A stretch of DNA of 64,000 bases from Adineta ricciae (lineage: Eukaryota; Rotifera; Eurotatoria; Adinetida; Adinetidae). Below, one piece after another: positions 1-64,000 of this stretch. The DNA is taken from NCBI GenBank assembly GCA_905250025.1, contig CAJNOJ010000077.1, positions 342,502-406,501 on the forward strand, in the 5' to 3' direction. The notes under the pieces were generated by a model. The model had not been told where the DNA came from, made no database searches, and saw only the letters and a program-made list of their open reading frames with translations. The position numbers were made by a program, and so were the translations under genes. Within the stretch, counting starts at the first letter, position 1, and the number at the start of each line of letters is the position of its first letter.

Positions 1-1030
1 TAATTTACACTCAGAAAAGGCATTCGTGGTAACTCGAAGTACATCACATCACTTCGAAAGCGTAGATTCCCAGTTGAAGCTTTCTAGTAACAGAAGAAGA
101 CAATCAACTCAACGAAACAATTCGAGTGACAACGAACTTGTTGGCGAGAAGCGTACTTCTCGTTCTTATTGTTAAAACGAAGAACCGAATGACGATTGTA
201 TCGATTGGCTTCTAGGAAAATCATATCGCTAACGATGTGAGCATGTTTAACATTAGATACTGTCAACTGATTTGTCGCGGACACATTCATGTGTTTGTCG
301 TGTATCTAACGAGAGAGATATTTAAAAAAAATGAAGTTCTGGCAATAGAGCGTGTTTCATACGTATTCACATTTCAGTCGTTTTAAATGCACACGAGTTT
401 CAATTTCGGGATCGAATTCATAAGATTGAAGATTTGCAAAATCAATTAGTGATTGATTATTAAAATGGAAATTATCAGTATTGAATAAGATTTGATCTTC
501 GTCAAACAATATGGAATTCTGATCACCTGATATATCAATCTAAATGAGTCAATACATTGCATATTTCTGAAGAAAGAAGTTGTTCTTACGTGTTTATCTG
601 AAGAAATATCTATCCAAGTTGAATGATCTGACCGATTGGTATAAACGAGATCTTTGCAAGTTACTTGTTTGAAGAAGGTTATCTGATCATGAATTTGATT
701 ATACTGAACAGTTTTCGAGCGACTACTATCGAACAATGACCAATCGAGTTTATACAAAAACCATAGAAGACACTGAAAAGTCACAGACAAACGGTTCTAA
801 GTAACGCATCAAAAGTAAATAGTTACCGTAAAATTGAGAAAACTAACTAAAAATAAAGTCAGAATTGCACCAACAACACAGGTTAGTCTTCTTCCATGTA
901 AACCAAACGTTTTCGTCAATTGTTCAACCGGCACGGATGCTATCGAGACATAACCAGCATCCAATGCGACCGACAGGCGTTGTCGATCATCAGATCTACA
1001 AAAAGCCATATCATCTAAAAAGATACTCAT
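1..1030 (-). CDS. SGCB: Beta-sarcoglycan, 5' part (runs off left edge)
   Basis: Type II membrane subunit of the sarcoglycan part of the dystrophin complex. From the start at 1030, the cytoplasmic stretch reads AGYVSIASVPVEQLTKTFGL then HGRR, followed by one long hydrophobic segment (ILTLFLVSFLNFTVTIYF). This matches the layout of vertebrate beta-sarcoglycan (AGYIP..., ...KTGLRGRK, then the membrane anchor). A second exon at about 600-780 (QIHDQITFFKQVTC) and further exons at about 200-300 and 1-80 (SDVMYFELPRMPFLSV, like the family's extracellular TDYETHEFHLP region) continue it leftward. The cysteine-rich C-terminus lies outside the window. The start lies only about 80 bp from the stop of the next gene on the same strand. 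Exon borders near 100-200 are approximate. Beta is favoured over gamma/delta by the AGY-P...K(T)GL.GR pattern. Confidence 0.75.
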
Positions 1031-1110
1031 TATTATTATTGATTATTGACGAGAAAAAAAGACAGATAAAACAATGTATATAAAAATGAAATGTATAGAG
1101 TTCACTATTT

Positions 1111-3869
1111 TCAAAGGATATCTTCGTCGTGGTCACTTGTCGAATGTGTAAGCGGATTTTCTCTGGACGATTTTGGTATTCTATAGATGATTGTTTTCAT
1201 GAATGCAGCTGCGCACAATGCGGAAAATGGTTGCCATTCTTTGTTTAATGTTCCATCGTGATAATCGGACACACCACGGATGATCATGAACGATTCAGTT
1301 CGATTGCCTTGGATAGCCGCGATCACTTGATCAATTTCGGAGTCGAAACATAAAACATTACATCGATCGCATAATGTTGTTTTCAAATAATCATTAGTTA
1401 GAAGATTCTTTCCACCAGCAATCATACCGAAGCGTATCGTAGGTCGATGATAATCTTTTTTACCTTGATCGGGATGTTTTACTTCGACAATTTCACCATT
1501 ATCCATTTTAAGGTGAAGACGATCGGTTGCCGGTGGTAAACAATCAATATTATGGGAGAGTAAATACTGAATACCTTCTTCGAGAAATTTCTCCCAAGGA
1601 TATTTGTGTGTCAACGGTCGAGTCGCATTTGTTTGTTCATAGTTTTCTTTAATCGGTTCCATAAGCTGATACAATTGAAAACTTTTCGGTTTGTAGCATG
1701 TCGAGACAAATTCATAACCTTCAGACGACTGTTCAGCTTCATAGATACCTAATATTCAACGAATAGAATTACATACGGCAAAATGAAAAGCCCAGTTCAT
1801 CTTTTTTATCTCTCTGTAGTCACTACGAATATCTATGAGCTAACCTACGACAAAGAGGTCATTCTTTCTCTTCTTTCTTGATTCGAGCTGATTAACTTGT
1901 CTTACTTGAAGTTATATAATCTCCGTCATTTAATACTCAAGATGATAGAGTCATCCAGACTCGTTAACAAGTGCTTACTAGTGAGAGAAGGAAAGAAACA
2001 GCAAATGAAGTGTTTATCTTAGAATGAAGAAGCAAAGTTTAATCAACTATGCGATCCATGTCCTCTTCATTTGATCATTATTACATCAGAGACACTGATC
2101 ATTTCGGTAATGAAATTATTTACCGTAAATATAATCTTCTTCATTAGGATAGCCAACAATAATATCTCCGCGTCGAACATGTTTTGTTACATCTGTATAG
2201 TGTGGAACACCGCCAGCACAACCGATAATAAACACATGTTGTACATGTTGAAATGTTCCCAATAATCGAGTAGTTGTACTTCCAGTAGAGATTTGTGCAG
2301 TTCGACTACGGCCAATTAACGGTAATTTTGTTGAAACAACATGATGTGAACCAATCGTGCCGATTGTATAAACGTTTGATTCACCTGACGTGATAGAATT
2401 GATTGATAAAGACAGATATTTGCAACGAATTACCTGCTTTGTGCCGAACGAAAGTGACTTTATTTTCAATCATTGCATCGACTGCTAATTTTTCAAAATA
2501 ATTTACAGTTATAATGGCAATCGTTGGTCGAAACGAGCTCGATAGTTCAGCAATCGATTTGTACAAGATCACTTCTACGGAGAACAAGACAAAAGCATTC
2601 ATTCGAGCACACGAACGCATTCTTCTAACATACTATGAGTATCTTCTTCTTCGGCCGCGATGATCACACGTGTCCATTGTTGCCCATCTTGATCAAGATG
2701 CTTAACGAGATTTTTATCTTCTAATTCAAGAAGATATTGAAGAACTGTTTGACCATCACATTCAACGTATCTATTAAAAAAGAGAACAATAATCAGCTCG
2801 TGCATTAAATAAGAGCAATTCAATGAGCATACTTCACCAAGTCATTGACGAACATCGGATTGGGAAATGCTTGTTCAAGTAAATCCAATAATTTTTCTTT
2901 AATTAAATCAGCATATCGTTTTGGATTCTTTCCATGCACTAAATCAATGAAAGAAATCATGCATGATATCCTGTTCTTGAATAATTCGATTCAACTACAA
3001 CAAGATAATCGATTTTAGTGTAGGATTTGTTCCCCAGTTCAACAAAATTAGATCTACGTTAGTTTCGCTAAAACAAAATACTACTTTCGGAAAGATAATC
3101 ATTATCATAGAGCATCAAACGTGAGACATATTGGTCAACTGAAAATTGGTAAGCGACAAATGAGAAGACGAGGTTTCAATACGAAAATGAGATGTTGAAC
3201 TAGCTTACCTGGATGATCGTTGATGTCGAGATCCGGCTGGTTCAGTGTTTGAATTTCTAATTCAAGCTTTCGGATACTTGTAAACTGACGCAACAGCTCC
3301 ATGAGTCGTTTAATAAAAGAAAAATAATCTTCAAAGACAAACGAACTAGGAATGTTCAAGTGAGGAATGTTTTTTGTTGTGTTTACCGCGAGGAAATTCA
3401 TCCGATTTTAACAACGTACGAATAAACTTATGTGCATCGGACAGGCATTCATTTTGTGTTGATGGATATGACCAGAGACGCAGAGTACGATTCTCTTGAT
3501 GGTATTCTGCTGTCTGTTGATCAGTCATGAAGACTTTGAATTGAGAAGAAAACTGTGCAGGTCCATTATCGCGTTGAGCTAAAACAAATCGAATCGATCG
3601 GCAAAAATAAAAGACAAAACTCTTTACCTGGCTGCGAATTTTTGTAGATGATAAAATCGACATTTCGTCCGCTACCAATATGAAGAATATTCTTATCGGT
3701 TATATCTGTGACTTTCCGTCTTTCAATAAGCACTGTATTAAGCGTCGACGTTTTTTGTAACGGAATCAAAACAACATATTCTAAAATGAATCTTTCTCCC
3801 TAACAACCTATTTTCTATACGAGATCGATTACCTTTCGCTCCACGTGCCTGAATGTGTTGATTAGCCAT
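1111..3869 (-). CDS. Nucleoside-phosphorylase-domain protein with winged-helix-like N-terminal region
   Basis: About ten exons. The start at 3869 (MANQHIQARGAK) is followed by a GT donor. The C-terminal half is a PNP/UDP phosphorylase-type fold. It begins PTIAIITVNYFEKLAVDAM, has the glycine-rich core FIIGCAGGVPHYTD and RRGDIIVGYPN, and ends with CFDSEIDQVIAAI and IIRGVSDYHDG...NKEWQPF, the usual purine-binding and SD-x-H/D motifs. The N-terminal half (IPLQKTSTLNTVLIERRKVT; LLEQAFPNPMFVNDLVKYVE; YLLELEDKNLVKHLDQDG) looks like a small alpha/beta region followed by a winged helix, suggesting nucleic-acid or protein binding. Splice phases I checked join cleanly (for example DHP-VHGKNPKRYADL, and EDYIYG-IYEAEQ across a 360-bp intron). 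It is probably not a standard metabolic PNP; fusions of this domain act as sensors or regulators in several eukaryotes. Substrate unknown. Confidence 0.65.
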
Positions 3870-4829
3870 CTAGAATAGAGATAGACTTGCTCGTCATTGT
3901 TCGTACGCGTGAGGTGTTGAAAGAAAAATAAACTGTGTCAGGTTGTCCATTTGCTCTTTCTCTTTTCATCTATACATATATATATTTGTCGACCGCTCAA
4001 CTTACTATATGAAAAGATTACATCAAGCAACGAGAATTATTTCTCTCTTTTTTTCATGCTTTAACCTATCGGTGAATCAGCGCATTTATCGCGTATGTCT
4101 TGCGTAAAAGTAATTGTCGCCTATTGAATTTATTCACAACGATGACTGCATACTCCCTCATTTCCACCTTCGCTTTCCCGAGAGAAGTACATTACTCATG
4201 ATGCTCGTGACATTATTAATTCCATTAAAGAGCACACCTCCAATGTCACTTTTGTTCATAAAAGGAGAAAGAATAGAGGAAATGGTACAATGACTTTTTA
4301 AACTCTCGTAACAAGCAAATAGTTCATTGTATAAGATTGATATTGAGCCGATGAGTAGGAAAAGGCTACGTGTTAATGTATACTGTATAGAACTTGCAAT
4401 TCGATGGTTTCGTATGCATAACAATAGTAATGTGAAGAGAGAAGAAAAAGAATCTCAATCATTCAATCCATTGACCGATAAGAATGAGCATAAGGTTGAT
4501 TGATTAATCACGAAGAAGAACAACACGTATGTTACACACTTACATCTCGTACGTCGGTCTGCTTTTTTTCCTGTTCTGACATCGATCCAGAACGAGAAAA
4601 AACTCGATATTTCATGGACTTTACAGTGGACCAATCACAATCCACCAAAGACGAATATGAGGACTTTTAAACATGCAATATAACATGGCTATACGAGCAG
4701 CTTCACATACAAATAATAAATAAAAACAAAAACTGCACATACTTACTTAATTGTATTCTGATAATCTTTCATGTCGATTTTTCTTCTAGATCCGTGTGTG
4801 AAAAATCCCATAATTATCATTCTATCATC
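3870..4829. other. Intergenic region between divergent genes
   Basis: No convincing coding signal. It must hold the 5' regions of the phosphorylase-domain gene (minus) and RPS5 (plus). Open frames here are short and of biased composition. Confidence 0.5.
4789..4789 (+). promoter_or_regulatory. Candidate spliced-leader acceptor of RPS5
   Basis: A pyrimidine stretch (ATTTTTCTTCTAG) ends in AG at 4788-4789, 40 bp before the RPS5 start codon, with no recognisable upstream exon. Ribosomal protein mRNAs are commonly trans-spliced in SL-using animals. Inference only; a cis-spliced 5' UTR intron would look the same. Confidence 0.45.
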
Positions 4830-5842
<1,013 letters not shown>

Positions 5843-6197
5843 GGTGATTCAACAATTGGTTCTGGACTCACTAGCCATTCACAGGATAATCATCGCGAAA
5901 ACAAGCGACAATCTCTATGTGTGTGTTGTTTTTTCGTTGTTTTTGCACGTGGTTTTTCTTGTGAACACAGTGAGCTAGTGTGTTTTGTTATATTCTTTGA
6001 AGAAACAAAAAAGAAGAGGATTTAAAAAAATAACCATCAAACGAAACAAAAAAGTACAAGAAAATCTTCTCTTTATTTCTCTTTTCACCAATCAATTCTG
6101 CTAAGAAAAGTTTCTACTGACGGAAATGCACTTTTTCCTATAAAAATAACACCTTTTTCAAAATGTTTTCTTCGTTAAAAAGAAGAATTGAGTTGAG
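5843..6197. other. Intergenic, RPS5 3' UTR and LRR gene 5' region
   Basis: A/T- and purine-rich sequence without a usable open frame. Nothing else recognised. Confidence 0.5.
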
Positions 6198-7078
6198 ATG
6201 CATCGAAGCACGGTTTCTAATCGTCGAACTGCCACTAGTTTCACAGTTCTAATGGCTGTATCAAAATTTAAAGCGCTTATATTTCATAAAAATATGAAAT
6301 CTGGTGGCCAATATAAGCGACAATTGAAATTAAGCGGTCGATCTGTTTGTCCAATATCACCAGGTAAATACCAAAGACGTCTTGATCATTATCAGTGAAC
6401 GTTCATTCGATTTTTCATCTAGAAATCTTCCGTTTATCCGAATTAGAAGTTCTCGATTTATCCACCGCACATATCTCCGGCTTAGACTTTCGTCTTATTA
6501 ATCTTCCACGTGAAATTGGTTGTTTATACCATTTACGCACTCTTAATCTCGATGTCAATGCATTAACATCCCTACCGAACGAGATTGGCGAGCTCAAGTA
6601 TCTCGAATGTCTAACTGTTTCGTGCAATAAGTTACAAACACTACCGTTCTCGTTCCGAAATTTAATACGATTGGAAAGTTTACATTTAGCATCGAATTGT
6701 TTTCAAGCCTTTCCATTGGTCATATGTCATATGGAAAGATTGAAATTCCTCGATTTGAGTTGTAATCAAATCGAAATTTTGCCATCCTCGTTAATCAAAT
6801 TGAAATCTTTGAAAACATTGCTATTGTTCAAAAACAAACTGAAACAATGGCCCGAACTGCTTTGTAATCTCACGCAGCTACAAACCCTATGGCTAGGAAA
6901 GAATCAGTTGCACGAATTACCGAATCATTTCGGACAATTGACACATCTAGACTGGACAATCAATCCATTGTCTACAAATATCGATGAGAATCCTTTAACT
7001 TATCCACCTTTACTCACCTGCAAACTTGGTATCGAAGCTATACGCGACTTTTTACAAGATAAGTTGCACCATGACTAA
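6198..7078 (+). CDS. Leucine-rich-repeat protein
   Basis: Two exons (6198-6363, 6423-7078) sum to 822 nt, 273 residues. After a short basic N-terminus, about seven LRRs of the plant/SDS22-like LxxLxLxxNxLxxLP type follow (HLRTLNLDVNALTSLPNEIG, LKFLDLSCNQIEILPSSL, LQTLWLGKNQLHELP). A short C-terminal helix ends KLGIEAIRDFLQDKLHHD. No signal peptide, membrane segment, kinase or GTPase domain is visible, so a cytosolic protein-interaction role is inferred. The layout resembles the small LRRC30/LRRC58-type proteins of animals. The phase-1 junction restores SP-EIFRLSELEVLDLS, which confirms the intron. Confidence 0.8.
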
Positions 7079-7204
7079 CCGATAAGTGTACACAAACATT
7101 CGTCAAAGATAACAGAAAAAATATTTACTATTGCATCAGAAAACATTTCGTCATTTAGTTTCTCCTATAAATACTAGCCTGGGTCATGTTTTCGTGTATG
7201 AAAC

Positions 7205-7708
7205 ATGTCATTACCAGCTGTTTGTATTTTTCAATTGATTCTTTTCCTCTACGAATATCTTGCATGGCAACTAGAAATAAAGAATTTTACTACCCACAAG
7301 CATTATCGTGAGGTCGTGGGGATGAATGTGCAATTTTTCACTGTTCAAATCAATTCCTTGCCGCATCTTGCTGCGGCTTATGTTTACTACCATCGAATGA
7401 AACGTTCCATGTTGCTCTACGTACCTTATTTGATGCTTTTCACTTTCGGACAACTCATGTCTTGGTGGTTGCCGTACTTTTTCCGCATCGGGTTTTGGTA
7501 TGCGGATGGAACCGGTGAAAAACTACGACAATATCAACAGTACCATGCACACTATCATCGAATATTACCCCGATTCAAAAATCATGAGATTATTCCTGAT
7601 ACAGAACATACAATTCTAATCGTACTGACTTGCATTACATTTGTGCTAACGATTCGATCCGTGTATTCATCGAGACTGAGGTCAAATTCCAAAACCAAAG
7701 CAAAATAG
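7205..7708 (+). CDS. Small intronless multi-pass membrane protein, bacterial-like
   Basis: A 167-residue single-exon frame with about four hydrophobic segments: an N-terminal helix around residues 5-20, a pair around 55-95 (SMLLYVPYLMLFTFGQLMSW), and one near 135-152 (HTILIVLTCITFVLTI). Between the last two lies a polar loop with WWLPYFF, a repeated YQQYHAHYHRILP stretch and IPDTEHTILI. The pattern WWxPYFFG...EYxxxF..T...LP......PxxxHxxL is one I associate with uncharacterised bacterial membrane proteins, not a known animal family, so horizontal origin is possible. No enzyme function can be assigned. It sits between two ordinary animal genes, 127 bp after the LRR gene. Confidence 0.6.
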   Translation: MSLPAVCIFQLILFLYEYLAWQLEIKNFTTHKHYREVVGMNVQFFTVQINSLPHLAAAYVYYHRMKRSMLLYVPYLMLFTFGQLMSWWLPYFFRIGFWYADGTGEKLRQYQQYHAHYHRILPRFKNHEIIPDTEHTILIVLTCITFVLTIRSVYSSRLRSNSKTKAK

Positions 7709-7817
7709 AATAATTAACTTCGACTGAATTTTAATAAATTACCTAAATAGTGCAGATATTTATTTCGAAAAGAGAAAACAGCTATCGGAGCACTGAAATC
7801 TAAAAAGTGATCTGTGA

Positions 7818-8072
7818 TTACGATTTCGACGGTCCTTTAATGGATTTTAACTTGTCAGTTTCTACTTCTCCAAGTGCGAGTTGTCTTTTGAAGATATCGT
7901 ATTCACGTTTTTGATCGAAATGTGTCACCCAAGTCGCTGGACAGCTTGATTCAAATAGTTGACGAAGTTGTAGACATTTTTCTTTTTCTTCTTTGTTTTT
8001 ATCGAGACATTTCCAATAATCATCACGCGTCAGCCAACATTTTTCACGGTATTTCTTGTCAATAACAGACAT
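7818..8072 (-). CDS. COA6: Cytochrome c oxidase assembly factor 6
   Basis: Mitochondrial intermembrane-space CHCH-type protein needed for copper delivery to COX2. The start at 8072 (MSVIDKKYREKCW) gives 84 residues, close to the family's usual size. A 38-residue in-frame upstream extension to 8186 is probably not coding. The hallmark core KCWLTRDDYWKCLDKN ... CLQLRQLFESSCPATWVTHF carries the CX9C and CX10C cysteine pairs, with the tryptophan and aspartate spacing of COA6. No intron. Confidence 0.9.
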   Translation of the reverse strand: MSVIDKKYREKCWLTRDDYWKCLDKNKEEKEKCLQLRQLFESSCPATWVTHFDQKREYDIFKRQLALGEVETDKLKSIKGPSKS

Positions 8073-8186
8073 GATTGATCCGAATTGAATTTTCGTGAAA
8101 CCAGAACTCGAAGTTTTTCTCGTCTCGTTGTGTAGTAATGAAAACAAAACGCTGTTGAATGGTTGATTCTTCTGTGCCATCAACAC

Positions 8187-8516
8187 GAACCACAGAGGGC
8201 GCTAATGGATGCAATTAAATCGCTTTTCTTTCTAGTGCTTTTACAGATATTACTGAAAATAAGACATGTCGAGAAAATGTCTAGAAACTAACCGGCAAAA
8301 AAAGAATCGCATATTATTTTAATTACTTTATGTTTCAAACTGACACTCCGCTGTTAGTTTTTTTGCAGAAAAGTATACTTTTTGGTTTGCAACCTCTTTA
8401 TAAACATTGAAGAACTTTTCTTCCTTCTGCAAATATATCTGCAAGAAAGTGTCATGCTGAATAAGATATTTATTTGAATACTCAATCTATTTTCCGGGTA
8501 TAGTTTTCCAATCTAC
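8187..8516. other. Shared 5' region of COA6 and glycosyltransferase-like gene
   Basis: AT-rich spacer between divergent genes; nothing else seen. Confidence 0.4.
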
Positions 8517-10073
8517 ATGGCGAACATGACCAGCAAATCCAGTCTGTTCCCTCTTATGATACGTAGCTTCTGTGCAGTATTTGCTTTAATTAGTGTATAT
8601 TATTTGATCTTCAAACGACCCAGCTTCTCGTACATATGTCAGTTAACGTTACAGACGCCTGCGAATGTAAACTATGCATCATTGGCAAGTAAATCTATGG
8701 CTCAGAGCAGATCTAATTTAACCGTAGAGAATTTTCTCAACGAGACACACGCTGAACTTGTTTCACCAAATGGTCGATTTGTTTTACGATTGGAACCATC
8801 GGGTAATCTTCGTTATTTGGAAATTCTCCAATCCGATAAACTTTTACCAACGCATTTGTTTGAAAAATCACTTTTCTCCACATCGACCGGCGACGCCTGG
8901 CCTGGTAAGCATATTGTTACTTTACAATCAAATGGAATTCTTCAAGTTCGAGTAAAAACAACCTTTCTGTCAGATTGGAAAACAACATGGACGTCAAGTT
9001 TATTGCCACAATGTAAAAAACTGAGTACAACTCACGGTTTTCCAGTCTTATCCGTTGCCGATTCCGGTTTATTGGCAATTTATTTTCAACATGATCGGAT
9101 CGAACATTTGTGTGTGTTACATCCAGAAATCATCTATCAATCAAATACGGTGCCTGCACAGATGACTACTAGCAGCAAAGGAAAAAGTCCACGATTGGCA
9201 ATGGTCATTGCCGGTTTTTTTCGATCAAATACCATAGCATGCCAGTCACATGTTGAGAAACTCATCAAGAAATGGCAGCAGATGCATGGTGTCTCCGTCG
9301 ATGTTTTCATCTTTACATACGTTCAAGAAGCGCATCTTCCAAATAATAAAGTTGTGAATAATGAAACCATACTAGCCGAATTAAACAAGTGCTATAAAGA
9401 TAACTTGAAAGGAGTCCGTATTCGAAACGTCAATGAGATCGAAGAGGCATTCTCTGGAGTCGATGCTTCTCATGTCACGCAATGTGGCGGGAAACTGAAT
9501 CGGTTGCAATCGCAACTCAAAACAGTCTATCTCGCTGGTCAATTGATGCGGAACTATATGCTAATCGAAGGTATTACGTACGATTATGTTCTTCGTCTTC
9601 GACCAGATACGAATTTTTGGGGAACAATTCCTGATTTACCGGTCTTCGGCACTTTTGATAACGAGGCAAGAATTCTGCTGCCTCATCCTTATCGAGAGCA
9701 TTACTATTGGTGTTCACATCATGATGGACGTATACGCACGGGTGTAACCGATCAAATGGCGTATGGAACTCTAACAAACATGCAAATATACCTGAATATG
9801 TACGTCGGATTTTCAGATTTCGTTCGTATTGTTACTGGCCAATATACCGATGGCGGAAAGCAAACGAAACACAATACGATGGCATGTGAAGGTACGGTTG
9901 GTGATAATGGTTGTGACAGGCCCAACGCTGATCGTTGTGCTATCGAATGTCTTGTAAGTTATTACCTTGTATTATGGGGCTTAGATCCAGAAATCTCTTG
10001 GACATGGCAACAGAATGTTCTGAGAACGAACGGTGCACATTCAAAAGATTGTGGTCGACCTTATAACTGCTAA
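8517..10073 (+). CDS. Lectin-domain type II membrane glycosyltransferase-like protein
   Basis: Intronless, 518 residues. A single membrane anchor near residues 14-30 follows a short cytoplasmic tail, predicting a Golgi type II topology. Residues of about 60-215 resemble a bulb-type lectin (B_lectin) fold: SPNGRFVLRLEPSGNLRYLE, then a WPGKHIVTLQSNGILQVRV repeat. From about 225, MVIAGFFRSN opens a glycosyltransferase-like alpha/beta domain (VDVFIFTYVQE; the acidic motif YDYVLRLRPDTNFWG; a tryptophan/histidine-rich HYYWCSHHDGR; GVTDQMAYG; ending in a cysteine-rich tail). The RLRPD stretch is a plausible nucleotide-sugar/metal site. Likely role: glycan transfer in the secretory pathway. Absence of introns in an intron-rich neighbourhood suggests retroposition or gene transfer. 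Family-level name uncertain. Confidence 0.65.
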   Translation: MANMTSKSSLFPLMIRSFCAVFALISVYYLIFKRPSFSYICQLTLQTPANVNYASLASKSMAQSRSNLTVENFLNETHAELVSPNGRFVLRLEPSGNLRYLEILQSDKLLPTHLFEKSLFSTSTGDAWPGKHIVTLQSNGILQVRVKTTFLSDWKTTWTSSLLPQCKKLSTTHGFPVLSVADSGLLAIYFQHDRIEHLCVLHPEIIYQSNTVPAQMTTSSKGKSPRLAMVIAGFFRSNTIACQSHVEKLIKKWQQMHGVSVDVFIFTYVQEAHLPNNKVVNNETILAELNKCYKDNLKGVRIRNVNEIEEAFSGVDASHVTQCGGKLNRLQSQLKTVYLAGQLMRNYMLIEGITYDYVLRLRPDTNFWGTIPDLPVFGTFDNEARILLPHPYREHYYWCSHHDGRIRTGVTDQMAYGTLTNMQIYLNMYVGFSDFVRIVTGQYTDGGKQTKHNTMACEGTVGDNGCDRPNADRCAIECLVSYYLVLWGLDPEISWTWQQNVLRTNGAHSKDCGRPYNC

Positions 10074-11675
10074 TTGTATGATTAGACTGTCACTTAAAAG
10101 AAATTTTTGTTTTCATCATTCACATGTGATCGAAAGAAGTCATTTGACATTAGTATCAAACATAATTTCTATATCTTTTCAACAATAAGGTCATTAAAGA
10201 ATCAATCGACAAAAGCTATATTTTAACCATCAATTAAATCTCATGAAAAAGTAATTAGTTGATACTAATGTTAATTATCTATGACAAATCCATTAACGTT
10301 AAGACAAATTTGCTCTCTTTTCATACTCGAAATAACAGCCTATCAAGGCAGTCGACATCATGTCCCGTGATCTTATTTGTTTTCAAAAGAATCCCGTGGT
10401 TCGATATAAATCTCTAATTGTTTTTCTAACAAATACACAAACAAGACGATACAATCTCAAGACAACTGCACTAAGCTGGTTGCGCGATATGAATCATTTA
10501 TGTCCCGGAGAGAAGTCGTCGTCGTCGTTGTTTTATTATCACTTGACACTTGTCTGATTAATCGACACGATTCAGGTGATAAAAAATTCTCCCTTTAAAG
10601 GTTGAAACAAGCTGCCAGCAGCGGAATATAACCGCAGCTCAAAACGTTGCGTTTCTTTTTGTCAGATGAACGTTATGATACTTCGCTCTCTGTCAAAATA
10701 TGATGATCTAATAACGACACGCAGCTGCGGAAAAATCTTCAAAGATCGAATGATGAGAAGACGAACAAGGAAAAAGCGGACAGATGTAATGACGTTGATG
10801 ATATTGAACTCATGCATGTCGTCGTATATCCAATCGAGCAATTTAATCACTAATCAGCATGAAATTTAACTTTGAAGTTTGAGTATAACGAAGAAGGAGA
10901 TTAACATTGGTCAATAAACACACTAGGGAGTTGATTACATTTCATCACACGAAAGTTTTTCGATACGAGACAAGCAATCTGTAAAAGACTATTAAAAAAT
11001 AATGATGATATTGATGAGTATACAACTTATTCAATCATAATTGCTGCTAGAAAATATCGAATTGATTGTTATTCGATTATATTTGTCAATAAACCTAATG
11101 AGATTACAACAATCAATTATCATGAGAATGAAGAGAGAGGAAAAGAACTTTGTGTTGATTTGCATAGTTTCAATGGAATGTGAACTTGTTGATATGAAGA
11201 GTTTAGCAAGCAGAAATGAAACGGAAGTAAAACAACATTCCGAATAAAACAAACAGAAACAGAAAATCGTGTTTCATAGTGGCGACAGTTCACTTGAAAT
11301 TATTGAAGTTGTCTCGAATATCTTAAATATTATCTTTGAATTCTGACGCGATATCCAAACGAGAACCGACCGGATATTTTGTTTTCTTTGAAATATTTCA
11401 ACACCAATCAATTCAACTTGAACATTATACTATTACTTTCACTGTAGCCTGCCTTTCGCTTCTTTTTTCGTCATGAGAGAGGGAGAGAGACAGAGAACAA
11501 ATTGTCTCCTCTCTCTCTCCTTCTCCCCTTCTCGCTTCCTATTATAAAAGGTCGAAAAATGTTCACTGCATCTCATTCCTTCTCTCTCTCTCTCCCTCTC
11601 ATATATACATTACACGCAGGTGCACTTGTCATAGACAAGAAGAATTTGTCGTTAGCTCAATTATACACGTATCAA
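10074..11675. other. Non-coding stretch upstream of Wnt gene
   Basis: About 1.6 kb, AT-rich with CT/GA-rich microsatellite-like patches near 11470-11600. Open frames are short and of biased composition on both strands. It probably holds Wnt regulatory sequence. Confidence 0.4.
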
Positions 11676-13296
11676 ATGCATCTTCTCCATTATCACCAAT
11701 TTATCTTAATTTTTGTGACTCTTATCCAACAGTGTAATGGATTCTGGTGGTAAGTGTCTAAAATAGTTTGAAAGAGAAGAACTGCTTTTGAAGTCAAGAT
11801 CATTTCTCACACATGTAGGTGGGAGTGAGAAAAAAAGATCATTCGATTGAATGTCCTGGAGTTCTTTGATCTCTCGACGAAGTCGTTCTTATTTTTGACA
11901 TCGTCTATGAAAGAGTATTTTTGCTTCAAGGTCTCTTGGTCTACCGTCATTTCAATTATGGTCATCATCACATCGATCTATCGAACAAAAGCAATTCTGT
12001 ACATCGTTAACATTTCTAACCGTTGAACAACGTTTCTACTGCGAAAATAATCCGAAAATTTTCTCGATTATCATTCGATCACTACGTTTGGCTATCGACG
12101 AATGTCAATATCAATTCCGAAATCAACGATGGAATTGTTCACTCTTCAACCAACCTGAAATGTTCGGAAAATTGATCGCAAGAAGTAAGTTTCGAGTGAG
12201 AAAAAGAATATTGTTAGTGAATACTGAGAGCTTGTAATTATATTACATCACATCGAGCTGAAGTTTTGCTTTTTATTTGATGTCGTCATCGGTATACAAC
12301 TCGAGACAAGAATACTCTTCGTTCAATTTGCCTTGAAGCTAAAACATACCATTCGATAAGACCCTGATCTTTTTCTTTTCTTGGCAAACAATATGTTCAG
12401 AAAGAGAGGATAATTAGACCACCTGAAGTGATGTATATTTATGTACACTTTTTCTTTTCTAGAAACACCTGAAGTTGCTTTCATCTATGCACTTACGTCA
12501 GCGGCTGTCATGCACAATATCGCTAAAGCTTGTGCGAAAGGCGAACTCACCGAATGCGGTTGTGATAAAAGTCAAACAACAAGCCGAGCCGCACGCGCTA
12601 TGGTAAAAACACCTTCGATCAATGCAGCAGCCGATGGATTTGAATGGGGCGGATGTTCAGACGATTTGAAATTCGGTCGTAATGTTAGTTTGTCGTTTAT
12701 TGATCGACAAGAGATGTTTATTAGTCGTCGTCGTATTGTTCGAATGATTAATTTACATAATAATGAAGCGGGAAGACAGGTAAGAGAAGAAAAGAAGAGG
12801 AGATTTTTATGTTTTTTAACGAAATTTTCTTTAGGCTGTCGAACGTAATGTTCAATTAACATGTAAATGCCATGGTGTTAGTGGGTCATGCACATTACGT
12901 GTTTGCTGGCGTACATTGCCTGATTTTCGTCTCATCGGTTCAGATCTACGAACAAAATATGCAAGTGCAACACAAGTTCGACTCAATCGCCGTTTAAATC
13001 TGCTGAAACCGCGCAAAACTTCGCAGAAAGACTTCAATACAACCGATCTCATCTATATTCACACGTCACCATCTTTTTGTGAGAAGAATTCTCGTCTTGG
13101 CTCGTTAGGCACTCAAGGACGTGAATGCAATTTAACCCGAAATGAACCTGGAAGTTGTTCGGTTCTTTGCTGTGATCGTGGATATGAAACCATCGTGTCA
13201 ACTATCGAAGAAGATTGTGACTGTCAGTTTCATTGGTGCTGCGAAGTGCGTTGCAAACGCTGTGTAAAACGAATCGAAAGACATTTCTGTAAATGA
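11676..13296 (+). CDS. Wnt family secreted ligand, Wnt5-like
   Basis: Four exons (11676-11749, 11931-12184, 12463-12779, 12835-13296) sum to 1107 nt, 368 residues, typical for a Wnt. A hydrophobic signal peptide (FILIFVTLIQQCNG) is followed by WWSLGLP, ECQYQFRNQRWNCS, CGCDKSQ, the diagnostic NLHNNEAGRQ and CKCHGVSGSCTLRVCW (the serine is the palmitoleoylated residue), then SLGTQGRECN and the cysteine-rich end CQFHWCCEVRCKRCV...HFCK. The WWSLG start and ECQYQFR...RWNCS favour Wnt5; parts also resemble Wnt16 and Wnt4, so the subfamily is an inference. It should act through Frizzled/Ror-type receptors. Confidence 0.9.
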
Positions 13297-14402
13297 ATGA
13301 ATTTCTTTTCCTCGTTTTCTATTTATTCGTGGACGTCAGATGTATTTGTTTGACCGAGTAACAGTTCCATTCATTTTTCTTTTCTTCTCTATTTATATGT
13401 ACACTGATACTTATGTACAAAGAAAAAAACGATTATGTGTCTCTGCTTGATCAAGCATAAAAGGGCATTTTCTTTTGACAGACTACTTTTGAAATGTAAT
13501 CAGGCAAAATTCCGGTTAGGTGATCAATGCTAGAGGGGAAATACATATGTATTTACTCTCGTTTTCTCTACTAATGATCTGGACACACCTATGTTGATGT
13601 TTGTTCGGAGATCAATATAATGATAGAGACCTTGCTTGCGGAGATAAAGAGAGAAAATAATGGTTCTGGTGAGAATTAGATCAAATTAACTTATTTAAAA
13701 GAAATGAAACAAAACTTGGCAGTCCGACAGTTTGTTTTATCTCAGCTGGATGTTAAATGATTGATAGAATTCAGATCGCGTTCAAAAGAAGAATTGCAAA
13801 ATAAGGCTTCAATTAGAATCGTTTTGTTAATCAACAAAACAGGCGGATGTATTTTCACACTTTGTGTACGTCCGTATTCAAATGAGATCTAAAACAGTTT
13901 ATTTTCTTTTTTCTGTGAAATAAAAATCTATTGAATTGTTGTACTCTTATTAGTAAGCAAAAAAAAACAAACAAAAAAAGAGAACAATAGCGAGTTTAAT
14001 AAACAAAAGAGAAACAGGAAGAAACGACTCTGTTTGCGCGCATCTTCGAGAAGACACATATCGATCGGTTCCATTTTATTGTACGAGAGAAAATGTGCGC
14101 AAGACAACGGCCGTCGAAGAATAGAGAGCGAGAGAGGATGAAGATCAAATTTGTCAAAATATATTTGAAAATTCCTGTCTTCATAGAAATTGATCTATCA
14201 CAAAAATAGAAGACCACGACGACGACAACGACAACAAAAAGAAAGTGATCATAAAAACAAGTTTTACTGTTGTATGCAGATATTTGAAAAGAGAAGAAAG
14301 GAAACAAAGAAGAATAGAACGTATCAGTCTATGAGTGTTATCGTAATCCTGAGAAGTAGTGACAGTGGAGAGGAAAGGAAAACAAAACGAATTGAATCGC
14401 TA
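13297..14402. other. Non-coding stretch
   Basis: Region between the 3' ends of the Wnt gene (plus) and the glycosyltransferase (minus). Purine-rich and A-rich tracts, no supported gene. Confidence 0.4.
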
Positions 14403-16342
14403 TTATCTCGAAGAGGATGAGTCTTTTGTCACCACTGAATTATGCTTATTTTGATAACAGCTATTATTATTTCTATCATTCTTTCGTATAGCATTGGGCA
14501 GTGGCGAAGAAACTTTGACAAATGGTGCCATGAAAAGTAACGCGAGTAACATCAATATCAACCAAATCAGTCCGTAATAAAACAAACGTATACCAGTGAT
14601 GAATATATTCATTGTCTTCTTCGCATTCTGCTTACGCCTTTGTGCCACAGCGTCATAATAGATTTCATTCAATTGATCACTAGCAGAATCCCATGAATGT
14701 TTCAATGCTTGTTCTTGTGCCTTTATCGACAAATACTTGCGATCTTTCATAGCACAACGGACAGCTTCTTCAGCTGAATCTAGATCATCTGGTTTCCATA
14801 AATATCCGTGTTCACCATTGACAAAGAATTCTTTCAATTGTCCACCTTCTGCTGCGACCACTGGCGTTCCACTCGCCATTGCTTCTAAGTAAACTTGTCC
14901 GAATGTTTCACTAACTGATGCGTACAGAAAATAATCAGCACTTGCATACGCGCTTGCTAGCTCCTCTCCGCCGAGATAACCAAAGAAATATACACGGTCT
15001 CTGGGAAATACGGGTTCTAAGGTTTGTCGATATGGACCATCACCAATAATACAGAGAAATGTTTGATTTGGTATGCGATCTAATACAAGTGATAGAAATT
15101 CGAAATTCTTCTCCGGAGATATTCGACCGACGCAGAGAAATAGCGTTATCGAATCCATTTGTTGTTCAGTAAAGTTATTATATGTTCCAAACATACGGTA
15201 GCGCATCAATTGTGAACGTCGATTACGGTTGAATAGTTCAGAATCGACACCCGTTTTCCAAACAATAACTGGCCGAGGTATGCCTGTGTTTTCCATAAAT
15301 TCAGCAAAATCTTTGCTAACTGTTAAATTGGCTGACGAATAGATTAAGTGTTTCAAACGAATGAATTGGTACAGAGATCGAGTCATAGTCACAGCGTACG
15401 AACGCATGTAAGTTAAAAGATAGAAGTCGATATTGGTATGTGATGACCACACGATCGGGATATTGAGAGATTTAGCAATGGCACCACAAAACATGGCTGC
15501 TGGTGTTTGTTCAACAATATGGATGACATCAGGTGAAAATCGACGAATCGCTGAGTATATAGTTGGCTAAAATCAAAATTCAACATATTCGAACTACATA
15601 TATGAAACGTTTTATCTTAAAAACAAATATTATTCATTCTCTGTCATCTCAATATATTCTACACTCGATGACCGTTAAGATGTTTGTGTTCTTTTTTTTA
15701 TATTCTTAATGCACTTTCGTACTCAGGTTAAGAGAATCTATGCAAAGCGCTAGGTGCTAAAAAAGCATTCGTTTTTCTTTGTCTGCTCAGCCTTCGATCG
15801 TTGGTATGAAACCACAATATGACTAGTTTCACGCATGAATGCGCGGACTTTTACATGTGCCAAGCCTATTTTATTTGTGCAACTTACATTAGGAAAAAGA
15901 AACGGACAAGCACAGTCGATTTTGTTGGTAAATTCAGTTGATGGCAATGAAGAGAATGTAACGTAGGTCTCAAGTATATCATTTCCTTCGACCCATGTCA
16001 AAGCATTCTAAATAGATACAATGAATCACAATAACAAGGTTTAATCGAGCTTAAGTTATGCAAATAATACAGTCGATAAATAGTTTTCAATTTTTTTCTC
16101 TCTCTTTCTATCCGACTTACTTTGCAACCAGTAATTACGTGAATATGATGTTTTCGGTTAGCTAAACGTCGAATGATTTCTTTGAATCGACGTGTTATGC
16201 CACTGGTGAACGACGGGAAACTTTCGGCAAATAGAAGAATCCGTAATGGTTCGTCATGGTGAAAACCATTTGTGTAAGCTATGCAAAAAGAAAAGTAAAC
16301 AGTTACGAAGAATATTCCGTAGTGAAAACAAATGGTTCTCAT
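14403..16342 (-). CDS. GT4 glycosyltransferase, SQD2-like, membrane-anchored
   Basis: Retaining GT-B glycosyltransferase. Exons run about 16342-16121, 16007-15890 and 15566-14403. The N-terminal hydrophobic segment (FFVTVYFSFCIAYTNG) leads into EPLRILLFAESFPSFTSGIT with the GITRRF glycine loop. Then come RRFSPDVIHIVEQTPAA, VWSSHTNIDFYLLTY, the donor-binding domain LFLCVGRISPEKNFEFL, IIGDGPYRQTLE, the catalytic ETFGQVYLEAMASGTPVVAA (E-x7-E motif) and GEHGYLWKPDD. It ends in a C-terminal membrane helix (YYGLIWLILMLLALLFMAPF). The order and spacing are those of plant/bacterial sulfoquinovosyl/mannosyl-type SQD2 proteins. Animals are not known to make sulfoquinovosyl lipid, so the real acceptor is unknown and gene transfer with later intron gain is possible. 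Confidence 0.8.
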
Positions 16343-18818
16343 TGTTAGTCATAAGCGAGCAACGTACCTCCGTTACTAATCATTTGATTTAATAAAAATC
16401 TAAAGTGAAATTTCAATCTCAATGTAAATGAAGTCGAATGAATGAATGTGAAGTAAAAATACTATGAGACACTCTATTCATTCGTCTCCTTTATATATTC
16501 TTGTGAAATGAGTATTCGAGACATGAAATCAATTCTTTTTTTCTTCTTCGTTTTTTTTTCTCATTCTTCCTCTTCTTTCTACCGTACATCAATACGTCTT
16601 CACATGAAAATGCGTGTGCATGTTGTACAGCAACGAAATACTCACATACACATAAAAAATGACTAAAAATACGTTTTCATCACTTGCACATACTGAGCTA
16701 TGATTAATATTTTTCGTTTTCTCTTTCTTTCTATGAATAACTCACATTGGTAGCAATGGTCGATACTTGTCGAGCACTTGTCAACAACATTCGATGTTGA
16801 TGAGTCCTCAGGTGATTGAAAGAGACTTGCGGCTAGTGCTGCACATGAACCCGTTGTGAAACTGAACTTCCACCAAGATGAGGATGTTTCGTGTGGCGAC
16901 GAAGATGCTGTTGCGAACGAAGATAACATTGCATTCTATTCGACAAGTAAAAAAAACAACAGGAATTAGGCAAACAAAATCTGGACGAATCATTCGTTTA
17001 AATGCGTACAGATCAAATCAATCAATCGATCGATCACTAAATTTGATTTCGAAGTCAAAAGCAAAATATTCGCGAGTGCTAACAATAAATGTCCATTAGT
17101 CAACTATTCGATATCATCTAGTCGTTTTACTAATACTTGGGAAAAGGTAGATGTCAGTAGAAAATGCGATTGAAACGTACATTCCTATATTTGAGAAAGA
17201 ATACTCAAGAAAGAAATCTTTTCTACGTGTCGAATGCAAATACAACGAAGGAAAAAAGAAATTTGCAGTTACTAACACAACAGCCGGTACTATACTTACT
17301 AGGCGATAAAGCATACAACCGCATGTCTTTCTTCATTTTCTCTCTCTCTCTCTCTCTATCGCGATTTTTTTTTCTTCATGCTATCTATAGCAAGATCTTC
17401 TTCGTTATGTATGCACTCGTAGTACACAGAATTGTTCGACACTTTTTTCCATCATCAGAACGAACAGAAATTCAACACACAAAAGAACATCGAAGAAGAA
17501 AAAAAGAAACATTTTTTGAGAGAGACAGAAACGAAGAATATAAATATACTATTGCCAGCTTTATATATACATAGACATTGTCGTCGATCAAATGTCAAAT
17601 GTTGCTAAGATGAAGAAATTCAGGGACAAAAAAATACAATAATATTCATAGTTTTTACAACTCAACGAAAGCATAATTATTACTGTTTATTTACAGATTC
17701 AAGGTCGAGCAAGTCCTATTTCTTTTGATTAATCTCACATGATGAAATCAATAATCGAATATGAAAACATTCTTATCAAATATTTTCTTCGGATGAAAAG
17801 TATTCGATGTAAATTTGCATTCACGATTTCTTTTCTCTATTGATCATAAATATTTTATTATTTTGAAAAGACCTACAATGTAACAATCCGAATGAATCAT
17901 CTCAAATTTCTGGCAAATAGAACGATATGATTTCATTTTTTTCTCGTCGTGTTTTGTCATCAAGTAGATAAATATAGACATTGGACTTAATGGACAATTA
18001 ACGAACGATATCAGTATCAATTTTCGTTCTGCTAAACTTCAAAATCGACAGCACGCGTGCACTTTAGAGAACAGAAATAGATTATGATGTAAATCTTCGC
18101 ACTCAATAGATTTCAATGTGATCCTCTTACATAAATAAATATACACAGAGCAATGAATAATGCACTTCGAAAATAACCATATGGATAAATAGAAAGTCAT
18201 CACTGGATGACAATATGTAGAAAGTAGAGATAAATCGATGGATGATTAATCTATATACACATGTGCGGACGAGAGATAATAAGACGAGACAATAGTTTTT
18301 GATGAGGTTGCAAAACAAAAATGTACAAAAAAATTATTGATTTATTTTAACAAGAATTCATTTGACTGAGCAAGAAATTGATACGTGATTACGATACGAT
18401 CGGTTGTCCTTCTTTCCGACGCCGTGGAAATATGGTAATCTTGGTAAATAATTTGGATGTAAACCAAACGATAGGAAATGTTTTTGTGTTTAATCAGAAT
18501 GCAATGATTATTCACAGCAAGAATTCTAGTTTTCATACGATATCAAACTGCTGTGAGATATGGCCTCATTTATATATCTGGTTCGATATGATTATGGAAA
18601 CATGCGCGTTCAGAATAAATGAATTGAAGAGATAGAGACACGTTGTCGATAGAGGTCGCTCACCATCATTCGTCGAAATGAAAAACCGCATGACAAGGTT
18701 CAATTGGTTGATAAGTTTGACCGTTTGATCTGGCAGATAGGACGAGCTGCACTTGTTTGTCAACAAATGTTTGAAGGGTATCGTATGTATTCGATACAAA
18801 TTGATATTTAAACTGACG
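16343..18818. other. Non-coding stretch between divergent genes
   Basis: About 2.5 kb with CT/TC runs (near 16530-16570 and 17335-17370) and AT-rich sequence. Open frames here are serine-, arginine- or phenylalanine-biased and show no family likeness. It contains the 5' regions of the SQD2-like gene and the TALE/BRCT gene. Confidence 0.4.
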
Positions 18819-21800
18819 ATGGATTCATATACGAGTGACAATGAAGACCATGATCTTCGTTCTTTATCTGAACGTATTTTACCTTTAACATCTGCATCTT
18901 TTACGAATAATAATATATCTCCTCGAAATAATAGCAATAATCCTAATCGTATTCGTTCACTAAAACCACAAAAAAGTATTTCATTCGATAATCGAACTTA
19001 TCGTGAAGAAATGTCCTTTCCAACAACAGCAAGCACAGGTGATATTATACAGTTAAGCGATGGTACGCGAAAAAAATACAACGGTTCATCATGGCGTCGA
19101 ATGTGTTCCAAACCAAATTGTACTTATTATACACAGAGTCAAGGCTTATGCAAACCACATTTAGCGGCATCGAAGAAGCGCAAACTATCCAAGAGTGACA
19201 ATGATTTACCCGTGATTGAGGCAGCGCTTTCGACTCAAAAAGAACCTAAGAAAGGTGATATTATTGTTTTACCGAATGGTGTTCGCAAAAAATATGACGG
19301 ACGACAATATAGACGTGTTTGTGCTAAACCTTCATGTACTGTTGTTGTACATGGTAGTCTAGAATATCAAAATGGGTTTGTATTGATGAATTTTCGACTA
19401 TTGCTCTCTATTTCTAAGTATGAATTGTAGTTTATGCCCTCATCATTATAATGAATATCGTTTCAATACCAGTAGTCAAACAATACCTCAAACTGAACAA
19501 GAATTATTCAACCAAAGCTCGACTCCACCGAAGCAGTCTGTGATGCTATCATCATCATCACGCAAACGTCATCGCCCCAATTCTCCATTATCCGGTAATT
19601 TATCACAAGTCCCAATATATGATAATCACAGTAAAAGCTCGGTACCCAAACCGAATCGTCGTCTATCGATTGCTGTTATTCCACCATCAGTCGACATTGA
19701 ACATCCGAACAAAGGTGATATTATTGAAATGGAAAATGGTTCAAGAAAGAAGTTCGATGGTGTTGTCTGGCGGACGATTTGCTCAATTCCAGGCTGTTTA
19801 ATAGCTGCACAACGAAACGAACTATGTCGGAAACATTTCATTAAACTTAATGGCAAACCGAATACAGCACCGACTATGGCCACGAATATGAACACTTCCG
19901 GCGCAAGGCTCACATCCAGAGTTGATAGCAGTTCGTCCCTGGATGATAGATCAGGTAACCGGTTAACTACACAAATCTGTAATACTTCACACACTGTTTC
20001 GTCTAGAAGCGCTCCACAATGTCAAGTTTTCGAAGGATCTTGTCACTGGTGTCAGAGATGAATCGATAGATTACGATGGTAGCCAACATGAAGAGCCCAA
20101 TACCGATAATATATCTAACAGTTACAGTATTTCTGGTTTGTTTCTTTCTTCCAAATTGAATTTGAATTTTTCACTGTTGCTTTTCAGACGAAGAAACACA
20201 TATTAAACATGAACAGTCGTCACCAATTGAGGATGACAATCTAGGCACACAGATCGATCATACATTAATTAATGCACTTTCAGCAAGCAGAGAAAAATTT
20301 CCAACAAGTGTGGCATTCTTTTCCTCGTTTAAACTTAATACGTTTTTTCCCTCTAAATTTAGCTTTTCTAAAGAAATGGCTCCGGGAACATCGCAGTCAT
20401 CCGTATCCAAGTAATCATGAAAAACTTCAATTAGCTAAACAGTCCTCGATCACATATGATCAAGTGACAACTTGGTTTAATAACGCTCGAGCTATCCTCC
20501 GACGTCGACAAGCAAAACTACGACATCCGTTGAATACTGCTGACGATAACGATGAGGACGACGACGGTATCGATGAACATCTCACTTATGACAATCGAAA
20601 ACGTGAGTCTATTTCTCCAATGTCATTCAATTCAATCGTTCGATTTTTCAGGTCACCGATCAATGCCTTTATTCAACGGTGTCAGCTGTCGTTCGATAGG
20701 TATACAATGCAATCCGTCAACAGTCGAACAGACAACTATAACATCAACGAAAATCTCAGTTATGACCGATGATGAATTAGCATCCGATCGAACAATTCAA
20801 ATCTTGACGCCATCCAATCGAGTATTAGCAACAGATAATGTAAAAGGAAACAGTAGTCATCATTTGCTATTAAATGGAATTAAAACCGAAGATGAAGATG
20901 AACGAGAAAAAGATATTATCATTACAACAACCTGTCTAGATGATGATCAAATGGTAGGCATGAATCTGTTACTCTACACCCTAGAGTCTGCTTTGTAGCA
21001 GAATTTAATTATAAACAGGTTGAGTGGCTAGAAACTAATTTCTACATTAATTATCATGAATAAGATAGGAACCCATTATTCGAGAACATCTATGGAGTAC
21101 ACTTGTTATCAACGTAAATAGGCGACTACAAGAATTGCGTGCCTGTTGAGTTAATACCAGTGTGAGAATGATAAGAAAAAGATTATTTTTTCGTGTATAA
21201 AAAAAATTCCAGAGACAAGGAATGTGATAACAGCAGGAAGAACTTTGTCAGGTTTATGGCTTCATTTATGTTTAGGTACGCGTTAAAGATTTCTGCTCAA
21301 GATTTCAAATTGAATTGTGTAATGTTGTTGATGAAACGACGACACACTTAATAACTGATGAAGAAGAAGGTGAAACACTCGTCTGTCCTTTATCGAAAAA
21401 AGTTATTCAATCAGTTGCTCGCCATATGTACATTGTCACATATCGATGGATTGATGCTTGTCTAGAAGCCAACAAGATTGTTAACGAAAAACCGTTCGAA
21501 ATTCAAGGTGATCTCACGCTTTCGTCCGATCATAATGGTTTGTCGATGCTCGTGTTTTGCTACGAGAAGAAAAGGTGATTTTCGTCTGTTTTGTAGGCAT
21601 GCAACGAAGTCGACAGAGTATTTTACCAGATAGTTTACCGAAAAATCTTTTATTAGAAAATTTTTCTATTATGTTAAAATGTAATGGATGTCAAGAAATG
21701 ATGAATAATGAAGAATTAATTGAATTAGTTCAATTATCTGGTGCTAAACATACAACTGATTCTCATTTTTCTCGCTTACAACCAGGTATTACTCGTATTG

Positions 21801-22013
21801 TTCTGTGTGAAAAAGAATATCTTATGAATCGACGTGAAATGTATGAAAAATGTATTCAATCCGGTATTCATTTTCTCACTCCGGAATGGTAAATGTGAAC
21901 AGCGACAGACAATACAAGATTTTCAACTCTTCTCGTTTCTTTCTTCTAGGTTTCTGGAATCACTTGTTCAATATCGTATTCAACCATTTCAAGAATATCA
22001 AATATCGCCATAA
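18819..22013 (+). CDS. Zinc-knuckle x3 / TALE homeodomain / tandem BRCT fusion protein
   Basis: Nine exons (18819-19375, 19431-19954, 20007-20135, 20188-20307, 20363-20602, 20652-20953, 21276-21537, 21597-21888, 21950-22013) sum to 2490 nt, exactly 830 codons (829 residues). Three copies of a GDII-x(3)-G-RKK(F/Y)(D/N)G...C-x4-C...C-x2-H unit lie at about residues 74-120, 146-198 and 281-328. A TALE homeodomain follows at about 440-495 (WLREHRSHPYPS with the PYP loop; TYDQVTTWFNNARAILRR). A BRCA1-like tandem BRCT occupies about 611-829: IIITTTCLDDDQM, DETTTHLITDEEEG, YIVTYRWIDACLEANKIVNE, then FLTPEWFLESLVQYRIQPF. The first BRCT is split across the 322-bp intron after 20953, phase 0, so homeodomain and BRCT share one reading frame. 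Nuclear DNA- and phosphopeptide-binding role inferred. The only doubt is whether two genes meet at that intron; the BRCT start encoded in exon 6 argues against that. Confidence 0.8.
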
Positions 22014-24479
22014 GACAAAGCATTACGATAAAATGTCTTTTCTCTCTTTCTCTGTCTCGTCTTCTTCTTCTTTTTTTTTGCTTGTTGTCAGATTAAAAGC
22101 TAAACGCAATCGTTCTTGTATTCTCTTCAATGAAAAAACAAAGACAAAACTATTCGATCGAAATACGAGAGATCAACATATTTGACGCACTCGAATGAAA
22201 GGAGAAAATTATTGTTATCACTGTCATGACATATAATCTGTACATCGAGGGAAGCAGTGCGTATTGAAATTATCGTATCCATACTCGCAAGAACGAAGGA
22301 CGAACTCGATGATACGCGAGTATCAAGTCCAATTAAACGAATTTGTTTACTGGTTGCATGTCAACTACATGAAGGTATAAACTTACACAAGCAGATACAG
22401 ACTAGGCTTATGTTAGGACGATAATCAACGTATACAACGAAAGTAGTGCAACATCCCAGGAAAAAAATACGTCATTACAGAGAGGATAATTAGTAGGTGC
22501 CGTTGTTGACAACATTCTTGAAAATTATCTCGTGAAAAAATCCGATCTAATTTGGATGCAATCTTTTATTGATGTCGTTCTTTTTGATAACATTAAGCAA
22601 ATCCCGGTGAGCAGCTAAAACTAATTACATTGAATACGTGAGAAGTTTGGCCATCCAATCTCTGGTGATTATTCACTGAGCAATGCTACTTATTTCACCG
22701 GTGAGAGTCTGTTTGATTCATAAGGTGTTCTCAACATTCATGTTTTTTGTCAAGAAATCTGATGAGATTTTTCCAAGTTTGTTTTTAATTTAGTAATAGC
22801 AATGATGTCAAGACTTGTCAGTGCAATTTATGCATGTTGTTTTTTCCTGATTGTCTCCGAGAAGTTCTTTGAAATAGTTGCGCGTGTCAACACCCCCAGT
22901 TTCTCTTTTGCGCTCTCTATTTCCTTGCTTAGTCGCATCTTATTGTCTGTTCTTTGCAAAGCTTTTCATCAGCATCATCATCATCATTCCTTTGTGCCGT
23001 TCGGAAATATGGTGCTTCTGTTCGTATGCGTGCTTGCGTGCATACATTGCAAAAAACGGAGAAGGAGAGAGGGAGAAAAAGAAGAAAAGAACCGAACACA
23101 ACAAACAGTCGGAGATGAAACAGGAAAAGAGAAAGAAAAAAAGAAAAAAAAATATCGAAAAATATATATTGACCTTATTTTCTTTTCTAGTACTCTCAGT
23201 GCAAACAAACTGAATGATCTTCCATTGACAAATCTTCTTGCGCTCGGTGTTAGTTGAAAGAAACAGGTAGGTAAAAGGCAAATCCCATCAGTTGATTTCA
23301 AAAGAATGGGATGTTTTTTTCACAAGCACTTGTTCTATGCGCGAAAATGAAAAGAAACTATAAAAGTGTAGTTGATGCTTGATTCTTTTTCATATAACCC
23401 GAGACATTCGTTGCGTTTCATGTTGAATGAACTCTTCAACTAGTTTGTTAGATAGGCTTTTCCAGTCGATAGAAACTAACGACTATTTCACATATTCTCC
23501 CTTGATAATATACCGAAATGAGTAAACTGTTCATGCTATCGCTGAATTTTTTCTCAGGTTTTTAACATAATCACTTTAATATATAATTACACTGTTCGGA
23601 TATTACACGCAAGATTAATGAAAAACAAAGATCTTAGGAGCGGAAGCGAACTTATTAGTAGGTACATATTTCTTTTCGCTCTTTGGGTACGAAAGTTCTT
23701 CTGATATCCGCAATATTCGTACTATTAACAATTCCGAGATCACCCTTATTTTTTCTCTTCATCAGTGAAGAATTTCTGTGTTTGAATATTGAAAAGTCAT
23801 TTGAAATGACTTTGTCATTCGCTAAGCAACACGCTTCACTGTTGTCAAAAGGTTACAGACGAAAACATTGATAAGATTTTGTTTATTTTAAATAACTAAA
23901 TGAGATGTAGTGAAGCTTATAAAGGGCGAAAGCACTGATAATGAGTACGAGTTGGGCGTAGGTGTGTCGTACGCACCGGCTTGTTTTCTAAATGATATTT
24001 GATCCTGTTAGATCTTCTTGTCGATGTTTTTCTCTGACTAGCTTTGCCTTGACAAGTTGAGAAAGAATGGCGAGAAAATATTTTTTCAAGAACTGTTCTT
24101 CGTTAAACCACATTGAAACGAGAGACGGGAAAAAAGATTTTACTCATTTTCCTTTTCTCTTTCTACGCCTTTCGTCTCATTTCTTTGCTCCTTTTCTTTT
24201 GATTTGCCTTTTCAGCACAAGTATATGCACGTATACTTGAAAATTATGCGCAAACAAACATATACACAAATTTTTTTCATTATATGACAAAAGTAACAGT
24301 AGATTTTTTTTTCTTTCGTTCGGTCTTCTTCTTTTTTTCTTTCTTGTAAATAAACTTTTCATTCTTTATTGTTTACAACGCATCGTTAGTTCGCATGAGA
24401 TTAAACGACAGAAGAATGACATATAATGGCGTCGGAAACCTCTTTTACGTACATTCTACGTTAGATTTCTCTGCTTTAG
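22014..24479. other. Non-coding stretch upstream of SIK-like kinase
   Basis: About 2.4 kb. Short frames at 22800-23260 are lysine/arginine- or serine/phenylalanine-rich shadows of purine/pyrimidine tracts (for example the GAGA-rich run at 23060-23150). A small CAT-repeat (CATCATCATCATCAT type) lies near 22970-22985. No gene supported. Confidence 0.4.
24479..24479 (+). promoter_or_regulatory. Candidate spliced-leader acceptor at the SIK start
   Basis: TTTCTCTGCTTTAG ends immediately before the ATG at 24480, leaving no 5' UTR if used. Typical geometry for a trans-splice site; inferred. Confidence 0.45.
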
Positions 24480-28653
<4,174 letters not shown>

Positions 28654-29141
28654 TGTCATTCAGTGATCTTTATGTTTTGATAGTGAATACATACATATAT
28701 TTATTTTCTTTTTCGTTATAATAACAAATTCATGTTCAAGATTGACATTTACTTCGAACAATCTTTACACTTTTTCCGTGTACATATCGTTTATTTTCCT
28801 TTCTGCTATTTTGAAGTCTGCCGAGCAGTTCATTCGAATAAACAAAATTGGCTTCAATCGATTTTCTTTTTCTCACCTTTTAATTTTGATTCGGACACAG
28901 AAAGCAAAACATATTCGATTTTTTTTAAAAGGAAATCGATGTTGATACTTTGTGACTCAACGGCATGACGTCAGCCAGCTCAAATTTTTTTTCCTTTCTA
29001 TCCAACCAACAAATTCAACCTCATGACAAATATTATGTTTTATCTTGCCAAAATTATGCAAGAACATTTCGTCATTCTATATAATAGTTGCGTTTTTCGT
29101 GAAAACGCATCATAACATCGAAGATATATGCGAGGCTGGTT
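28654..29141. other. Intergenic
   Basis: AT-rich spacer; presumed 3' UTR of the kinase and promoter of the RING gene. Nothing else seen. Confidence 0.4.
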
Positions 29142-30261
29142 ATGCATAGTGAAATAAATGTAGTTCCTATTTATCCATTAGTTAATGTGAAAGATTGTGC
29201 GGATTGGATGTCAGCAACTGCAGATATAAAGCCTCATTATGATCAATTAAGTAGCAATAGCAGTCATGCAACTGTTTCTGATGAAGATATTATTGCTTCA
29301 CGTTCATCAGACCCATCGGAAACTGTAAACGATCAGAAGTAGATTAACTGGGAACTTATCTGAATATTTCACGGGAACACTCTCTTTTCTGTTCTAGTTC
29401 AAATGAGATTGTTGACGACGACGATGATTATTATGCTCAATTTGATTGGCCCGATGATGAAGCCAAAGATTTCCTAGAATCCTCTGATGATGAAAATGAT
29501 GAAATCTATCTTGGGAAACATCTAAACAGTAAACAAATGACTCAATTCGATAAAATGGACCAAACGCCGTATCAACGTTCGAAACGTTCGGATAAGAAAC
29601 TCAAAGCACAATGTCAGATCAAAACTAAGCATGCTAAATCAATTCGATACAATTCGCACAATAAACAATTATATATGCATCATCGATTGTTCAAACGCGT
29701 TCAGTTAGATCCACCATCATATCATTTTCTCTCTTCGCCTCCACCGCGGTCTATAGAAACGATCAAACCTGACCGTTACGAACGAAACGATCCGAACAAA
29801 ACGAAGCCAGTCGCACCTGTTGTTCATCCTTCAAATCAATTCCGCGAATATACCATCCATGAAAATAACATTCCCAACGAGCCTGCATTCGACGATGCCA
29901 TGATTGCGTTTCTTCTCGATATGCAAAATCGTGATCTGTATGATAAACTCGACTTCATTTCGTTTCAATACTTTTTTTCTTCATTCGTTTTAGTTCACCG
30001 AATGACTATGAAATGTTATTACGACTTGACGAACGTGTACAACGTAAAACTGTAGATAAAAATGTTCTAAACAACCTTCAAACAGTCAACGTCGACGACA
30101 CACATTTGAATGAGCAATGCACAATTTGTATGGAAACTTATCTACTTGGACAAAAATTAAAAATATTACCATGCAAACATATGTTCCATCTCAATTGCAT
30201 TGAAACGTATCTCAAAGAATTTTCTACTCAATGTCCATTAGATAATATGCCGCTAGCATGA
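29142..30261 (+). CDS. RING-H2 finger protein, probable E3 ubiquitin ligase
   Basis: Three or more exons. The N-terminal two thirds is acidic and low-complexity (DDDDDYYAQFDWPDDEAKDF; SSDDENDE), then basic (RSKRSDKKLK), with a proline-rich PPPRS patch. The last ~70 residues hold a RING-H2: QCTICMETYLLGQKLKILPC, KHMFHLNCIETYL, QCPLD. Zinc ligands C-x2-C ... C-x-H-x2-H-x2-C ... C-x2-D are present except that the last pair reads C-P-L-D, so the eighth ligand would be aspartate instead of cysteine. The usual tryptophan after the third pair is tyrosine. E2 binding is likely but the altered site may weaken it. No membrane segment. Exon borders approximate around 29345-29395 and 29945-29995. Confidence 0.7.
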
Positions 30262-30799
30262 CTATTACCATCGAAAGCTATGTTGAGTTGCGTATCAGTT
30301 GTACGTGTATTTTGTTTAGTGTTTTTATTTATTTTCTTAAAAAACATGCTCTATAAATGCATTCACCTGAGTACTGTGTCTTGAAAAATGGAAATGAGTT
30401 CGATCGAACACATATCGGAAATATCATAGAAAAGGGAAGTCACTTATGGAAGTTCTCTCTTGTACTCCACTTAAAGTGTGTGTTGTCGTAGTCGGTGGAA
30501 AAGAAATAGAATAACGAGAGCGTTCATGTGCACGGAACGAAGATTTTCAAAGAGCGGAATGATCGTCTCGAGTTCAAGCAAAAGAGAGAACTAATAAAGA
30601 AGTATTTTGAATGCTTTTATGAGCTTTGAAGTGAAAAGATTTTTAATTTTGTTCTATGTGACATCTACAATGCTTGTTGTTTGTCTATCGAATAGACCAA
30701 TGCAATGTTGAGACGAATGTGGCCATGTCTGCTTGATAAATATTGGACTTACCATCGACGATATTCACTTTCTAAATCATCTTTTCACAGATTTGATTC
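30262..30799. other. Intergenic
   Basis: No coding signal; the AG at 30790 is a candidate acceptor (see next gene). Confidence 0.4.
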
Positions 30800-32819
30800 A
30801 TGACTCGTTGGCCTTTTGTTTGTTTTGCATTGCTGCTCCTAGCAGTTCATTGGTCAGCAGCACTGAATATCGAAGGTTCATCGAAACGTGCGTTAGTATT
30901 GCTGGACAATTTGGCGATTAGAGAATCGCATTCGTTCTATTTCAAACAATTGAAAGGTAGGCGAATAGAAATAGATAAATTCAGTTCAGTGGGATAATGA
31001 AGAGAGATTTTGTTCGATTCTACATACTGGCAATCAAATGATGAATTCATTTTATATAGCTGTTCACATTCTGAATATCTTTGATTGGAATGTATTGATT
31101 CATTCAATCTGACGATTGTCATTCATGATCTCTTTTTTGTTAGCTATTGACGAGAATTTCGCTTGTTTAGACCGTGGATTTGAATTAACCTACAGATCAT
31201 CAGATGATAGTAGCCTACAGATCGTCAAATACGGTGAATATATCTATGATCATATCATTCTCTTCGCTCCGGGCACGAAAGGTAATAACATTATTGAGTA
31301 TTCTATTGAAAAACTATTTCTCTTTTGAAGAGTTCGGTGGTCATTTGGATGCAGAAGTTTTAACACAGTTTATTGATGCAGGTGGCAATGTTCTTGTTGT
31401 CGGTAGCAATACGATCGGTGAGATCTTATATTATGAGGAAAGTGTTGACATAAAAGGAAGAAATCACGTTCTAGGTGATGCTGTTCGTGAATTTGCTGGC
31501 GAATGCGGTATTGAATTTGCTGATGATAAGAATGCAGTTATCGATCATCTTAATTATGATATTCATGATAACGGACAAGTAAAATCAGAGGTTTAGATGT
31601 AGTGAAGATGACTTTCAATCGATTCTAGCATACACTCATTATTGCTAGTCCTGATAATCTTCTCGGAGCTGAACTAATCACTGGTCAATCGAAACGAGCT
31701 GGTTTGCCATTCTTGTTTCGAGGCATTGGGTAAACCTATTTCAACTTCCTCAGATAGATTACAACATGCTTTGTCTCTGTTAAAGAATGTCATCCGATCC
31801 TGAAAATCCACTATTACTCGATGTCTTAACCGGTTCATCAACCTCGTACACGGCTAATCCCGATGAACAAACATTAACTGACGTAAGCATTGCATTCTCA
31901 CCACCGCACAGCTCCATTCAATTGATATCTTTTAGTACCCAGCAACCGTTGGCAAACGAACGTTATTGATATCAGTTCTCCAAGCACGAAACAATGCTCG
32001 TGTTGGTTTTGTTGGTTCACTGGATTTCTTTAGCAATGATTTCTTTCAAAATTCCGTGCAATCAAATACTGACAAAAAGTAGATCGATAAGAGAACTTCG
32101 GAGGAAGTCGTTTTGATTTTCTTGATCTAGATCAGTGAAATCCGGTAATGAAGAACTAGCTTTAGCTTTGACTGATTGGGTTTTCAAGCAACGTGGTGTT
32201 CTTCGAGCAAGAAATATTCGTCATTATTTAAAAAGTGATAAGACAACACCAAGTTATTATACAATTCGAAATGATATTGTAAATCGAAGTGCCGAAGCGA
32301 AAGATTCGATTACTGAATGCTTCTTTTTCGTAGGTATTCAATGTTCATTTCGATGAATTCGTTTATGATAAATGGATGCCTTTCAATGGCACTGATGTTC
32401 AATTGGAATTCGTCCGCATTGATCCATTCGTTCGGACCACAATGAAAAATAAAGGTAGAAAGAATTTGTTTCTAAAACATTTCCATCCTGTCATCGATTA
32501 TTCAGGTGGACAACTCGAAGCCAACTTCCGCGTGCCTGATACTTATGGAATTTACAAGTTTATCATTGATTACAATCGTATTGGTTACACAAATCTATAT
32601 TCAGCAACACAAGTAAGATTGATAAGTCAATATGAAAGAAAAGAAAACATCTATTTACAGGTTTCTGTTCATCCATTACGTCATACGGAGTACGAACGAT
32701 TCATTACGTCGGCATATCCATATTATATCTCCTCATTTTCCATGATGGTTGGTGCTTTTCTGCTCAGCTTCATTGTTCTCTATCATCGTGATGACTCAGC
32801 CAAACCAAAAGCTGAATAA
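30800..32819 (+). CDS. DDOST: Oligosaccharyltransferase 48 kDa subunit (OST48)
   Basis: Non-catalytic subunit of the ER N-glycosylation complex. The signal peptide ([19 protein letters not shown]) is followed by the conserved [131 protein letters not shown] and [20 protein letters not shown]. One C-terminal membrane helix ([20 protein letters not shown]) and a short cytosolic tail end the protein. About nine exons with 50-100 bp introns. The frame is intact throughout. A CTTTTCACAG acceptor at 30790 sits 9 bp before the ATG. Confidence 0.95.
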
Positions 32820-33055
32820 CTTAGCAATATACTCATTCGTTGGAGATGAAGCTTGATTGCCATTTTGTTTTCATTTTATAATAACTCTTATTTATAGACT
32901 TTAGAAAGTCTGATCTTGTTTGTTTGATGTTCATGAAAAACGGAAAAAATAAACAAATCGTTCTTTGTTCGAATCCTAAAAGAAAGGTTTTTTTCGAATA
33001 GACAGGATTTTCAATGCTTATTCTCACTTACATCTGTTTATAGATTGATAGTCTC

Positions 33056-33958
33056 ATGTCAATCTCACTAGGCTCCATCGACTGTCCGCATTTAACCACG
33101 GACTGCCTGAAAGATTTCATCGAACAGTATTCGATTCATACTACTAATCAATTTCTTTTATGGTTAAATAAATCTCCCGATAAAATCGACAAAACTATCG
33201 AATGTATTCATTCGTGCGTTCTTGCTCATACCGCTCAACTCGAAGCTCGTCGATTGAAAGCTGTGCATTTTTACCGAGTGAATTCGTTTGTGTTTGATCA
33301 AACGCATCTTTTGCGATCTACTCGTCATTTAGTTTTCATCTATGAACATTTTCAGCAAAAGCAATGGAATGATTTCTTTAATTTCTTCTTACTTCGTTTG
33401 TTCATTACCAATCAGCCAATTAAAGTTCAATACTTAAATACCAATCCGAGTTTATTCGATTTGAATTATTTCTATCATCATTACTGTGCATCACACGAAA
33501 AGATTTGTGCGCAACGGAATGATTTATTCGACCAATCGTTTTATTTTCAACCATGTCGGACTTTGGAAGCATTCGAAAATCATTTGAATTTTATGGAAAA
33601 TAACCAACAAGAAATACAAATCTTCATCATCGATGATCTCTTCTCTTTAATCCAACCTTATTTACATCTCGATCGACGAATTAAAAGCAAAGTTCTTCAA
33701 TTGACATATCGCTTGAATCGCCTCGCACAAAAACAATCGATACTGATTATCAGTGGCCTTATTCTGCATACGACGAAACACCAAAGGAGTTCTATTGAAG
33801 ATGCCCGATTCGATGCATTTCATGCGGACAAATATGTTCTCTTTCAATCCGTACCAACACCAAACAAAGATATTCAAGTTGAAGTTCTCAATGAAAAAAC
33901 CAAAGATAAACAATCGATTGAGTTCAAGTTGAATCTTGATGAGTGGGGTCGATGGTGA
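33056..33958 (+). CDS. RAD51D-like recombination protein lacking a Walker A motif
   Basis: Single exon, 300 residues. The N-terminus (DCPHLTTDCLKDFIEQYSIH ... SCVLAHTAQLEARR) matches the RAD51D helical domain pattern (CPGLT...LRSH.I ... LRRVLLAQ). Then QPIKVQYLNTNP corresponds to the post-P-loop strand, QEIQIFIIDDLFSLIQPYL to the Walker B strand, and ILIISGLILHT to the strand before the ssDNA loop. The end, SIEFKLNLDEWGRW, matches the family's terminal strand and WG. The P-loop position reads EHFQQKQW, so GxxxxGKT is absent. Overall length is near RAD51D's, so this is substitution, not a large deletion. Intact frame with ordinary codon use argues against a pseudogene. Assignment to RAD51D instead of XRCC2 rests on the N-terminal domain. 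Confidence 0.6.
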   Translation: MSISLGSIDCPHLTTDCLKDFIEQYSIHTTNQFLLWLNKSPDKIDKTIECIHSCVLAHTAQLEARRLKAVHFYRVNSFVFDQTHLLRSTRHLVFIYEHFQQKQWNDFFNFFLLRLFITNQPIKVQYLNTNPSLFDLNYFYHHYCASHEKICAQRNDLFDQSFYFQPCRTLEAFENHLNFMENNQQEIQIFIIDDLFSLIQPYLHLDRRIKSKVLQLTYRLNRLAQKQSILIISGLILHTTKHQRSSIEDARFDAFHADKYVLFQSVPTPNKDIQVEVLNEKTKDKQSIEFKLNLDEWGRW

Positions 33959-34130
33959 GTTGCCTAGTTCATAAATAGTCGATGTTTTATCGAATTTTAT
34001 TTACATTTCAGTGTCGACATTTGTAGTTAAGACGTAATATTCATTTGACAGTGATACAACGAATGATCAAAACTAAAACAGATATACCACGAGTTAATCT
34101 ATAGAAATTCTCCAATTTTATTTCAGATTA

Positions 34131-35868
<1,738 letters not shown>

Positions 35869-35935
35869 TTTTATTGATTATGCAAAAAGAAAAATACACC
35901 GTAGATCTATTTCTAATTTTGAAATAAAACCCGAA

Positions 35936-36502
35936 TCAAATATTTTTATCGTTTAACTCATATGTCTGTGGGCGTACGCGAACATTTTCTTCTTTTCCAT
36001 AATGATCCTTCTTCCATATGACATCGTGAACAGACACAACTGTATACTTGTTAATTGGCAGTTTAACTAAGTATAAATAATTGATCCCACCAACGGCTTG
36101 TGTGGCGAATTTCTCTGGTTTAGGATTGAATGCCTTCGATACATTGTGAGTTTGTTGTAGTTTCATCGAGATCACTTTTTTATACTAAACAGATCATCCG
36201 GAATTCGTCTATACTATCGTCATGAGAATTTGTACTTACGTCGTCAAATATTTTCTTATGTTTTGCTTTGATATTCTTATCCCAAGGTGTATGTGCTCCT
36301 AGCAGCTTAGGTCTGAAAAACAACGCGAAATGAAGTCGGATTAGGCACACATGACAAGCTTATCATACTTAGCTTCAATAGTAGTCTTTGGTGCTTTGGT
36401 AGTAGTTTTCACTGTTGGTTTCTTGGTCGGTGCACCATAATTTAACTCAACACAAAGTATTGTGAGGAAACAAATGACTATAAACAAAGTCTTTGAGTAC
36501 AT
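35936..36502 (-). CDS. Secreted cystatin-like protease inhibitor
   Basis: Three exons (about 36502-36366, 36312-36240 and 36180-35936). The start at 36502 gives a signal peptide (MYSKTLFIVICFLTILCVEL) and then a Thr/Lys/Pro-rich linker (PTKKPTVKTTTKAPKTT). The second exon reads LLGAHTPWDKNIKAKHKKIF. The third holds the cystatin core: AVGGINYLYLVKLP, preceded by Q (QxVxG wedge, here QAVGG), and VVSVHDVIWKK. No disulfide pair typical of type 2 cystatins is obvious. Likely an extracellular or lysosomal cysteine-protease inhibitor of about 150 residues. Confidence 0.7.
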
Positions 36503-36941
36503 CGCTGTTGCCGATACTTATTTGTGTATGATAATCTATAAATTACAGAATTCTTATTCTACTCAAATGTTATTATCCAGATGGCAGTTATGATATATTA
36601 GTAATGTATGTGAGAGAAATTGAGAACGACGATTACTGTAAACAGTTCTATCAGCTTGAGTACGATCTGAGATGATATTTTTTTTCTCAACTGCGCCACT
36701 GAAATTGGAATAAAATGAGTTTTGTACTTTCACAAGAAACTCATGATGAAGACAAAGTCTTTTCTGTTGCAATAATGTCTAGACATGACTAATCAAAGAA
36801 AAGATTGTTGCTCATATTTCTTTCTCTTCTCTCATGAAATACAAACTGGGTATTTTATACTTACATACGGCCATATGAGCTAACCATTCATTTTCAACAG
36901 ATATATAACATTTTTTGAGTTATAACTAAGTTTAGATACTA
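36503..36941. other. Shared 5' region of divergent genes
   Basis: AT-rich; no gene or structured element recognised. Confidence 0.4.
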
Positions 36942-37778
36942 ATGAATGAAAGTAAACTCTCATATCTAAACAGTACAGCCAAGATTCCGTTTTCTTCGTC
37001 TGCACCAGTGTTAGCGACTTCTACCAATTATATATTTACCGATAATACTACCAAAAAACAAAAGCAGGCCGTCCTTATTGATCAACATTTTCAACACATT
37101 TTTGCACCTTGCTCAATCCATGAAACCATCATTGATTGTCTATGGTATGACGATTTACAAAAAGTCCTTCTACTTACCTCAACGAGTATCTTGATGTATG
37201 ACTTCAGAGTACAATCAGTCAAACCACTGCTAGACATCAAACCAACAGATAATCAACTTTTCAAATGTTTTACGACAGACAGTAATCAATCAACATTATT
37301 AATTGCATATGATGAATGGGAAGCAGAATTCATCGAACGATGGGAGCGAACATCAACAGATGATAATATATGTTGGAAATTGATCAGAAATTATCCATTA
37401 AATTTAACTTCCAATGAATTCATTGGAAGCATGACATCGGTCGAGAATAACTTAGCAATTACAATATGCAATCATCTGACAGAACAATGGCGAATGGAAT
37501 TACGAGAATTGGAAAATTTCATATGTTTAAAGAAAATTCTCCTTCCCTCGATCAATTTAAAACACGATTATAGAATAGTTTATTTGAAACCAAAAATACT
37601 CAATACTAATTGGCTAATTTTCTCCCCATCGAACGATAAGATTATTGCCATTGACTCCAATTGGCAAAAGAAATGCTATCAATACAGACTTCCGGTACAT
37701 AGAATGGCGCAATTCCAAGAAGATAAGATAATTATACGCACGGCGAACCGAGTCGATATTCATACAATAATGGAATGA
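36942..37778 (+). CDS. Unknown protein, possible beta-propeller
   Basis: Intronless, 278 residues, no recognised family. The pattern of short hydrophobic strands ending in a polar turn (TIIDCLWYDDLQKVLLLTS, TSILMYDFRVQSVKPLLDI, NQSTLLIAYDEWEAEFIERW, NWLIFSPSNDKIIAIDSNWQ, KIIIRTANRVDIHTI) resembles WD40-like blades, but the canonical GH and WD dipeptides are missing. No signal peptide or membrane segment. Rich in Asn, Ile and Lys like its surroundings. Presumed lineage-specific; function unknown. Confidence 0.55.
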   Translation: MNESKLSYLNSTAKIPFSSSAPVLATSTNYIFTDNTTKKQKQAVLIDQHFQHIFAPCSIHETIIDCLWYDDLQKVLLLTSTSILMYDFRVQSVKPLLDIKPTDNQLFKCFTTDSNQSTLLIAYDEWEAEFIERWERTSTDDNICWKLIRNYPLNLTSNEFIGSMTSVENNLAITICNHLTEQWRMELRELENFICLKKILLPSINLKHDYRIVYLKPKILNTNWLIFSPSNDKIIAIDSNWQKKCYQYRLPVHRMAQFQEDKIIIRTANRVDIHTIME

Positions 37779-38067
37779 TTATCACGAAAAAATGTTTTGA
37801 CATTCACATGTTTATTGTTTGCTTCTAAGTTTTCATTTAAAGTTATACAAAAGAAAATATGTTAGATAAATAAATCAACGAGATTTGTTAAACTTCTATG
37901 ATCGATGTAGTACAACAATGTTTGCGCAGTCTTGTTTTGAAACAAAAACGAAGAGAAAGAAGGAATACCGCACGAATAGTGTATATCACATTGCACGCAT
38001 CGATTTCGTACGTATGAAGACTGACAAGCAAGACATAACAATTGAACTGCTGGATTTTCCAAAATAA

Positions 38068-39350
38068 TCAATTCGTTCCGTTAGTTGTCGACGATGATGG
38101 AATAATAAGTGTTGATGCTAATACCGTCGGCGTCGATGCTGATGCTGGTTGTTCAGTTTGTTGCTTTTTTAAATATGTTTGTGGAATGTCAACATCGATT
38201 AATCGTAATAAGCGTTCAACGTATTGACCGTGCGCCTGAAACGAGAACATATTTTGACAATTGAAGGAAAATGCGAGTTTGTCATTACTTCGATATCGTT
38301 GTGTCCGGCACCATCGAGCCACAAGGGTTCGGCTTGATGTTGAATCTGAATCCGATTGTACAAGGCAAATCCATGGCTAACGTCGATGACGTCATCTTCT
38401 GTGCCATGTATAATCAAAACAATTGTATGTATTCGATGGATTTTATCGATTGACGGAAATGCATCACAGCACCATGTTCGTTTGGTTTCAGGAAATGCGA
38501 CACGCATACCTGATGTTAATGGACTATGTAATACACATGCAACACAACAATCATTTATACGCGACGCTAAATCAATTGTTGGAACAGTTCCTACGAGAAC
38601 AATAATTGATCTTTTTCTTCAGATAAAATTATGCGAAATCTCTTACCGATACTTTGTCCATAGAGAATGATTTTCGATGAAGGGATCTGATATCGCTGTT
38701 TGATTGAATTGTACGCTGCTTCAATGTCGGCATACATGTTCTTCTCACTTGCTTTACCTTGTGAAGCTCCATAACCGGAATAATCGTAACTGAATATATT
38801 ACATTGTAAACGTGCGCCCAAAACAATGAAAAAACTAGACATTTGGCCTATACAAAACAAGGAAAGGTGAACATAGAGTCTGAATAGTCTGGGTTTTCTT
38901 TTACCAAGATCTACAGCATTTCCGTGACTGAATAAAATATAATACTTAGGATTTGCTGTACATTTAACGTATATACAAGCAATTTGATTTCGCCGTGAGG
39001 TAGTGACAAAATAAGGCTCTATTTTCGTTATTTCAGTAGGTGAATGTTGCCACTCAGCTTTTTCAGAAAAATGAATTGTATATCGTAAGTTTAGTGAAGA
39101 TTCAGCTGGCGACTTTTTTGTGATTGTTGGAACTGTTGACTGATCACTATTACCATTTGCTGTTGTAGAATTATCAGTAACTATCAAGGAATACGTTGCG
39201 TCTGGCGGAAGGAATGCTAGAAACAGCAGTAGTTAGAAATAATTTCTTATCCCAAGTCTTGTTTTACTTACCGAGTTTAGCAGCAATATAGGATGGTAAT
39301 GGTGGACAACAGAAGAGGGAACAAAGATCACGTATTGAAAGTGAATTCAT
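38068..39350 (-). CDS. ABHD17: ABHD17-type protein depalmitoylase (alpha/beta hydrolase)
   Basis: Serine hydrolase that removes palmitate from membrane-bound proteins such as Ras and PSD-95 in vertebrates. The N-terminus [19 protein letters not shown], followed by [18 protein letters not shown], is the family hallmark, with a palmitoylated cysteine cluster for membrane attachment. Then come [29 protein letters not shown], the nucleophile elbow [11 protein letters not shown] (Ser), [13 protein letters not shown] (Asp) and [10 protein letters not shown] (His), so the catalytic triad is complete. The Ser/Thr/Pro-rich tail extends past the usual end. About seven exons; 50-100 bp introns. Confidence 0.93.
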
Positions 39351-40083
39351 TGTTCGCGCATCTGAAATAGAAAAAACCATTGGTAGTCGTTTGAGGTTTT
39401 CTCAGCAAGCTAACGACATTCGTCGATAATTGGAGGTGCTGATAATGAGTGGAATATGATTACATATTAGATTGAATCATTTTAAATTATAGAACATCCG
39501 ATAAGCATCGACGTGAGATTTACTGGTATGAATATTTAAGCTCACTTCTGAATAACTCGTTCTAGTAGGATTATCTCTTCCTCTTTCCGTATGTACGTGT
39601 TTGTGTATGACTATTATAGAATAATGCTATAGGGTATAAGAGAAATAACGTGATAGAGAGTAAATCTGTATACGGAGATAACTTGAGCTACTTGCTGTAA
39701 ATCGATGTTGGTCATGAGGGGCAAAAGGAAGAGGAAACAAGATGCTTCCGTTCTACTTCTCATTGTATCCTTATAATCATTGTCTGAGAGAATGTAGTGT
39801 GACAAATTTACTCAATTCTCATGAGAAATATGTCATAAATCAGTTAAGAGATGAATAGTAGAGAGAGGGAAGAATGAGTGAATCCTTTCCTTCTTGTATA
39901 TGAAAAAAAGAAAAGAAAACAAGACATAAATTTGTTCATTTATAGACATCATATTCTCTGTGTCTTCTGTTTTTTATGTTCATTGGAACATCCGATCATA
40001 CAAGGAAAGAAAAAAGACACATACACACACACACACATTATCATCACATACATATAGATTAACATCATTTGTTATTATTTTTT
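39351..40083. other. Intergenic
   Basis: Upstream of ABHD17 and downstream of PPP4C. Contains a short CA-repeat (ACACACAC type) at about 40018-40037. No gene. Confidence 0.4.
40018..40037. repeat. CA dinucleotide microsatellite
   Basis: Short run of alternating CA/AC in the sequence ACATACACACACACACACAT. Confidence 0.8.
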
Positions 40084-41309
40084 TCAAAGAAAATAATCGG
40101 GCACAACACGTTTTGTTGCAGCAGAACGTTGATCTTGTGGTGCAGCTTCGAATATTGTAAAACTTCGATTCAAATGTTCATCAAGTTCAAGTATAGCAGC
40201 CACATTTCCACAGCGATAACAATAATTTGGCGCTGACCATACTGTTAACACTGTTTCATTGAAATGCCATTTGTAACCTTCCATGACAAGCTGATGGGCA
40301 CGGCAAATTAAATCAATGTTATTTGTTTGATTAAATTGTGATACAACATCACTGCCAAAGAGATAGCCAGCCCCTCGAGGACTTACACCCCAACCGTGTG
40401 TTTCTTCGGGATCCGACCTATGCATCATTAGAGATTGATTGTTTCTCAAATCAGTTAACTTACCATAGAAGATCACACATCGGCCCATCGTGCGGGACTT
40501 CCATTTTACGATCAATTTGCCTGATTTGATCAAGGGTATGAATCGATGGACTGAGTCCACCATGCACACAGAAGATTTTTCCATCAATCACAGCTGATAA
40601 ACTCAAATAATCGAAAACCTCGGTACAGTAACGCCAAACCATAATGGAACCGTATTTTCTTAAGCATTCATCATAAAAACCATAGACCTGAGTAATCTGA
40701 CGGGATTCATGATTGCCTCGTATCAGAGTTATACGGTCGGGGTACCGTACTTTGAGTGCCAGTAACAACAGGAATGTTTCTACACTGTAGAATCCACGAT
40801 CAACAAAATCTCCCAGAAATAGATAATTTGTTTGTGGGACATCACCTAAAACAAAAAACTTGCAATGATTTCTAGAGAAAAAAAATCGAGCACTGGAAGG
40901 CTTCAATTCATGAAAAAAAAACAAAATCAGTTTATTTGCTATGTCTGTCTTTCCATTGGTTAAAACTATTCGATTCGAAGCGTTGACAAAACAAAAGAAA
41001 ACTAACTGACTTTTCTTCAATTATCTCTACTCCCATCTATCAAGTCTTCATAAACTATGTCAAAGACTTCTGACAAAGTCAATCATGCCGTTCACAGTTA
41101 CCTCCGACACGAAACAATTCCAAAAGATCGAACATTTGTCCATGAATATCTCCGCATATAGTCACCGGCGAATCAACACATTGAACATTACTTTCTTCCA
41201 CTAGGATTTCTCTTGCTTTGGTACAAAGCATTTTCACTTCGTGCTCTTTGATTAATTCACATCGTCGTAATTGTTCCAGTTGTCGATCGAGATCTGAGAG
41301 ATCAGACAT
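40084..41309 (-). CDS. PPP4C: Serine/threonine protein phosphatase 4 catalytic subunit
   Basis: PPP-family phosphatase acting in DNA-damage response, centrosome and splicing control. The N-terminus ([36 protein letters not shown]) is specific to PP4 as opposed to PP2A/PP6. Metal-binding motifs [52 protein letters not shown] and [12 protein letters not shown] are all intact. The C-terminus PDYFL keeps the carboxymethylated leucine. Three or four exons; the second starts DVPQTNYLF after the GGN...(intron) junction near 40850-41090. About 307 residues as usual. Confidence 0.97.
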
Positions 41310-41720
41310 TATTTGCCGTTTTGATTATTATTATTGAAGAAGGGAAAGAAGTGAACGAAAATAAAATAAAATAGGAGGAAGAAAAAGAATGATAATATCG
41401 ATCTAAAATAAAAAGAACATTGATTGATTTAATCAAGACCAAATGCTTCTTATTTTCCTTCTCTTTTCGAACAATAAAGTACAACATTGATACATTGATA
41501 AGAGTTGATTGGTTGAGCGAAGGCGACAAGAAGATGCAGAGGATAATGAGAATAACAATAGGATGAAAAGAAGATTTTGTGCAATAGCTGACAACATTTA
41601 AAGAAAAAAAAGTAAAACGTCAAAAAATAAAAATTTTGTATGAAAAGCATATAGAGAGTTAAAAATGGACAGAATAATAGGCGTCTGATTGTTAGAATTC
41701 TCTGTTTTTTCCGCTTAGAT
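41310..41720. other. Intergenic
   Basis: AT- and purine-rich; no supported feature. Confidence 0.4.
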
Positions 41721-43344
41721 TTACTCCATCACTGAATCATCAGGATATTCTACCGGTGTAGAATACAATACATGATCTTTGGTAGTCATTAAATGACTAG
41801 TTGTCGTTATTGCACCATTAGGTGGCAGAGGAGGATCTTGTAATATGACCTGTACAACGAAACTACGTTGTAGACGAGTTTCACCGATAGTTGTTCGATC
41901 GCCTGTAAGAAAGTCGTTTTGGGAAACAGTGGGTAAATAGATAAAACTAGACTTACGTAATAATTTTCCACCGAAAAATAGCCGTTGTGTTTGTGAATCA
42001 ATCGTTCCGTTCTCTAACAGAGCTAATCTTTTTTTGATATTTCGAATTTTCTCATTTGATTTGCAATAAAGGCGATGTTCACGACCATTCGATAGACGAA
42101 ATTTGAGCGGAATTTCCACATCTTGGTCATTGTTTGTTTGTTGTTGATTGGCAAGTACTGGTGGTGTCGGTGTATTTGTTGACGATGATTCATTCCCACT
42201 CGAGTCAACGTGTGACTTTTGTTTTCGTCGATGCTTTTTGATTTCACGAACAATTGGATTGTGAACACTTCCTGACGGTGATTTACTTGATGTACGATGT
42301 TGACTTAGGGTTGGTGTACTTTGATTGTCACGAAAGTCACGTTCACGATCAGCAACGGCTGTAGCAGCCAGATCGATTTCGCTTGCACCGGATTCATTCT
42401 CATTAATTGATGATTGCTCACCATCGACTAAGTTTATTGGTGCTGATAAGATATACACCGGTATTTGGTAACGAGTGCCCAGCTCGTCATAGCAATCCAG
42501 CAGTGTGCCATGTGGCAAGGAAATATTTGCACAATTGATAACTAGGACAATGAGAAAGTACTGGTTGGGAAAAAAACGAGCAAGTATTTATACACACTTG
42601 ACTGAGCTAAATCAATGTCGCTCTGTTCTACAGCAAAACACGCACCACGAAGAGCGTCCCAAATTTCTTTTCGACCTTCGAAAGCTGGAGCTAAAATCAT
42701 CCATCAAAAAAGTCAATTAGTTTTGAGTCAATATTTGTTCAATGTGCAAAAGAAGGCAACGCACTCGAAAACTCGAACGCTTGGCAAAAAGGTGAGTTGT
42801 ACCAAAAGAAAATAGAATGATTTTAGTTTCTCGGAATGCTTCGTATACATCGTGAAAGTTAAAAAAAAGCATAACTAACTTGCCTAGATGTGACTGTTTC
42901 GATAGATCTGTCATTACGCTAGACAATTAATTAAATTATTACGTTCGTCATGCTCAACTTTACAAAAAAAAAAACAGCAGCTGTCCTCTGTCGTAAAAGT
43001 GTTTTATAACTGTCCATATAAATCCTGTGTCAACATAGACAGTCAGATGAAGCAAATAAGAAACGAATCAATCGTTAGCGAAACACTTACCCGTGTCCCA
43101 ATACTCTTCTCGTTTACGACGTAATTGACTCTCGGTTATTGGGACATCTGATTTCCATTTTGGACGGCAAGCTGACCGATTCAATGGCTTGTTTCGTGCA
43201 GTAGTTCCGCTTGCTAAACAACATCGACAAGTAGCAGATGGTTTCTATTCGTGAGATACTTTGATTCTTACTTGTTGCACTACTTCTGGATGAATGCGAT
43301 CGTCGTCGATGATTGTCTTGATCATGACTTACACATCCACCCAT
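41721..43344 (-). CDS. UBTD: Ubiquitin domain-containing protein (UBTD family)
   Basis: Regulator that interacts with UBE2D-type E2 enzymes. The start at 43344 gives [10 protein letters not shown], with a glycine and cysteine suited to N-myristoylation and palmitoylation, as in UBTD1/2. A basic patch then precedes the DC-UbP domain: [22 protein letters not shown], an [20 protein letters not shown] segment (42630-42700), [20 protein letters not shown] and [12 protein letters not shown] Ser/Thr-rich linker longer than in vertebrates precedes the C-terminal ubiquitin-like domain ([15 protein letters not shown] ... LFFGGKLL ... [20 protein letters not shown]). Five or six exons. Confidence 0.88.
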
Positions 43345-45244
43345 TTGTTTTTGATATACAAAAAATTGAATAATAACAAGAAAGTGACGTTTAGATTTGA
43401 TTGCTTTTTGACAAATGCTTTTTCAAATGTCGTTTTAAAACTAATTCGACATTTTCCAAGACAACTGCGAATAATTGCTAAACTCAGGTGATTAACAAGA
43501 AACAAAAAATATCGTCGAATCTAATGTTGAATAAAATAAAAACAAAAGAATAAGAAAAATGGTCGGTCTTATTAAATCATTTATTCATTTTATTACCATA
43601 TGACAACAACCATTCTTCTTCGAATATAGCCTCAATAATAAAAGCAAATATGAACGATAGATGTCGTTAACAAAAAAGACCATGGACTTTTATTCAAGTA
43701 TGTATCTCACTGTAAGTGAGAGTGCGAAATTTTGGTTGAATAATCTCGTATGTCACTAAGTGCTGAGACAAGACGCGATCAATAACACCAGAGAATGTTC
43801 AGTATCATGTTGATGAAGACAACGGTGTAGGAATCCATTGAGTAGGTCGTCTCCTGGAGTTTTATTTACCTGTATTACTTTGCCATAAGAGTAAATTTGT
43901 CATTATATGAATGGATTCATAAGTACTACCTGCTGTTAGACATTGCAATTCATAAGTGATGAATCGTAGAGAGATGAAGTACATTTCTTAAAACAGTTTA
44001 TTAGAAATAACACATTGCGAGTGCTAGTAAAATATCAATTATTGTAAAAATATAGCTTTGATAAACTCAATACAGCGAGAAAAACATACGTATACTCCAT
44101 GGTTGTATTGAAAATATAAGCATCAAATACTCATACAACTACAAAAAAAATGAGTTTCACAGTCACAATGTATTACCTATCGGGCTTGTTTTTTGTTATA
44201 TGTATTCTCTCTTGGGTTCTGTGGAGGTAATTAAGACGCTTATTGCACTAGCTGATGTTGTGTATAATATGCGTTCACGCTAGTAATTATCGATATTCAC
44301 CTCACTGTGTCGACTGAGAGATCCTATAAAGAGGACAAATATAAATCACGTTTTTCTTCTTCTTTGTTCATGATTATTTTGATCTAATTATGAAAACATC
44401 ATCGTTTCCTCATTCAAAAAAGAACATTCATTTCAAGACTGAAGTATTTGTAGAAAATAAACTATTACTGGAACGCTAAGGAGAAAACTCTAAAAAGAAA
44501 AGAATTTGTGAAATATGAACGAGAACTGCTATGTCAGATATCGCTTGTGTTCTGACGTTCATTGAAAATTAACTGCATATCGGATGCATTCAAACTCAGC
44601 TATATACTTCTTGGAAAGAAGTGTCTCAATTTAGGAAAGGATATGAATCTTTCTTGTTGTAATGAACAAGAAGTTTTTTCTTCTTTTTAAATGAAACAAA
44701 GCACTTACGGCGTGTAATAAAATCAACTTTTTTAAATAATTTTTCTCTTTACTCCTTTTGTTGCCGTTTTACACATGACGTAAACATTCCGCTACATTTC
44801 TATACTAAACAGCAGGCAAAAGTTGTACACCCGTCATAACCGGAAAAATCGTTTGAAATAATTACCTAGTATTAAGTATTGAATCACTTTTCCGAATTAC
44901 AGTAAGTATAGCTTCATCGGGCATATGGTGATATTCGATGCGCTCTTTATTCCTAGTAGGTTGATTAAACTTCATTATCGCTTGTAATCGGATATGAATA
45001 ACCATGGAGTCTAAATGTCCTTTTTCATGATTCCGACTCTTATATCCTCTGTTAAATGACTTTCACTAAGAATTGTTTGCCATGATTCCTAACAAGAAAA
45101 GGTGAAATATCATACGTAAACTAACTAGTTGCTTCTAATACATATATAAGGAAAAATAATTCCTTCTTATTTATAACTATTGTTGGACGACACTTTACAC
45201 ACGGTTTTTCATTCTAGATTTGTGTACATCGGATTAGTTCCAAC
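43345..45244. other. Non-coding stretch between divergent genes
   Basis: About 1.9 kb, AT-rich, no open frame with protein-like composition. The acceptor-like TTTTTCATTCTAG ends at 45217, 27 bp before the TRIM-like ATG. Confidence 0.4.
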
Positions 45245-46653
45245 ATGGCAGCGGGAAATCAAGACAAAATTGAAGATTCGATTATCTGTTGTATATGTCA
45301 TAAAGTCTATGATGATCCTCGGATATTGCCTTGCTCACATACCTACTGTCGTAAATGCTTAGAGGAAACTGCATTGGTCAATAAGGATCAATTTGAATGT
45401 CCATTGCACGAAGGATTTACCCTTCCAAAAAATGTAATCGAAAGCTTACCAGTCAATCGAATTATACGTCATTTGATTGACATTAACGGTACGTACGAAG
45501 TTTTATTCGGCTCAGACAAAGTCCTACTAATCAACTTCAGGTTCTCGTCAAAATCCAATCGAATGCTCGAACTGTCATTCCGCTGCAAGTGAGTATCGAT
45601 GCGATAAATGCGAAAATGAAACGTTCTGCTCCAAATGTTATCAAACTGTTCATAACCCACCTGTAATGCAAAAGCACCAACAAATGTCTGCGAATGAAAC
45701 AGCACTAAAGGTCAACTTCTGTACTTCACATCGAGATGAGAAAGTCAAATACTGGTGTCTGACTTGTTCGCAATTGCTTTGCACCGACTGCATATTGCTC
45801 GAACATAAAGCACATCAATACAATTTAATACCGAAAATGGTTCAAGAATTGGAACTCAAGGTGAGTAGTGCAGAATTATTCACCGAAACGTCGGATTGTT
45901 CCGCTTTAGATCACAAATAATTTAAACAATGTTCAAATGTTAGTTGATGAGAAACTGAATAAAGCCATTGAATGTATAAATGAATATGGTAATATAGCTG
46001 ACTCCTATCGCAAACAAATTCAGAATACGATGTCGTGTTTACGCCAGGCTATCGATGAACATGAACAGGATTTATTAAATCAAATCCTGACTGTTGAAAA
46101 CGAACAAAAGAATCAGATGGAAGAATATAGACTTCGATGGAAATATGAACCAGAAAATGTTCAAATGCACAAGGCAATGCTAGACATACTCTTGCTTACA
46201 AAAAACTATGCAATCTTATTAAATGGTGCACAGGAATTTGAGGATTACGTCACTAGAACGAACGATGTATTAAAAAAAACGAGTATACCCGTTGCAAGTG
46301 AATATGAATTGATTGAACTTGATCAGCTTGAGGCGATTAAGAAATACATTTTTCACTGTGGACGATATGTGAAAACTAACAATTCTCTGTTAGTAAGATC
46401 AGCTTTGAAACAACATTCAACACAAGAACATTCATCAGATTCAACAGTGCCAGACATTCATTTAGGATTAGTTGTACTGACAAGCAATGAATATCCGAAT
46501 GACATGGTAAGAAATCGATCGAAATCATCTGACTCTGCTCGTTATTCTTCTTCTAGTATTTACCCAAACAACAACGTCAAAAGCGACTTTGCCGTAAATA
46601 GACGCGATTTTCTCATTCCTCAAATCGTTTTCTTTCTTCATGGTTGTTTGTGA
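45245..46653 (+). CDS. TRIM-like protein: RING, two B-box-like fingers, coiled coil
   Basis: Probable E3 ubiquitin ligase. The RING (CCICHKVYDDPRILPCSHTY, CRKCLEE ... CPLHEG) at residues ~15-60 is followed by two zinc fingers: CSNCHSAASEYRCDKCENET (B-box1-like) and FCTSHRDEKVKYWCLTCSQL, LCTDCILLEHKAHQY (B-box2). A helical coiled-coil region from about 45940 onward (EKLNKAIECINEYGNIADSY; LRQAIDEHEQDLLNQILTVE) completes the tripartite motif. No NHL or SPRY domain follows. Introns lie near 45488-45540 and 45860-45925. The 3' end is uncertain: reading on gives a stop at 46653, while a GTAAGA donor at 46506 joined to TTCTAG at 46556 would end it at 46601. Confidence 0.8.
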
Positions 46654-48636
46654 ATAAATAAACAAAAGAGACGAACGAATTTTTTTCTCTCCCTTCACTC
46701 TAGATCGACTCATTCTCAATTGTTTTCACCTTATGTTGCGCGATCAGAATTCGATTCTACGACGCATCTCGTCCGGCAATCAATCGCACTTTAAAAACTG
46801 ACTTTTCCAATCTAAGTGATTTATTGTAACTTGATTATTGGTATTGTAGACATCTATTTTTCCAACGACAAGTATTTCAATACCTTCCGGCGTTCGAATA
46901 GATTATTGATCGTTGCTACTAAAACAACATTTTTATTCTGTCGAATCTGAATATTAAATATTCCTTTATGATCAAGAACAAAGGCCGTTAACTCTATTCG
47001 TATGCCTCCGCAGTGTTTTTAACATTGCAGATGTATATATAGAACAATACATTATTACTTAAAATAAACGTTTTATGCTACATCTTCCATCGCCCACTAA
47101 ACCTTTCTGAGAAAAATTAGGTTTTAGTTGCTGACATTTTCTTCCACTATTGACAAATCGAATAATGGATAATTTGCATGTTATTTTCCGATAGTGTTAG
47201 AAATTAATGTTTTCGTATTTATATAAACGATACATTTGACTTGAAAGGGAAATGTTGTCGTCAGTGTTTCATTTCCTCGCTGACCTGAAAGACTAAGCGC
47301 ACTGTTCTCGAACATTTTCCTGTTTTTGTGTTTGTTTCACATAATGAATGTAGTTGTAGTCCGAGGTGTCGAGAGAAGGAATTAATTATTCTTCTTAGAT
47401 TACCTTTGAAATCACGCAAAGTACAAATGAGTTTCTAAGTAAAATATGTAATTAATAGGCTTTTTCTCGATATAAATCACTTGTAATCTAAAATGACATT
47501 TGAGACAATTTCCTTTAAATGCGACGCACTGCAAGACTCGAAAACGTTTTCCCTCTCCCGTTCAGGTCATATTTGTGAGGATGTAGAGAAATCATGATAC
47601 TTCGGATCATTTCAAATATAGTTCAGAAGAGAAGCATTCGATTCTGTCAAAGTTAATTTCTTTGTTTTCAGTCCATCCGAACAATCAGTTCTCCTGCGGA
47701 GTACAAAAGAAAGACGCAGTATCGTTGACATCAAGAGGAACATTATTAACTTTTTTTGTTGCATTCTCGGAGTTGTTTGTAATACTATCGGTTGTTATGT
47801 TTTTCTTAATGACTAACATATCTTGTGTGCTTTTATTGATTAGAACTGACGAGAATATTGCGAATAGTGTTTGTTCAAAAGAAATACGCAAAAGAAAAAG
47901 AATTTTTCTAACGTATGAAGACTTGTGGCACAGGCATTCGCGCAATTGAGAAAGAAAGACTTGTTTTTGCCATTGGATTGAAAAAGAAAATCTCCATTTA
48001 GACATCAATGAGTCTTGTTACGCTTTTCTTCATTTTTTTTTATTGAGCTTATACTTCGAAAATGTATTCATCCGAACAAAGAACATGATCATATTAGACG
48101 CACGTTGAAGGACAAACTAAATGAAGAGAGACTAAGTAAAAAAGAAAAAGAAGAAGAAATGACATTTTACAATCGTCATCATCTACATTCCGGATATACT
48201 TAAGGCCTTCACATCTGAACAAGTTCCTAATAAATAATTCTACTTCTGATTCTTTTTCTCTCGTTTAACAATACTAGAAAGAAAGAAAACGCCGACGACA
48301 ACTTACTTTTGTAAGCTAAGGCAAATCATTTAGATCCCTGACTATTTCTGTCCTATGTACATCATTTCCTCGTTCGAATTTACCTAGTCAATAGAAATTA
48401 TTGAACGGAAATCATTTCGATTTTGGTTCGTCGACTAACGGATTCAATGACGACGACGCAAAGAGAAAACAAAGCGACAAATTCATTTCTTAGATCTCTT
48501 CCTTCATATATTTAGATTCAGTGTTAACTTTATTAGCCAGATCTCTATTCGAAATCTTAGCGAACACATCACATCGATTAATCGAAAGCCAAAGAATCCA
48601 ACGACGTCATTCTGCTGATCCATATGCATTGTTCAC
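46654..48636. other. Non-coding stretch
   Basis: About 2 kb. The frame at 47662-47949 has a hydrophobic patch but no conserved features, and its opposite strand is equally open; not called. Presumed promoter region of the receptor gene. Confidence 0.4.
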
Positions 48637-50322
48637 ATGCAAATTATACCTCAACTCGAGCAAATTGTCATCTCGACATCAAGAAATCAATCCACCACCG
48701 ACAATTTATCTTTCGTTATGCTAGCAAATGATACGATCTCTTCGTCACATCGCCCATTTTTTCTCACGATCCTAATCGCTATTTGTCTTTCGACTATTGT
48801 CATATTAACCATCGTCGGAAATATTCTCGTTCTAATTGCGCTATGCTTCGACTTCGCACTTCGTTCACCAACACATTTACTAATGGGAAATCTGGCGTGT
48901 GCCGACCTGTTATTAGGTAATCTATCACTCCCGAATCATGAACCAGAAACAGAAAGTAATTCTGTTCTTTGTTTAGGTATCACCGTTTTACCTTTTTCAT
49001 CAACTCTGGAAATTCTCGAAGGAAAATGGCTATTCGGTCGAACGTTCTGTCATATCTGGCTTGCTATTGATGTTCTCTACTGCACAGCAAGTATCTACGG
49101 TTTAATGTTCATATCTATCGAACGGTATATTGGTGTAACACGTCCATTACGTTATCCGATTATCATTACACATAGTCGAACATTGTTTGCGATATTGATT
49201 GCTTGGCTAGTTTCGATTCTAGTGTCTATCGTTCCCTTTCTTGGTTGGCATAACGAAGTGAAACTAATCGATCAAGCTTGTTTGGTGAACGATAATTTGT
49301 CTTACGTTCTTTTTTCATGTTCATTTTCATTTTATATACCTTTAATTATTATTCTTTGTGTTTATGGACGCATTTACAATGAAGCTATTCGGCAACATGC
49401 ATTTCTTACTGGCGGGGAGAAGAAAGTTCGGTTGAAAGAGACTGACGGACAAGAATGTGTTACTCTACGTATACATATACCACAACATTTGTCAGCGTCA
49501 ACGACATCGCTATCGAATACAATTCATTCCTCAAGTTCAACATTAGCCATGAATGGACGAAGATTGTCAACACTACTGACACCCAATGGTCCGAATAAAT
49601 TATCGAAATTTATGCGTGAGCGAAAAGCTGGTAAAGATCAGTAAACTTAACTTTTGTCTTGAGTGAAAATATCTATCCGTTTTCCTAGCTAAAACACTGG
49701 GCATCGTTGTAGGAATGTTTATCCTATGCTGGTCACCATTTTTTCTTCTTTTACCAATAAGTAAATGAATGAAAGATCGAGTTGATGCTCGTCATTTATG
49801 TGGCTTTCTTTTTTTTTACAGAAGCATTGACAAATTACGATCCGGGATTGATATTCTCCATTTGTTTTTGGTTAGGTTATTGCAATTCATGCTTCAATCC
49901 ATTTATTTACGCATTTTCTAGTCGAGAATTTCGAAGGTACGTCGTTAAAAGCCGACTGAGCAAATATTTTTTTCCTTTTGGCTTTTTTTAGATCATTTGA
50001 ATCGATTTTAAGATGTCATCGCAAACAATATCGACGTACATCGATAAGTTTATCGCGTGTATCCGCTGCAACAGCTATGGATCAAGTTCAATTGAGAAAA
50101 TCTCTGAGCTGTGATGTCACATCACCTCGTTTCTTTCCGAAATTGCATTCCAGTGTCAGCTGTCGAACATCCTACGACAGCCAACAGAATTTTATTCCAC
50201 TTCAAAAAACAAGTAACTTTCTGAAGCGTCCTCATCTCTCCGTTTTTCATCGTCTATCGCATTCAACCAATTCTAAATCGTTATCCGATTGGCATCTTCA
50301 GCAGCCAACTAATGTCAGATAA
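48637..50322 (+). CDS. Alpha-1-adrenergic-like biogenic amine receptor (class A GPCR)
   Basis: Seven-helix receptor. TM1 holds [14 protein letters not shown]. The exon 1/2 junction (phase 1 at 48918) restores [20 protein letters not shown], with the TM2 aspartate. Then come the ECL1 tryptophan ([11 protein letters not shown]), TM3 [20 protein letters not shown] with the amine-binding aspartate, and ERY in place of DRY. TM5 has [20 protein letters not shown] long third loop with LRIHIPQH and [13 protein letters not shown] precedes TM6 [20 protein letters not shown] and TM7 [20 protein letters not shown]. The ICL3 EL(T)LRIH and TM6/TM7 wording is close to alpha-1 adrenergic/octopamine receptors. 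Four or five exons. Two start candidates: 48637 or 48718. Confidence 0.85.
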
Positions 50323-51279
50323 TTTACTTGTTATTCATTGGAATTTTCAAATAAATATTCGATCTTAGAATGATTAGAAGTAGCAATGGTTTATCACGCG
50401 AATGGTGAAATTCTTTCACATTCTTTTATCATTTTTTTACAAAGGTCAAGCCCTGGAAATTGAAACGAGAACGAATAGCATCTTAATACGATATTCCTTA
50501 GCGGAACGAACGGCTATACTCATTTAAACCTAATAAAAGCAATTTTAACATTTCAATGTGTTAACCCTGATTCTAATAAATGTTAATTTTCCTTTTTCAG
50601 CTGGCGAAAAAAGTGCAATCAGACAGAAATGTAATGTGCTCATAGATCTCGATGTAAAAGCTTTTCTCTTATTTCCGTAGATTATAACTAGTACATCGGT
50701 TATTATTCATGTCATGATAACTGTCAGAGATCAACAATAGAAGTTGAATGCTATTATGCTTAATTAGAAACAATAAGTGCCTGTGCATGATTTTAACATT
50801 CCATGGTTTTATGAATAATGATCTTTTATTAGCAACATTGCCGTTGACCACGTTCGTATGCAGAGACGAACAGTAAACTAATCTGGTAATGTGGATTATG
50901 AAAGATTCAATATACCTTTTCTAAAAGATAATTATGCGTAATATCTTTTATCGGAAGGGCAAGAAGTGAACATCCGGTTTGTAATATAATTTCAAGAAGT
51001 CGTGCACAAAATTTCCTATCCAGAATATCCTGATGTTAAACTTTAGGATTCTTCCATTAAGTCGACAATAAAAGTTCGTTTCTTTCGAGCATCATACCAA
51101 GAAAATTCAATTATGTTTTGCAGATCATTTGCACGAGAGAATCCTTCCATGCGAATGAACCATTTTTTACCGTATAAAACAATTCTGACAAGACAAAAAA
51201 AAAAGAATGAAAAATAATATTCTGCGGGATGAGTTTGTCGTTCGAGCAAACAGTTCATGCGTGCAGAATGGTATCAGAC
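50323..51279. other. Non-coding or unassigned stretch
   Basis: Mostly AT-rich. A 47-residue open segment on the minus strand (51043-51190) preceded by TTGTCAG looks exon-like but has no partner. Confidence 0.35.
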
Positions 51280-51978
51280 TTAAGCAAAAAATTCTCTTGA
51301 TGATACGCGTGTATATGCATGTGACGGTGATTTTCTTGGTCCTTCTTCTAGAGCATATGAACCTTCGTCTTTCTTTCGCATTCGATAAACAATGAACATA
51401 ATTAAAAGAATAGCGGATAGCATTCCGATGACGATCCCACCGACGACACCTGTAATGGCAAGGATAGAAATCGGTTTTCCTTTAATGCAATAAAACTATG
51501 CTTGTCACATACCGACAACGATAGCTGGCTTATTGAATAGTTCTTGCCATACATCGGATGAGATGAAAGATGGTCGTATTGTTGACGGATTTACAATGAT
51601 TTTATCTTTGTTTAGATCGGTTACAGCATTTTTCGATCCAGAACGATGAACGGACATGGAATTTCCATAGACAAGTTCATCCGTGTCATCACCATCATCA
51701 TCATCATCTGCATAGGAATGTCCGTCTTCAACTTGATCGCTATGTCCTTCATTGTTTCCGCTTGTTGTTAAATTATATAAATTTGGATCGGAAACGGCTG
51801 ATGCAGCTGAATCATCACTCAGCCCATCTTGATCATCATAAATATCTCCTTCTGCTAGAAATTCATCAATTCAAACAAATCATTTCACATAATTATCATT
51901 ATTACCATAGTAAAATTGCCCATCTTGGTGTACAACTGTTGGTAGCGTTGTTGGATTTAATGTTGATATTGATACAGG
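51280..51978 (-). CDS. SDC: Syndecan, 3' exons (5' end not identified)
   Basis: Cell-surface heparan sulfate proteoglycan. The last exon (51450-51280) encodes the membrane helix GGIVIGMLSAILLIMFIVYR and the syndecan C1-V-C2 tail RMRKKDEGSYALEEGPRKS ... TRVSSREFFA. C1 (RMRKKDEGSY) is nearly identical across animals, and the end EFFA replaces the PDZ-binding EFYA. The upstream exons (about 51855-51513 and 51978-51905) give an acidic, Ser/Gly/Asp-rich ectodomain (GDIYDDQDGLSDDSAASAVS; TTSGNNEGHSDQVEDG; YADDDDDGDDTDELVYG) with SG sites that could carry glycosaminoglycan. No signal-peptide exon was found between here and LAMTOR3. One undetermined base (n at 52037) lies in that interval. Confidence 0.88.
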
Positions 51979-52403
51979 CTAAAACAGAGAGAAATCGATC
52001 ATTTCATCCCTCTGGAGATTGACAATCATTATCGCTNCAATGGCTCATTCTACTTATAATGAGGTCAATCGGATGTGAAAGAAGAGTAACAAAGCACGAT
52101 TGCGATGTCCAGCTGTCAACTAACATACATAATAGAACATAGATTTCAGAACTTTGAGAATGGACATAGAAATGGAAGTAATTACTTGTGACAATAGGCA
52201 TACAAAAATGAATAACTTCAGTATTAATGACATGAACTTCGTTTGTCAGAATAGATTTATATTTCCACAAAGAATGTCTGTTCGGTACAGGCCTGTGGAT
52301 ATCATCATTCAAACAAAGTCAGATTCGAACCAAATGATTGCGCGTGTTAAACCACCAAACTAAAATTGTATTTTAGTCAATTTATTTAAGAAAAAGAATA
52401 TTG
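51979..52403. other. Interval that may hide the syndecan 5' exon
   Basis: Contains the only ambiguous base (52037). No convincing signal peptide on the minus strand. Confidence 0.35.
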
Positions 52404-52754
52404 TCAAGCGCGTTGAGTTAAAGTCTCAGACACAATGCTCTGAAGATCCTTGTATAAGTTGAGCAATGCACCTGTATTTACATTCGTATCGGCTGCAACG
52501 ATAATTACTAACGGCGGAACATTGTAAGTGATTATTTGACGAGCTGACCAGTATGTCACAACAGTTTTCAGTTGTTTCAAATTCATTCGTGAACTTTGAT
52601 CTTGTAAGATGTGTGCTGATGGAATCAGCGTTTGCAAATCCAGTTGATCGACAGCTTCATTGGTCGGTAGTTTCAGTACAGGTACACCATCCTTATCACG
52701 TATTAGTATTGCTTCAATGCCATCGATGTGAGAAAATAGTTGTGGAAAAGTCAT
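52404..52754 (-). CDS. LAMTOR3: Ragulator complex protein LAMTOR3 (MP1)
   Basis: Roadblock-fold scaffold of the lysosomal Ragulator complex that anchors Rag GTPases and mTORC1, and a MEK1 partner. 116 residues, intronless. IDGIEAILIRDKDGVPVLKL matches the family's VEGLHAIVVSDRDGVPVIKV. The rest follows the roadblock pattern: DQSSRMNL, VVTYWSARQIITYNVPPLVI, VNTGALLNLYKDL. Length is close to the 124 residues of the human protein. Confidence 0.9.
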   Translation of the reverse strand: MTFPQLFSHIDGIEAILIRDKDGVPVLKLPTNEAVDQLDLQTLIPSAHILQDQSSRMNLKQLKTVVTYWSARQIITYNVPPLVIIVAADTNVNTGALLNLYKDLQSIVSETLTQRA

Positions 52755-52907
52755 TTGAATTAGGAATAAATAAATAAATATTCACAAGAAAAAGATAGAC
52801 AACAGGAGGACGAATATTTTTTCTTCTGTTGGGCTATGGAATACTTGAAAAATACAAATCGAGACAATGCGTGTCAGATGTCGCTACTTAATTATTGCCC
52901 AGAAGAA

Positions 52908-53810
52908 TTAACTGTCGTAAATTTCGTTTTGCGATGAAGGCGATTTCTTCCAAAATGTATGCAAATTCGGCGACACAAATATGATTATGACAGATATACA
53001 AAAGACCGAAAATGTTGCTGTTAGCCACTGAAATTGCGTTGACCAATATGGAAGATATCCATAGATTTGATAGAAGATACTTATGCTCAACTGCGGCAAT
53101 CCTGATGCGATCATAGCAGTCAATAGTAAAAATACTCGAGTTAAGACAACAAGATCTCGGCGTTCGCAGGCACGTCGTCGGGTGCTTTTCATCACTTGTG
53201 CATGTCTACGAATATGAACAACCGTATAAATATAGCAAGTTGTGGTTAGAGAAATGGGCACCATATGTACCAATGCTAAGCCAATTAATAATCCTCGAAT
53301 ATTATGTAATGCGATTTGACAATGATAATCGTTGGGAAGATATTCAGATGTTTTGAAAAGAAACACAGGCATGACTTGAGCAAAACTCATCGTCCATTGG
53401 AGAATGATTCCAACGAAGTATATGACCGACGATTGTAGGAATTGCTTTCGATAGAATACAATTCGACAAAGTCGATAGACCGCTTGAAGGAGATACGAGT
53501 AGAAGAAACTACAGCCGCTAACATAGAATAGGTAAGCTTTGTAATGGCACCAATCGCCATCGAATGAAACGCCAGGATGTAGATGACCGTAAAGTGTATA
53601 ACAATACATCTCTAAACCAAAAGCACAACCGATAAAAAGACTAATGTACATGTTCATACATAATAAATGAGCAATTCGATCGGACCGTGTCGGCGATTGA
53701 CGAAATAATATGATGAACGTCATGAGAACTGACACTAAGATTGTCAACGACGCAAATACGATAATGAGTATATCAAGCACAACATTGACTTTTTGCTTCG
53801 ATGTCATCAT
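52908..53810 (-). CDS. Intronless orphan 7TM receptor (rhodopsin-like)
   Basis: 300 residues with seven hydrophobic segments: VLDILIIVFASLTILVSVLM, LLCMNMYISLFIGCAFGLEM, a third around YLFYVSGCSFFYSYLLQAVY ending in YRLCR (DRY-like), SSVIYFVGIILQWTMSFAQV, LIGLALVHMVPISLTTTCYI, VFLLLTAMIASGLPQLSISI and FSVFCISVIIIFVSPNL. ECL1 and ECL2 cysteines (DWCHYK and DYHCQI) could form the usual disulfide. NPxxY reads SPNLH. Bdelloids carry many single-exon receptors of this sort; ligand unknown. Confidence 0.7.
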   Translation of the reverse strand: MMTSKQKVNVVLDILIIVFASLTILVSVLMTFIILFRQSPTRSDRIAHLLCMNMYISLFIGCAFGLEMYCYTLYGHLHPGVSFDGDWCHYKAYLFYVSGCSFFYSYLLQAVYRLCRIVFYRKQFLQSSVIYFVGIILQWTMSFAQVMPVFLFKTSEYLPNDYHCQIALHNIRGLLIGLALVHMVPISLTTTCYIYTVVHIRRHAQVMKSTRRRACERRDLVVLTRVFLLLTAMIASGLPQLSISIFYQIYGYLPYWSTQFQWLTATFSVFCISVIIIFVSPNLHTFWKKSPSSQNEIYDS

Positions 53811-54901
53811 CGTTTCGACTGATAATAACAGTGCTCAGGTCTAGAGAAAATAGTATTATTTGAATTTATTTAGAATATTACATTCTTCAAATATGCCTTT
53901 TTTCCATGTATTCAAGCATCCTAATTGACGTTCGTTACTATGGTAATAAAAAAGCTCACACTAAGAACAGCTCTCTTAAAAAACCATTCCAATATTGTTC
54001 AACTCTCATGTTTCTTTTTTATTCATCGAAGAAGATAAAATGTCAGTTTTACTTAGAGAAAGACTGAAGAAACGTGGAAAAAGGTTTATTAAATAATAAA
54101 CCATTAGAACGTTCTTTTGTCTCTTATAGCTTTACTCAATGTATCGCTTATTAATAGTAGACAAGTCAAATATTTGCTTTTAAATGTGCGACAGTAAAAT
54201 CATCAAAACACTTTGATTCAAAATTATGGTCATAAAGCATAGCTTGCGGATCAAATAGGAATCAATAAAGAGACATTTTACGTGCAATGTTATTAATTCA
54301 TCGCATTCAACGCAAGTGCTTATATAACGTTTTTACTCATTGTGCAAGTAGATTAATAAAAAGAAGATTAACTAGCGTATGCTGATCCTGCGTAAAGTAA
54401 AGTTTCTTCTAACATCTGTCATCTTCGAGATTCATCGTGTGGTGAAATAACGAATATCAGTAAAGTTCAAAACGGAGTAATAATTTACAATATTCATTGA
54501 TTTCGTTTTAGTTTCATAGAAGCTAATATCTGGCCGACCGAGCGTCTGGAGTGCATGAACTTTATATAATTTATATCGTACACTCTTCTTTTCCTAAGAA
54601 TGAAAGACAGAAACTAGTGCGTGCTGCTTTTTTCAATCAATTTATTACTAGAGATGCTAAAGGTAGGCAACTTCTTCATTTGCTAATTGATACTGAAATG
54701 CTCCTTTTCAAGCTGTTCTAGTCGATGGATTTGATAAGCAGCAAAAACACTTCAATATCATATGAAAACGACAGGAATATGATTCCCGTTCTCGAAGGAA
54801 CGGGAGTGGTCCGAACTCGACGGCACTGCAGTGTCCAGGCGATCATATCGATAGTGAATGAGTTCATTGATATTTTTCTATTTTTCGATTAATTAGAAAG
54901 T
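53811..54901. other. Gene-poor start of the repeat-bearing right flank
   Basis: About 1.1 kb without a supported gene. Confidence 0.4.
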
Positions 54902-55006
54902 GTCGCTCTGGCAGATCAGTGTTGCCACCGATCCGCTCGTTTTCGTCATCGCAACATGTATTTGATCTAGTCAGATCATTTACCTCTTGGTAAGTTGTAA
55001 TAAGCA
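54902..55006 (-). ncRNA. Spliced-leader RNA gene, copy 1 (B type)
   Basis: Reads leftward from about 55006. The leader exon (54984-55006) contains CTTATTACAACTTACCAAGA followed by G and a GTAAATG donor. Leader and donor pair in a stem TTACC-AAGA-GGTAA, as in other SL RNAs. A second stem is GATCT-GACT-AGATC. A third, of 11 pairs, is closed by a GCAA tetraloop (GATCGGTG-GCAA-CACTGATC with flanking GC(G)/TGC pairs). The 3' end is set at about 105 nt, which I recall as the reported bdelloid SL RNA size; the true end may be some bases further left. The leader exon acts as a mini-exon joined to the 5' end of many mRNAs. No canonical Sm site (AATTTTTGG type) is evident. Confidence 0.82.
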
Positions 55007-55137
55007 ACTTTTCTCGTCGATGGTGAAAAAACGCCATTTCTCGAGTCTCTACACATCGAGTTTCGAAACAAGTGACAGAGAAAGTAAAAAGTGTAAGGAC
55101 TGGCTAGATGTCGTGGTTTTCAGAAGAAGGGGAAGGT
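55007..55137. promoter_or_regulatory. Shared 131-bp spacer of divergent SL RNA genes
   Basis: Lies between the 5' ends of two divergent SL RNA genes, so it must hold both promoters. Most of it (from GTCTCTACACATCGAG to CGTGGTTTTCAG) recurs in reverse orientation at 63781-63870. The last ~25 bp before each leader come in two kinds: A type before 55138 and 63774, and B type before 55006 and 63905. snRNA-type proximal elements are expected here but no motif is assigned. Confidence 0.6.
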
Positions 55138-55242
55138 TGCTTATTACAACTTACCAAGAGGTAAACGATCAACTCTGATCAAATACATGTTGCGATGACG
55201 AAATCGAGCAGATCGGTGGTAACACTGATCTGCCAGAGCAAC
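55138..55242 (+). ncRNA. Spliced-leader RNA gene, copy 2 (A type)
   Basis: The leader exon at 55138-55160 has the same core as the other copies, followed by GTAAACG. The first stem TTACC-AAGA-GGTAA is identical. The second is GATCA-ACTC-TGATC, a compensated change from GATCT/AGATC. The third stem (GCAGATCGGTG-GTAA-CACTGATCTGC) ends in a GTAA loop, still GNRA. The body has GAAATCGAGCAG where B-type copies have GAAAACGAGCGG. 3' end approximate. Confidence 0.82.
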
Positions 55243-55252
55243 ACTTTCTAAC

Positions 55253-55796
55253 TAATGAAGAAGAAAACAATATGATGATGATCTTACATGAGGGAGAGGA
55301 TATGATCATGTCGGTTATCAATCTTAGCAGCAAGTGGAGGCTTCTTTTGATTCGTACATCATATTAGTTAAGTACTTCAGCGATATTAGACTTCATACAG
55401 AGAATTCATAGTTGCACTGTTGCACGAAATCATAGTGGCTATATCCTATTCTCACAGCTATAGTCTGTACCACCATGTTTTCCAATTAAAAAGCTTGTCA
55501 GCGCAGCCCCTTTGGGGCTAAAATGTGGAACTCACATACTTGTATTTGGAAAACGAGATTGTGGATTAGAATAGGATACTTAGGGAGTAAGCTCATTTTA
55601 AGATCATCACTCTCAGGCTGGTAGCATTTCTAGTAGTCACAAAAGGTATAACCAGTTGATTCAACTGAAGAAACAAACATATAATTGACTGTCCTTAGTT
55701 TAATATAAAAATATTATGTGAGAATTATTTAGAATTCCAGACAAGACGAGATTTTTCTGAGCAAAGTGCACGCTGGGCCATTGTCGCATAATTTAA
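55253..55796. other. Intergenic
   Basis: No gene. A small perfect palindrome AGCCCCTTTGGGGCT lies near 55505. Confidence 0.35.
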
Positions 55797-56029
55797 CCCT
55801 TTCACTCCCGGTGACACCTATATGTGTGCAAACATTTCCAGTAAAAGTTTGCGTTTTTACAGAAAAAGTCTGGAGTTCAAAGATTAAATGTTGGCGTGAA
55901 AGATAGATCTCATCAAGCTCTATCCAATGGCATGTCTTTTTATCCTTTGACATCCAGCTTTTTCTACGAAAACTTGGATTTTTATAAGAGATGGTCGGAC
56001 GTGTATATACGTTTCCGGGAGTCAAAGGG
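55797..56029. mobile_element. piggyBac-type MITE
   Basis: A 233-bp element flanked on both sides by TTAA (55793-55796 and 56030-56033), the piggyBac target site. Terminal inverted repeats start CCC and match over 15 bp with one mismatch (CCCTTTCACTCCCGG left; the reverse complement of CCGGGAGTCAAAGGG right). No coding capacity, so it is a non-autonomous copy needing a transposase from elsewhere. Confidence 0.8.
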
Positions 56030-56214
56030 TTAAATAATACCGAGTAAGGTCCAAACAGCACAGCAGAAAATAACGAATCTGCATTTGAAATGCAAATATT
56101 TTTACTTGAATGGTAAATAATAGAAATTTGAACACGCTGATAACATTTTTCTATGTTCCATAACTCTAATACTCTCTACATTTCTAATACTTCTATAGGA
56201 CATACGGTTACAAT

Positions 56215-56379
56215 AATCGTTGCAGTGCCTGCACCCTGTGTAGCGCCTGTAGGGCTGAGCCTGTATAGCTCCTGTCGTCCTTGCACCCTGTGACCCTGTA
56301 GCGGCTAACGCTGCCCCCGTTGTACTCCGTGACCCCGTAGCAGCTAACCTGTATAGCTGGAATAGCGGCTTGCGGCCCA
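56215..56379. repeat. GC-rich minisatellite-like patch
   Basis: Degenerate repeats of CCCTGTAGCGGCTAAC / CCCCGTAGCAGCTAAC, CTGTATAGCT and TGCACCCTGTG units. Composition is sharply more GC-rich than the surroundings, leading directly into a G homopolymer. Confidence 0.6.
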
Positions 56380-56407
56380 GGGGGGGGGGGGGGGGGGGGG
56401 GGGGGGG
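56380..56407. repeat. 28-base G homopolymer
   Basis: Uninterrupted G run from 56380 to 56407. Exact length is likely unreliable because homopolymers this long are hard to sequence. Could form G-quadruplex on the plus strand. Confidence 0.85.
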
Positions 56408-57588
56408 TCCAAAGATCCTGGATATAAAACTTACACTCACTATTTTTCTTCGAAAAATAATGTGAGTTCCACAAAAGCCTGTCAATCCTTTTCATGAATT
56501 AGGACTATAACTATTGGCAGAAGGTAATGCCGAATGAACAGGTTAACAGTTTCGACATAAAAAAGATAAGATTTAGTAGAATAAATGAAGTAAGCTTTTA
56601 AAAGAAATCATTACTGAAAATGGATTTTCCAAGGGAGAAAAAGTGAGACTTCAAATACTATCTGAAATAGATCAAGTCTTGGCTTTCTCCTCTTGATCAA
56701 CACACTCGTAAGATTCTCTCTCCCTCTCATCTCTGTTTATCCAATATCATGTGAACATATTCTGAACAGTTAACAACAATAACAGCTACTCCAATCTCAT
56801 CTGCTTCGACAATTGAATCAACTGTTGCTGTTTTGTATCCAAAAGACTTTGTAAGTGGCATGCATCACATATCTGTATATATAGCATGATTAATGAAATA
56901 ATACGAAGAGATTTGTCTTCTATCCATCGAAGATCTATGCACAATTAAGACATACACAACGAATGAAGCAAGTGGTAAAAAACTAAACTTGTGGGTGTAT
57001 TCGATATTTATTTTTCAATTTTAACATAATCCAAACATTTATTTTTATTTGTACCTTTACTTGGAATAAAATAAAGATAGAGTGATCAATCATATCACAT
57101 AGAATAGATGTCTTTCGTTTTTTTGTCAATCAAATAGATTAGGTTACTGTTGAACAAAAGGATTGGATTAGTTTATCGACAATACTTCAAAATAAAACTG
57201 AAACAAGAGAGTGCCATTCTATGAATTGTTACACAGTGAGCATGTGCCAGTAAAACAATTCTTTGTGCATCAACAAATTCATTCATACTTAGTCGATGTC
57301 TCTATGATGATTATATGCCTTCTTTTTGTCCATTTCTGCTAAAGCTCGATTGAGAGATCTTATATGCAGCGGTAAAAATCAACTTCGGACTTATATCTCT
57401 TCGAAGTAGATCTCTTTCAACATTAATATTACTTTCTGATCAGATTTAACAATAAACGATACATTTACGAAAGCGAAAGCTCATTTTATTACATTTGATT
57501 CAAGGTGAAAGAAAAGATGATCAAACGTTCATGTTTCCCGATTACAACAACATCTCATCGTTCGTTTTTTCAACGGTTACGAACACAT

Positions 57589-57978
57589 TTAGATCCAGTA
57601 GGACGAATAGACTTTTAGCATCTCGATCAGGTAAGATTTAACCTCTCTGTGATACTTTTTTTCAGACAGAAGCGCGCTATGCAAATAGAAGCTGTTTCGA
57701 TTTATTTCTTTCAGTTTAACTACGTCTTTTACTAAACACTTTCTTTTCACATTTTTAATCTTTGCATAGCAACAATTGCATTCTCTACAGGCATGTTTTT
57801 CTCGTTCTTCAGTTGTTATGCATAAAAAAGTAACTGTGCGAATGCGGTAGAAAGAAGAAAGAACACAAAAATTTACCAACGAAGTTACCTTTTTATTGTG
57901 ATTTAACCGACACAGCACCAAAGCAGAGTGTGCGAAGGCAATAACAACTACGAGAACAATAATCAGAACTTTCAACAC
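57589..57978 (-). CDS. Possible small secreted cysteine-containing protein
   Basis: A 129-residue open frame with a textbook N-terminal signal sequence (MLKVLIIVLVVVIAFAHSAL). It is followed by a basic, cysteine-bearing stretch (HACRECNCCYAKIKNVKRKC). A GTAACT donor after NHNKK could remove an intron and shorten it. It starts 27 bp from the likely start of the ART gene, head to head. Family not recognised; may be spurious. Confidence 0.35.
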   Translation of the reverse strand: MLKVLIIVLVVVIAFAHSALVLCRLNHNKKVTSLVNFCVLSSFYRIRTVTFLCITTEEREKHACRECNCCYAKIKNVKRKCLVKDVVKLKEINRNSFYLHSALLSEKKYHREVKSYLIEMLKVYSSYWI

Positions 57979-58005
57979 AGTATACTATCGGTCGATCTTC
58001 GAAAG

Positions 58006-60369
58006 ATGCAAGACGTCGTTGTGATCTGGCTCGACAATCAGATTGATCATAACAATGCTGATTGCCAGTTTACAATTGCACAACTTAAACACATTACTGA
58101 CAATGTCACTACATTCACGGATAATGACGAATGTGTCGAATATATACTCAATTGTAATGACCATCAAGTCTATCTAATCGTTTCTGGTGCACTTGGACAA
58201 TATCTTGTGCGTTGTGTCCACGACATTCCTCTATTACACTCGATTTTCATCTTTTGTCAAAACAAATCATATCATGAACAATGGACTAGACATTGGAACA
58301 AGATTAAAGATGTTTGCGCTGATATAACATCACTCTGCCAAGCCATTCAGAACACGTTTCTCCAAGATGAGCCCACTGTCACACCAATCAGTTTTGTACC
58401 ATCTGGCAAAAGATTGGATCTGCTCAATCCATCTTTCATGTACACACAACTCTTCAAAGAGATCTTGTTAACGATCGAATTCGAAGACAAACACATCGAA
58501 GAGTTTGTCAGGCATTATCCTGGGGTAATCACTCGCGATGGTACACATTCTAATGATGTTGAACAATCAGTACGTGATTACCGTACAAAGAAGCCCATCT
58601 GGTGGTATACAAGAGGTAATTCCTTGCATTCCATGCTCAACGATGCACTACGAATCATGGATGGTGATGTTCTTGTTCGAATGGGATTCTTCGTCACTGA
58701 TCTTCATCGCAACATAGAACAGTTGCACAAAGAACAGTTCGTTAACACACCTTGGAGTTCCCGTGTGTTTACAGTGTATCGTGGACAAGGTCTATCTCAC
58801 ACAGATTTTGAAGAACTAAGAAACACGATAGGCGGGCTGATGTCATTCAACAGCTTCTTCTCTACCAGTATGCAACGTGACGTCTCGTTTTCCTATGCGA
58901 AAAGTAACGCAGACAATCCCAAGTTAGTAGGAATTCTCTTCACAATACAGGTCGATCCTTCCCGGTCAACTACACCGTTTGCCTCAATTGGGAATTATGG
59001 TAGTTTCTTACAAGAAAACGAAGTGTTGTTTTCAATGCACACCGGGTTTCGCATTCATCACATCAAGGTCATTAGCACTGATCGACCACTGTATGAAGTG
59101 AATATCTCGCTGACTCTTGATTCTGACGAAGAGTTACGCACACTGACTGATCATATTCGTCGCGAGACTCGTCTCGATGGTAAAGGTTGGACGCGATTAG
59201 GCGAACTGCTGTTTCAGTTGGGTCAACATGACAAGGCTAAGGCGATTTATGATACTTTACTCAACCAAACATCAGATGACAGTGATGAAGGATTGATATA
59301 TCATCAACTTGGTCATATCCGATACGAACAATGCTTGTTTCAGGAAGCCATAACATTATATGCCAAATCACTTGTGCTTTTCGGAAAATCAGTTCCCGCA
59401 AACTATCCTAATATAGCCACATGCTACAACAACATAGGCTTGGTGTATGACAGTATGGGAGATTATCGAAAAGCACTCGAATACTATGAGAAAGCTCTTT
59501 CAATTCGACAACAATCACTTCCTGCAAGCCATCCTAATATAGCCACATCCTGCAGCAACATCGGCTCGGCGTATGTCAGTAAGGGAGATTATCGAAAAGC
59601 ACTCGAATACTATGAGAAAGCTCTTTCAATTGAACAACAATCACTTCCTGCAAATCATCCTGATTTAGCCACATCCTACAGCAACATCGGCTCGGTGTAT
59701 AACAGTATGGGAGATTATCGGAAAGCACTCGAATACTATGAGAAAGCTCTTTCAATTCGACAACAATCACTTCCTGCAAACCATCCTCATTTAGCCGCAT
59801 CCTACGGCAACATCGGCTTGGTGTATAACAGTATGGGAGATTATCGGAAAGCACTCGAATACTATGAGAAAGCTCTTTCAATTGAACAACAATCACTTCC
59901 TGCAAACCATCCTGATTTAGCCACATCCTACAGCAACATCGGCTTGGTGTATGACTGTATGGGAGATTATCGAAAAGCACTTGAATACTACGAGAAAACT
60001 CTTTCAATTCAACAACAATCACTTCCTGCAAGCCATCCTAATATAGCCACATCCTACAACAACATCGGCGTGGTGTATGACAATATGAGAGATTATCGAA
60101 AAGCACTCGAATACCATGAGAAAGCTCTTTCAATTGAGCAACAATCACTTCCTGCAAACCATCCTGATTTAGCTAGATCCTACAACAACATCGGCTTGCT
60201 GTATGACAGTATGGGAGATTATCCAAAAGCTCACTTCTATTGTGAACGCGCTGTTCAAATTGCCAAGTGTTCAATGTCATCAAATCATCCACACCTTTTA
60301 ACATTCGAAAGAAATCTGGAATGTGTTACAAATGGACTGCAGCACTCTTCTTTTCGTGCTTTAAAATAA
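58006..60369 (+). CDS. ADP-ribosyltransferase fused to kinesin-light-chain-like TPR repeats
   Basis: Intronless; 787 residues from the chosen start (MQDVVVIWLDNQID), or 813 from an upstream ATG at 57928 with a low-complexity Asn-rich extension. N-terminal ~150 residues: a small alpha/beta domain (VVVIWLDN, VYLIVSGALGQ, IFIFCQNKS) seen in bdelloid members of this family. Residues ~170-380: an arginine-type (R-S-E) ADP-ribosyltransferase fold with VYRGQGL (Arg, DNA 58780), SFNSFFSTSM (Ser, 58861) and LQENEVLF (E-x-E, 59014-59022), so the catalytic triad is intact. From ~59173 come TPRs, including seven 42-residue repeats with nearly identical DNA (DYRKALEYYEKALSI). No signal peptide. Probably modifies or binds intracellular proteins; target unknown. 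Confidence 0.88.
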   Translation: MQDVVVIWLDNQIDHNNADCQFTIAQLKHITDNVTTFTDNDECVEYILNCNDHQVYLIVSGALGQYLVRCVHDIPLLHSIFIFCQNKSYHEQWTRHWNKIKDVCADITSLCQAIQNTFLQDEPTVTPISFVPSGKRLDLLNPSFMYTQLFKEILLTIEFEDKHIEEFVRHYPGVITRDGTHSNDVEQSVRDYRTKKPIWWYTRGNSLHSMLNDALRIMDGDVLVRMGFFVTDLHRNIEQLHKEQFVNTPWSSRVFTVYRGQGLSHTDFEELRNTIGGLMSFNSFFSTSMQRDVSFSYAKSNADNPKLVGILFTIQVDPSRSTTPFASIGNYGSFLQENEVLFSMHTGFRIHHIKVISTDRPLYEVNISLTLDSDEELRTLTDHIRRETRLDGKGWTRLGELLFQLGQHDKAKAIYDTLLNQTSDDSDEGLIYHQLGHIRYEQCLFQEAITLYAKSLVLFGKSVPANYPNIATCYNNIGLVYDSMGDYRKALEYYEKALSIRQQSLPASHPNIATSCSNIGSAYVSKGDYRKALEYYEKALSIEQQSLPANHPDLATSYSNIGSVYNSMGDYRKALEYYEKALSIRQQSLPANHPHLAASYGNIGLVYNSMGDYRKALEYYEKALSIEQQSLPANHPDLATSYSNIGLVYDCMGDYRKALEYYEKTLSIQQQSLPASHPNIATSYNNIGVVYDNMRDYRKALEYHEKALSIEQQSLPANHPDLARSYNNIGLLYDSMGDYPKAHFYCERAVQIAKCSMSSNHPHLLTFERNLECVTNGLQHSSFRALK
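59386..60265 (+). repeat. Seven 126-bp tandem repeats encoding TPR units
   Basis: In-frame 126-bp units within the ART-TPR gene. The middle ones differ at only a few positions (for example ATTCGA/ATTGAA before the CAACAATCACTTCCTGCA core), implying recent duplication or gene conversion. Unit number may be collapsed or expanded in the assembly. Confidence 0.85.
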
Positions 60370-62104
60370 AATCATCTGTTATCTTGAAATCGCGTGTCAT
60401 CATATAACTTTTCGGAGAAGCATTCTGTCGATGTCTTTCCATTAGAATGCGCCGAGACTGTTTCCATGAGAGAAGTAGCGATAAGTTGACACATGAAATG
60501 TCTTTAGTTAATGGACATTGTTAATATGAATGACGTTAGGAAGTGTTAAATTTACGGTTGAAGTCGGCGACGTTTAATAAATCGTATCTGAAGTTAATGT
60601 TGAAGCCGTTCTATAGAGATAAATTTGTTTAAGTTTTTATAGCTACTCTTGACATTGAAAGAAACGAGCTCTTGGTAAGATGAGGTCGGTATACTTGCCT
60701 ATGCGAATTCTGCTGAAGGTAGGAAAAGGGAAAGTTCATACTTCAAATACTAATTGAAGTAGATGAAATCTTGCTTTGCCTCTTAGGATCGTCAATCACT
60801 CGATCCTGAATGAAAAAGGATTTCTTATTTCAGATGCGTTTGAATGCATCAACTATCGAAAACACGCATAAACGTGTTAGGAGGCGTTTATTTTATGTTT
60901 CAGAGTTACATTGCTTGTATTGTTCTACTTTAAAAAAAAGGTTTTAATGTTATCGAAAACAACGATCATATTGCTCAATCGTGAGCAGTTATAAAACATT
61001 TTATTGTTTCCTTTTCTGAATGAAAGGGTTATAGGGTCATCTATAATCATCAAAGATCGATCACTGATGAGGTAATCGAGGTCGAGCATCCCGAATTCGA
61101 TGTTAATTTTCGCAAACACTAATTAGTTAATTAGCTAACGATTAGTTCTTGTATTGCCGAATAAGGGTTGATCGAAGGGTAACCTGGATCCAACGATCTC
61201 GAATCTTTTGTTAGTTTTTCAATAAAAATATTCTGTGCTGTTTTTTTAGACAAAGGACGATTTTTTGCAATGAAGTTTTCTGTAGGCGATAGTGTTTGAA
61301 GCAGCAATATGTAGAACAAAACGAAATAGTTGATTAACGTCGGATTGTTGAATATTCATACACATCAGCACATTGTTAGTATCACAATTATATACAAATG
61401 GTTATATTACACAGACATTATCTGATTCTAACCACTCAAAGTAATACTCCCCTGTAACGAATGTTGTTTTGGACAGTCACAATGGCACAAAGTCGGTGAT
61501 TCTTCAACAGGGAATGGAGGGGATTCGAAACTAAATGAAAGAATGAACGTTTGGCATTAACGGCTAGCTGCGAGTGGCCGACCGACTAGATGTTGATTTA
61601 AAGAGTAATATTTTAGAGAGCAAATTTTAGTGCCGTTCATATAGTTTTAAGATTTCTGGAAACCTTTAGCAGAGGGTGGTATACCTATGTAAAGTTTCCA
61701 GGTATTCGATTATGGATTGATTTTCCAGAGCGGATTTCTTTTCGGATAACATCTTCATCTGAATACAAGGAAAATACATGGAAACAGCTAGCCGTAAGTG
61801 GTCGACGAACAACTAGGCGTTTATTTGAATTGCTTAGAGAAGATAAATTAAGTAAAAGTAAAATTGATTTTTTATTTTGAGTAGTTTGAAGAGAGTCGAT
61901 GAATAAATTTTTATAAACAGTGTTCGTTTTGTTTATATCTTTGGACAAATAAATTGAAAGTAATGTGGCATGAACGAAGCAGAAAATGAAAGAATGAGCA
62001 TAAAAGTGACTTCAATTCGAAACCGATTAGATGGAGATCTAAGTGAGAGTTTTTATCCACTAGTTTTCCGATATTTTCAGAAATGGGTCAGCGAATCCAA
62101 TGGA
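60370..62104. other. Gene-poor stretch
   Basis: No supported gene. A loosely repeated motif GCTAGC(T/C)G(C/T)(G/A)AGTGG(C/T)CGAC occurs at about 61563 and 61788. Confidence 0.35.
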
Positions 62105-62455
62105 TGAGCGCTCCTTGTGTGTAGATAAAACTTGATCCCAGCTGATCGAGATTTGCATTGGAAGTCTCATCGGTTGCCGTGAAAAAACTCATAGCAATAC
62201 AATCGTGATTGCACTGTTTGACGTCAGTGATCAGTGCTTCAAAGATTTCTTTGATATTTGCGTCAACACTCTTGCGTTTTGTCTATGTTTCATGTCTGGA
62301 CTTGTTGCCACAGAAGATGTAAATGGCATTGACTAGTCAAATGTCATGAATATCGGGAACCATGTGCTAACATAATGATCAAGATGTGATGACGAAAACC
62401 TTTTTATCGCCAATCATGGTGAGAAAGTGAAGGCAAGTATCTAGTGAAGCTTATT
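62105..62455 (-). pseudogene. Relic of an ART-family N-terminal domain
   Basis: Reading the minus strand gives, with interrupting stop codons, segments aligned in order with the intact gene at 58006. KKVFVITS corresponds to HQVYLIVS, HMVPDIHDI to CVHDIP, NAIYIFCGNKSRHE to HSIFIFCQNKSYHE, and LDQLGSSFIYTQ to LLNPSFMYTQ. At least three in-frame stops lie between them, and the catalytic and TPR parts are not recognisable further left. A dead paralogue fragment. Confidence 0.7.
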
Positions 62456-63660
62456 TTTACTTTTGTGCGGCCTATTTTGTCGAGCGAATCGACATTTACA
62501 ACCGTATTTTGTTTTGTGGAAATGGAGAAAAGATTAACACAAAGAAGATCTTCGTAACGTTTGAAACAGCTGGAAAACGTGAAAGTTGTTTACGAGCTTG
62601 ATCGATGTTGTTTTCAACTTTCTTTTGTTGTCCTGTTTCAGGTGATATAAAACTTCAAGTTTTTGCCATGAACCTACTATTGTACCCAAAGTAAAATGAC
62701 TACGAATAGCTTTTGATGACTAGGCTGAGAGTGTGAACACCTATCGGTCTGTAATTTCTATCACGGAGAACACTCAGTTTAGAGTAAGAGTCAGGGTGTG
62801 ATAAAGGTACCATATATATCCTTTCATCTTCACCCTCAAGATGTCCAATTAATGTGTGGACCTGCGTCAACCTTCTTTGGAATTCATAAAGAATAATTTT
62901 TTGTAAGTGAAGACCTACATTGATTATTTCAACGAATCATCCCATTCATGCATGATCTAAGTTTGTTCCACAACGAATTCTGTCAAATTTTCATTCGCTT
63001 CAACAAAGACTTCCTACTTCAGTCCAGACCTAAAAGAAATATATGATTAGCTAATGGAATAATACAATTAGCTTGATCCATTGCCATCAAACACGATTTC
63101 ACCTTGCCTTCTTTCTACACATAAATCAGTTGTTCGAATATTATTGCAGTCTCTGCATAGATTCAATTAATTCCGACTCAATAACATATTTGCTGATGGC
63201 GTACTCCGTCAGAACAACCGAGAAAATAAACAATCATACATCAATAATACTGACTAGAGGGAGTACCCGCTGCAAATAGGAAATATCTATGTCGAACATC
63301 TCACGTGTCGAAGAGCTAGAACAGATAGAAAATCAGTCAAATTCAAATTTCTACGCATCCAGTCCTTATTTTCCCGCCGTGTATCGCATAAAATGGCAGT
63401 TTCGCAGATTACCTGTAGCATTCACCGAACTATCGTAGGCGCAGAGATCACGTGGATTGTTGTCTTTGAGCGCTTAGACAGCCTTTGGTATTATTATTAT
63501 CATTTTTGGCAATCTCGCATTCCTGTTGGTCAGTTTCACGCAGATAGCTATTACAGAGACTGAATGCATAGCGAACAAACAAACAGACAGACTTTCCTCT
63601 CTATATATATAGTAGATAGCAATAACAGTATGATTTAAGCGAATTTCATTCCGTGATTGA
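62456..63660. other. Gene-poor stretch
   Basis: No supported gene; short AT repeat (ATATATATA) near 63601-63612. Confidence 0.35.
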
Positions 63661-63669
63661 TTAGAAAGT

Positions 63670-63774
63670 GTTGCTCTGGCAGATCAGTGTTACCACCGAT
63701 CTGCTCGATTTCGTCATCGCAACATGTATTTGATCTAGTCAGATCATTTACCTCTTGGTAAGTTGTAATAAGCA
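63670..63774 (-). ncRNA. Spliced-leader RNA gene, copy 3 (A type)
   Basis: The leader exon (63752-63774) is followed by GTAAATG. Stems are TTACC-AAGA-GGTAA, GATCT-GACT-AGATC and GCAGATCGGTG-GTAA-CACTGATCTGC. The body has the A-type GAAATCGAGCAG. The ~25 bp upstream of the leader match those of the copy at 55138 except for one base. 3' end approximate. Confidence 0.82.
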
Positions 63775-63904
63775 ACCTTCCCCTTCTCCTGAAAACCACG
63801 ACATCTAGCCAGTCCTTACACTTTTCACTTTCACTGTCACTTGTTTCGAAACTCGATGTGTAGAGACGGCGGAGAGATCAAGCTGCAAGCAACACGAGAA
63901 AGGT
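63775..63904. promoter_or_regulatory. Shared 130-bp spacer of second SL RNA pair
   Basis: Counterpart of 55007-55137 in reverse orientation. A block of about 28 bp near 63870-63898 has diverged completely between the two units, while both sides of it are conserved. Confidence 0.6.
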
Positions 63905-64000
63905 TGCTTATTACAACTTACCAAGAGGTAAATGATCTTACTAGATCAAATACATGTTGCGATGACGAAAACGAGCGGATCGGTGGTAACACTGATCTGC
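63905..64000 (+). ncRNA. Spliced-leader RNA gene, copy 4 (B type), truncated by window
   Basis: The leader exon at 63905-63927 is followed by GTAAATG. Second stem GATCT-TACT-AGATC. Third stem with B-type GCGGATCGGTG and a GTAA loop, ending at the window edge in CTGATCTGC. Confidence 0.8.

What the first reader, a model, noticed from the sequence alone, without database searches (positions are those of the whole stretch)
18819..22013. Zinc-knuckle / TALE homeodomain / BRCA1-like tandem BRCT fusion
The exon that finishes the region after the TALE homeodomain also encodes the first strand of a BRCT domain (IIITTTCLDDDQM), spliced in phase 0 to VRVKDFC...DETTTHLI. All nine exons total exactly 830 codons. 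I know of no protein that joins a homeodomain to a tandem BRCT. The BRCT retains a Ser/Thr-like residue in its first strand and a Lys near the BRCA1 phosphoserine-pocket position, so phosphopeptide binding is possible. It could link sequence-specific DNA binding to damage signalling in animals famous for surviving DNA breakage.
Basis: partly seen in the sequence, partly recalled or inferred. Interest (0 to 1): 0.92.

Follow-up and report, generated by a model that had tools for sequence, protein, structure and literature searches.

The report
Homeodomain fused to BRCA1-type tandem BRCT
Bdelloid rotifers, animals known for surviving DNA breakage, carry a conserved gene whose protein joins zinc modules and a MEIS-like homeodomain, both probably DNA-binding, to the kind of phosphoprotein-binding tail known from the breast-cancer protein BRCA1; what it does is untested.

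Summary
Nine exons (18819-22013) give 830 codons with the stop; the same 829-aa protein is deposited, unnamed, for Adineta ricciae. A 93.7%-identical copy and a diverged homeolog (440 of 773 residues identical) keep the nine exons and intron phases. Fourteen of 20 database matches, itself included, carry homeodomain and BRCT; 13 are named, from eight bdelloid species.

Corrections: the repeats are not zinc knuckles but C-x4-C-x9/14-C-x2-H modules, also found beside HMG boxes in this genome. The BRCT pair is closest to BRCA1 by sequence, though tied with BARD1 by fold, and has a phase-0 intron where human BRCA1 has one. Pocket S/T and S/T-x-K are kept, but R1699 is Leu. The gene belongs to a bdelloid set of BRCA1-type tandem BRCTs on varied N-termini; no RING-bearing member was found in a limited search.

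Most likely role, untested: a DNA-bound adaptor capturing phosphorylated partners. Some Rotaria gene models stop in intron 6, so a BRCT-less isoform is possible.

The parts
18819..19375 (+). exon 1: start codon, N-terminal region, zinc modules 1 and 2 (first part)
   Evidence: donor agrees with the C3 copy
19431..19954 (+). exon 2: end of zinc module 2, basic linker, zinc module 3
20007..20135 (+). exon 3: linker
20188..20307 (+). exon 4: linker and start of the homeodomain
20363..20602 (+). exon 5: most of the TALE homeodomain (PYP loop, WFNNAR helix 3)
20652..20953 (+). exon 6: linker plus first BRCT strand (DIIITTTCLDDDQM)
20954..21275 (+). intron 6, phase 0, 322 nt (the other seven introns 49-61 nt); same place relative to the BRCT fold as human BRCA1 c.4986/4987
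21276..21537 (+). exon 7: rest of BRCT1
21597..21888 (+). exon 8: BRCT linker and most of BRCT2
21950..22013 (+). exon 9: end of BRCT2, stop codon
19035..19166 (+). zinc module 1 (C-x4-C-x9-C-x2-H after KKYNGSSWRR)
   Evidence: Zf_WRKY19 below cut-off
19251..19449 (+). zinc module 2 (C-x4-C-x14-C-x2-H), split by intron 1 (19376-19430); degenerate in the C3 copy
19711..19845 (+). zinc module 3 (C-x4-C-x9-C-x2-H)
20286..20520 (+). TALE homeodomain, residues 437-496, split by intron 4 (20308-20362)
20912..21537 (+). BRCT1, residues 611-712, split by intron 6
21650..22013 (+). BRCT2, residues 730-829, split by intron 8 (21889-21949)

Best explanation
The locus is a single nine-exon bdelloid gene whose 829-aa protein is a DNA-binding adaptor. 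Shown by sequence: three C-C-C-H zinc modules and a MEIS/PKNOX-like TALE homeodomain, followed by a BRCA1-type tandem BRCT, conserved in Adineta, Rotaria and Didymodactylos. Inferred: the zinc modules and homeodomain place the protein at particular DNA sites, and the BRCT pair (T617, S664, K666) captures a phosphorylated partner, so that kinase signalling decides what is recruited to those sites. Because BRCA1 R1699 is replaced by Leu, the preferred phosphopeptide is expected to differ from BRCA1's pSer-x-x-Phe (that preference recalled). Whether the partner belongs to repair, checkpoint or transcription is unknown.
Confidence: 0.6

Rival explanations
1. The main product is a zinc/homeodomain transcription factor that ends in intron 6; the BRCT exons are joined only in a minor or regulated isoform.
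For: Rotaria models P0008, P0010 (24 member sequences) and P0017 continue past the exon-6 donor and lack BRCT; P0009 lacks BRCT by its Pfam line. Intron 6 is 322 nt, the other seven 49-61 nt.
Against: BRCT exons are as conserved as the homeodomain in both comparisons. Fourteen of 20 models carry both domains. P0018 (30 contigs; jgi, lgn, ena, metaclust) crosses the exon 6-7 junction, though it ends after BRCT1. Exon 6 ends with the first BRCT strand, which has no evident use without exon 7.
Confidence: 0.2
2. The protein is a pure protein scaffold: the homeodomain no longer binds DNA specifically and the BRCTs bind partners without phosphate.
For: Changed residues at homeodomain positions 50, 54 and 55 (numbering recalled); WLHNAR in the C3 copy; Leu at R1699 and Cys at G1656.
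Against: The Asn51 and Arg53 equivalents are kept in the window, C3 and C201 copies; no amino-acid change in homeodomain or zinc modules between window and L009; S/T and S/T-x-K kept in most family rows.
Confidence: 0.2
3. The BRCT family, this gene included, has taken over work that canonical RING-BRCA1 does in other animals.
For: None of the 116 matches of human BRCA1 RING in this genome (E <= 1) lies within 20 kb of the 22 matches of human BRCA1 BRCT (E <= 1), compared by eye; the nearest are about 24 kb off (C77, C8). Nineteen of those 22 BRCT places were fetched (not C2:632k, C245:50k, C236), and a RING pattern scan of the fetched stretches hit only a neighbour gene in the window and its C3 counterpart. 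A paper reports BRCA2, Nbs1 and Rad52 missing in A. vaga (PMC6264785, passages).
Against: RING exons may be split or further away; C9, C23 and C166 were read only about 3 kb upstream. A. vaga gene FUN_025314 is labelled BRCA1 in PMC12220480 (passages) and I could not map it. A DNA-site-bound protein is an odd substitute for a damage-recruited one.
Confidence: 0.15
4. Two neighbouring genes wrongly joined.
For: Intron 6 is the longest intron of the gene.
Against: Exon 6 itself encodes BRCT strand 1 in the window, L009 and L010; fused models in eight species; the same intron place in other members of the family.
Confidence: 0.02

Closest known systems
BRCA1 tandem BRCT
   Same: Best sequence match, top of the fold lists but tied with BARD1; pocket Ser/Thr, Thr/Ser-x-Lys, M1775 and L1839 equivalents kept in this protein; phase-0 intron at the place of human c.4986/4987
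   Different: No RING found; R1699 to Leu, F1704 to Ile, G1656 to Cys; attached to zinc modules and a homeodomain
MEIS/PKNOX TALE homeodomain factors
   Same: Homeodomain with PYP loop, best PDB matches Meis2, Meis1, PKNOX1
   Different: No MEIS N-terminal domain found; changed helix-3 residues; BRCT tail
RAP1 (TERF2IP)
   Same: Joins a DNA-binding Myb domain of homeodomain arrangement to a BRCT (PMC12221994, passages)
   Different: One BRCT (recalled as N-terminal) that contacts KU; Myb rather than TALE homeodomain
Zinc module shared with Capicua-like HMG-box proteins
   Same: RKKFNGKQWRRLCS..C..C.RHLS modules of the same pattern precede an HMG box at L024 and L025
   Different: No HMG box here; three copies of the module. 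That these loci are Capicua and that human CIC has the module is recalled; the one Capicua paper searched for the motif letters did not hold them (PMC5344332)

Membership tests
BRCA1 | N-terminal RING | tested here: not met
   no RING family for the 779-aa draft nor in the precomputed Pfam of the full P0001
BRCA1 | C-terminal tandem BRCT closest to BRCA1 | tested here: met
BRCA1 | phosphate pocket S1655, T1700, K1702 | tested here: met
   T617, S664, K666
BRCA1 | R1699 contact to the +3 residue | tested here: not met
   L663
BRCA1 | phosphopeptide binding | not testable with these tools
   needs a binding assay
TALE homeodomain | loop extension with PYP, and WFxNxR | tested here: met
   HPYP, WFNNAR; Homeobox_KN E 1e-13; aligned to Meis over residues 12-59 of the query without gap
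MEIS/PKNOX subfamily | MEIS N-terminal domain | tested here: not met
   no such Pfam match for the 779-aa draft nor in the precomputed Pfam of P0001
Zinc knuckle (C-x2-C-x4-H-x4-C, recalled) | CCHC spacing | tested here: not met
   repeats read C-x4-C-x9/14-C-x2-H
Zf_WRKY19 (PF24906) | score over curated cut-off | tested here: inconclusive
   24.3 bits against 27, yet PF24906 is in the precomputed Pfam lines of P0001 and P0002; the model of module 3 alone has pLDDT 66.9 and no PDB match at E <= 0.001
RAP1 | single BRCT plus Myb domain | tested here: not met
   two BRCT stretches and a TALE homeodomain
Capicua | HMG box | tested here: not met
   no HMG box for the draft or P0001

The most novel reading that the evidence does not exclude
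Bdelloids broke up BRCA1: the RING protein is gone and its tandem BRCT was copied onto several DNA-binding N-termini (zinc module, TALE homeodomain, possibly C2H2). This gives a set of site-specific readers of kinase signalling that steer repair or transcription to chosen genomic places during recovery from desiccation.
Probability: 0.18. Interest if true: 0.92.

Novelty: new variant of a known kind. Interest (0 to 1): 0.72.

Why it matters
Tandem BRCTs of the BRCA1 kind are normally recruited by modified chromatin or partner proteins (recalled). A version tied by evolution to a homeodomain and zinc modules would let phospho-signalling act at predetermined DNA sites, in animals that break and rebuild their genomes. 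The domains are separable, so each can be tested in vitro, and the genome offers natural recombinants (zinc-BRCT, homeodomain-BRCT, zinc-homeodomain-BRCT) to compare.

Tried and rejected
Homeodomain at L036: my homeodomain HMM matched there, but the stretch is not a homeodomain; the HMM had been built with misaligned rows of P0020, P0028 and P0031. Discarded. The homeodomains of L011-L013 stand because Pfam's own model found them and the sequence was read.

Single origin of the homeodomain fusion: on 23 of 24 BRCT rows (C161_1 dropped because an intron truncates it) the AU test rejected one clade of the six homeodomain rows, p 0.0157. BRCA1 is a very long branch and several branches are weak; two gains, or one gain with losses, remain open.

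Relatives outside bdelloids: three protein searches named no non-bdelloid organism except primates with BRCA1, which is trivial because human BRCA1 was a row of that query. One search scored 5052 candidates, only the 7997 and 7987 sharing most words, so monogonont rotifers are not excluded.

First-strand intron: my pattern, which itself fixes the spacing of eight residues and so checks for a donor there rather than finding it blind, fitted in 14 of 21 rows. Of the 7 others two rows are one locus seen twice, one lies at the edge of a stretch, L034 and L036 show it by eye, L022 and L037 were not resolved.

P0011's four BRCTs: probably an annotator's or read-through join with the neighbouring gene; the C3 copy has its own stop. 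Module-3 fold search: low-confidence model, nothing usable. VIA listed no RAP1 row; that excludes nothing. Literature: the listings (0 papers) and passages of some papers showed no description of a homeodomain-BRCT protein in rotifers; (fungal domain paper, passages) names both domains but not joined.

Full report
The gene. The genome holds a near-allelic copy on contig C8 (L009, 93.7% over 9 kb) with the nine exons open, and a diverged homeolog on C3 (L010). In L010 I placed the exons by sequence: again nine, intron phases 2,1,1,1,1,0,1,2 as in the window, one terminal stop. A similar RING frame downstream of both (window 30118, L041 1617) supports C77 and C3 being homeologous stretches.

Conservation. 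In an NG86 calculation of my own, window versus L009 shows no amino-acid change in the three zinc modules, the homeodomain or BRCT2 and one in BRCT1, with dS 0.06-0.27 in these domains. Window versus L010 has 440 of 773 aligned residues identical; dN/dS is about 0.06 for module 1, 0.13 for the homeodomain, 0.08 and 0.10 for the BRCTs, 0.42-0.47 for the N-terminus, the acidic linker and module 2, but 0.11 for the linker between modules 2 and 3, so domain and linker are not cleanly separated. Synonymous sites are near saturation (pS 0.70 overall); for module 3 and the homeodomain-BRCT linker no ratio could be given.

Distribution. Of 20 database matches (the protein itself included) 14 list both Homeobox_KN and BRCT; 13 of these are named, from A. 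ricciae, A. vaga, A. steineri, Rotaria magnacalcarata, R. sordida, Rotaria sp. Silwood1, Rotaria sp. Silwood2 and Didymodactylos carnosus. Two further searches (81 and 112 matches) named no other animal apart from primates with BRCA1, expected since human BRCA1 was a row of the last query; both scored only about 8000 candidates and many matches are unnamed. P0022 (408 aa on a 1288-nt contig) reads from exon 1 into exon 6 without introns, and P0018 crosses exon 6-7 but ends after BRCT1. I take these as probable transcripts; this is inference. Against the fused reading, P0008, P0010 and P0017 run past the exon-6 donor and lack BRCT, and P0009 lacks BRCT by its Pfam line.

The domains. The homeodomain (437-496) is of TALE class: PYP loop, WFNNAR, best PDB matches Meis2, Meis1 and PKNOX1 at E about 1e-10, ahead of PBX and TGIF. 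No MEIS N-terminal domain was found; the Pfam scan used a 779-aa draft that lacked exon 3 and seven residues of exon 1, and the precomputed Pfam of the full protein agrees. The N-terminal repeats are C-x4-C-x9/14-C-x2-H after GDII..GxRKK[FY][DN]G..[WY]R, not zinc knuckles; Zf_WRKY19 matches below its cut-off but is listed for P0001 and P0002. A module of the same pattern stands before an HMG box at L024 and L025, which I take for Capicua from recall; a Capicua paper searched for the motif letters did not hold them (PMC5344332). The AlphaFold model (mean pLDDT 57.4, pTM 0.33, long disordered linkers) folds modules, homeodomain and BRCTs with block pLDDT mostly 70-94.

The family. Human BRCA1 BRCT finds 22 places in this genome at E <= 1, the weakest of them perhaps other BRCT proteins. 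Besides C77/C8/C3 there are: homeodomain-BRCT genes at C133/C201 and C23, with no zinc module seen in the stretches read (homeodomain of C201 best PDB match PKNOX1); zinc module-BRCT genes at C9/C23, C161 and C166; BRCT genes with C2H2-like stretches upstream at C2:980k and C161:153k (by eye); and BRCT genes at C5 and C2:632k, C245/C264 and directly downstream of the C3 copy. A donor at the first-strand place fitted in 14 of 21 BRCT1 rows. No RING was found beside the fetched members, within the limits given under rivals.

How it probably works. Zinc modules and homeodomain hold the protein on DNA; the BRCT groove takes a phosphorylated partner. Both halves are inferred from retained residues, not shown. 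RAP1, which couples a Myb domain of homeodomain arrangement to a BRCT at telomeres and keeps LIG4 from DNA-PK (PMC12221994, passages), is the nearest working analogue I know, though its BRCT is single and binds KU. I put a phosphorylation-gated adaptor at defined sites at 0.6, with the fused gene itself close to certain. The homeodomain may have been joined more than once (weak).

Verdict. A real, conserved architecture, not described in the papers listed; a new variant of the tandem-BRCT adaptor kind. Its damage role is a testable guess.

Noticed in passing
L010 7192-8815 (C3, about 1 kb downstream of the homeolog): Another BRCA1-like tandem BRCT gene lies next to the C3 copy; deposited model P0011 runs both together. 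Its K1702 position is Thr.
   Followed up: partly
L034 6500-9300 and L035 4500-7000: BRCT genes with C2H2-finger-like stretches upstream, read by eye: a possible further DNA-binding plus BRCT combination.
   Followed up: partly
L024 3291-3944 and L025 3086-4537: The zinc module of this protein also precedes an HMG box, as in Capicua (Capicua naming recalled).
   Followed up: partly
window 20954-21275: Intron 6 is five to seven times longer than the other introns; Rotaria models P0008, P0010 and P0017 continue into it.
   Followed up: partly
window 18751-18790: Forty bases just upstream of the start codon are 90% identical in the C3 homeolog, the only non-coding stretch upstream of the gene that aligned; possible shared promoter or leader element.
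   Followed up: no
window 14406-15566 (-): Glycosyltransferase (Glycos_transf_1) upstream of the gene.
   Followed up: partly
window 57907-60366 (+): 820-aa frame with many TPR repeats; its first half looks like an ADP-ribosyltransferase by eye.
   Followed up: partly
window 48619-49641 (+): Rhodopsin-family GPCR frame.
   Followed up: partly
PMC12220480: A. vaga FUN_025314 is labelled BRCA1 in a spaceflight table (log2 fold change 0.35, FDR 0.02; passage); it could be canonical BRCA1 or a member of this family.
   Followed up: partly
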